NCBI GenBank assembly: GCA_001829455.1
Contig: MIBH01000041.1
Location: 1-35,961, forward strand
DNA: 35,961 nucleotides
Direction of reading: 5' to 3'
From: Spirochaetes bacterium RBG_13_51_14
GTDB lineage: Bacteria; Spirochaetota; UBA4802; UBA5550
Shown: positions 1-35,961 of the stretch, piece by piece
How the letters are laid out: the number at the start of each line of letters is the position of its first letter
Numbering within the stretch: position 1 is the stretch's first letter
Program-made: the position numbers and the translations under genes
Notes under the pieces: generated by a model
What the model saw: the letters and a program-made list of their open reading frames with translations, nothing else
Databases searched by the model: none
Told to the model about the DNA's origin: nothing

Positions 1-1
1 A

Positions 2-1015
2 TATAATAAATGCAATATAATAATTATCGGCTGCAAGGAGAGGGCAGCCGGGGCGATCAGTCTTATTAATTCCATGCAAGATCAATACTCGATAATAGGA
101 TGCCTTGATACAAATAAAGACAGAATCGGGAAACGTGTTAAAGATGAGGTAAAAGTCATTGGCATTGTGGATGAAATACAAAGCATCATGCTGAATAATG
201 TCGTTGATGAAGTTGTATTTGCTATGCCGATGTACCAGATTGATAATGTCGAAGCTTATGTACAGCTTATAGAATTAATGGGCATTAAGGTTCGCATCTT
301 TCCAGACTGGCATATACATTCCCTGTTTTATGAGCCCAGAGTCGCGCAGATTTATTTTGATGAACTTAATGGAATTCCCTCAATGGTGCTGAGTTCGACG
401 AGCACCAGGCAGCGTGATCTTTTGATCAAATTATTTGCTGATTATCTTGTGTCCGGCCTCATGCTGTTATTATTGTCTCCCATACTGTTAATCATATCGT
501 TAATGATTAAAATCTCATCCAGGGGGCCAGTTTTATTCAAACAGGAACGAGTCGGTCTTAACGGCAGGAAGTTTAATGTCTATAAGTTCAGAACCATGGT
601 GAAGGATGCCGAGGAAGAGCTTGTGAAGCTGAAGAACCTGAATGAAGCGGACGGTCCCGTATTTAAGATCAAAAATGATCCTCGTATTATTCCATTCATC
701 GGAAAATTTTTAAGAAAAACCAGCCTTGATGAATTGCCACAATTAATCAATGTGTTTAAAGGGGAGATGAGCCTCATTGGCCCACGGCCACCCCTCTGTT
801 CCGAAGTGGAGCGATATACCATTTGGCAGAGAAGGCGTTTGTCTATGAAACCTGGGATAACCTGCTTATGGCAAATACAACCTAACCGTAATGATCTGAC
901 CTTTTATCAATGGATGGATCTTGATCTGGAATATATCGATACCTGGTCGTTAAAACTCGACCTGAAGATATTTTTTAAGACAATTCTTGTCATGCTCACA
1001 GGGCATGGCCAATAA
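2..1015 (+). CDS. Undecaprenyl-phosphate sugar phosphotransferase (polyprenyl glycosylphosphotransferase), 5'-partial
   Basis: The frame is open from base 2, ahead of the first ATG at 74, and the extra residues (NIIIIGCKERAAG...) look like the Rossmann-type start of the CoA_binding_3 domain, so the gene begins outside the window. The C-terminal part, from about base 420, is a bacterial sugar transferase domain (PF02397): one hydrophobic segment (LVSGLMLLLLSPILLIISL), then VYKFRTM, a SLDELPQL segment with the catalytic Asp-Glu pair of this family, and GEMSLIGPRP. Such enzymes transfer a hexose-1-phosphate from a UDP-sugar to undecaprenyl phosphate at the inner membrane, the first step of O-antigen or exopolysaccharide repeat synthesis. 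The glycosyltransferase that follows 48 bp downstream fits this. The sugar used cannot be read from sequence. Confidence 0.93.
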   Translation, partial: YNKCNIIIIGCKERAAGAISLINSMQDQYSIIGCLDTNKDRIGKRVKDEVKVIGIVDEIQSIMLNNVVDEVVFAMPMYQIDNVEAYVQLIELMGIKVRIFPDWHIHSLFYEPRVAQIYFDELNGIPSMVLSSTSTRQRDLLIKLFADYLVSGLMLLLLSPILLIISLMIKISSRGPVLFKQERVGLNGRKFNVYKFRTMVKDAEEELVKLKNLNEADGPVFKIKNDPRIIPFIGKFLRKTSLDELPQLINVFKGEMSLIGPRPPLCSEVERYTIWQRRRLSMKPGITCLWQIQPNRNDLTFYQWMDLDLEYIDTWSLKLDLKIFFKTILVMLTGHGQ

Positions 1016-1063
1016 AATGCTCCTGTCTGTCTGTAGAATAATATCATAATTAATTGCCACATC

Positions 1064-1963
1064 ATGGGAAATAAAAAATATATTCTTATCACGTCAGCTT
1101 ATAACGAAGAAAAAAATATCGAGAAAACAATCCAATCCGTTATTGTTCAGTCGATACTTCCTGCTGAATGGATAATAGTTAGTGACGGTTCCACTGACAA
1201 AACTAATAAAATAATCCAATCATATCAAAAAAAATACAAATTTATTAATTTTATACGAATGCCTGCAGGAAATACGCATAGCTTTGCCTCAAAGGTTTTT
1301 GCTCTACAAGCCGGCTTTGAATCACTAAAAAATAAATACTATGATTTTATCGGAATTCTTGATGCAGATGTTTCTTTTGAAAAAAATTATTTTAAAGAAA
1401 TAATTACTCGATTTGAAAATGATGAAAATCTAGGTGTCGCAGGTGGAAACATAATTGAATATTCCAATGGTGTCTACATGAAGCGTATTAAAACGCTTAA
1501 TAGCGTTGCTGGCGCTGTTCAATTATTCAGAAAAGAATGCTTTGACGACACCATTGGTTTTCAACCGTTTGAATATGGCGGAGAAGATGCTGTGGTAGAA
1601 ATATCAGCCCGAATGAAGGGCTGGGCGGTCAAGACGTTTCCAGAAATAGAAGTTATCCATCATGGATTTGTCGGAGGAAAAAATCTCTTAAGAACCAGAT
1701 ATAGACGCGGAATACGATTTTTTTTATTGGGATATCATCCGGTTTTTAATATTGTGCGGTGCATATTCAGAATGAGAGAACGGCCAATCCTGATCGGCAG
1801 TTTTGTGGAACTTATTGGCTTCTTTTATGCATACATGAAATATAAAAAAAGCAAATTGCCGGTTGAAGTAGTGTGTTATTTACGGAATGAACAAATACAA
1901 AGATTGAAACACTTGCTAAAATTTTATCACTTTTCAAACATCAAAGATCAGATATCTTATTAA
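1064..1963 (+). CDS. Family 2 glycosyltransferase
   Basis: The 299-residue protein has a GT-A fold of the GT2 type: N-terminal TSAYNEEKNI, DGSTD at residues 41-45, the metal-binding-type DAD at 100-102, and a GGED segment near 172-175 where GT2 enzymes carry the acceptor-side catalytic acid. A weakly hydrophobic stretch (LIGSFVELIGFFYAYM) near the C-terminus may touch the membrane. It probably adds a sugar to a lipid-linked polysaccharide intermediate started by the upstream phosphotransferase. Donor and acceptor are unknown. No clear Shine-Dalgarno sequence precedes the ATG. Base composition is AT-rich like the next three genes and unlike the rest of the window. Confidence 0.9.
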   Translation: MGNKKYILITSAYNEEKNIEKTIQSVIVQSILPAEWIIVSDGSTDKTNKIIQSYQKKYKFINFIRMPAGNTHSFASKVFALQAGFESLKNKYYDFIGILDADVSFEKNYFKEIITRFENDENLGVAGGNIIEYSNGVYMKRIKTLNSVAGAVQLFRKECFDDTIGFQPFEYGGEDAVVEISARMKGWAVKTFPEIEVIHHGFVGGKNLLRTRYRRGIRFFLLGYHPVFNIVRCIFRMRERPILIGSFVELIGFFYAYMKYKKSKLPVEVVCYLRNEQIQRLKHLLKFYHFSNIKDQISY

Positions 1964-2032
1964 TTTTATTTAACTTTATACAAGTCTCTTCCATAAGGGT
2001 GAGTTACAACATCCATGTGGTTTTGGAAAGGC

Positions 2033-2178
2033 GGCTTTCGGAACCAAAGCTCCCGAAAGCCTTCAGCACCAAGGTATTGGAAATTGGTGCTGAAGGGTGG
2101 TATCCCGATACCTACTAAAAATTAAAGGAATCGGGATACCGCTTAGAGTGTATTCCATGTTATGGGATGCACTCTAAG
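2033..2178 (+). other. Four tandem stem-loops in an intergenic region (possible structured RNA)
   Basis: The 415 bp between the glycosyltransferase and the methyltransferase contain four consecutive inverted repeats with almost no spacing. Stem 1: 2033-2041 with 2053-2061 (9 bp, 11-nt loop). Stem 2: 2060-2072 with 2084-2096 (13 bp perfect, 11-nt loop). Stem 3: 2099-2109 with 2130-2140 (11 bp, 20-nt loop). Stem 4: 2142-2158 with 2162-2178 (17 pairs, 3-nt loop). The two imperfect pairs in stem 4 are T/G, which are G-U wobbles in a plus-strand transcript but A-C mismatches on the other strand, so a plus-strand RNA is favoured. No T-tract follows stem 4, so it is not a classical terminator. No known RNA family was recognised. 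I see no gene in the remaining bases of this gap. Confidence 0.6.
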
Positions 2179-2378
2179 TTAGTTTCATCTATTTATAGAA
2201 AACTATATGTGTTATTAGAATAATTTACACTGATAAAAAATCAGCTTGATCAATCTGACCTTCATATTATTATACTGCAGATATGCAGGGCATAATGGTT
2301 TTATTTTTGTTCGGTAATTCCTGCTGGATGAAAAACAGATCACTAAAATAATTTAAACAAATTTATACGTAATTTTGC

Positions 2379-3032
2379 ATGAATATGAAAAAAAACCAAA
2401 ATGACAGGTATTATGATTATACTCGAACCGAAATACTTCCATTATTACCGGAAAAAATTGATAGAGTTCTTGAAATTGGATGTGCCACTGGAAATACACT
2501 TATGTGGTTAAAGTCGTTAAAGGAATGCAAATGGGTGGGAGGTGTCGAACTTAATTATGAGACAGCACAGATTGCAAAAAATCGAGTTGATGCTTGCTAT
2601 GTGGGTGATATTGAATCAATAGATCTTCCAATTGCAAGTAAATCATTAGATCTTATTCTATGTCTTGATGTTTTAGAACACCTTGAAAATCCATGGCAAG
2701 CAGTGAAGCGTTTGCACGATTTTTTAAAGCCAGATGGCGTAATTATTTCAAGCATACCAAATGTATTACATTATTCTGTTTTGTGCCCATTAATTTTCAG
2801 AGGTGAATTTAATTACGCAGAGGCTGGTATACTAGATAAAACTCATCTGAGATTTTTTGAAAAGAAATCATCACTTGCATTAATGGAAAATTCAGGTTTA
2901 AAAGTCGATGCAATTCAAGCGAGGGTACGAGGGAACGATGTAATAAAAATATTTGTATTAAAGTTATTGCCATATTTTATTAAAAAATTTATTATATATC
3001 AATATATTATAAGAGCAAGAAGAATCGAATAG
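2379..3032 (+). CDS. Class I SAM-dependent methyltransferase
   Basis: The 217-residue protein has the class I fold: motif I LEIGCATGN at residues 31-39, an acidic residue ending strand 2 (GGVELN, 54-59), GD at 76-77, and the DLILCLDVLEHL motif at 91-102 typical of Methyltransf_11/23. The C-terminus is basic and hydrophobic (LKLLPYFIKKFIIYQYIIRARR), perhaps a membrane-contact helix. Enzymes of this sort next to glycosyltransferases often methylate sugars or lipid-linked intermediates, which is inference here. The gene is AT-rich and stands alone, with 415 bp upstream and about 220 bp downstream that hold no further gene. Confidence 0.88.
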   Translation: MNMKKNQNDRYYDYTRTEILPLLPEKIDRVLEIGCATGNTLMWLKSLKECKWVGGVELNYETAQIAKNRVDACYVGDIESIDLPIASKSLDLILCLDVLEHLENPWQAVKRLHDFLKPDGVIISSIPNVLHYSVLCPLIFRGEFNYAEAGILDKTHLRFFEKKSSLALMENSGLKVDAIQARVRGNDVIKIFVLKLLPYFIKKFIIYQYIIRARRIE

Positions 3033-3255
3033 ATATGTTGCGGCTCTTAAATATTTTTATTGCTGACACCTCTTTAAATAATTCATCTCTCTAGTTAAAA
3101 TGTTCTAGATATTTTATTTATACAGTTTTTTTACGTGTTATTGCAATAAAATTGAAAAACTATCAGATTAATGATATCCAAAAATAATTAATTAAAACAC
3201 ACTAATCCGTATTTAAATTGAATTACATTAGGGTGTGATTTGCATCACGATTCAT

Positions 3256-4413
3256 ATGAAAATAGTAGTAACAAAATTAATAATTGGCATTAATTTTATT
3301 GCCTTGATTGTCATTATTGTAGCCGGATTCTGGCCATTTGACTTTAAACCCCCAAACAATATTTATAGATTGAACAAAAAAAATGGCATAGTTTTTAAAA
3401 ATAATAGTATTGTGTATGAACCAAATGTTAAAATAGGACGTGGTATTTTATCATATTATTCAGTCGTTAATGAGCTCGGCATAGAGTTTCTATTTAAGCC
3501 TCTGGATTCATCTATCAACAATATTTCGACCATTCTGAGCTTTTATGATGAGAATGATCCCGAAATATTCATGATAGCTCAATGGAAGTCGAATTTAATT
3601 CTGCGTCGACGTATAACCCAATCAAAAAACAAAAATACCTACCATGAGAATAACGTACCTAATGTAATTTTCCCGGGAAAAAAACTGTTTGTAGTCGTTA
3701 TATTGAATTCGAAATCTGCCACTGTTTACATTGATGGAATAAAAAAAGCTTCTTTTTCATTTTATCCAATAACTACTGATGATAATAAATATCAGAATTC
3801 TCGAATTATGTTAGGAAATAATCCAGCTATTAAATACCCTTTTCATGGTGAAATATATGGATTGGCGATATACAATCGTACATTAAATGAAAAGGATATA
3901 AGCAAGCATTATTTGATCTGGAATTATAATGATCTTCAGTATCTTAAAAAAGAAACGGGGTTAATAGCCTTTTATCCAATGAATGAACGATCGGGTTCTG
4001 TTATCCATAACATCGTTTCAAACGGCAATAATATGATCATACCTGACAATTTATATGCATTAAAAAAAACATTTCTCGGCAAGCCATGGCGTCAATTCTG
4101 GAAGATTAAAAATTTTTACTATGATTTGGCAATTAATATATGTGGCTTCATCCCTTTGGGGTTTCTCCTTCTGACACTTTTTGTATCACATTATGAAAGA
4201 TATACAACGAAATATTCAATAATTACAATTTTAGTTGGATCAAGTGTAAGCCTTTTCATTGAATTGGTACAGGCATATTTGCCCGCACGGTCTTCAGATA
4301 TAATCGATTTGATATCCAATAGTTTTGGCACAATCCTTGGTGTCATCATTTTCCATATTATCTACAACCATTACCGGCCAAAAATGAAAAAAACCGGTTT
4401 GATCCGGTTTTAA
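3256..4413 (+). CDS. LamG-like domain / VanZ family membrane protein
   Basis: The N-terminus is a membrane helix (LIIGINFIALIVIIVAGFWPF). It is followed by about 180 residues of beta-rich sequence resembling a concanavalin/LamG fold, including VYIDGIKKASF and GEIYGLAIYNRTLNEKDI, the usual end of LamG domains. The C-terminal third has further membrane segments and a VanZ-like signature: SLFIELVQAYLP, then Arg-Ser-Ser-Asp and DLISNSFGTILG. VanZ itself gives low-level teicoplanin resistance, but most relatives have no known role. The extracytoplasmic LamG domain suggests carbohydrate binding. A GTG at 3235 gives seven more residues; the ATG at 3256 was preferred because it starts directly before the helix, though neither has a good ribosome binding site. 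The last codons overlap a hairpin. Confidence 0.82.
   Translation: MKIVVTKLIIGINFIALIVIIVAGFWPFDFKPPNNIYRLNKKNGIVFKNNSIVYEPNVKIGRGILSYYSVVNELGIEFLFKPLDSSINNISTILSFYDENDPEIFMIAQWKSNLILRRRITQSKNKNTYHENNVPNVIFPGKKLFVVVILNSKSATVYIDGIKKASFSFYPITTDDNKYQNSRIMLGNNPAIKYPFHGEIYGLAIYNRTLNEKDISKHYLIWNYNDLQYLKKETGLIAFYPMNERSGSVIHNIVSNGNNMIIPDNLYALKKTFLGKPWRQFWKIKNFYYDLAINICGFIPLGFLLLTLFVSHYERYTTKYSIITILVGSSVSLFIELVQAYLPARSSDIIDLISNSFGTILGVIIFHIIYNHYRPKMKKTGLIRF
4388..4411. terminator. Bidirectional terminator-like hairpin
   Basis: Arms AAAACCGG (4390-4397) and CCGGTTTT (4404-4411) enclose a 6-nt loop. On the minus strand the stem runs into seven Ts (4393-4387), a good intrinsic terminator for the unknown gene ending at 4517. 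On the plus strand the T-run is shorter and the hairpin covers the last codons of the VanZ-like gene. Confidence 0.55.
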
Positions 4414-4418
4414 TTCAT

Positions 4419-4519
4419 TAGACTTGTTGCCAAACTCAATAATCAGTGATTTTTGCCCCCGCCGCCGGAGGCGGCGGGGGCAAAAATGAATAATTATGAG
4501 TAGTTATGCAACAAGTCTA
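4419..4519 (+). repeat. Palindromic dispersed element, copy A
   Basis: This is the best-preserved of four related elements. Terminal inverted repeats of 12 bp are perfect (TAGACTTGTTGC at 4419-4430, GCAACAAGTCTA at 4508-4519). The centre is an 18-bp perfect GC-rich stem (4449-4466 with 4470-4487) with loop GGA, set in an AT-rich body. TA is present at both ends, but other copies do not show a consistent target duplication. It lies between two convergent genes and its right end supplies the stop codon of the minus-strand gene. It carries no reading frame of its own and resembles a MITE or REPIN-like element. The transposase, if any, is not in this window. Confidence 0.85.
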
Positions 4520-5029
4520 TATCGCAGTGGCCTCCTGGAATCCGGTGAACCAGCTCATTTCGGATTCGGTGAAATTATTAATGAGGCCCAGATTCGTGTA
4601 ATAATCCTTAAGAATTTTAAGATGCAGTATCTCCTCTTCCTCTTCGGTGTAACCGCCATTCTTATTTTCTTTTATCATCGCGTGCGTGCTTTCTACCCAT
4701 TCAAAAAAAGATCCGTCCTTCTCGCAGAAAATGATCCAGCTGGCGACCATGTCGAATTTAAGGGTTTCAACCGCGCGGTTGAATTCATCATCGGGAAGCA
4801 CCATCAGCGATACGGCCATCTCGGTCTGGAAATAGTCGCCCCAGGTGATGATATTCGGGTTGACGCCGTATTTTTTGTGCAGCTGACGCGCCGTTTCCTT
4901 GTCGATATAACTCTTCGTGGATATACGATCGACAAAGGTTTTAATGTATATAAGGTTGTTGATCCGGTCAATGCTTACCGTACCATCGTTCAGCATCGGC
5001 ATTATGGATTCGTTGATCAGTTCTTCCAT
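4517..5029 (-). CDS. Hypothetical protein
   Basis: The protein is acidic and about 170 residues long, with no family I recognise. It is mostly helical-looking, with a clear run of five glutamates (YTEEEEEILHL) and a C-terminal ESEMSWFTGF. No signal peptide or membrane segment is evident, so a cytoplasmic protein is likely. The frame opens at 5059, but GAGGAG sits 6 nt before the ATG at 5029 (MEELINESI), which makes that start the best supported; an ATG at 5035 abuts the GAGGAG. The TAG stop at 4517-4519 lies inside the terminal repeat of element A, so the C-terminus may have been set by that insertion. It is divergent from the adenylate cyclase gene, with about 290 bp between them. Confidence 0.7.
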   Translation of the reverse strand: MEELINESIMPMLNDGTVSIDRINNLIYIKTFVDRISTKSYIDKETARQLHKKYGVNPNIITWGDYFQTEMAVSLMVLPDDEFNRAVETLKFDMVASWIIFCEKDGSFFEWVESTHAMIKENKNGGYTEEEEEILHLKILKDYYTNLGLINNFTESEMSWFTGFQEATAI

Positions 5030-5318
5030 GTTCATCTCCTCGCCCTGAATGTTTGCCACACTATAATAATCGGCATCCGACAGATCTTTACATTAAACAA
5101 TTATTCCGCTCAACGCCAGGCGACGACAATTCTTGCTTGATTATACATAACCTCCGCCTTATTAATATACACGTCACAGGACGGTTCTCATAGGAGATCC
5201 GTATAAATCACTGGATGGTTTTCATAAATTTGTATATATTATAATTGACGGATTACCAATAGAATATATTTCTAGTGTGATATAATCAAAAAAACAGCGC
5301 CGGAACAGTAGATTTGAC

Positions 5319-8111
5319 ATGCAAACGCATTCGGATATTATTAATACAATTAAAACCTACCAGCAGAAATTTCGGAAGTACAATGAGATAAGGCTCGGCA
5401 ATCTGCAGCGCTCGCTGACGGAACAGCAGCTGATCAACCTGCTTGAATTCATACCGTATCTGCTGAATGTGGATGTGCCCGATCTGCCCGGCCATGTCCC
5501 GTCGGTAAAGGTGCCCCACGGCGTTTACGACTATGTGCCCTCGCCAAAATTAATCGATTTCATTTCAAAACGCTTCCCCAACTCTGAGATTATCCGGGGC
5601 AGGATCACCAGCCCCTTCATACAGATGATCGCGCTCATAGGGAGCTGCGGCACCATCGCCTACACGAAGCAATCGGATTTTGATTTCTGGATCTGCTACC
5701 AAGAGAGCGGGTTCGATCGGGAAGCCATCAACCATTTCAAGAGCAAGCTCAGGAGCATCGAAAGCTGGATCTACGACAAGTTCAACATGGAGATCCATTT
5801 CTATCTGAACGAGATCAGCCGTGTCCGTAACAACATATTCGCCGATGACGAAGAGCAGTTCTCCGGTTCCTCCATCGGCGAGCTTTTAAAGGAAGAATTT
5901 CTGAGAAGCTCCATCGTGCTGAACGGTAAAATCCCGTTCTGGTGGGTCGTACCCTCAGACGCCGACAACAAGGTGTACGAGGCGTGGCTCGCCGCAGTGA
6001 AAAAAACAGAAATGGCCGACACCTTCATCGACCTGGGCAATATATTCACCATCAAACAGGAAGATTTCCTCGCTGCCGGCCTGTTCCAGATCCTCAAGTC
6101 GCTGGGGAATCCCTTCAAATCAATCATCAAGCTCGGCCTCCTGGAGCGGTATATCAACAACTACATGGACAACCCTTTCATCTGTAATATCATCAAGAAA
6201 AACATCCAGCAGGACGACCTGGACTACGGCCACATCGACGCCTACATCATCATGTTCGATTACGTGTACGACTACTACAGCTCGATTGTCAAAGATAAAG
6301 ACGCCATGGAAGTCCTGAAAACATCGTTTTACCTGAAAACGGAGCCGATGCTGTCAAAGCACCTCTCCAAGGCCGAGGAGGGTTACGACAAAGAAAAAAC
6401 GCGCATCATGCTGGAGTATGTGAAAAAATGGAATTGGCCCGGCGCGAAAATAAGGGAAATGGATGATTTTCACAACTGGAGCATCGAGCCGGTCAGCAAG
6501 ATCCTGAATAACGCCAAGAAGTTCGTTCTTCAAGAATACCGTCGCATCCTGGGCAACATCGAAACGCACCGCGTGAAGCACAAATTCACCGATGAGGAGA
6601 TAAAGGCGATCAGCAGGAAGATCTATTCACACTTCCTGATCTCCGACAACAAGATCGACAACACCCTGAGCTTCAAAAACTATCCTCCTGAAAAGCTGCT
6701 CAAAATAGAATACGTTCGAGACCAGAAGGGAAATGAGACATGGTTTCTGTCGAAGCGGCTCATTATCGACAATCATCCCAACATCGTCATAATCCACAAA
6801 GACAAGACGCTCCTGGGGCTCTCCGTGTGGATCAGCCTGAACGGCCTGTTCAAGAAGGACTATACCCGTCTCGAGATAGACACGGGGCTCCACAGCCTGG
6901 AGACGAACTTCCTCCGCGAGCTCATCTCCGACATTTCGTCGAATTTCATGTTCAAGAAAATGAACGCGTTCCGGGAAGACTACTTGAAGGACCCCTACCC
7001 GGTCATGAGTTACATTATTTTCAACCTGTATTCCAAGTACTCGAGAAAAATCGACGAGTTCTTCCTCTTGTATCACGACAGCTGGGGATCCACCAAGTTT
7101 GAGGTGTTTAACCGCGAAGTGGACCTCCTTCAGGTGCTGGTGCGGCTCCTGAACGGGTGCCTCGTCACCAAAAGCGACATCGACACCGCCATTAACGTGG
7201 TATCCTCATCGCCGTTCAGCTCCACCAAAGAATTCATCCGCATGAAATCGTTCATACGCGATCTCTTTACATTCTTCATCAACGGTGATCCCGACGCCAA
7301 AAACAGCTATATCACCATCATGGGGAACCAGTACATCATTCTCTATTCGAAAAAAGTTGGCGGGACCACCGTGATCGAACCGATCCTCTGCGATTCGGAA
7401 GTAAAGATGATGATGAGCCTCTCATTCAACTACGGCCTGAAGAGCAGGTTCAAGATCGATCCCACCGTTAAAGAGCTGAACTTCCTCGGTACCATGGTTG
7501 AAAACTTCAGTCCGAAATCAATCCAGATATACTTCGACAGCGACCGGAAACACAGCTATTTCTACGTGTTCGACGAGAGCGGATCCATTTTTTTCTACCG
7601 CAAGCCGGCCGACCTCCTGTTCGATTACCTGACCCGCCTCTACATTTTCGCGAAAAACGTTGCGGCGGCGGTGATCGGACAGAATCCCAAATCACCCCTG
7701 GCCCATAAGGAAAATCCTGTGGAGATTTTCCAAATCAAGAAGGATCTGTACATGAATTACTCGGTGCACCGGATCGATCCGGAGCATTCTATCCGCATCG
7801 AGGACATCCAGAAAAAAATTCAACCCTGCAGCATGTCGGTGCACATTGATAAAACCCGCGAAGTTTACTATACCATAACCCTGCCCGACGGGTGCCAGTC
7901 TGCCCGGTTCTCAAGGCAAAACATCCTCGATTTCGCCAAACAGTTGAGCGGGGCCGGCCCTGACGGCAAGGAGTACCGGCCCTTCGTGACTGCCATCGAT
8001 CTTTCAGATCTGCAGCACCAGTACTTCAAACTCTTTACTTCGTATGCCTTCTACGAAAAAATGCGGGCGGAGATCATGCTTGAAAACGCGCAGAAACAGA
8101 CCGCCAAGTAA
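5319..8111 (+). CDS. cyaA: Class I adenylate cyclase (CyaA-like)
   Basis: The 930-residue protein makes cAMP from ATP in the cytoplasm. Residues 104-128 carry the class I nucleotidyltransferase-type site: IALIGSCGTIAY, then SDFDFW at 119-124, with two metal-binding aspartates (D120, D122), matching the GSxxSIG...SDLDIW region of the enterobacterial enzyme. Residues 248-260 (EDFLAAGLFQILK) match the second class I signature (EYFGASLWQLYK). Similarity continues through IPFWWVVP and DTFIDLGNI. At 930 residues it is longer than the roughly 850 of E. coli CyaA, and the C-terminal half is much more divergent. A TATAAT at 5281-5286 could be a -10 box but lacks a good -35; the ribosome site is weak. 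No CRP-like regulator is in the window. It ends 22 bp from a convergent MBL gene. Confidence 0.93.
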   Translation: MQTHSDIINTIKTYQQKFRKYNEIRLGNLQRSLTEQQLINLLEFIPYLLNVDVPDLPGHVPSVKVPHGVYDYVPSPKLIDFISKRFPNSEIIRGRITSPFIQMIALIGSCGTIAYTKQSDFDFWICYQESGFDREAINHFKSKLRSIESWIYDKFNMEIHFYLNEISRVRNNIFADDEEQFSGSSIGELLKEEFLRSSIVLNGKIPFWWVVPSDADNKVYEAWLAAVKKTEMADTFIDLGNIFTIKQEDFLAAGLFQILKSLGNPFKSIIKLGLLERYINNYMDNPFICNIIKKNIQQDDLDYGHIDAYIIMFDYVYDYYSSIVKDKDAMEVLKTSFYLKTEPMLSKHLSKAEEGYDKEKTRIMLEYVKKWNWPGAKIREMDDFHNWSIEPVSKILNNAKKFVLQEYRRILGNIETHRVKHKFTDEEIKAISRKIYSHFLISDNKIDNTLSFKNYPPEKLLKIEYVRDQKGNETWFLSKRLIIDNHPNIVIIHKDKTLLGLSVWISLNGLFKKDYTRLEIDTGLHSLETNFLRELISDISSNFMFKKMNAFREDYLKDPYPVMSYIIFNLYSKYSRKIDEFFLLYHDSWGSTKFEVFNREVDLLQVLVRLLNGCLVTKSDIDTAINVVSSSPFSSTKEFIRMKSFIRDLFTFFINGDPDAKNSYITIMGNQYIILYSKKVGGTTVIEPILCDSEVKMMMSLSFNYGLKSRFKIDPTVKELNFLGTMVENFSPKSIQIYFDSDRKHSYFYVFDESGSIFFYRKPADLLFDYLTRLYIFAKNVAAAVIGQNPKSPLAHKENPVEIFQIKKDLYMNYSVHRIDPEHSIRIEDIQKKIQPCSMSVHIDKTREVYYTITLPDGCQSARFSRQNILDFAKQLSGAGPDGKEYRPFVTAIDLSDLQHQYFKLFTSYAFYEKMRAEIMLENAQKQTAK

Positions 8112-8133
8112 CATTCGATAAACGGGCATCATT

Positions 8134-8757
8134 TCACAGATAATATTTCTTCTGCTCCCCGACGGTTGAAGTGGGATGCCTGCCGTAATGGTGTCCGGGC
8201 CATATGATCGTATCGTCGGGAAGGGTGAGAATTTTATTCAGTATTGAGTTCATGATATTCTTCTCTGAACCGTCCGCGAGATCGGTGCGGCCCATCCCCT
8301 CGGTGAAGAGCGTATCGCCGGTGAACAGATGCCCGGGCGCGTACAGGCACACGCACCCCTCCGAATGACCCGGAGTGTGAATGACCCTGAGCTGTTCCGA
8401 GCCGAATCGAATGATGTCGCCGTCCCTGATGGTCATTTCCGGCATGGGGGACGTCTTCCCGCCCATGGTCCGCGAAAAGAACCGGGTGGTAAGGCTGCCG
8501 AGCTTGCGGATATCCGCCTCGTGTATGAGGAGCGGCGCGCCGGTCCTCTTCATCCAGTAGTCGTTGCCCGCAGTGTGGTCAAAATGTCCGTGGGTATTGA
8601 TAATATAGGTTATGGTAACGCCATGCCGGTCAACCGCTCCGGCGATGGCATCATGGTCGCCGGCGGGATCGATGAGGACGCCCTCCCTGACATTCTCGTC
8701 CGCCACCAGGTAGCAAAACACGGCCATCGGGGTTACCAGAATCTGCTCTATAATCAT
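8134..8757 (-). CDS. MBL-fold metallo-hydrolase (glyoxalase II-like)
   Basis: The protein is a small metallo-beta-lactamase-fold hydrolase of about 207 residues. Counted from the ATG at 8757, the zinc ligands are visible as THGHFDH (H56, H58, D60, H61), HTPGHSEG (H131), GDTLF (D148) and PGHH (H189). Length and motifs fit the YcbL/glyoxalase II-like group that hydrolyses thioesters such as S-lactoylglutathione, but the substrate is not shown. A longer frame begins with TTG at 8784; the ATG is chosen because AAGGG lies 7 nt upstream. It is the last gene of a three-gene minus-strand run (methyltransferase, GIY-YIG fusion, MBL), 51 bp after the gene before it. Confidence 0.92.
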   Translation of the reverse strand: MIIEQILVTPMAVFCYLVADENVREGVLIDPAGDHDAIAGAVDRHGVTITYIINTHGHFDHTAGNDYWMKRTGAPLLIHEADIRKLGSLTTRFFSRTMGGKTSPMPEMTIRDGDIIRFGSEQLRVIHTPGHSEGCVCLYAPGHLFTGDTLFTEGMGRTDLADGSEKNIMNSILNKILTLPDDTIIWPGHHYGRHPTSTVGEQKKYYL

Positions 8758-8808
8758 TTTTTTACCCTTATCATTCATTTCCAAATGCGTGTGTCTTCAT
8801 GCCCGTAT

Positions 8809-9828
8809 CTATCTCGAGGCCTCGCCATGCCGCCCGGACAGTCGGTGTATCGAAAAGATCATCATGCGCTCGTCAGTCCCCGGCCAAGACCACAGCTTCA
8901 CGGACCGGATCATCTTCTGCGATCTCAGCTCACGATGAAAATCATCGTCGGCCGTCAATCCGCTGCCGCCGACATAAATCAGGGTTTTTCCTCCGACTTC
9001 CCGGTAGTGGCATAAGGCACTGGCCGCCATGGGGTCATACAGGGGCGGCCAGCAGAGAAACAGGGTCCTCTCGGGGTAACGCCCGGCCATTGATTCATCG
9101 CCCTCGTGAACCTGAAACCAGGTATCGTCAAACCACCGGTTTCCGTCATGCCACTCCCAGGGAGGCTCTCCGCCCGGCGGCCGTTTGTCATAGGCGATGA
9201 TATCGGCCCCGGCCGAGACAAGGCACATGGCCCAGTATCCGCTGCCGGCGCCGATTTCGACCAGGGGCGAATACCGCACGATCTCCCTGACAACATCAAT
9301 CGTCGGGATCGAGAAAGCGTAGCGGCTCACGAAGTCGCCTTTTTTTTCGCTCATGAGCCGCGCGAGATCCGCCCGGCCCCGGTGCCCGTCAACGAGCGAG
9401 ATCACGGCCTCAAGGTATGGATTGCGAACTGACCTGTCGGCTTCGCCTGCCAGATACCGGGTTATATCCCGTTCATCGTCGGGGACGCCGCCATCGGGAG
9501 CGAAATCATACGGTTCAATAACAACATCATAGCCGAGTGATTCACGAACAATATCCTCCAGGCCGGCCCGGCCGGCGACGATGACGTCCTTTTTTTTCCT
9601 GTCCATTCCCTGTATGAGCCGCTCGATTTTAAGGGCGGTCCCCCGGGACCCGGCAAGCCGCCAGCACCGGGCGACCCGCACCGGCTTGAAGCTTCTGGTG
9701 AATTTCGATTTAATCGTGCCTTTCCGGTGCTCCGCGTATCTTCGCGCCATGTCATCGGTGAAGCCGGTATAGTACGATCCGTTTTCGCATTCCAGCATAT
9801 AGATGAACCAGCGTTCCGGCTTTTTCAT
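8809..9828 (-). CDS. Fusion of GIY-YIG endonuclease-like domain and SAM methyltransferase-like domain
   Basis: Residues 1-90 are a GIY-YIG domain of the small UPF0213/YhbQ type: FIYMLECENGSYYTGFT, then ARRYAEH with the catalytic-position arginine (R29/R30), KFTRSFKPV, and a conserved glutamate (E69 in ALKIERLIQG). After a linker of about 75 residues, a second domain (about 165-335) looks like a class I methyltransferase: VEIGAGSGYWA at 190-200 (motif I), an aspartate at 214 ending strand 2, and LCWPPLYDP at 258-266 in the place of a motif IV PP-type loop. YhbQ proteins are normally about 100 residues and stand alone. The pairing suggests action on nucleic acid, but no substrate can be assigned. 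AGGA lies 7 nt before the ATG. Confidence 0.85.
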   Translation of the reverse strand: MKKPERWFIYMLECENGSYYTGFTDDMARRYAEHRKGTIKSKFTRSFKPVRVARCWRLAGSRGTALKIERLIQGMDRKKKDVIVAGRAGLEDIVRESLGYDVVIEPYDFAPDGGVPDDERDITRYLAGEADRSVRNPYLEAVISLVDGHRGRADLARLMSEKKGDFVSRYAFSIPTIDVVREIVRYSPLVEIGAGSGYWAMCLVSAGADIIAYDKRPPGGEPPWEWHDGNRWFDDTWFQVHEGDESMAGRYPERTLFLCWPPLYDPMAASALCHYREVGGKTLIYVGGSGLTADDDFHRELRSQKMIRSVKLWSWPGTDERMMIFSIHRLSGRHGEASR

Positions 9829-9878
9829 GTCACTGTCCTGCGCGCACCAGCCCGAAGGGGGCGTGGTCTGGGAGATTA

Positions 9879-10724
9879 TTATTTCTTTTTTCTTGCTGAA
9901 TCGTGCATGCTTTCAAAAAGCCAGCGGGGATACGTCCCGTCCGCGCCGGAGACCTTCTGCGCCAGCAGGAAAATATTGCTTCCCCTGTTCCTCGTCGTCA
10001 GAAGCTGTATGAGGCCCCGGAAGCGCTTGATGGAAAAGGCATCAATGTGTATGGAACCGGTGACTTTCGTGTACAGCCTGACCACGCGGAACCCGAGGCC
10101 CTCGATCAGGCGGCGCAGTTCCCGGGGCGTATATTCCCGGTTATGCCGCCCGTAGGCGCCGTACCCGGAATAATGGTCGTGTATGTTCTCACCCAGAATG
10201 AGCTTCAGAATATTCTCGTAGCGGAGGACATTCGGAGTGGTGATGATAACGTATCCGCCGTCCTTGAGGATACGATTGATCTGGACCAGCGAATGAACCG
10301 GATCCACGGTCAGATGCTCGATGATCTCGCAGAAGAGTACCAGATCGTAGGAATCATTCCGGTACGGAAACACGTCTTTTTCGACGTTGAAATGCTTGAA
10401 TGTGAATGAGTGGCGCTCGTTGTACTTTTCGCTGGTGAGGAGTTCCTTGTTCACGGCATGTCGATCTTTGCCGAAAAAGTTCGCGAAATCAAGCTGACAC
10501 TTCCTGCTTTTTTTAATCAGCAGACTCATGAAATAGGGACTGGATCCCAGCTCCAGGACGCGGCTGTTCTCATCTATATCGCGCGGGAACAGCTCGAGTG
10601 TCTTCAAAAACCGGTCCAGGGAAAAGTTAAGGTATTGGGAGCGTTCACTATCGTCAAAGTGAGGCATCGTGAAGCTGCCCAGGTAATCCATGACCGAATC
10701 AATGTCAGCCTTGCTGTATATCAT
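9879..10724 (-). CDS. Class I SAM-dependent methyltransferase
   Basis: The 281-residue protein has a Methyltransf_23-like core. Motif I is VLELGSSPYF at 56-65, where the usual Gly-x-Gly loop is replaced by Gly-Ser-Ser-Pro; YDLVLFCEIIEHL follows near residue 125, then LKDGGYVIITTPN and a REYTPRELRRLIEGLGF segment. The last two are common in methyltransferases linked to cell-envelope sugars. The substrate is unknown. It precedes the GIY-YIG fusion by 50 bp on the same strand and may be cotranscribed with it. About 150 bp without a gene separate it from the TPR gene upstream. Confidence 0.87.
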   Translation of the reverse strand: MIYSKADIDSVMDYLGSFTMPHFDDSERSQYLNFSLDRFLKTLELFPRDIDENSRVLELGSSPYFMSLLIKKSRKCQLDFANFFGKDRHAVNKELLTSEKYNERHSFTFKHFNVEKDVFPYRNDSYDLVLFCEIIEHLTVDPVHSLVQINRILKDGGYVIITTPNVLRYENILKLILGENIHDHYSGYGAYGRHNREYTPRELRRLIEGLGFRVVRLYTKVTGSIHIDAFSIKRFRGLIQLLTTRNRGSNIFLLAQKVSGADGTYPRWLFESMHDSARKKK

Positions 10725-10878
10725 ATGGCGCGCGTACCCCGGATAACAGGCTCAGGGAAGTTGAACCACAGAACCCGATATTAGCTGTCGAATACAATCA
10801 CTACGGAATTCAGAAGCAAAATTTGCAAGTTATTTTTTTACGAGGCTCAATCACAGAAACATGACCGTCACATCCCGA

Positions 10879-11328
10879 TCAATGATGACGATATCGATCC
10901 TCGATGAGCCCCCTGGCGTGCACGTACAGCTCGCTGCCGCTGATTTCCATCGCTCTGCCGATGAATAGCAGCGCGTTTTTGTAGTCGCCGTTCTTGTATG
11001 CGTACTTGGCCATAAGATACGGGAGACGGTCAAAAGAGGGATCGACGCGAGACGCTTTCTTGAGAATATGCACGGCATCGGAGAATCTCTTCCGGGCGGC
11101 GAACACCCGGGCGAGGGCTATGTAGGCATAAATGAAATTCGGGTTCAGGTCGATGGCACGGCTCAAACAGTTCAGCGCCTTTTCGTGATTACCGTGGCGG
11201 ATCCACCCCACCGCCATGTCATAGCAATCATCGGCCTCTATGTAATCGTAGTGCTTCACTGCGTGTGACTCACGAAGTAGTATGCAATCCCGGCCACTGA
11301 AATCAAGATGGAAATAAAGCCGGCTCAC
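10879..11328 (-). CDS. Small TPR-repeat protein
   Basis: The 149-residue protein contains about three tetratricopeptide repeats from residue 35: AVGWIRHGNHEKALNCLSRAIDLNP, then AYIALARVFAARKRFSDAVHILKKA, then LMAKYAYKNGDYKNALLFIGRAM. TPRs form helical scaffolds for protein contacts. There is no signal peptide. Translation starts at a GTG preceded by AGGTGAT. The gene lies 27 bp after the prodomain-like lipoprotein gene and is probably the last of an operon with it and the secreted subtilase. Its partner is unknown. Confidence 0.85.
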   Translation of the reverse strand: MSRLYFHLDFSGRDCILLRESHAVKHYDYIEADDCYDMAVGWIRHGNHEKALNCLSRAIDLNPNFIYAYIALARVFAARKRFSDAVHILKKASRVDPSFDRLPYLMAKYAYKNGDYKNALLFIGRAMEISGSELYVHARGLIEDRYRHH

Positions 11329-11355
11329 ATCACCTGTTCCAGCGGATAGTGCGGT

Positions 11356-11724
11356 TTATTTATAGCGGTTCCGACCCTGCGTACGGTACCGGTAGTTCGG
11401 TTGAATAAACGACACACCGGGGCAGTCCGCGGCCCTTTTTTTTAATTCATCAAGACCGGGGTCTCTTTTGAATGTGATGAGATGCATATTTTCGGTGATC
11501 GATTTTTTGATAATGACCGGCCCGATCGCGCCGAAACACTCATCTATGGCGCTCTTTTCTATCCCGGCATTCAGCTTTACGATGTATTCTCCGAATACGA
11601 CGGAACCGGCCCCGGCGGGCTCCGATCTTACGGAATCAGACGGGATGAGCCCGCCCCGGCCGTCATCATGATTATCGCACATCAGAAGGAGCGGAAGCAC
11701 TAACATTAAAAAAAAATTTCTCAT
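11356..11724 (-). CDS. Lipoprotein resembling a stand-alone subtilase prodomain (I9-like putative protease inhibitor)
   Basis: The 122-residue protein starts with a short hydrophobic signal ending in LLLMC at residue 16, a loose lipobox. From about residue 45 it reads EYIVKLNAG, then an alternating strand-helix pattern, GLDELKKRAADCPGVSFIQPNYRYR. This mirrors the propeptide of the subtilase encoded just upstream ([11 protein letters not shown] to [11 protein letters not shown]) in order and spacing. Subtilase prodomains act as intramolecular chaperones and tight inhibitors, and free I9-type domains inhibit subtilases, so an inhibitor or folding helper for the neighbouring protease is the best inference. 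It lies 24 bp after the subtilase gene. It has no protease domain of its own. Confidence 0.75.
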   Translation of the reverse strand: MRNFFLMLVLPLLLMCDNHDDGRGGLIPSDSVRSEPAGAGSVVFGEYIVKLNAGIEKSAIDECFGAIGPVIIKKSITENMHLITFKRDPGLDELKKRAADCPGVSFIQPNYRYRTQGRNRYK

Positions 11725-11748
11725 GAGAAATCCCGGAGCCGCGCATAG

Positions 11749-13614
11749 TTATAATTGAATCGCAGCCACGCTTTCCGGCGGCCGGAGGTGGCGGACCGCA
11801 CCGAAGGCGTTTGCCGCCCTTCCGGATGTGGTTTTACCCCTCAAGGACCTGACCGGCTCCCCTCCGCCCGTAACGGCAGCGGCCAGATCGGCATAATCGT
11901 AATCCGGATTGTAGGCTTTCACCAGCGCGGCGACGCCTGCCGCGTACGGTGAAGCCATGGAGGTGCCGTCGTATACCCTGTATTCATCCAGGGTGCCGAT
12001 ATCCAGAGCTTCCAGGTCGAAGTATTCGATTGCCGCGCCCGGATACTGGATCGAGGAATCCGTTTCGAGCTGGAACCCCACGGTGCAGTTAATACTACCG
12101 ATACAGCTCGTGAGATCGTATTTTTGATAGAATTCATTTAAGCCGCTGTAGGAAAAGAGCTGTGTCCCGCTGAAGGGACTGCCCGCCGTACCAGCATAAT
12201 AAGCCCTGAATTCGTCATTCCCCAATTCTGTATAAAACAACGCCACCATCTGCAGGGTTACCAGATCTTCTTCACCGGTAAGACTGAAGGTCTTGTGCAC
12301 CCTGTCATCGATATTATTTTCATATGCGCCTTTTGGAAAACCAGGGGGGTTTACCAGCATATCGATTCCGCTGATCCTTTTATAACTCCATCCGACACCG
12401 GAAGATTCGGTCCAATCGAGCGTGTTACTTCCGGTATGGAAATCCTCAACATATGACGTCAGGTTTCCGGCGAAGGTGCTGATGATGTTGGTCCCCGGCG
12501 CGCCCACGTCGACGCTGGTCTTGCCGTAATTGGAGAAGGTGGCCCGGCTGTAGGCCTGGTCAAGGGCGGCGACGCAGACCAGGTTGTCATGGGTGAAAGA
12601 GCAGGGATATACTTTTATGCCGGAATATCCGAAATTATGCCTGTCGACATCATATCCGCTGTTGCCCGCTGCGACGACCACCAGCACGTTGTGATCATGC
12701 GCATATTGAATGGCGTCGCCCATTACTGAATCGTACACCATTTCGCCGCTCAGGCTCATATTGATGATGTCAGCCCCGTTGTTGGACGCATACATGATTC
12801 CCTCGGCGATATCAGCCGTGTCTCCGGTTCCATCCGAGTCCATGACCCTGACCGCCATGATCCACGTGTCGGTCTTCCAGGCTATCCCGGCCGATCCAGC
12901 GCCATTGCCGCCGGCTGCGGCGATTATGCCCGCCACATGGGTGCCGTGGCCGTTCAAATCCATGGGATCGTTGTCGCCGGTGTCAATGAAATCATACCCG
13001 TGATTGACCGCTCCGCTCCACATCCTGTCTGCCAGATCCTCCTGGTTGTAGTTTACGCCGCTGTCGACAACCGCCACGACGACCTGTTCGGGCGGACCGC
13101 CGGGATAGGTGTTGTCGATCTCGTCCCACGCGGCTTCAGCGTCAAGGTCGCATCCCGCCTTTCCCGGGTTGCTTTTTCTATAGGTTCCGCCCGAAACGGT
13201 CTGTTTTGTATTTTTAAGCGCCCACGATTGGCCGTACGAGGGGTCGCCGGGCGCTACCGCGATTTTATAGATATAATTCGGCTGGGCGTATTCCACCGCC
13301 GGATCGCTGTTGTACTCTTTTACCGCCTCTTCTACGGCTCTGTCCCGATCCAGCCGTACCAGCGACGCCCTGTTTCTGTTCAGCGATTTGATCTTGAAGT
13401 CGCCCATTTTCCGTATCGTGACTTCGGCTGTATTAACGCCCGCTCTGTCCCTGAACTTGACGAGAATCTCACCTTCAACGTAATTTTTGGGCTTTATTCT
13501 TTTTCCGGTAAAAAAGTCCTCCGGGTTCGCCGCGGTAAGAGCAAAAAGTGAACAAATCACGACGGCCGGCACCAGTATTGTCACTGTTATTTTTTTATTG
13601 AATCTGGATTTCAT
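11749..13614 (-). CDS. Secreted subtilisin-like serine protease (S8) with prodomain and an insert
   Basis: The 621-residue protein has a signal peptide (about 1-30), a prodomain (about 47-117, ending YAQPNYIYK) and an S8 catalytic domain. The triad is D184 (AVVDSGVNY), H223 (NGHGTHVAG) and S552 (GTSMASP), with the oxyanion asparagine N318 (AAGNSG). Between the GAPGTNI segment (near 372) and S552 there is an insert of about 160 residues rich in aromatic and beta-prone sequence, with two cysteines at 504 and 510 that could pair; it resembles a jelly-roll or CUB-like accessory domain but was not identified. The ATG is preceded by GGGAG at 7-8 nt. Neighbours 18 bp upstream and 24 bp downstream are lipoproteins, so the protease probably acts outside the cytoplasmic membrane. 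Confidence 0.95.
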
Positions 13615-13632
13615 GATGATTCTCCCACAGTG

Positions 13633-14025
13633 TTATTTTATTTTAAAATTCTGCGCGTCGCTGAAATAGACCCGGTATCCTCCGCCAGCGCGGTTCACGC
13701 CCGGCTCGGTGTTCGCGTCCCAGGTCACTTGTACGGTGCAGCTCGGCACGCAGGCGGTGAGCGTGGCAGTCTGTTCCGTGGACTGGTCGCTCACGCTTTC
13801 ACCGAATCCCTCAACGACCCCGACGCTCGAGTAGGCTTTGACCTTGACGTATATGGCGTCCGCTCCGGCGAAATTATCCTCATTGATCGTAAGATCAGCG
13901 GATGTCGGAGATGGGGACCCGTAAGGGACATCGACCATCTGAACATTGTCGCATGAAAGAATAAATATGGCTGCGCCTGCTATAATGAAGCCGGACAGCA
14001 TCTTTCTCATAATGATCATAATCAT
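13633..14025 (-). CDS. Lipoprotein with fibronectin type III-like segment
   Basis: The start at 14025 is chosen because a perfect AGGAGG lies 9 nt upstream; it gives 130 residues. A signal peptide ends in the lipobox FILSC (Cys25). The mature part is beta-rich and ends in VQVTWDANTEPGVNRAGGG plus YRVYF, which matches the C-terminal strands of FnIII domains. It heads the apparent operon with the subtilase, which follows after 18 bp. The function is unknown; a surface binding or adaptor role is possible. A weak promoter (TTAATT, 17 bp, TACAAT on the minus strand near 14055-14085) may drive the operon. Confidence 0.75.
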   Translation of the reverse strand: MIMIIMRKMLSGFIIAGAAIFILSCDNVQMVDVPYGSPSPTSADLTINEDNFAGADAIYVKVKAYSSVGVVEGFGESVSDQSTEQTATLTACVPSCTVQVTWDANTEPGVNRAGGGYRVYFSDAQNFKIK

Positions 14026-14040
14026 GTGATAAAACCTCCT

Positions 14041-14666
14041 GATATAACAAGTGTATTGTATTGATACAGACGCAATCAATTAAAACATATCCCTGACGAG
14101 ATCGGCTGTATCACTATCCACCATGGCATGGCAAATCCCCTTCGGTATAACCGGATATGCTGATTTTCTAACAATAGAACGTATATGTGTCTAATATTAT
14201 AGTTTATTAAATTGATGATATCGCACAACTATTTTTAAAAAATTTCAACTTTTAAAACAGATGTGGACCCGTATCTTTAATGATAATGAAGTATTTTCAA
14301 ACCGTCCAGCAGTTTTTTTTTCTGATGCATGGTGAGTAACCAAAATTGATCAATTATTAGAGTATGTCCAAAAATATGATCTGTTGGTACTGCCAGATCG
14401 TGAATGTGAAAGAAGGTTAAACCCTATATGCCACATTAAAATAAAGACATATTGAGTAATATGTACAGTAATTTAATTATAAATGCCGATTCTGTTACAT
14501 GGTAGAAAGGCCAACAGTATAAATGAAGGGTCAGAGCAAAATCTCCTGCGTACGGGCAAGAGATCCATATCGTGGTAATAAAAATACCGAACACTCAGAA
14601 ATACTAAAGCCAGTATTATCCCGGGTAATTAATCACCGGTAACGATGTAAAAAATAATTGAACACC
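14041..14666. other. Long intergenic region without a recognisable gene
   Basis: About 620 bp of AT-rich sequence separate the divergent lipoprotein and carboxypeptidase genes. The longest suggestive open stretch is on the plus strand at 14336-14455 (VTKIDQLLEYVQKYDLLVLP and on). It has no start codon and is bounded by stops, so it may be a remnant of a decayed gene. No RNA gene or insertion sequence end was recognised. Confidence 0.4.
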
Positions 14667-14694
14667 ATGACAGATCATCGCATTATGATATAAT
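14667..14694 (+). promoter_or_regulatory. Sigma70-type promoter for the PBP4-like gene
   Basis: ATGACA (14667-14672) and TATAAT (14689-14694) are separated by 16 bp, 28 bp ahead of the GTG start of the carboxypeptidase gene. The -10 box is a perfect consensus and the -35 box matches five of six positions. Confidence 0.6.
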
Positions 14695-14722
14695 CCGAGT
14701 ATCAACGGGTGAGGGTATATCA

Positions 14723-16222
14723 GTGCCGTTACAATTTTTTTTCAAATCGATAGCAATGGCCGCTGCGCCTATCCTGATTGCAGCCGGGTGCGGATTCAGA
14801 CCCGTCGACGTAGATGTCTCATTCGGACCGGGAAAGCCGGCGGATGGCGCTGAAATGGATCTCATCAAAAACATGCCGCCGGACAATATCGGCTTTATTC
14901 TTTACGATCTGGAAAGAAAGAGTGTGGTGAAGATCCACAACCGCTCCCGCGCGTTTATTCCTGCATCCACGACCAAGGTGTTCACCACCGTGGCCGCCAT
15001 GAACGTGCTCGGCCCCGATTACCGCTTCGGTACGCGCATATCCTACCGGGGCTCAATAAGCGGCGGGACATTGAAGGGCGACCTGTACCTGAAGGGCACG
15101 GGCGATCCCCTCCTCACTGTTGCAGACCTGATGGACATGTCTGACGCCATGAAAAAAAAGGGGATCGCGTCCGTATCCGGTCGTTTTTATTACGATGAGA
15201 GCGACCTTGCCAGCACCGTCAGTATCGACGGTGATATGGAACCGGACGTATCATTCAATCCTGGCGTGAGCGCCCTCTCCCTGGACTATAATTCCATCTC
15301 GGCTGAATGGAAACGAGACAGGGAGCGCGGCGCCATGGATATATTCCTCACGCCGAGCCTCCCGATCAACCATGCGGGCCTGTCAGCCGAAAAACTCAGG
15401 GAAAACATTACCTTCGCGTATCAAAACCGCAGCGGAACCGAATCCTGGTTCCTGTCTCCGGATAAGGATACCGATGGGATCGAGCGGCTCCCGGTAAAGA
15501 AACCCGCGCTCTATACCGCATACATGTTCTCCACAATCTGCGGGATGCGCGGCATCCGGCTGCCCCGGCCGGAACCGGGCACGGAGCCCGGATGCGCTCG
15601 CACCATCGCTTATCATGAGAGCAGTGAGCTGACGGATATCGCTGATCTCACCCTCACCTTCAGCATCAACCTGGCGGCAGAACTGATGATGCTCACGACG
15701 GCGAAAAAGATTACCGGCGAAAAGATGAATCTGGCCGATTCGGCAAAGACAATTTCAGCATATTTTTCCGACAGGCTGGAATCCGTGAGCTGGCGGTATT
15801 TTCGAATCATCAACGGATCCGGGCTGACCGCGAAAAACAGGATCACGCCCGAACAGATGGTCGCGGTACTGGCATACGCCGACGCGCAGAACTACAGCGG
15901 CAGAAAGTACCGCTCGTGCCTGCCGGCATCCGGATGGGAATGGTCTCTCATGAATCGGTTGAACGATCCGGAAACGGCCTTTCATGTGTGGGCGAAAACC
16001 GGTTCGATCAACTATGCGCTGGCGCTGGCCGGATACCTGTATACGAAGTCGAGCCGGAGCATGGCCTTCGCCATCTTCGTCAATGACATCGCGAAACGCG
16101 AGCGGTACGACGCCGATCCCGACCGGCGGAGCAGTGCATCCGCTCGCAGGGTAAACACCTGGCTTAAAAACAGCAAAACCGTTATGGACCATATCGTTAC
16201 CGGCTGGATCACCGAGCTATGA
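14723..16222 (+). CDS. dacB: D-alanyl-D-alanine carboxypeptidase/endopeptidase, PBP4 type (peptidase S13)
   Basis: The 499-residue protein has the three serine-penicillin-recognising motifs of low-molecular-mass PBPs: STTK at 82-85 (nucleophile S82), SIN at 314-316 and KTG at 425-427. The long spacing between the first and second motifs is characteristic of S13 enzymes, which carry an inserted domain there. It trims or cleaves peptidoglycan peptides in the periplasm. The N-terminus has a hydrophobic signal ending at Cys23 (LIAAGC), which makes a lipoprotein likely. Translation starts at GTG with GAGG 8 nt upstream. The gene is monocistronic and convergent with the FmdB gene 43 bp on. Confidence 0.93.
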   Translation: MPLQFFFKSIAMAAAPILIAAGCGFRPVDVDVSFGPGKPADGAEMDLIKNMPPDNIGFILYDLERKSVVKIHNRSRAFIPASTTKVFTTVAAMNVLGPDYRFGTRISYRGSISGGTLKGDLYLKGTGDPLLTVADLMDMSDAMKKKGIASVSGRFYYDESDLASTVSIDGDMEPDVSFNPGVSALSLDYNSISAEWKRDRERGAMDIFLTPSLPINHAGLSAEKLRENITFAYQNRSGTESWFLSPDKDTDGIERLPVKKPALYTAYMFSTICGMRGIRLPRPEPGTEPGCARTIAYHESSELTDIADLTLTFSINLAAELMMLTTAKKITGEKMNLADSAKTISAYFSDRLESVSWRYFRIINGSGLTAKNRITPEQMVAVLAYADAQNYSGRKYRSCLPASGWEWSLMNRLNDPETAFHVWAKTGSINYALALAGYLYTKSSRSMAFAIFVNDIAKRERYDADPDRRSSASARRVNTWLKNSKTVMDHIVTGWITEL

Positions 16223-16237
16223 ATTATTATACGATAA

Positions 16238-16252
16238 AGGCCGAACCGGCCT
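16238..16252 (-). terminator. Weak terminator-like hairpin downstream of the FmdB gene
   Basis: A 6-bp GC-rich stem (AGGCCG/CGGCCT) with a 3-nt loop lies in the 43 bp between convergent genes. On the minus strand it is followed by a short TT run. It is weak as an intrinsic terminator. Confidence 0.35.
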
Positions 16253-16265
16253 ACTTGAAGGGGCT

Positions 16266-16469
16266 TCAACCGCTGCCGGCGCTGGAACACCCCGACGCAG
16301 AGGGGCACGCGTCAGCGGATCTGCTGGTGATTGACGCGAAGGTTGATATCATTTTCTTCGTATTCAATGACTGGCAATGGGGACAGGGACCGCCCAGATC
16401 CTCGCCCATGCGGCGTATCTCTGAAAATTTCCCGCCGCATTCGCCGCACCTGAATTCGTATATGGGCAT
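16266..16469 (-). CDS. FmdB-family zinc ribbon protein
   Basis: The 67-residue protein starts MPIYEFRCGECG and has two CxxC pairs (C8/C11 and C29/C32), the single zinc ribbon of the FmdB/CxxC_CXXC_SSSS family, followed by a low-complexity Ser/Ala tail with two cysteines. Members are small cytoplasmic proteins of uncertain role; the original FmdB was proposed to regulate an amidase operon. It lies 89 bp downstream of the acyl-CoA synthetase gene on the same strand and could be cotranscribed. Confidence 0.9.
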   Translation of the reverse strand: MPIYEFRCGECGGKFSEIRRMGEDLGGPCPHCQSLNTKKMISTFASITSRSADACPSASGCSSAGSG

Positions 16470-16558
16470 AAACGAGCCGCCTATTATTAAGTTTATTCTA
16501 AAATACTATATTTTTACCGCGTCGTCAATCATTTTTTATTCGATGATTGATTACTCGT

Positions 16559-18706
16559 TCACGGTCCATCAAACACGACCAGTGCATCCACCGCCACCGG
16601 TTCCGCTCCTTCTATGATCACGGGATTGATGTCGATCTCGCTCACCTCCGGATGAGCGAGCGGGATAAGGCTCAGCCGGTGGAGCATGCGCGCCAGGGAC
16701 GTGACGTTGACTTCAGGCATGCCTCGGAACGGCCCCAGCAGCGTGCGTGACCTGATGTTCCAAATCATCTCTACAGCGTCGTCCTCCGAAAGGGGCGCGG
16801 GCCTGAACACAGCGTCGCCCAGCGCCTCGGTCAGTATCCCGCCAAGGCCGAACATGACCGACGGGCCGAATCCGGGTGTCCGGACGATGCCGGCGACGAA
16901 CTCACGGTCGCCCTTGACCATGCGATAGAGTATCACCGGGACCCTCCGGCCCGCCGCCTTCTGGATGTTCCGGAACGACGCAACCGCCTCCTCCCGCGAC
17001 TTCTGGTTGAGATAGATGAGCCCCGCGCCGGTCTTATGCAGGATATCGCCCGCGCAGGCCTTGATGACCAGGGGATAGCCCACCGTGTCAGCGCCTGATG
17101 CCGCTTTATCCTCGTCACGGGCGATCAATTCTTCGGTGACCGGGATGCCCCATGACTTCAGGAACAGTTTGGATTCATGCTCGTCCATGTTGCCCTGCCC
17201 CCGCGCGCGGCAGCCGGCAGCCAACTTGTCCGCAGCCTGAGGCGTCCGGGGTATCGTAACCGGTTTCCACGGCTTTCGCTCCAGTATCTCGGTGTACCTG
17301 AGCATGCAGACCATGGCGCCGGCGGCCTTTTCGGGAGCATCGAAAACCGGTATGCCGTGATCCTCATACGCAGCGGTACAGTCGTCGTCCCGGTCGAAAA
17401 AGCTCGACACGCACACCGGCTTTCCGAACCGGGAGATTGAGGTTATTTTTTTGACATTATCCGGCATCATGTTCAAAATCGTTTCAACCGGCGCTCCGTT
17501 AAAAACGTCCCGGAAGTGGGAATAGCCGGCTTTTATGAATCCGGATCGCATGATGCCGTGCATGATCAATCCGTCAACCTCGCCGCTATCGAACACCAGC
17601 GACGGTATGTTCACCGGCAGTGCATCAAAATCCATGTGAAACGTGAGGTCCACGGGGTTTCCCGACGGCGCGTGCGGCGGTATCAGGGGCCGTATCTTTT
17701 GACGCAGCTCTGGAGAGAATTCCGGAACAGTCAAGCCCCCCTTCTCAAGCGCGTTGGCGATGGCCGATCCGGGTCCGCCTGAATTGGTCAGCACGGCGAT
17801 TCTTCTCCCTTTCAGCCGGGGCTGGACCGCCAGCATGTTCCCGTAATGATACAGCTCTTCAATGGTGTCCGCCCTGATAACGCCCGCCTGCCGGAACATC
17901 CCTTCATAGAGGTGATCCGGCGCCGCCATGGATCCGGTGTGGGACATGCTCGAACGCGCGCCCGCGCCGGACCCGCCCACGTACTGTGCAAGGACCGGCT
18001 TCACCGGGGTAACCCTGCGGGCCATGTCGATGAAGCGCCTGATATCGCGTATACCTTCGATATAGAGCGATATGGCCCTGGTCTGGTCGTCCTGTCCCAG
18101 GTATTCAAGCGCGTCTGTAATGGTGATGTTGGCGCTGTTGCCCACGCTGATGGCCTTGCTGAAGCGTATCCCCTTCTTCCCCAGATACGGGATCGACTGC
18201 GTCACATAGGTGCCGCTCTGCGAGGCGAACCCCAGCGAACCGGGACCGTACGGATAGGGTATGACCGTGGTGTTCAACGAAATTTCGCTGTTAATGATTC
18301 CCATGCAGTTGGGCCCCAGGAAACGAATGCCGTATGTTCTCGAAATCTCATTGAGCCGTTCCTGCATCCGGCCGCCTTCATCGCCGATTTCACCGAATCC
18401 GGCTGTGATGATTATGGCGCTTTGTGTTCCCTTTTTACCGAAATCTTCCAGCAGACCCGCGACCTGGTCCGATGGAACTACCAGAAGGGCCAGGTCGGGA
18501 ACTTCGGGAAGATCCGCAACCGAGGGATAGGCTCTCCTTCCGAGGACTTTTTCTTCCTTGGGATGGATGGGATAATATGCTCCGGCAAATCCGTCCTTGA
18601 TAATGCTCAGGGCGTGCATGGTGCCCATTTTCATGATATTATTGCCTGAACCGACAGTGGCAATCGACAGGGGATTCAACAGACGGTGCAGTGGATTATC
18701 ACTCAT
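16559..18706 (-). CDS. ADP-forming acetate/acyl-CoA synthetase (single-chain, NDP-forming)
   Basis: The 715-residue protein has the domain order of single-chain ADP-forming acyl-CoA ligases: CoA-binding Rossmann domain (about 8-105), succinyl-CoA-ligase-like domains (about 125-450, with GPNCMGIIN at 131-139 and the phosphorylated-histidine motif MSHTGS, H256), then an ATP-grasp domain (about 490-710, FLKSWGIPVTEE to DINPVIIEG). Such enzymes convert acyl-CoA, ADP and phosphate to acid, CoA and ATP, or run in reverse. The acyl substrate is not determinable. No GNAT domain is fused, so it is not of the Pat acetyltransferase type. AAGGAG lies 4 nt before the ATG. Confidence 0.93.
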   Translation of the reverse strand: MSDNPLHRLLNPLSIATVGSGNNIMKMGTMHALSIIKDGFAGAYYPIHPKEEKVLGRRAYPSVADLPEVPDLALLVVPSDQVAGLLEDFGKKGTQSAIIITAGFGEIGDEGGRMQERLNEISRTYGIRFLGPNCMGIINSEISLNTTVIPYPYGPGSLGFASQSGTYVTQSIPYLGKKGIRFSKAISVGNSANITITDALEYLGQDDQTRAISLYIEGIRDIRRFIDMARRVTPVKPVLAQYVGGSGAGARSSMSHTGSMAAPDHLYEGMFRQAGVIRADTIEELYHYGNMLAVQPRLKGRRIAVLTNSGGPGSAIANALEKGGLTVPEFSPELRQKIRPLIPPHAPSGNPVDLTFHMDFDALPVNIPSLVFDSGEVDGLIMHGIMRSGFIKAGYSHFRDVFNGAPVETILNMMPDNVKKITSISRFGKPVCVSSFFDRDDDCTAAYEDHGIPVFDAPEKAAGAMVCMLRYTEILERKPWKPVTIPRTPQAADKLAAGCRARGQGNMDEHESKLFLKSWGIPVTEELIARDEDKAASGADTVGYPLVIKACAGDILHKTGAGLIYLNQKSREEAVASFRNIQKAAGRRVPVILYRMVKGDREFVAGIVRTPGFGPSVMFGLGGILTEALGDAVFRPAPLSEDDAVEMIWNIRSRTLLGPFRGMPEVNVTSLARMLHRLSLIPLAHPEVSEIDINPVIIEGAEPVAVDALVVFDGP

Positions 18707-18852
18707 ATTGCTCCTTATATTACCTGTCCCTTCAATAAATTTGTATACATTTTCATATCATATGTATATAAGTCAAGAGGAAAGAAAAAAAAAGTAATTA
18801 TTATTCAGCCGGAAAGCAGCCGGTAAGGATATGAGGTTCCGGTGTATTGTAA

Positions 18853-18880
18853 TTGACATAATACTCGCGTATGATATTAT
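18853..18880 (+). promoter_or_regulatory. Strong sigma70-type promoter
   Basis: TTGACA (18853-18858, perfect consensus) and TATTAT (18875-18880) are spaced 16 bp apart, about 50 bp ahead of the membrane protein gene at 18931. A GGAGG ribosome site follows just before the ATG. Confidence 0.7.
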
Positions 18881-18930
18881 TTCATGCGGTTTCCCGCCAC
18901 ATTTCCATTCACATTTAACGGAGGTAGTAC

Positions 18931-19515
18931 ATGGATAAATTCTTGGAGAAATTCTTGATTATGAGGCCGTTTCTTAAAATGATATCCGATGGGAAATTTT
19001 TTACGAAAATTTTTTCATGGTTTTTGATGATTCTCGCGTGTCTTGTCCTGATAGGATTTTTGTACAGTTCGTACAAACTCTGGTATGCCCTCTCATTCGG
19101 ATTCGACATTAAACTGTTTTTCTCGAATATCTTCGTGGAGATTATATTGATTGCGCTCGCTGTAATCATCATGAATATTTTGCTCATCCGGGCCGCCGAC
19201 ATCGCAGCCCTGCCCCGCTCCAAGGATTATATCATTATCCCGAGCTTTGTCATATTCCTTAAAATGATCGGGGAAATCACCGGCGTGTTCTACGCCCTCA
19301 TGGGTGTGGCGGCGGGGATCGCCATCTGGATCGCGGGTGCGGTTCCCCTCTCGGTCCCGGGATTCAGATTGTTCTTCAGCGGAGGCGGTTTCGCCGGCGG
19401 GCTTACCGCAGTCATCGCCGGCCCGCTCCTCGGATTCCTGCTCCTCTGTCTGTTTTATTTTATCGCCGAGCAGGTCGGCGTGCTGATGGACATAGCGAGG
19501 AACACGAAAAGATAG
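18931..19515 (+). CDS. Four-helix membrane protein of unknown function
   Basis: The 194-residue protein has about four membrane segments (around residues 28-50, 62-85, 100-130 and 150-183). The third region is glycine/alanine-rich (MGVAAGIAIWIAGAVPLSVP), and FFSGGGFAGGLTAVIAGP runs into the fourth helix. I do not recognise the family. A good promoter (TTGACA/TATTAT) and GGAGG 6 nt before the ATG show it is a real, probably monocistronic gene. It faces the lipoprotein gene at 20259-19603. Confidence 0.8.
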   Translation: MDKFLEKFLIMRPFLKMISDGKFFTKIFSWFLMILACLVLIGFLYSSYKLWYALSFGFDIKLFFSNIFVEIILIALAVIIMNILLIRAADIAALPRSKDYIIIPSFVIFLKMIGEITGVFYALMGVAAGIAIWIAGAVPLSVPGFRLFFSGGGFAGGLTAVIAGPLLGFLLLCLFYFIAEQVGVLMDIARNTKR

Positions 19516-19559
19516 ACGCAGTTCACCCCGTCCTCCTCATGCGCCGGCGCTTGAAGCCG

Positions 19560-19593
19560 ATGAAGCCGTGATCGATATTCACCACGGCTTCAT
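19560..19593. terminator. Hairpin between convergent genes
   Basis: A perfect 11-bp stem (ATGAAGCCGTG at 19560-19570, CACGGCTTCAT at 19583-19593) with a 12-nt loop lies between the convergent membrane protein and lipoprotein genes. It has no T-tract on either side, so terminator function is uncertain. Confidence 0.4.
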
Positions 19594-19602
19594 AACCTGC
19601 TC

Positions 19603-20259
19603 TTATTGAATGCCGACGTCGAACCTCCCGTCACGGATGGTTATGACGGCGGATGTCTGTTCCGACTTCAGATCGCCGGAGAAGGTCCCCCTGGCCCTTC
19701 CGCCCGGTCCGCCCCATTCGTCGATGGTCAGGGTAAACGAGCAGGCGGGATCCAGCGTATACATCATGCCGCTTTCCGTCCCGAAGAATTGAAACATGAA
19801 AGGGCTCGTGTTTTCAGAGTATGTGCCTGGCGTAACATCGGGCGGCAGCAAAAATGAGATGACATTATTGATCGTCGACTGGTCGTTAACATTGATGCCG
19901 CTCATATTACCGGCAAAATGCACGACATAACCCGTCATTTCCGGTGATGCTGAAATCTTCCTGAAACTGCCGGACGCCCGGTAGGTAAAAATGGTGGAAT
20001 CCCTGTTCAGGGCAAAGGCGGCCGCGTTTTCCGGAGCGGTACCAAGTTCTTCCCGGGCCGCAGTGCCCTCGTCGCCACGGTCATTGTTATTCAATTCGTC
20101 ATCATGTTCAGGGCCGGCATCATCGCCGCCTGTTCCAACAGTGGCGTCCATCAGAATCGTATTTTTTGATTCTGTGTCCGTATCTGATCCGCCGCATAAA
20201 AAATAGACGAGTATTGACAATCCGAGTATCGCTGCTGCTATAACTATTTTTTTCGTCAT
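19603..20259 (-). CDS. Putative lipoprotein
   Basis: The 218-residue protein has an N-terminal hydrophobic signal ending in YFLCGG (Cys22), a plausible lipoprotein site. A low-complexity acidic linker follows (about 28-75, rich in Asp, Glu, Asn, Gly), then a beta-rich domain of about 140 residues ending in FTLTIDEWGG, ARGTFSGDL and ITIRDGRFDVGIQ. That ending is a pattern common in hypothetical lipoproteins of several phyla. No enzyme motif is visible. It is likely an envelope-anchored domain on a flexible tether; the function is unknown. Confidence 0.75.
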   Translation of the reverse strand: MTKKIVIAAAILGLSILVYFLCGGSDTDTESKNTILMDATVGTGGDDAGPEHDDELNNNDRGDEGTAAREELGTAPENAAAFALNRDSTIFTYRASGSFRKISASPEMTGYVVHFAGNMSGINVNDQSTINNVISFLLPPDVTPGTYSENTSPFMFQFFGTESGMMYTLDPACSFTLTIDEWGGPGGRARGTFSGDLKSEQTSAVITIRDGRFDVGIQ

Positions 20260-20581
20260 GACGCAACCATGTATCGTATAAGTATCATGGGGATCGTATC
20301 AGTTACGGAAATAACCGTATACCAGGTATTATCAAGAATTTTTTTAAAAAAAGGATAAATTATGGCTTCCTTCCGCTTTTCCCGAAAAGTTTTTTACCGC
20401 GCTCGTAGACTGATACGGTCATGTATATAAATTGATGATTGACGCAAAGTAAAACCGGCGTTCCCGGCTTGAACAGAGAGAATATTTTAATATCCAGATC
20501 ATAAAAAAAGCATGACATCATGGGCATGTCGTTTTATTAATCCAGAGAAGCAATTTTCATCGATACAATCAATTGATTATC
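20260..20581. other. Upstream half of the intergenic region between divergent genes
   Basis: This stretch is AT-rich and holds no recognisable gene except a possible 22-residue basic reading frame at 20362-20430. Repeat element B follows at 20582. No clear promoter was picked for either flanking gene. Confidence 0.4.
20362..20430 (+). CDS. Possible small basic peptide (22 residues)
   Basis: An ATG with AAGGA 7-8 nt upstream opens a 22-codon frame (MASFRFSRKVFYRARRLIRS, then two residues) with eight Arg/Lys. It is too short to judge by composition and has no known match that I can name. It could be chance. Confidence 0.18.
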   Translation: MASFRFSRKVFYRARRLIRSCI

Positions 20582-20680
20582 AGACTTGTTGCTAAACTAA
20601 CATAATAATGAAATATTTGTCCCCGCCGCCTGCGGCGGCGGGGACAAATTCCAATATTTATTTAGGCATCCAACAAGTCT
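20582..20680 (+). repeat. Palindromic dispersed element, copy B
   Basis: Terminal repeats AGACTTGTTG (20582-20591) and CAACAAGTCT (20671-20680) are perfect over 10 bp. The central stem is 16 bp perfect (20615-20630 with 20634-20649) with loop TGC. Compared with copy A, one C-G pair has become T-A and one T-A pair has become A-T, so pairing is retained. It lies 50 bp upstream of the epimerase start codon, in the same orientation as the other copies. Confidence 0.85.
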
Positions 20681-20730
20681 AATAATTCTTTTATCGCATC
20701 AACAACTATACCATCACCCATGAGGTTAGT

Positions 20731-21675
20731 ATGAACATATTCCTCACCGGCGGCCTCGGATTTGTGGGAAGTAAGCTCACCAGCATGTTAGTTTCGAACG
20801 GTCACTCGGTTACCGTGGTCGAACGCAACCCGGCCGGCAAGCAGGCGCCCTTCAAAGGGATCAGGGTTATAACGGCGGACGCTTCCCGGCCCGGGCCCTG
20901 GCAAGACGCTGTGGCGGAGCAAGATGCGGTCATAAATCTTGCCGGCGTTTCAATCTTCACCAGATGGAACAGGCGCACGAAAGAAGGTATTTACAACAGC
21001 AGAATCCTCATAACCAGAAACGTGGTTGACGCCCTTAAAAAGAGAAAGGGGAAAAAGGTTGATCTCATCTCAGCCTCGGCCGTGGGCTTTTACGGATTCC
21101 ACGGCGATGAATTTCTTACTGAATCCGGCACTCCCGGCCACGATTTTCTGGCGCGGGTCTGCCGCGACTGGGAAGAAGAAGCGCTGAAGGCTGAGCAACA
21201 CGGAGCCCGCGTGGTTATCACCCGCTTCGGTGTGATTCTCGGCCGGGACGGCGGCGCCCTCGATATCCTCAGGAAAATCTTTCAATTCCGGCTTGGCAAC
21301 CGGCTCGGGTCCGGGGGGCAGTGGTTTTCCTGGATACATGAGGACGACCTCGTTTCAATTTTCAGGTTTATTCTTGAGAGGAAGAACGTGCGCGGACCGG
21401 TTAACTGTACCGCGCCACACCCGGCGACCAATCGCGAGCTTACCGGGGCGCTCAACCGGGCTCTGGGGACCTTCCCGCTGGTGCCACCCGCTCCAGGTTT
21501 CATGCTGAAAACAATTCTCGGCGAGTTCGGCGATTTTCTGCTCAAAGGCCAGAGGGTAATTCCCCGTCGGCTTTCTGAAGCCGGTTTTAATTTCGAATAT
21601 CCTGATATTGATAAAGCGCTTTCAGACTTATGCAGCGATTCTCGGCCCGTCCGTCAGGTCGCAAAAGTGTTATGA
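20731..21675 (+). CDS. TIGR01777-family SDR epimerase (YfcH-like)
   Basis: The 314-residue protein opens with the extended-SDR nucleotide motif FLTGGLGFVGSKL, has NLAG at residues 70-73 and the family-typical RWNRRTKEGIYNSR segment. It continues with SASAVGFYG, DWEEEAL, the RFGVILGRDGGAL block, GSGGQWFSWIHEDDL, and a DUF1731-like C-terminus (GQRVIPRRLSEAGF). This matches the YfcH/TIGR01777 family, whose substrate is not established. The usual YxxxK catalytic motif is not obvious, as in its relatives. GAGG precedes the ATG by 6 nt. It may be cotranscribed with the membrane protein gene 74 bp downstream. Confidence 0.92.
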   Translation: MNIFLTGGLGFVGSKLTSMLVSNGHSVTVVERNPAGKQAPFKGIRVITADASRPGPWQDAVAEQDAVINLAGVSIFTRWNRRTKEGIYNSRILITRNVVDALKKRKGKKVDLISASAVGFYGFHGDEFLTESGTPGHDFLARVCRDWEEEALKAEQHGARVVITRFGVILGRDGGALDILRKIFQFRLGNRLGSGGQWFSWIHEDDLVSIFRFILERKNVRGPVNCTAPHPATNRELTGALNRALGTFPLVPPAPGFMLKTILGEFGDFLLKGQRVIPRRLSEAGFNFEYPDIDKALSDLCSDSRPVRQVAKVL

Positions 21676-21749
21676 CGGATTCAAACAGATATTCTCCTCT
21701 GGCATATCCATGAAATCCGAGCGGTTTATCAAACAAACCTGATACTGCC

Positions 21750-22829
21750 ATGAACACGTCGACAAAGACAATCTTTATCGCAACGATGACGGCGGCGCTC
21801 TTCTTCGGCTTCCTGCACCTGTTCGTTCCCGGCCACAATTTCGAGCGTCTCCATATCTTCCTGTTCAATCTCACCGGCGGCGGCACGATCATCCTGATGT
21901 ATACCGAAGAAAGAAAATCCTTTTCCGCCGGGACCGCGGCTTTCTTCATGCTTTCACTCCTCTACGCCATAGCCGCATTTCTGAGATACTATGCGTTCGC
22001 GGCGGCCATCGCCGTAGTTCTGGCCCTCGTGGTGGAAGCCATACGGGTGAAACGGTTCGCCTTTTCCCCGGCGGACTTTTTCCGCGGTTTGGCTTCCGTT
22101 CAGTCGAAATTCCACCAGGCGGCGCTTCTCTGCCTGTCTCTGGGCCTCTTCATATCGGCGCTGGTGATCCTCAACCATGAATACTGGAAAATTCTTTCCT
22201 CGCCGAAGCTCACGCTGGACGTCTTTTTCCTGGGCTTCTCCTTCCCGGTCTCGCTGATCACCATGTCGGTCATGTTCGGCATGATTCAGGAAAACGGGAG
22301 GTTGTTGGTGCGAATACTCAAGAATATCAGCTTCTGGGTCGTCAATCTGGGAGTAATAATCTTTTTCGTATTTATTCTCCTGGAGATGCTTTATGCCGAA
22401 TTGGCCGCCGCCGGCGCGTTATTTATCATTGTCATAGTCATCTTCATCCTCTATGTGCGGCTGGGGATCCAGATCCAGCCGAAGGCGTTTCTCACCTCGG
22501 GCATGTCGTTCCTCATCATGACCGCGATAACCGGAATCATATATATCCTCATGCATGTGTTCATTCCACAGCCGGCGGGGGGTAAATTGCTCTTGAAGCT
22601 CCACGCCCTGATCTCGCTCTATGGGTGGAACCTGAACGGACTGGCAGTGATCTGCCGGAATGACGATTTCCCCATCAAGCTCCATTCGGGACGGGTCATC
22701 CTGTTCCACTGGATAATCGTGACCGTCATCGCGCCTCTCGGTTTCTATTTCAGGCCGATGTCGGTAGCGGCGGTAATGATGTACGGGGCGTTCCTGTACG
22801 TCATCCTGTTCACTCGAAGCTCGTCCTAA
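21750..22829 (+). CDS. Polytopic membrane protein of unknown function
   Basis: The 359-residue protein has about ten hydrophobic segments spread along its length. Several histidines sit at or near helix ends (H23, H29 and H35 in the first 40 residues, then LKLHALISLYGW, KLHSG and LFHWIIV), a pattern seen in haem- or metal-binding membrane proteins but not proof of one. The family was not recognised. It follows the epimerase on the same strand with 74 bp between. No clear ribosome site precedes the ATG. Confidence 0.78.
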   Translation: MNTSTKTIFIATMTAALFFGFLHLFVPGHNFERLHIFLFNLTGGGTIILMYTEERKSFSAGTAAFFMLSLLYAIAAFLRYYAFAAAIAVVLALVVEAIRVKRFAFSPADFFRGLASVQSKFHQAALLCLSLGLFISALVILNHEYWKILSSPKLTLDVFFLGFSFPVSLITMSVMFGMIQENGRLLVRILKNISFWVVNLGVIIFFVFILLEMLYAELAAAGALFIIVIVIFILYVRLGIQIQPKAFLTSGMSFLIMTAITGIIYILMHVFIPQPAGGKLLLKLHALISLYGWNLNGLAVICRNDDFPIKLHSGRVILFHWIIVTVIAPLGFYFRPMSVAAVMMYGAFLYVILFTRSSS

Positions 22830-22903
22830 CGAAACGCACTGTAGGCGTGAGGATAGATACACCTTTCCCGAAGGAATGCTTCCTTTATGTATGACAGAGG
22901 CGA

Positions 22904-22937
22904 TGTCTAATAAGTGCCTCGGAGCTGTCTAATAAGT
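22904..22937. repeat. Short tandem direct repeat, two units
   Basis: TGTCTAATAAGT occurs at 22904-22915 and again at 22926-22937, a 22-bp period, in the 162 bp between two convergent genes. GTCTAATAA also appears at the right edge of repeat elements B and C. A weak 6-bp hairpin (22871-22885) precedes it. Confidence 0.5.
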
Positions 22938-22991
22938 CAACGTGTAAACTGTCCTTTGAACAGGTGAATCATTCCAACAGTGACGCTGTAT

Positions 22992-24086
22992 CTACGCGGT
23001 TGCAGGCTTCCTTTTTTTGATCAGGATGATCGCAACTACCGCAACTACAATCAATATGAGCCACAGCCACCAGAGCTTGATGAGCCAGTAGATGAGCGCG
23101 GCAAGGATCAGCGCTATGACGGTGAGGACCACCCGAATCGCGCCTGCGCCCAGCTCGCCCAGAAAGGGAATGAATTCCAGCAGCGTGGTAACGGGCCCGG
23201 CCAGGCCGTTCAGGCCAATGGCCATGAGCAAAAAGCCGCCGATAAAAAACAGGATCCCTTTCATCTGGTCTTCAGATTTCAGTCCCTGGAGCATGGTGTC
23301 GAAATTACCGGTTGATCCGGCAAGCTTGTGATCATTCTTTTCCGCATAGGGAACGATGCTCGCGCCGCTCACGCCTCCGGCAAAGGTGTATTCAACCCCG
23401 GACGGATAGGCGGAATAGTTGATCCGTTTGTCGCCCAACCGCGGCGCCCCCGGTACTCCCTTGACGTACTTCACGCCCAGGTCCTTCGAACCGGCGTAAA
23501 AATCCACCGATTTAACGTCAATCGAATACCCTTTCACCCTGCAGTTGGCGGCATTAATCGATTCGGATTTCTCCTCCAGTACCGGATTCTGCACGTTGGT
23601 ATTGATGTTGTTATTCCGGCAGAAGGTCTGCCACTTCTCAGAATTGAAGCTGGAAATCGCCTCCGGGCTGCTCGTCCACTCCATGGTGTACGAATAGGTC
23701 GTGGTCGTCGTAGTTTTTTTTGTCCGTGATATTCCTTCCCGCTCGGTCTTGGATTCGGTCTTCTTATGCTCTACCCAGGCATACACCTCCGGTGTCTTTG
23801 ATATCTTCAAATAATTCCCCGCTGGAATATTCGGTGGATCTCCAATTCTCTCGGCGGTTGCGATGCCGGTGACATAGGCCGGCTTGCCGGCCGTGGTCTG
23901 CTCCACGGGAACCGCATCCTTGAACACCTTCTGCCACTGTATCCTGGTAGCGCCGCAGTACAGGACCGGAAACGCCGCAATGAAGCATATCAGGCCGACA
24001 AACAGACCCTTTATCGAACTGCCGATCTGTCCGAGAGGACCCTGAGACGATACGCTGGTTTCGGTCATGCCGCTGTTATCGATCAT
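22992..24086 (-). CDS. TMEM43-family membrane protein
   Basis: The 364-residue protein has one N-terminal membrane helix (about 28-48), a large extracytoplasmic domain (about 50-270), and a C-terminal bundle of three or four helices from about 275, starting ILFFIGGFLLMAIGLNGLAGP with FIPFLGELGAGA after it. This matches the TMEM43/LUMA family (PF07787), known mainly from the animal inner nuclear membrane and also scattered in bacteria, where the role is not known. The soluble domain has a basic, Thr-rich stretch (RTKKTTTTTTYSYTMEW). GGAGGAGT lies 5-6 nt before the ATG. It appears monocistronic. Confidence 0.87.
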   Translation of the reverse strand: MIDNSGMTETSVSSQGPLGQIGSSIKGLFVGLICFIAAFPVLYCGATRIQWQKVFKDAVPVEQTTAGKPAYVTGIATAERIGDPPNIPAGNYLKISKTPEVYAWVEHKKTESKTEREGISRTKKTTTTTTYSYTMEWTSSPEAISSFNSEKWQTFCRNNNINTNVQNPVLEEKSESINAANCRVKGYSIDVKSVDFYAGSKDLGVKYVKGVPGAPRLGDKRINYSAYPSGVEYTFAGGVSGASIVPYAEKNDHKLAGSTGNFDTMLQGLKSEDQMKGILFFIGGFLLMAIGLNGLAGPVTTLLEFIPFLGELGAGAIRVVLTVIALILAALIYWLIKLWWLWLILIVVAVVAIILIKKRKPATA

Positions 24087-24390
24087 ATATTACTCCTCCC
24101 AATTTATTAAATATATCGCATCTCCGCTGCTGATAAATCCGAACATCGGGATGCCGACGATGAATCTCCTTTTTAACAATCGCAGCGTTATATCGAGACC
24201 ACAAACATTCGCCCGTGTCAAGAATTAAAATAAACACCGGCGCCATCTCATTACATCTGGCCCTCAATCATAAGCGGTGAAAAGCCCGCCCTGGCGGTAC
24301 TACGCACACCGATGTGCCGGTAAGTCCGCATAACCAATGGTCTAAACACCTCGCTGAACCGGTTCATGACGGACAGATCGATATTAAATC
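24087..24390. other. Intergenic region between divergent genes
   Basis: No convincing gene is seen. Short frames on both strands lack family features. A TTGACA at about 24220 on the minus strand and TATAAC further along are 23 bp apart, too far for a normal promoter of the TMEM43 gene. The kinase promoter follows at 24391. Confidence 0.4.
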
Positions 24391-24419
24391 TTGACATTAT
24401 CAATAACTTCACATACATT
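24391..24419 (+). promoter_or_regulatory. Sigma70-type promoter for the hybrid histidine kinase
   Basis: TTGACA (24391-24396) and TACATT (24414-24419) are spaced by 17 bp, about 80 bp upstream of the kinase start codon. Confidence 0.55.
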
Positions 24420-24498
24420 AATGATTGCGATGAACGCTCCTCCTTGGAACCGCCGGGCAACATGCCCCCCGCGGTTCGGCACCTGAATAATAGGATAT

Positions 24499-27006
24499 AT
24501 GAGGACAACCCCATTCACCACAATCAGCCGTTTCTTCCTCCGAAACTACGATTCCGCTGATTTCATACTTCAACAGAAGGTGTCAATACTGTTCAGGATA
24601 TGCATGGCGATGCTATTGTTGATGCTGCCGATATATTTTATTGATTCACTGATCATGAAATGGGGCATCGACCTTCAAATGGCGATCCTGCTGCTTTTCA
24701 TTGTCGTCATATCGATCATGTTCATTATTCGCGCGGGATACTTCTTGCTTGCGGCCCACTCATTTCTGATTTCGTGTTTTATAGTCATCTGGTTCTTCTT
24801 TTTTATTAATCTTGACAAAGGATATTACCTCGAGCGAATGGCCTCCGTCGTGCTGGTGATCGCCCTTCTCTCATGCATCCCTCTCATAGTCGACAGGTTG
24901 AAACTATCCATAATTTTTTATTATGTCGCCAATATTCTGATATTCTGCGTTTTCATGGCGCTGATAAAAGATAGAGCTGGCATTCCCGGCACGACCCTCC
25001 TCTCATATTTTTTGGACACCGTCATCGCATTTGTCGCGAGCGGCGCTATTTCATACCAGATTTTCACGATAAACAGGAATGCCCTGAATCGGATGAAACT
25101 CGCCGAAGAAGAGATAAGAAAACGCGAGGAGCTGTACCGGGGAGTGGTCGAAGAATCTCCCCAGGCCATGATCATCGTGAATCAGGACGGCACACTGGGA
25201 TTCCTGAGCCAGGCCAAGGACTCCGCGTTCGGCTACCGGAAAAACGACATCCCCACCCTGGATCGGTGGTGGGATCTGGCGTTCCCGGACGGGGATTACC
25301 GGGAATTGATAAAAGTTGAATGGACCAACATTGTCAGCGACGCGGCGACCGCCGGATCCATCAACTCGATAGAAGCAAAAGTCTTCAGCAAGGACGGGTC
25401 CCCGCGCGACGTCATGATACGGTATGCGCCCCTGGGTGCAAGCGGCAGGGGCCTGATCCTTCTGGATGACGTCACAAACAGGAAAATAATAGAACGATCT
25501 CTGCTGGCGTCAGAGCGGCGTTACCGGAAGCTCTATGACAGCATGCTCGACGGATTCGTCAGCGTGGACATGAACGGAAAAATCCTGGAATTCAACACGG
25601 CATACCAGAACATGACCGGATACTCGCCCACTGAATTATACTCCCTGACCGTGTGGGACCTGACCCCCGCACGGTGGCACGATGTACAGAAAAAAATCAT
25701 CAATGATCAGGTTCTCTCAATGGGCCATTCTGAAATTTTCGAGAAAGAATATATAAAAAAAGACGGCACCGTCTTCCCCATTGAGCTCAGGGTATACCTC
25801 ATCCAGAACGATGAGGGCGTGAATGCGGGAATGTGGTCCATCGTTCATGACATCACCAAGCGGAAAAAAACGGAAACCGAGCTCCTCAAAGCGAGTAAAA
25901 TCGAGTCGCTGGGCGTATTCGCCGGGGGCATCGCGCACGATTTCAACAACCTCCTGACCGCCGTCATGGGAAACATATCCATTGCCAAGCTTGACATGGA
26001 CAGCAGCTCCGCGAGCTATCAACTGCTCAGGGAGTCCGAAAAGGCGTCGGAACGGGCCAAGGATCTCACCATGCAGCTCCTCACCTTCTCAAAAGGAGGA
26101 GCGCCCATTAAAAAGATAACTTCCATCCGGGATCTTCTCATATCGACCGTTGATTTCGTGCTCCGGGGATCACAGATCAAGAGCATCTTCTCCATACCGG
26201 ATAACTTATGGAACGCTGAAATAGACGAGGGCCAGATAAGCCAGGTCATCCATAATCTGGTGCTGAACGCTCGGGAGGCCATGCCGGGCGGCGGATTGAT
26301 CTCCATCGAAGCCGAGAACCTCATCATAACCTCCAAAGACAGCCTCCCCTTCGAGACCGGCCACTATATCATTATAAGGATTACCGACTCGGGATACGGT
26401 ATAGCGGCACGCTATCTACAGAAAATATTCGACCCCTTCTTCACGACAAAGGAGAACGGGAACGGGCTGGGATTATCGGTCACCTTTTCAATCATAAAAA
26501 AACATAACGGATACATAACCGTTGATTCTGCTGAAGGAGCGGGAACCTGCTTTACCGTCTTTTTGCCCGCGACCGAGAAAAAAGCCGTCTTAAAAGAGGG
26601 TCATCCTGACGGAAAAATGCCCGACAGCGGCACGGTTCTCCTCATGGACGACGAAGAAATGGTGCTCGATGTGGGGCAGAGAATCCTCACTCGCCTGGGA
26701 TTTGCGGCAGTCGGTGCCCGGGACGGGCAGGAAGCCATTGCGCTATACAAAAAGGCGAAGCAGTCCGGCAGGCCCTTTGATTTCGTCATCATGGACCTGA
26801 CGGTGCCCGGCGGTATGGGCGGCAAGGAAGCCATTAAGGTTCTGAAGGAATTCGACCCCGGCATTAAGGCCATCGTCTCCAGCGGCTATTCCATTGATCC
26901 GGTCATGGCTAACTTCCGTGAATTCGGCTTCACCGGGGTCGTTGCCAAGCCGTATACCATTGAAGACCTGCGGGAAGTAATCCGCCGCATACAATGGCGG
27001 GAATGA
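24499..27006 (+). CDS. Membrane-bound hybrid sensor histidine kinase (6TM-PAS-PAS-HisKA-HATPase-REC)
   Basis: The 835-residue protein starts with about six membrane helices (34-190). Two PAS domains follow (about 212-330 and 340-455), then a HisKA helix with GGIAHDFNN (phosphorylated H480). Next is a HATPase domain with N box HNLVLNAREAM (584-594), G1 DSGYGI (630-635) and GNGLGLS. A receiver domain (about 712-830) carries phosphoacceptor D766 in VIMDLTVP and K817. The first PAS is less conserved than the second. The kinase probably autophosphorylates and passes phosphate to its own receiver; an external phosphotransfer protein or regulator would be needed for output and none is adjacent. The convergent STAS gene is 22 bp away. 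The ligand is unknown. Confidence 0.95.
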   Translation: MRTTPFTTISRFFLRNYDSADFILQQKVSILFRICMAMLLLMLPIYFIDSLIMKWGIDLQMAILLLFIVVISIMFIIRAGYFLLAAHSFLISCFIVIWFFFFINLDKGYYLERMASVVLVIALLSCIPLIVDRLKLSIIFYYVANILIFCVFMALIKDRAGIPGTTLLSYFLDTVIAFVASGAISYQIFTINRNALNRMKLAEEEIRKREELYRGVVEESPQAMIIVNQDGTLGFLSQAKDSAFGYRKNDIPTLDRWWDLAFPDGDYRELIKVEWTNIVSDAATAGSINSIEAKVFSKDGSPRDVMIRYAPLGASGRGLILLDDVTNRKIIERSLLASERRYRKLYDSMLDGFVSVDMNGKILEFNTAYQNMTGYSPTELYSLTVWDLTPARWHDVQKKIINDQVLSMGHSEIFEKEYIKKDGTVFPIELRVYLIQNDEGVNAGMWSIVHDITKRKKTETELLKASKIESLGVFAGGIAHDFNNLLTAVMGNISIAKLDMDSSSASYQLLRESEKASERAKDLTMQLLTFSKGGAPIKKITSIRDLLISTVDFVLRGSQIKSIFSIPDNLWNAEIDEGQISQVIHNLVLNAREAMPGGGLISIEAENLIITSKDSLPFETGHYIIIRITDSGYGIAARYLQKIFDPFFTTKENGNGLGLSVTFSIIKKHNGYITVDSAEGAGTCFTVFLPATEKKAVLKEGHPDGKMPDSGTVLLMDDEEMVLDVGQRILTRLGFAAVGARDGQEAIALYKKAKQSGRPFDFVIMDLTVPGGMGGKEAIKVLKEFDPGIKAIVSSGYSIDPVMANFREFGFTGVVAKPYTIEDLREVIRRIQWRE

Positions 27007-27028
27007 CAAACATCACTGCGAGGTGCGA

Positions 27029-27367
27029 TTATTCAAGGTAGGTTGCCTTGAAATCAGTTTCTGACATTATCTCGAACATGCTGTCCAGCTTTGAGACGTC
27101 AAATAACGTCGAAATGTGTTCGGTGATATTGATGAAGATGAGAGTCACGTTTGACTTCAGGGATTCTTTAGAGAACTTGATGAAGAGCCCGAGTCCGGAT
27201 GAATCGAGGCTGTTCAGATGTTTACAGTCCAACCCAATGACGCGGGGCTTCTTCCAGAGTTTCTCCATGAAAATCCTGTCAAAATCCTCCAATTCGTTGA
27301 AAACAAGATCGCCATTAAGCGATAGAATACAAACATCCTTTTTTTCGGCACTTTTAATGCTCAGCAC
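27029..27367 (-). CDS. STAS-domain protein (anti-sigma factor antagonist-like)
   Basis: The 112-residue protein is a single STAS domain: CILSLNGDL at the N-terminus and VIGLDCKHLNSLDSSGLGLF in the middle. The serine of LDSSGLG is in the position phosphorylated in SpoIIAA/RsbV. Such proteins bind anti-sigma factors or act as switches controlled by phosphorylation. No partner kinase of the RsbW type is in the window. The gene begins with GTG preceded by GGGGG 8 nt upstream, and lies 125 bp beyond the end of the proA operon, so it may be separately expressed. Confidence 0.88.
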   Translation of the reverse strand: MLSIKSAEKKDVCILSLNGDLVFNELEDFDRIFMEKLWKKPRVIGLDCKHLNSLDSSGLGLFIKFSKESLKSNVTLIFINITEHISTLFDVSKLDSMFEIMSETDFKATYLE

Positions 27368-27492
27368 GTCTCAAACCCCCATTGTGTATCATGTATCGGT
27401 ATAACCGCGTGCCCGCTCGTATGATCACCGCCCCGAGAAGCTCCTGGTCCGCCGTTGGATGACGCACCTTCAACACAGGGAACCGGGCGATA

Positions 27493-27930
27493 CTATTCAA
27501 TCTGTGACAGGTCAATTTTCAGCGAAAGGCCGTCGAGTGTCAAGGGAATCTTTTTATGTTTTCCGTTGACCAGGGCCCTTACCCAGACGGTCGTTTCCCC
27601 CCTTCTATATTCACTTATCGACTTGATTTCATAATTTCTCAGGATTTTGCCGGGATACATTCTCTGGGCCTGCTCGAATTCACGTATAAAAAGCTCCTCA
27701 TCGGACATCTTCCGCTGTTCGGGCGAAAGCTTCTGCAACCTTATCTTCCTTATAAAATCCGGATGCGCCAGCTTGTACAGGGCCCTCCAATCCTTTTTTT
27801 TCCAGGCCTCGAGAAACTGCGTGGCCACATGGCGGGGGTTGATGCCCTGCATCGTGTCCTGAACTTTGCTGCAAGATGGCAGAATTATCGCGATTGACAG
27901 CAGCAGCGAAACCGGATGTCTCTTCATCAT
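27493..27930 (-). CDS. Lipoprotein, possibly NTF2/DUF4878-like
   Basis: The 145-residue protein has a signal peptide ending in IILPSC (Cys20). The mature part begins with a helix containing ATQFLEAWKKKDWRALYKL, followed by an acidic helix and C-terminal beta strands (ETTVWVRALVNGKHKKIPLTLDG). That arrangement is common in NTF2-like DUF4878 lipoproteins, though the assignment is tentative. It lies 21 bp after rsfS and looks like the last gene of the proA-nadD-LCP-rsfS operon. No catalytic residues are evident. Confidence 0.75.
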   Translation of the reverse strand: MMKRHPVSLLLSIAIILPSCSKVQDTMQGINPRHVATQFLEAWKKKDWRALYKLAHPDFIRKIRLQKLSPEQRKMSDEELFIREFEQAQRMYPGKILRNYEIKSISEYRRGETTVWVRALVNGKHKKIPLTLDGLSLKIDLSQIE

Positions 27931-27951
27931 TTCTGTTCCCGATCCCCGCAG

Positions 27952-28314
27952 TCAGTACGTTATTTCCGTGGCATCGCCCCAGAGCCTTTCCAGCTGGTAG
28001 TATTCCCTCAACTCATGGGTGAATATATGAACAATCAGCTCATTGAAATCAAGTATTATCCATCCGGACTCGTAATCGGGCTTGTTCCGCTGCCGCAGGC
28101 CCTTCGAATGGATGAATTTTTCCGCATCACGCGCCATCGACCTGCAGTGAATCCGGGAGTTGCCGGTGGCGATAAGAAAGTAATCGAGATAGCTGTTCAC
28201 ACATCGCAGGTCCATGATGACGATATCGAGGCCCTTTTTTTCTGATAGAACCTGCGCGCATTCACGCGAGATGTCAACGATCTCCTGTTCTTCCACTTTC
28301 AGCCGGTCCGTCAT
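27952..28314 (-). CDS. rsfS: Ribosome silencing factor RsfS
   Basis: The 120-residue protein has the hallmark iojap/RsfS pattern: LDIVIMDLR, SYLDYFLIATGNSRIHCRSM, then GWIILDFNELIVHIF, ending LERLWGDA. RsfS binds ribosomal protein uL14 and blocks subunit joining during starvation or stationary phase. Its ATG overlaps the stop of the LCP gene by 4 bp, consistent with translational coupling. The nadD-LCP-rsfS order is a common one in bacteria. Confidence 0.95.
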   Translation of the reverse strand: MTDRLKVEEQEIVDISRECAQVLSEKKGLDIVIMDLRCVNSYLDYFLIATGNSRIHCRSMARDAEKFIHSKGLRQRNKPDYESGWIILDFNELIVHIFTHELREYYQLERLWGDATEITY

Positions 28315-29420
28315 CGAGTCTGGTCCTCGCCGATAATGATCATTATATTATGGAGCTGCGTATTATCGATAATGTGATAGGTGCTCTGGATGCCCGTCAG
28401 CTCGGCGACGCGATTCACCGCCGCCATACTCGCCCTCTTGTTGATGATGACCGACTTGTTCATTCGACGATAGGGAGACGTGCCGAACTCAACGACATTC
28501 AGCCCTTCGCGGATCAGCCGTTCCCGCATCTTCCGCGCCAGGCCGGGAATGTCGGTCCCGTTCAGAATCTTGATCTTGATGGAAGAGTCTATGTCCCTCT
28601 CGTTCCTGTCAACAATGAGTTGGGCCAGGAATTCCTTTTCATAGATGCGGAACGTGATATCATCCATGACATAATAACCATCTCTGAAAAAACCGGGCAT
28701 CACCGTCGCCATCACGTCGCCGTCATTGAAAATAATTTCCCCTATCCGGAGGGCTTCCTGGGGCAGGAGATTGGTTTTAAGCGATTTCATCACTTCGGTC
28801 ATGAATTCCATGCCGACGAACCGCTCCAGCCGCTCCCGGTCCCGATACAGGGTCATGAGCACGTCCAGTATGCGGTCGTATTTCAGGTAGATCGAGTTCT
28901 GCTCGGCGGTGTTGATATACCGCATCACCTTCCGCCCGTCGAAATAATTGACGCCGAAGCCTATCCCGGGCGTTTCCCTCACCTGGTCGAGAACAAAGAG
29001 GTCGACGCCTTCGATGAGATTTACGATCCGCTCCACGTCAGTCGCATAGATCTCCGCGTAGAAAGGGATGTTGAGTCTTAAATCCTTCTGAATGGAATAG
29101 CGCAATCGATTGAAATTAAACACCACTACATCATTGATCCGTGCGCTGTGACCGCCGTCGTCGAGCCGGATCTTGAAAGCAGGCGGAATGAAGGTGATGC
29201 CGATCCTTCTGTTCTCCGGATTAATGCTCACGATGGAGAAAAAAGCGTGTTTGTGATCTTTCAAACTGTTGCTGCCGGCCACCAGGATATTGATGATTCT
29301 CTTCTTCCGTATCAGTTCCTCAACCGCGTTCCTGGTTCGAACGCCGTGCCAGTAATATATGAAAAGCAAAACGAGGACGGCGAGGAGGACGCCTCCGGCA
29401 ATCATTATTTTTCTTCTCAA
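28311..29420 (-). CDS. LCP-like protein with LytR_C domain (divergent)
   Basis: The 369-residue protein has an N-terminal membrane helix (about 6-24), a region aligning with LytR-CpsA-Psr (about 40-260), and a C-terminal LytR_C domain (about 280-368: KIKILNGTDIPGLARKMRERL onward). Canonical LCP enzymes attach undecaprenyl-linked glycopolymers to the envelope and carry an Arg-Asp pair in a PRD motif after the first strands. Here the matching place reads GITFIPPAFKIRL, so those residues are missing. It may be non-catalytic or use another substrate. The start TTG at 29420 overlaps the nadD stop codon; an ATG at 29405 is the alternative. Confidence 0.83.
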   Translation of the reverse strand: MRRKIMIAGGVLLAVLVLLFIYYWHGVRTRNAVEELIRKKRIINILVAGSNSLKDHKHAFFSIVSINPENRRIGITFIPPAFKIRLDDGGHSARINDVVVFNFNRLRYSIQKDLRLNIPFYAEIYATDVERIVNLIEGVDLFVLDQVRETPGIGFGVNYFDGRKVMRYINTAEQNSIYLKYDRILDVLMTLYRDRERLERFVGMEFMTEVMKSLKTNLLPQEALRIGEIIFNDGDVMATVMPGFFRDGYYVMDDITFRIYEKEFLAQLIVDRNERDIDSSIKIKILNGTDIPGLARKMRERLIREGLNVVEFGTSPYRRMNKSVIINKRASMAAVNRVAELTGIQSTYHIIDNTQLHNIMIIIGEDQTR

Positions 29421-29998
29421 TTGCTGTATAACCCCTTTTTCTGAATATAATCGATCACGGCGTCTGGGAGCAGATATTTGATCGTTTTCCCCGCGCGAAG
29501 ACGATCCCGGATGCAGGATGAGCTGATTTCGATCAGCGGATTCTCCGCATAATAAATATTATTCGAGCCGAAAACAGGACCCGGACGATTGTTCCCGCCC
29601 GGACGCCTCATCACGATGAGTGACGCATGTTTCAGCATGCGGTCTGGCTCCCGCCACGTGGCAAACTCATGCACGGCGTCCGACCCGATGATGAGATACA
29701 GCTCGCTTCCGGTATGGAGCGCCTGTATATCGTCAACCGTGGTAATGGTATACGACGGCCCCTCCCTGTCAATTTCAATCCGTGATACCTCGAATTCCCT
29801 CGTACTGGAGACCGCAAGCGCGGTCATGGCATAGCGGTGGTCCGGCGGCACGTCCCCGTCGAGCTTCTTGTGCACCGGATATTTCGCGGGCACTAGGATT
29901 ATTCTGTCGAGATCGAAATCGGACCTGATAATTTCAGCGTTGATAAGATGGCCGTAATGGATCGGATTAAAGGTTCCGCCGAATATTCCCAGCTTCAA
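29417..29998 (-). CDS. nadD: Nicotinate-nucleotide adenylyltransferase NadD
   Basis: The 193-residue protein begins KLGIFGGTFNPIHYGHL, the nucleotidyltransferase motif with GxFNPxHxGH, and has EISSSCIRDRL near the C-terminus, the usual SSTxIR-type phosphate-binding motif. NadD adenylylates nicotinate mononucleotide to deamido-NAD in NAD synthesis. Length fits the family. The start is a TTG, supported because the motif begins right after it. It starts 3 bp after the proA stop and is coupled to the LCP gene. Confidence 0.95.
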   Translation of the reverse strand: MKLGIFGGTFNPIHYGHLINAEIIRSDFDLDRIILVPAKYPVHKKLDGDVPPDHRYAMTALAVSSTREFEVSRIEIDREGPSYTITTVDDIQALHTGSELYLIIGSDAVHEFATWREPDRMLKHASLIVMRRPGGNNRPGPVFGSNNIYYAENPLIEISSSCIRDRLRAGKTIKYLLPDAVIDYIQKKGLYSN

Positions 29999-30001
29999 TG
30001 C

Positions 30002-31258
30002 TTACCGCACCTCTCCTTTCCCGTATACTACGTACTTGAGGGTCGTCAATCCCTCCATGCCCATCGCGCCCCGGGCGTGGAGCTTCTGCGTGGATATGCC
30101 CACTTCGGCGCCGAGGCCGAATTCACCGCCGTCATGGAAACGCGTCGAAGCGTTGACGAACACCGCCGACGAATCCACCTCCTTCAGGAAGCGCTCGGCG
30201 TTCAGATAGTCGGACGTCACAATGGCCTCCGAGTGATTCGAGCTGTAACGGGCGATGTGCTCAATGGCCGATTGGATTGAATCAACAATTTTGACCGCCA
30301 GGATGAGATCGAGAAATTCAAAGCCCCAGTCTTCTTCCCCGGCCGGTTTGACGCGGCCGGGAAATATCGCCGCTGTCTTCTCGCAGCCCCTGATCTCGAC
30401 GTGTTGGTCAAGCAGGCTTTGTAGAAGTGATTCCTTGTGCCGGTAGTTCTTGTGTATCAACAGGGTCTCCATTGCGTTGCACACGCCGGGCCGCTGCACC
30501 TTGGCGTTCACGGCAATCCGGTTCGCCATATCCTCGTCGGCGCTTTCATCCACGAAGATGTGGCACACGCCCTTGTCGTGTTTGATGACCGGAATCGTCG
30601 ACTCCGCCGTGACCGTTTTGATCAGGCTTTCCCCGCCCCGGAGCACGACGATATCGATATACGTATTCATGGTTACCAGGATCGGCACCAGTTCCCGGTC
30701 TGTTCTGTCTATGAAGGTAACACAGCTTTCCGGGACCGACAGCTCCACCATGGCGTCCCGAATAACGGCATGAAGGGCCCTGTTTGAGTGTATGGCTTCC
30801 CTGCCGCCGCGGAGTATGGCGGCGTTGCCGGATTTTATACAGAGGGCGGCGATATCCACCGTGACATTGGGCCGTGATTCATATATGACGGCCACCACGC
30901 CGAGGGGCACCCGCATCTGACCGACCCGTATGCCCGACGGGCGCGTCGTCATCTTCTCAATCCTGCTCACCGGGTCTTCCATCAGAGCAATTTCCAGAAC
31001 GGATGCCGCCATCGAGGCGATCCGCTCCTCACTCAGGAGCAGACGGTCAACCATTGCTCCGCTCAGACTTTCCTCTTTGGCAGCCGCCAGATCCTTCCTG
31101 TTTTCCGATATGATGTAGTCCGCTTTCTTCCGCAAGGACTCCGCGATCTTCCGGAGCAGATTGTTTTTTTGTACCGTTGAATAATTGGCCAGCACGCGGG
31201 ACGATTCCTTCGCCTTCCGGCACAGGTGTTCTATATACTGTTTATTGCTCACGTCCAT
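30002..31258 (-). CDS. proA: Gamma-glutamyl phosphate reductase ProA
   Basis: The 418-residue protein is full-length ProA: GVVAVIYESRPNVTVDIAAL, GNAAILRGG, then QRPGVCNAMETLL with the catalytic cysteine, HSEAIVT, and FVNASTRFHDGGEFGLGAEVGIST. It reduces gamma-glutamyl phosphate to the semialdehyde with NADPH in proline synthesis. proB, often next to it, is not in the window. It leads into nadD, LCP and rsfS with gaps of 3 bp or overlaps. A weak promoter-like TTGTCA lies about 50 bp upstream. Confidence 0.96.
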   Translation of the reverse strand: MDVSNKQYIEHLCRKAKESSRVLANYSTVQKNNLLRKIAESLRKKADYIISENRKDLAAAKEESLSGAMVDRLLLSEERIASMAASVLEIALMEDPVSRIEKMTTRPSGIRVGQMRVPLGVVAVIYESRPNVTVDIAALCIKSGNAAILRGGREAIHSNRALHAVIRDAMVELSVPESCVTFIDRTDRELVPILVTMNTYIDIVVLRGGESLIKTVTAESTIPVIKHDKGVCHIFVDESADEDMANRIAVNAKVQRPGVCNAMETLLIHKNYRHKESLLQSLLDQHVEIRGCEKTAAIFPGRVKPAGEEDWGFEFLDLILAVKIVDSIQSAIEHIARYSSNHSEAIVTSDYLNAERFLKEVDSSAVFVNASTRFHDGGEFGLGAEVGISTQKLHARGAMGMEGLTTLKYVVYGKGEVR

Positions 31259-31323
31259 ACCTGTTCCCCGATGAATTTCTTCCTCTATGTATCATGCGAC
31301 ACTATTTGACAAGTATAAAATAA

Positions 31324-31836
31324 TCACCGCTTCACCGGTGTTTCCCCGCTCCCCTCGCCGGGAAACCGTTTCGTTTTCATGAAATCGAGATAGTATTTCT
31401 CATCAAGCCGTTTCATAAGACCAAGAATATCCACTTTCAGCGACTGGTCGCCGTCATGATATATTGAAGAATAAAATTCAAGCACCGCTCCGGTGTCCTT
31501 GGAAAAACTGAGACACCACAGAAGGGTCCTTTTGATGACGACGATCCGCTCCTGCCGGTATCGTTCCATGAGGTACGCTTCATTGATCATTTTGTTGTCA
31601 AGGAGGGAGTAATAACCGCTCAGGCGGCTGTAGGGGTTATTGCTGTTTATCAGCGTATAAACATCATAAAACTGAACCACTGGACTGGACAACAGAAGGG
31701 GTAACCGCGACTGTTTTAATACAATATTCTCGATGAACCGGTCCCCCAACACGCGACCGATTAAAAACCCGATAACAATGAGAACAGGTATCAATATAAA
31801 CGCTCCAAAACGGTTTTTTTTTATCATTGCCGCCAT
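31324..31836 (-). CDS. Single-pass membrane protein of unknown function
   Basis: The protein of about 170 residues has one N-terminal membrane helix (FGAFILIPVLIVIGFLIG) and a mostly helical extracytoplasmic part containing NPYSRLSGYYSLLDNKMI and LWCLSFSKDTGAVLEFY. The second half suggests a helical-repeat fold, but no family was recognised. The frame opens with ATG at 31848, but GAGG 6 nt before the ATG at 31836 favours the inner start. It precedes proA by 65 bp. A TTGACA at 31883-31878 and TATAAT at 31863-31858 lie upstream with a short 14-bp spacing. Confidence 0.72.
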   Translation of the reverse strand: MAAMIKKNRFGAFILIPVLIVIGFLIGRVLGDRFIENIVLKQSRLPLLLSSPVVQFYDVYTLINSNNPYSRLSGYYSLLDNKMINEAYLMERYRQERIVVIKRTLLWCLSFSKDTGAVLEFYSSIYHDGDQSLKVDILGLMKRLDEKYYLDFMKTKRFPGEGSGETPVKR

Positions 31837-31863
31837 TACAATCCTCATACATTAATCATTATA

Positions 31864-32143
31864 ATGCATATTTATCCTGTCAATGTTAATTTGGCGTCAT
31901 GCGGCGCTCTCCCATAAACAGCGCCATGAGACATGTGATAAAATCGCCTTCCATCATTACTCCGCCCCCACTAAAACAGGTGCCGGGCATGCGCAATTGA
32001 TGAATTTTTTTACACATGTCTGATAATAATTGACTTGTTCCTCAACTGAAATAATATTTAATTATGTGCCCCCGCCGCCGCTGGCGGCGGGGGCAATAGT
32101 CAATTTTTATTGAGATCTGCAACACGTCTAATAATCATTTTCC
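31864..32143. other. Intergenic region between divergent genes, carrying repeat copy C
   Basis: This AT-rich stretch of about 280 bp between the membrane protein gene and the purC leader holds repeat element C and no gene that I can support. Confidence 0.4.
32032..32129 (+). repeat. Palindromic dispersed element, copy C
   Basis: Left end GACTTGTTCC and right end GCAACACGTCT are imperfect versions of the family termini. The central stem is 13 bp perfect (32067-32079 with 32083-32095) with loop GCT. The sequence right of the element continues TAATAAT as in copy B. It lies about 15 bp upstream of a promoter for purC. Confidence 0.8.
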
Positions 32144-32172
32144 TTGACAAAATACAGCTTTATACATTAATA
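32144..32172 (+). promoter_or_regulatory. Probable promoter for the purC leader
   Basis: TTGACA (32144-32149) and TTAATA (32167-32172) are spaced 17 bp apart. The -35 box is a perfect consensus and the -10 box is moderate. GAGGAG and an ATG follow within 25 bp. Confidence 0.5.
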
Positions 32173-32193
32173 AAATATCATGAGGAGTTGTTA

Positions 32194-32280
32194 ATGAGCT
32201 GCAGACCCCCAGTAAATCTGTTCTACAATTATCAGAACTGCACAGAATATACCGGAGCTGATATATGGAACCGTTGTTAA
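32194..32280 (+). CDS. Possible leader peptide overlapping the purC start (28 codons)
   Basis: GAGGAG lies 7 nt before an ATG that opens a 28-codon frame (MSCRPPVNLFYNYQNCTEYT, then eight residues). It ends in TAA at 32278-32280, inside the purC frame, overlapping purC by 16 bp. It has the better ribosome site of the two starts, so translation of it would be expected to affect purC initiation. It could also be chance. Confidence 0.35.
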   Translation: MSCRPPVNLFYNYQNCTEYTGADIWNRC

Positions 32281-33152
32281 ATGTTAAGATCCCGGGCGTT
32301 AAAAAAAAGTACAGCGGAAAAGTCCGGGACCTTTATACCGTCGACAAGGAACACCTTCTCATTGTATCCACCGACCGCATTTCAGCCTTCGATCACATTT
32401 TTCCCAATGGCATACCGGGAAAAGGCATTATATTGAATAAAATCTCGAACCTCTGGTTCAAAAACATAAAGGCGATTAAAAACCACATCGTTGAGGACAA
32501 CTTCAGCAATTTCCCAAAGCCATTCAGCGATTACCCCGAACTCCTGAAAGACCGGGCGGTCATCGTACGCAAAGCAAAGCGTATTGACTTTGAATGCATT
32601 GCCCGCGGATATCTGATCGGAACCGGCTGGAAAGACTACCGGGAAACCGGCGCGGTGTGCGGTATACGGCTCCCGGAGGGTCTGAAACTGGCCGAGAAGC
32701 TCGCGGCGCCCCTGTTCACGCCCGCCACGAAGGAAGATGCCGGCCACGATATAAACGTGCCGGTGGATGTCATGCGCGCCAAGGTGGGCGACGAGCTGGC
32801 TTACCGGCTCGGGGAGATCACGCTCCGCATTTATGAATACGCCCGCGACCTGCTGGACCAGCAGGGAATCATACTGGCTGACACTAAGCTTGAATTCGGG
32901 TTTGCCGATAACGAGATTATTCTGATCGACGAGGTCCTCACGCCTGACAGCTCCCGGTTCTGGGACAAAACAGTCTACCAGGCCGGTACATCGCCCGTCA
33001 GCTATGACAAACAGTACATCCGGGACTACCTTGAAACCACCACCTGGGATAAAAACTCACCGCCGCCGCCGCTTCCGGATGATATCGTACTCAGAACTCA
33101 AGAAAAATACCGGGAAATCATCTCGAGAATCGATGCTATATTCTCCCGATAG
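32265..33152 (+). CDS. purC: SAICAR synthetase (phosphoribosylaminoimidazole-succinocarboxamide synthase)
   Basis: The 295-residue protein is of the longer PurC type (about 290-310 residues): SGKVRDLYTV and STDRISAFDHIFPNGIPGKG near the N-terminus, ECIARGYLIGTGWKDY, TPATKEDAGHD, ADTKLEFGF, and LIDEVLTPDSSRFW. It joins CAIR and aspartate with ATP in purine synthesis. GGAG lies 8 nt before the ATG. It stands apart from other pur genes, with a possible leader frame overlapping its start, and is followed by repeat copy D. Confidence 0.96.
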   Translation: MEPLLNVKIPGVKKKYSGKVRDLYTVDKEHLLIVSTDRISAFDHIFPNGIPGKGIILNKISNLWFKNIKAIKNHIVEDNFSNFPKPFSDYPELLKDRAVIVRKAKRIDFECIARGYLIGTGWKDYRETGAVCGIRLPEGLKLAEKLAAPLFTPATKEDAGHDINVPVDVMRAKVGDELAYRLGEITLRIYEYARDLLDQQGIILADTKLEFGFADNEIILIDEVLTPDSSRFWDKTVYQAGTSPVSYDKQYIRDYLETTTWDKNSPPPPLPDDIVLRTQEKYREIISRIDAIFSR

Positions 33153-33256
33153 CGATAGATGTGCGAATCTTCGCTTCCATCATCAGATCGCCCCGCATAA
33201 AAAATAACATTTATACATAATTCATATTTGTCTAGTTATAGAAAATAATGTATATT

Positions 33257-33352
33257 GAACTTGTTGCCAAACTGACATGATAATTGAATTTTTTCTCCAC
33301 AGCCGCAGGCGGCGGAGGAAATATTTAATTTATATTTAGAAAGCAACTAATC
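33257..33352 (+). repeat. Palindromic dispersed element, degraded copy D
   Basis: The left end GAACTTGTTGCCAAACT matches copy A closely, while the right end (GCAACTAATCAAAT) has diverged. The central palindrome has lost most pairing and keeps a 5-bp GCCGC/GCGGC core with a partial outer stem. It lies between purC and fliS in the same orientation as the other copies and appears to be the oldest or least constrained. Confidence 0.7.
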
Positions 33353-33447
33353 AAATATTTTTCACAATGGATTACAGCTCCGGCGAATTTATAATACAGT
33401 CTGACCTGAATTAATCCGATAATGGAAATGGATAGCGGAGTGTATTG

Positions 33448-33582
33448 TTGAGACCGTCTCAAAAATCTGTATGTTTCACTCCGGGGAGGGAGGGAAACTC
33501 GATCTGCAATTGTGAGCCCCCGTCGAAGGGGCGGGAATGGTTATCAGATAACCCGCGATAAGGGCATGAAACGATGCCCTTA
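33448..33582 (+). promoter_or_regulatory. Leader region with several inverted repeats upstream of fliS
   Basis: In the 150 bp before fliS there are four inverted repeats. The first is a 15-bp DNA palindrome (TTGAGAC-C-GTCTCAA, 33448-33462). Next come a GCCCC/GGGGC pair near 33516-33532 and a nested GCGGG/CCCGC (33531-33556) around GGTTAT/ATAACC. The last is a 9-bp stem (33559-33567 with 33574-33582) with loop GAAACG, 23 nt before the ATG. The palindrome could be an operator and the others an RNA structure. No known riboswitch consensus was matched. The rest of the gap from 33153 holds repeat D and no gene. Confidence 0.4.
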
Positions 33583-33605
33583 ATTATTGAAATGTGGGGG
33601 AATTA

Positions 33606-34040
33606 ATGTCACTGCCTGATAAAAATCCTTTCAATGAATATAAAAAAACCCAGGTCACGACGGCAAACCAGGGAAAGCTGATCGTCATGCTGTACGACGG
33701 CGCGATTAAATTCCTGAATATCGCGATCGACAACATGAACCCCCGCACCTACGATGTCGTCAACACCAACATTATCAAGGCGCAGGATATCATCACGGAG
33801 CTTCTCCTGTCGCTGAACATGAAAGACGGAGGAGAAATTTCCCAGAACCTCTTCAATTTATACCTCTATTTTAAAAAAAGCCTCCTGGAAGCCAATGTCA
33901 AGAAGGACGCAGAAATGATATCGGGAGTGCTTAAGCTCCTGAAAGAACTCCGCGACGCATGGGACAAAGTCTCCGCGAACGAGACCGCGGCGGATAAAAC
34001 CAACGTGGGAGCGAAAGGAAGCTTCAGTATTGAGGGATGA
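33606..34040 (+). CDS. fliS: Flagellin export chaperone FliS
   Basis: The 144-residue protein has the FliS pattern: NPFNEYKKTQVTTANQGKLIVMLYDGAIKFLN, then INDxM-type helix (AIDNMNPRTYDVVNTNIIKAQDIITELL), LNMKDGGEISQNLFNLYLYF, and a C-terminal helix containing LLKELRDAWDKV. FliS holds flagellin in the cytoplasm until export. A GTG at 33594 would add four residues; the ATG at 33606 is preferred, with a G-rich run (TGGGGG) just upstream. The next gene overlaps its end by 11 bp. Confidence 0.94.
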   Translation: MSLPDKNPFNEYKKTQVTTANQGKLIVMLYDGAIKFLNIAIDNMNPRTYDVVNTNIIKAQDIITELLLSLNMKDGGEISQNLFNLYLYFKKSLLEANVKKDAEMISGVLKLLKELRDAWDKVSANETAADKTNVGAKGSFSIEG

Positions 34041-34488
34041 TGTAAAAACAGTCGTCGCTGAACTCTCCCGGTGCCACCGGGAAAAATTACACCGGCTCCA
34101 GAAACTTCTCTTAAGCGAATCCGACAAGCTGCATTACGAAAAATCCGAGAACCTTGAAAAGATCTTCGACATCATCGGCGAAGATGCCGGAATCGTCGAT
34201 GAAGTGAACCTTATCGATTTCGATATCGCGCGGGCCGAATCCGAACTGTCAGCGCTCATCGGGGTGGGAACCGCCGAACTGTACGATCATCTCGGCCCGG
34301 GGCGCGCGGTTGAAGAGCTCCTTTCGCTTCGCAAACAGACGCGCCTGAGCCTCGAGCGGCTCTACCGCGAACGAATCGATCTGGCCGGCCGGCTTGAGTC
34401 GGCGTCGAGGAAGCTGAAAGACAGCATCGATGACATCTCGCGCATCGACAGGCTGCGGCGGGACGATCCGGGAAAAAACGCCCGTTAA
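34030..34488 (+). CDS. FlgN-like flagellar chaperone (tentative)
   Basis: The 152-residue protein is almost wholly helical and coiled-coil-like: HREKLHRLQKLLLSESDKL at the start and LLSLRKQTRLSLERLYRERIDLAG in the second half. Position directly after fliS with an 11-bp overlap, size and helical make-up fit FlgN, the chaperone for hook-associated proteins, though no diagnostic motif is visible. Translation must begin at TTG (34030), since no ATG is in frame early; AGGA lies about 10 nt before it. The gene ends 4 bp from a convergent unknown gene, leaving no room for a terminator. Confidence 0.65.
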   Translation: MRDDVKTVVAELSRCHREKLHRLQKLLLSESDKLHYEKSENLEKIFDIIGEDAGIVDEVNLIDFDIARAESELSALIGVGTAELYDHLGPGRAVEELLSLRKQTRLSLERLYRERIDLAGRLESASRKLKDSIDDISRIDRLRRDDPGKNAR

Positions 34489-34492
34489 CAAT

Positions 34493-35392
34493 TTATATTT
34501 CGACAATGCTCTTGGACTCGAGTATCTTCTGCCTCCGTTTGACCATCTCCTCGTGCTCAAACCGGAAACGCTTGCGTTTGTAATATTTGTTGTACACCGA
34601 CAGGTACTTCTTCGAGTTAAAATACCTCCGCATCCGATCCGAAACGGGGAATACCTGCTCCGAAGGCTCGTAGGGCTGCGGCTCGCACTTGTATTCCTCG
34701 ATTATCGTCCTTGTGATGATCCCCCAGGAGATATCGGCGAGCGAATACCGGTGCAAATCCCGCATCATGGCCCGCAGGGCTCCCTCGTGGGCGGGGTCAA
34801 AAAACTTGAATTTTTTTGAATACATGACGGCACCGTGCACGTGGTCGGGAATGTCGAGGAAGCCGTCCTTGATCACCTCGCGGGCCACGATATACATCAT
34901 CTCGAAGCAGTAGTTGAGTATTCCGAGTCCCGGCTGCTTCTGGCCCGGCAGCTGGGGCCGTGACTCGCTGAATGTATGAAAGGGATTCTGCGCCGACAGC
35001 CATTCAATCACGATCATATCGTAGGCGGTGGTTGAATCATCATCAAAGAACCTACTGTCGGGGACGAACCGGGACTCGCTCAGCCGCAGGTCGAACAGGA
35101 TACTGTCCGGATTGATATCCTGGTGATACAGCTTGAGGTAATGGATATACGCGTCATCGATGTCGATTTCAACCCTGATATCCGTCAAACCCCGCATCTG
35201 GAGGTGATCGATCAGCTTTACCCGTTTCATGATCTCGTAGAGGTCCGCGGCCGAAAAGTTCCGGAGAAAAAGTTTCTCCTTATTCCGGGAGGGATCGGGC
35301 AGAGCCCCGCTGAGATCAATGTACCCGATTCCCTTCTCAACGGAACTGGTGAAATCCATCGGCTGAAGATATTTCGACAATTTATTCTTCAA
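34493..35392 (-). CDS. Hypothetical protein
   Basis: The protein of about 300 residues has no recognised family. It is likely cytoplasmic, with mixed alpha/beta sequence: KLFLRNFSAADLYEIMKRV near the start, PGLGILNYCFEMMYIVA in the middle, DIPDHVHGAVMYSKKFKFFD after it, and a very basic C-terminus (NKYYKRKRFRFEHEEMVKRRQK). The frame begins with GTG at 35473, overlapping the upstream gene by 10 bp. GGAG 5 nt before a TTG at 35392 gives a better start, and ATG at 35362 is a third choice. It lies on the same strand as the partial gene upstream, probably in one operon. Confidence 0.65.
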   Translation of the reverse strand: MKNKLSKYLQPMDFTSSVEKGIGYIDLSGALPDPSRNKEKLFLRNFSAADLYEIMKRVKLIDHLQMRGLTDIRVEIDIDDAYIHYLKLYHQDINPDSILFDLRLSESRFVPDSRFFDDDSTTAYDMIVIEWLSAQNPFHTFSESRPQLPGQKQPGLGILNYCFEMMYIVAREVIKDGFLDIPDHVHGAVMYSKKFKFFDPAHEGALRAMMRDLHRYSLADISWGIITRTIIEEYKCEPQPYEPSEQVFPVSDRMRRYFNSKKYLSVYNKYYKRKRFRFEHEEMVKRRQKILESKSIVEI

Positions 35393-35463
35393 TTCATCTC
35401 CCCGGAAGCGTGACGGCGATGCGTCCGGTGAGCCCCCGATCCCCCGCCGGAGAAATGAGCCTG

Positions 35464-35961
35464 CTAAAGCCACCGGTCATAGATGTACACCATCTTCACC
35501 TGTGAGAAGAAATCATGGATGTTCTTATGATCCAGAACCGGCACGACGGTAAGCCGAACGTATCTATCATAATTGCGCACCTGCAGCAGCGCCCGCTTGT
35601 AGAAATCATCAAGTTTTTCCCCGATAATGATAAGCCGCGCGTTCGACCGGATGTATTCTTCAAGGAGAACCCCCGGTTCGGTGACGGATATGACGTCCTC
35701 CGTGGGTATGAAATCGGGCGCGATCATATTCGCCTGCTCCTGGCCGCGGGATACGAGCAGCGATATGAGATCGGTATTTATCTTGAAACGCTCGATGTAA
35801 TCGCGCTGGTTGCTGACCTTCAGGTCGACAAAAATTATGATCGACACCTCCGAATTCCGGTAGAGGAACGCCTGATTCCGGTCGATGTCCCGCTTGAGAT
35901 TGTTCCACTTTTTGAAGTCCAGCAGCTCATTGTGACGGAGCAGGATGATCCGCTTCCCCAG
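35464..35961 (-). CDS. Hypothetical protein, 5'-partial
   Basis: The frame is open to the end of the window (LGKRIILLRHNELLDFKKWN continuing into NSEVSIIIFVDL), so the real start lies outside and the GTG at 35847 is internal. The visible 165 residues alternate strands and helices (SIIIFVDL, LLEEYIRSNARLIIIGEKL, VRLTVVPVLDH), suggesting an alpha/beta fold. I do not recognise a family. It is followed on the same strand by another unknown gene. Confidence 0.6.
   Translation of the reverse strand: MGKRIILLRHNELLDFKKWNNLKRDIDRNQAFLYRNSEVSIIIFVDLKVSNQRDYIERFKINTDLISLLVSRGQEQANMIAPDFIPTEDVISVTEPGVLLEEYIRSNARLIIIGEKLDDFYKRALLQVRNYDRYVRLTVVPVLDHKNIHDFFSQVKMVYIYDRWL

Follow-up and report, generated by a model that had tools for sequence, protein, structure and literature searches.

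A worn copy of a probable miniature transposable element built of five DNA hairpins in a Spirochaetes genome

Bacterial MITEs such as Correia/NEMIS, ERIC, RUP, YPAL and bcr1 are, in the portions of PMC2229807 and PMC3733652 that describe them, short, non-coding, dispersed and strongly folded sequences with TA at their ends. The element reported here resembles those descriptions in being shorter than 200 bp and non-coding, with matching ends that contain TA, intergenic dispersal, strong folding and empty sites. It differs from them in consisting of five separate palindromes in a fixed order, with stems that vary widely between lineages while their pairing is kept, and in occurring in several families of one phylum. 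Streptococcus BOX elements, compared by description from part of PMC3049150, are likewise modular, composite, dispersed and folded, with modules lost or added, but the modules of the present element are single hairpins and not tandem boxB repeats. GTAG or CGTC tags mark REP elements, and REP/BIME sequences with RAYT are short intergenic palindromes in genomes with Y1 transposases, according to the relevant part of PMC3733652; our element shares these last features, but has no such tag at its hairpin foot, comprises five unlike hairpins per unit and does not lie beside the Y1 genes inspected (0 of 10 loci). The intergenic structure motifs of Borrelia plasmids are presented, in part of PMC2674063, as RNA motifs on plasmids that are linked to protein genes, and by that description the element is like them in being a repeat with compensatory stem changes. 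No description of the element was found in the open literature searched.

The locus lies in a window of 35,961 nucleotides, the whole stretch of DNA that was analysed, on contig MIBH01000041.1 of Spirochaetes bacterium RBG_13_51_14. An earlier note, made from the sequence alone, had described four adjoining stem-loops of 9, 13, 11 and 17 bp at 2033-2178, and they were located exactly there (hairpins A to D). The element itself begins upstream of that region: what is left of a fifth hairpin marks its start at 1994. The features are as follows.

1064-1963, plus strand: upstream neighbour, outside the element, a glycosyltransferase of family 2 (Pfam PF00535)
1994-2177, plus strand: whole element copy in L to D orientation (covariance models R1, 124 bits, and R2, 81 bits, this copy being included in the training alignments of both)
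1994-2031, plus strand: worn left end, where comparison with intact own-genome copies shows remnants of hairpin L, with ACATCCATGT kept, and of the end repeat, which reads TTAGAGTGCGTCCC in the intact copies
2033-2061, plus strand: hairpin A, 9 bp stem 2033-2041/2053-2061, from the fold and aligned with A of other copies
2060-2096, plus strand: hairpin B, 13 bp stem 2060-2072/2084-2096, with a different stem sequence but the pairing kept in other copies
2099-2140, plus strand: hairpin C, 11 bp stem 2099-2109/2130-2140, extending inward past a mismatch (alignment A1)
2142-2178, plus strand: hairpin D, the right end, 2142-2158/2162-2178, 17 positions of which 15 are Watson-Crick and two mismatched, from a stem search
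2379-3032, plus strand: downstream neighbour, outside the element, a SAM methyltransferase (Pfam PF13489)

The span 1994-2177 is the sole covariance-model match in the window. Hairpin C occupies the position of the short hairpin P (GCGGTACATCCTGTACCGC) of other copies and is common to the copy on contig C11. We regard this feature as very probably a degraded copy of a MITE-like transposable element, miniature and protein-free, of about 160 bp when intact, with hairpins L-A-B-P-D and matching ends, because copies are dispersed, recent families are near-identical, an orthologous site is empty, the hairpin order is fixed and covariation is extreme. Among the origins offered in the earlier note, that of a decayed element therefore comes closest, the left hairpin being broken, and the window copy, with this end broken, has probably lost its mobility.

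The plus strand of 2013-2198 folds at -83.3 kcal/mol, compared with -45.5 +/- 3.8 for dinucleotide shuffles (z -9.85), and the minus strand gives a z of -9.37; on each strand none of 200 shuffles was as good, which bears out the claim of more pairing than chance would provide. By eye, the right end of the element lacks the GTT core that is a feature of integron attC sites.

Intact copies measure about 157-167 bp, within the 70-300 bp of bacterial MITEs, and carry the five hairpins in the fixed order L, A, B, P, D between matching ends. The end repeat leads into L, A, B, P and D, and the outer arm of D ends in GGGATGCACTCTAA. The 5' arm of D is a direct repeat of the left end and its 3' arm an inverted repeat of it. 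Terminal inverted repeats are short (10-13 bp) and take the form AGAGTGCRTCCC...GGGAYGCACTCT in type I and CAGTTTSCTG ends in type II. Uncurated ORFs of at least 70 aa overlap 8 of 40 fetched loci and, in another set, 10 of 32, and this was counted against a protein-free element.

When 2013-2198 was searched for in the organism's own genome, similar sequence turned up at 32 places, many of which hold a single hairpin, and solo D-like hairpins occur elsewhere in this genome. As the left end and the D 5' arm are direct repeats, such solo hairpins could arise by deletion, through recombination between the two. R1, a covariance model built from eight own-genome copies, found 11 distinct places in that genome at E<1e-9 (eight of them the training copies) and matched six of 59 genomes, the own genome included, at E<=0.01. 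At E<=1e-4, R2 matched 6 of the 46 genomes of the order, with 26 places in G004 and 23 in G003, both of the same genus, while G001 and G005 had no clear full copy by the R2 search. Near-identical copies of 157-160 bp are numerous in G003 and G004 and share the five hairpins, with different stems, and unconstrained folding of the relatives' copies gave the same hairpin order. Copies in G004 lie on average 3.4% from their consensus, seven copies in G164 are 90-97% identical, and near-identical copies sit between different genes.

For nine insertion sites the two flanks were joined, leaving out the element, and used as queries against six genus genomes; four of the nine hit across the join in another species. 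The cleanest case is contig C76 of G002, filled as ACCATTTAGAGTGC...GCATTTTAAGG, compared with the empty site ACCATTAAGG in G004 at 90% identity, a comparison that requires a one-base indel; G003 and G001 are likewise without the element at this site. The own-genome copy on contig C35 is absent from G004 and G002 (67-69% identity), and the other two hits are too diverged to fix a boundary. The copies are mobile, since a sister genome lacks one of them at its orthologous site. An open scan of the flanks at all offsets showed no clear target duplication. When the four bases outside the end cores were compared in type II and G164 copies, left and right agreed in 21 of 31 and disagreed in 10; 109 of 124 bases matched against 98.2 expected, with none of 20,000 shuffles as high, in a test made after the open scan at chosen boundaries and leaving out the outer bases of the D 5' arm, whose computed values are unreliable. 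Agreeing flanks are mostly CTAA, and the informative pairs are CTAT/CTAT (twice), CTAG/CTAG and TTAG/TTAG.

Transposase scans covering Pfam PF13358, PF01609, PF00665 and PF01797 found Y1 transposases in all six genus genomes (G000-G005) and rve in four of the six, rve being absent from the own genome. The genus seems poor in the DDE families searched, with DDE_3 in none of the six and DDE_Tnp_1 absent from G004. An alternative origin as REP/BIME-like palindromes, moved by Y1 (HUH) tyrosine transposases acting on single-stranded hairpins, would agree with the ubiquity of Y1_Tnp genes where the searched DDE families are scarce, with hairpins at both ends and with the lack of a long target duplication in the open scan. 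We nevertheless consider it unlikely. The ends are TTAG/CTAA and not the GTAG or CGTC tags reported for REPs in part of PMC3733652, no element copy was present at the ten Y1 loci tested among 26 Y1 matches listed, and G001 and G005 lack a clear full copy even though Y1 genes are present in both. Further, the left-right correlation of the four end bases is unexpected if the target is not duplicated.

Several Y1 transposase genes of about 116-160 aa (L189, L190, L191, L194 and L195) are flanked by long palindromes of their own. These are mostly centred on TTAA (e.g. TAGGGTGGGGTTTAAACCCCACCCTA) and may resemble the TIRtrons outlined in part of PMC3733652.

Searching the rve and DDE_Tnp_1 loci with R2 revealed no element copy, and a search for the end pattern in G000 and G004 returned, among the matches listed, only copies and internal-deletion derivatives, with no autonomous partner sharing the same ends. 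G004, G003 and G164, with their many near-identical copies, are ready material for finding the enzyme. The best reading is that the element represents a new family of miniature transposable elements that are non-autonomous and depend on a putative enzyme for their movement. This enzyme, supplied in trans, would recognise the ends, the hairpin fold and the loops in DNA that is probably single-stranded or extruded, and would insert the element into CTAA-like sites, of which 4 bp would probably be duplicated. Inserted copies would then decay, accumulating single mismatches without a G-U bias, and effects on neighbouring transcripts, if any, would be a by-product.

Over 296 genomes of the phylum, a count that includes the own genome and the training genomes, R2 matched 32 at E<=1e-5 and 16, in six families, at E<=1e-10. 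On folding the 32 fetched matches, the five-hairpin plan was clear in the stronger ones and partial in family f24. R2 gave no match at E<=0.1 on 31 other loci used as a control. Genomes of family f24 (e.g. L299, L300 and L309) show partial arrays, with L, A and P-like hairpins bearing CATCC loops; these matches were left out of the count of members, the model scores being weak (E 1e-5 to 2e-10) and the arrays partial. One matching palindrome in Pseudanabaena, from a scan of named genomes, was judged to be chance.

The covariance search in relatives proposed in the earlier note was strongly positive, with stems conserved through changing sequence. When 17 copies were aligned by sequence, both partners had changed in 36 of 57 pairs. 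Of the cells in this alignment 81.9% were paired, a level that none of 500 shuffles reached and that fell to at most 52.3% when partners were slid. A model-based alignment of 29 phylum matches, which is fitted to the model and hence leans to structure, showed change in both partners at 55 of 57 pairs, with 88.4% of cells paired against at most 47.8% when slid; this count includes the opposite-strand match L163, which the mismatch and loop counts on 28 copies omit. Ten lineage pairs compared were 37-62% identical. The loops are conserved as well, TCC occurring in loop L of 26 of 28 copies and loop P of 24 of 28 (0.31 in random 14-mers of the same elements), and the tip of A is CAAAG or CTAAG in 16 of 28.

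Such pairing might also arise neutrally, if template switching during replication within palindromes copied one arm onto the other without selection. Copies about 3-4% apart already show seven double Watson-Crick cells against 51 single changes, some compensatory double changes are common to several copies, and the outcome has no strand bias, all of which this process would produce. It is nonetheless an unlikely account of the whole, as it leaves the fixed order and spacing of the five hairpins unexplained, together with the conserved loops, in lineages only 37-62% identical.

The usual view is that a miniature element is recognised by the sequence of its ends. The retention of the five-hairpin plan and the loop motifs over such diverged lineages suggests recognition by DNA structure. 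As a tentative extension of the transposable-element reading, with the odds against it, there may be a phylum-wide lineage of miniature elements recognised by fold, in which the enzyme responds to the five DNA hairpins in their order and to their TCC-type loops, leaving the stems free to be rewritten as long as they stay paired.

The very strong covariation, the conserved loops L and P and the conserved tip of A could instead reflect a structured RNA, either a small RNA or one borne on mRNA, that was dispersed by chance and whose stems are kept for folding of the transcript. If a transcript must fold, G-U should outnumber A-C among the imperfect pairs in the orientation of the element. Single changes within G004 and G003 copies came to 15 G-U and 15 A-C, mismatches in the own genome to 48 and 50, and those in 28 diverse copies to 76 and 68. 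Selection at the RNA level in an active lineage would fit the G004 rows, where the alignment count alone is 43 G-U against 10 A-C, and some recent copies among the 28 in which G-U exceeds A-C. Two positions, a consensus U-G pair and hairpin P, account for much of the G004 excess, however, which is partly an alignment effect: P is misplaced, lying one base off in the G004 rows of alignment A3 and so having lower pairing there; single within-copy changes in G004 number 11 G-U and 9 A-C. As the earlier note had it, both mismatched positions of D form G-U pairs when read on the plus strand, but they carry little strand information, G-U and A-C being about equal in the family.

Nor is there a preferred orientation to genes: at 58 loci, scored with uncurated ORFs, 12 copies lay in the same orientation as co-directional neighbours, 18 in the opposite one, 16 between divergent and 10 between convergent genes, and two at edges. 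The near equality of G-U and A-C together with the mixed gene orientation suggests that the palindromes are maintained at the level of DNA and not for the folding of a transcript. Rfam gave no family at gathering score in the window and, on six loci, two matches that were both far below the cut-off. With near-identical copies lying between different genes as well, a structured RNA is improbable. Neither the proposal of a structured small RNA nor that of a decoy or RNA sponge draws support from these results, given the lack of an Rfam match and of a general G-U preference, and copies in both orientations to genes, although the element may be transcribed. With stems that are part of a mobile DNA element, covariation alone is no proof of an RNA, and we offer this as a warning that the usual hallmark of functional RNA, when strong, can stem from mobile DNA. 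The strong hairpins between co-directional genes might suggest a terminator or attenuator array serving the polysaccharide locus. This is highly improbable, since the terminator scan found none at stems A-D, its sole hit being a weak 5 bp stem at 1997-2014, and copies elsewhere adjoin other genes; the earlier note, too, had seen no fit to a known terminator.

Variants and other repeats were also seen. A longer form in G003 and G004 (L158, L159, L168, L171 and L199) has extra hairpins between L and A, and one of these (GGACATCCTGTCC) has the same CATCC loop. In two copies of about 190 bp in G170 (L297 and L298), hairpin A is enlarged and branched, with further hairpins nested inside. A further palindrome, CCCCGCCGCC/GGCGGCGGGG around a loop of three bases, is also dispersed; it occurs in the window at 4439-4497, 20615-20649 and 32067-32095 and at 636-674 of locus L021, and one copy directly adjoins the element copy on contig C11. 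Near some of the element's solo hairpins (L026, L075 and L085) there is a repeat of yet another type, CCCTCCC...GATGGGAGGGG.

Follow-up and report, generated by a model that had tools for sequence, protein, structure and literature searches.

What is a small lipoprotein doing directly behind a secreted subtilase if it repeats the prodomain of this protease and carries no catalytic domain? The question is raised by a gene cluster in a stretch of 35,961 nucleotides from Spirochaetes bacterium RBG_13_51_14, called the window throughout. On the minus strand four genes follow each other in the order of transcription: an FnIII-like lipoprotein, the subtilase, the stand-alone propeptide-like lipoprotein (ProL) and a TPR protein, separated by gaps of 18, 24 and 27 bp (Table 1). 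The 24 bp between subtilase and ProL, together with 4-bp overlaps of the two genes at other loci, suggests that they are co-transcribed. Promoter and terminator scans gave sites no more numerous than in shuffled sequences. We consider it likely that the window holds a three-gene unit: a lipoprotein with an FnIII-like domain, the secreted subtilase, and ProL as a stand-alone mimic of the propeptide, borne on a lipoprotein signal.

Table 1. Features of the subtilase-ProL locus, in positions of the window.
Feature	Position	Strand	Description
FnIII-like lipoprotein gene	13633-14025	-	130 aa, lipobox LSC, ORF; first gene of the conserved unit
Subtilase gene	11749-13614	-	621 aa, secreted; ORF and Pfam Peptidase_S8
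Subtilase prodomain	13264-13479	-	residues 46-117; PF22148 match, alignment to ProL
ProL gene	11356-11724	-	122 aa ORF, without catalytic domain
ProL signal peptide	11677-11724	-	lipobox-like LLLM-C16, non-canonical
ProL propeptide-fold core	11383-11604	-	residues 41-114; D88-P89-G90 motif, Q108/N110
ProL C-terminal tail	11359-11394	-	residues 111-122; P1-equivalent Q116, then GRNRYK
TPR protein gene	10879-11328	-	listed start GTG

The protease carries an S8 domain (Pfam Peptidase_S8, 2.2e-42) with the catalytic residues Asp184, His223, Asn318 and Ser552, and its relatives in the family are 37-48% identical. Its own prodomain is intact and matched Pfam PF22148 (Fervidolysin_NPro-like; 2.6e-14) with 53.8 bits, above the curated cut-off of 21 bits. 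A clear lipobox was not seen in the subtilase itself. An insert of ~160 residues (12133-12464 on the minus strand, about residues 384-547) splits the S8 domain in two before GTSMA; it is common to the relatives, and no Pfam family above cut-off covers it. The same genome also contains a decayed copy of the unit (G000:C9:51361-61639; L029:5278-5895). There, the FnIII-like lipoprotein is fused in frame to a subtilase piece, made up of the end of the prodomain and the start of the catalytic domain, and fragments follow.

The 122-aa protein behind the protease reproduces, as a protein of its own, the fold of the neighbouring subtilase's prodomain. The local alignment of ProL residues 43-114 with subtilase residues 46-117 scored 73, compared to a mean of 29.8 (sd 4.3) and a maximum of 52 in 2000 shuffles, and a single BLASTP comparison of ProL with the partner's prodomain gave 27% identity over 89 aa (E 3e-6). 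The earlier note had claimed that this protein repeats the prodomain layout without a catalytic domain, and both results bear this out. PF22148 was reached by the window ProL at 0.021 and 15.7 bits, below the curated cut-off of 21 bits; 6 of 29 ProLs were found by it at E 0.1 or better, likewise below the cut-off. No family for ProLs was found in NCBIfam.

The fold predicted for ProL with AlphaFold2 (29 family members in the alignment) was β-α-β-β-α-β with a core pLDDT of 96-97, which is the propeptide/I9 topology. A Foldseek search of the PDB with this model returned PC1/3 prodomains bound to furin (TM 0.66-0.72, normalised to target), the prodomains of subtilisin BPN' (0.63) and PAM protease (0.60), and further prodomains of PCSK9, site-one protease and fervidolysin. 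We are aware of the fact that RRM domains, which have the same general topology, were mixed among these matches and that none of them reached E 1e-3, so the fold by itself is not decisive. An earlier, shallower model had given weaker fold matches, with POIA1 among them. Searched against PDB sequences, the ProL family profile found the solved subtilisin-like propeptide 9rk9_A (E 0.0019) and two others more weakly, where a search with the single ProL sequence returned nothing relevant. Comparison with I9 inhibitors had been suggested in the earlier note, which named a fold unrelated to I9 as the result that would speak against its idea; the predicted topology and the 9rk9_A match point the other way.

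In order to see how far the gene pair extends in relatives, as the earlier note had proposed, a profile from seven ProL members was searched over 393 genomes of Spirochaetota. Within the seven-member alignment conservation was too low for a pattern scan. The search yielded 17 stand-alone copies in 16 genomes. In 12 cases the ProL gene comes immediately after a subtilase of the same kind and shares its strand; in two further cases a subtilase is close by, once beyond an ATPase gene and once on the opposite strand. The remaining three are apart from any subtilase, which counts against ProL as an inhibitor of its partner. A second pair from the genus itself was found in Spirochaetes bacterium RBG_16_49_21. 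Among the best 80 of 425 subtilase relatives, taken from named genomes, 13 more pairs were detected in Nitrospirota, Pseudomonadota, Bdellovibrionota and Myxococcota, several of them with stop and start codons overlapping by 4 bp; the ProL of locus L103 is the most divergent of these 13. Altogether 30 ProLs were collected over the five phyla. For many subtilases of this kind the survey found no adjoining ProL gene. The surveyed genomes are mostly metagenome assemblies, and several loci end at contig edges. One of the unlinked copies (L034:6899-7237, G011:C35) sits immediately after a fliD-like gene and one further ORF, and the FnIII-subtilase pair of its genome is on another contig; this ProL has lost most of its tail, including the end, which likewise counts against the inhibitor reading. 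With a small gene beside and co-directional with the protease gene in lineage after lineage, the arrangement is that of protease-inhibitor gene pairs such as SpeB-Spi. Since the pair recurs in five phyla, it is probably a real and undescribed protease-inhibitor system rather than a product of chance.

The same survey separated the two outer genes. Relatives of the FnIII-like lipoprotein gene directly precede the subtilase in most surveyed loci of several phyla, even where ProL is missing, so that its assignment to the operon in the earlier note extends to a conserved unit. The TPR gene had been assigned to the same operon, and here the assignment failed: the protein is kept in all six genomes of the genus with 63-69% identity, but in five of five sister genomes the orthologue lies on another contig than the subtilases found there. 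Judged by this placement, the TPR gene is a bystander. Matches to the TPR protein begin near residue 21, and its true start may therefore lie further in than the listed GTG. In the window lipoprotein the FnIII-like domain shows a circular permutation: the profile built from 21 relatives matched it as two swapped halves (profile 42-102 at residues 21-88, then profile 3-46 at residues 86-129), and the rotated sequence gave one continuous match with 83 bits versus 71. The permuted order was found in 0 of the 21 relatives.

We asked whether ProLs had been copied repeatedly from the prodomains of their neighbours. In a tree of 30 ProLs and 36 prodomains a single branch separated the two groups with a support of 100/90, and it was present in all 200 bootstrap trees checked. 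Forks within either group were weak, because the alignment comprised only 74 columns. A DPG motif is common to the ProLs and not present in the prodomains, with Pro and Gly invariant in 29 members. Over 22 pairs the mean identity was 30% between ProLs and 21% between a ProL and the prodomain of its own partner. Tree, identities and motif together argue against repeated copying, and the position of the ProLs on one branch apart from the prodomains points to a family that is old and has been kept by selection. A ProL is barely closer to the prodomain of its own partner (21%) than to those of other partners (18%); cognate specificity judged in this way is weak, which counts against the inhibitor reading. 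The distances between ProLs correlated with those between the catalytic domains of their partners (r 0.63, as high in 0 of 2000 permutations), a correlation that could also come from shared descent. An exception was observed in a Desulfobacteraceae locus (L119:4105-6529), where a subtilase with its own prodomain is preceded by a stand-alone prodomain lipoprotein. Both share RPWDRWL and the lipoprotein has no ProL motif; the arrangement therefore looks like a separate and more recent origin.

The lipoprotein signal claimed for ProL in the earlier note stood in part. The signal peptides of all seven ProLs of the order end in an aligned Cys, but the lipobox of the window protein is non-canonical. 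Over all five phyla, 13 of the 30 ProLs showed a canonical lipobox and 12 a looser one (two of them doubtful), and 5 showed none by the pattern used, which overlooked the PAAC of the G044 ProL and counted it among the 5. The core is preceded by a linker of mostly about 20-30 residues. Given the Cys in most ProLs, we would expect the inhibitor in most cases at the envelope, at the end of a flexible linker and presumably tethered by lipid. The non-canonical lipobox in the window and its absence from some distant members count against an envelope-tethered inhibitor.

The C-terminal end of ProL was compared with the subtilisin BPN' propeptide, which ends six residues after its capping Asp, at the P1 residue Tyr77. 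When the QPNY motif of ProL is aligned to this end, Q108 and N110 fall on what we take to be the helix-capping positions, and Q116 presumably corresponds to P1. By this alignment the ProLs keep polar residues at both putative capping positions. Two protease helices are capped in BPN' by Glu69 and Asp71 of the propeptide; in SUB1-ProM, Glu146 and Asn148 correspond to them (PMC6993865). Exactly at the propeptide P1-equivalent 13 of the 30 ProLs end, while one is shorter and the others are 2 to 18 residues longer. A product-like inhibitor would be expected to end at the propeptide cleavage point; the window ProL continues for 6 residues, which was counted against this reading.

Taken as an inhibitor, ProL would work as follows. 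Synthesis of the subtilase would yield a zymogen, whose built-in prodomain would guide folding and then be removed. After its export, ProL would stay tethered to the envelope of the cell and fold independently. It would dock on the mature protease in the manner of a propeptide, with its sheet on two surface helices, Q108 and N110 at the ends of these helices and the C-terminal tail occupying the active-site cleft as a cleaved product does. Protease that becomes active too early would be kept inhibited at the envelope of the producer, and protease leaving the cell would be active. The data show the genes, their homology, the predicted fold, the kept linkage, the separate descent and the tail ends; lipid tethering, docking, inhibition and self-protection we infer, and we regard it as rather probable that ProL is an envelope-tethered, product-like inhibitor of its partner subtilase which protects the producer from its own enzyme.

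A competing explanation is that ProL aids folding in trans, as a second, membrane-held prodomain acting on the subtilase after export, with inhibition being secondary. The location right after the protease gene and the common prodomain fold would suit such a helper, and propeptides of mesophilic subtilases serve as both chaperone and inhibitor (PMC10580911). However, the subtilase already possesses an intact prodomain, many related subtilases do without a ProL gene alongside, and the tail end-points fit a product-like inhibitor. We consider a folding helper unlikely. As folding can be left to the prodomain that the subtilase retains, inhibition of the mature enzyme is the most likely function for ProL, and it is favoured over help with folding. 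Even less probable is a role chiefly as anchor, in which propeptide-type contact would hold the protease at the cell surface or the periplasmic face of the membrane for display and not for silencing. A contact of the predicted kind would close off the active site, and a lipobox is lacking in several ProLs, although the lipoprotein signal and linker of most ProLs, and a subtilase without clear lipobox of its own, would agree with anchoring.

The three copies unlinked to a subtilase might point to inhibition of other proteases, those of competitors, prey or hosts, the linkage being historical. With the linkage kept over five phyla and the partner distances correlated, we give this little credence. 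That ProL is the decaying, functionless remnant of a second subtilase gene is the least credible explanation. Such genes do decay, as the damaged FnIII-subtilase copy in the same genome demonstrates, but the ProLs have open frames, share the DPG motif, form a single branch apart from the prodomains and conserve their linkage over five phyla. This pattern of conservation largely refutes a remnant.

Stand-alone I9-type inhibitors have been described from fungi, a plant and apicomplexan parasites, namely Pleurotus proteinase A inhibitor 1, yeast proteinase B inhibitor, Arabidopsis SPI-1 and Toxoplasma MIC5 (PMC6993865). Like ProL they have the propeptide fold without a protease domain; as described, they show no significant sequence similarity to propeptides (PMC6993865), whereas ProL is similar to the prodomain of its neighbour. 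SUB1-ProM of Plasmodium comes close, as a small exported propeptide fold encoded beside subtilase genes with residues at both helix-capping positions, but it is eukaryotic and was shown to inhibit (PMC6993865), while ProL is bacterial, usually a predicted lipoprotein, has its own DPG motif and is a putative inhibitor. In bacteria, pairs of a protease gene and an inhibitor gene are known among the cysteine proteases (PMC3462683). SpeB-Spi, staphopain-staphostatin and the Bfi/Bti inhibitors of C10 proteases in Bacteroides share with the ProL pair the coupling of a small inhibitor gene to an adjoining secreted protease gene, and some Bfi/Bti inhibitors are predicted lipoproteins as are most ProLs; the proteases are of the cysteine type, however, and the inhibitor folds unrelated (PMC3462683). 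The subtilase PopC of Myxococcus is likewise restrained by a separate partner protein, PopD, but this complex, compared here by its description, blocks secretion before export (PMC6434023), unlike the inhibition proposed for ProL. The nearest annotated family is the Fervidolysin prodomain PF22148, to which the subtilase's own prodomain belongs; the ProLs stay below its cut-off and make up a branch of their own. In the open-access literature we found no report of the ProL family.

What shields bacteria from the subtilases they secrete is usually taken to be the propeptide in the same chain. If our reading is true, the envelope-tethered propeptide copy beside the protease gene in five phyla is a separate safety device. 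We think the odds slightly favour an undescribed cassette of wide occurrence in bacteria, whose secreted subtilase is checked at the envelope of its producer by a lipid-anchored stand-alone propeptide and accompanied by an FnIII-like lipoprotein, with inhibitors of the I9 type encoded beside their target. Stand-alone I9-type inhibitors, described from eukaryotes in the accessible literature, would then extend to bacteria, and two small gene families unnamed in current libraries would gain a function.
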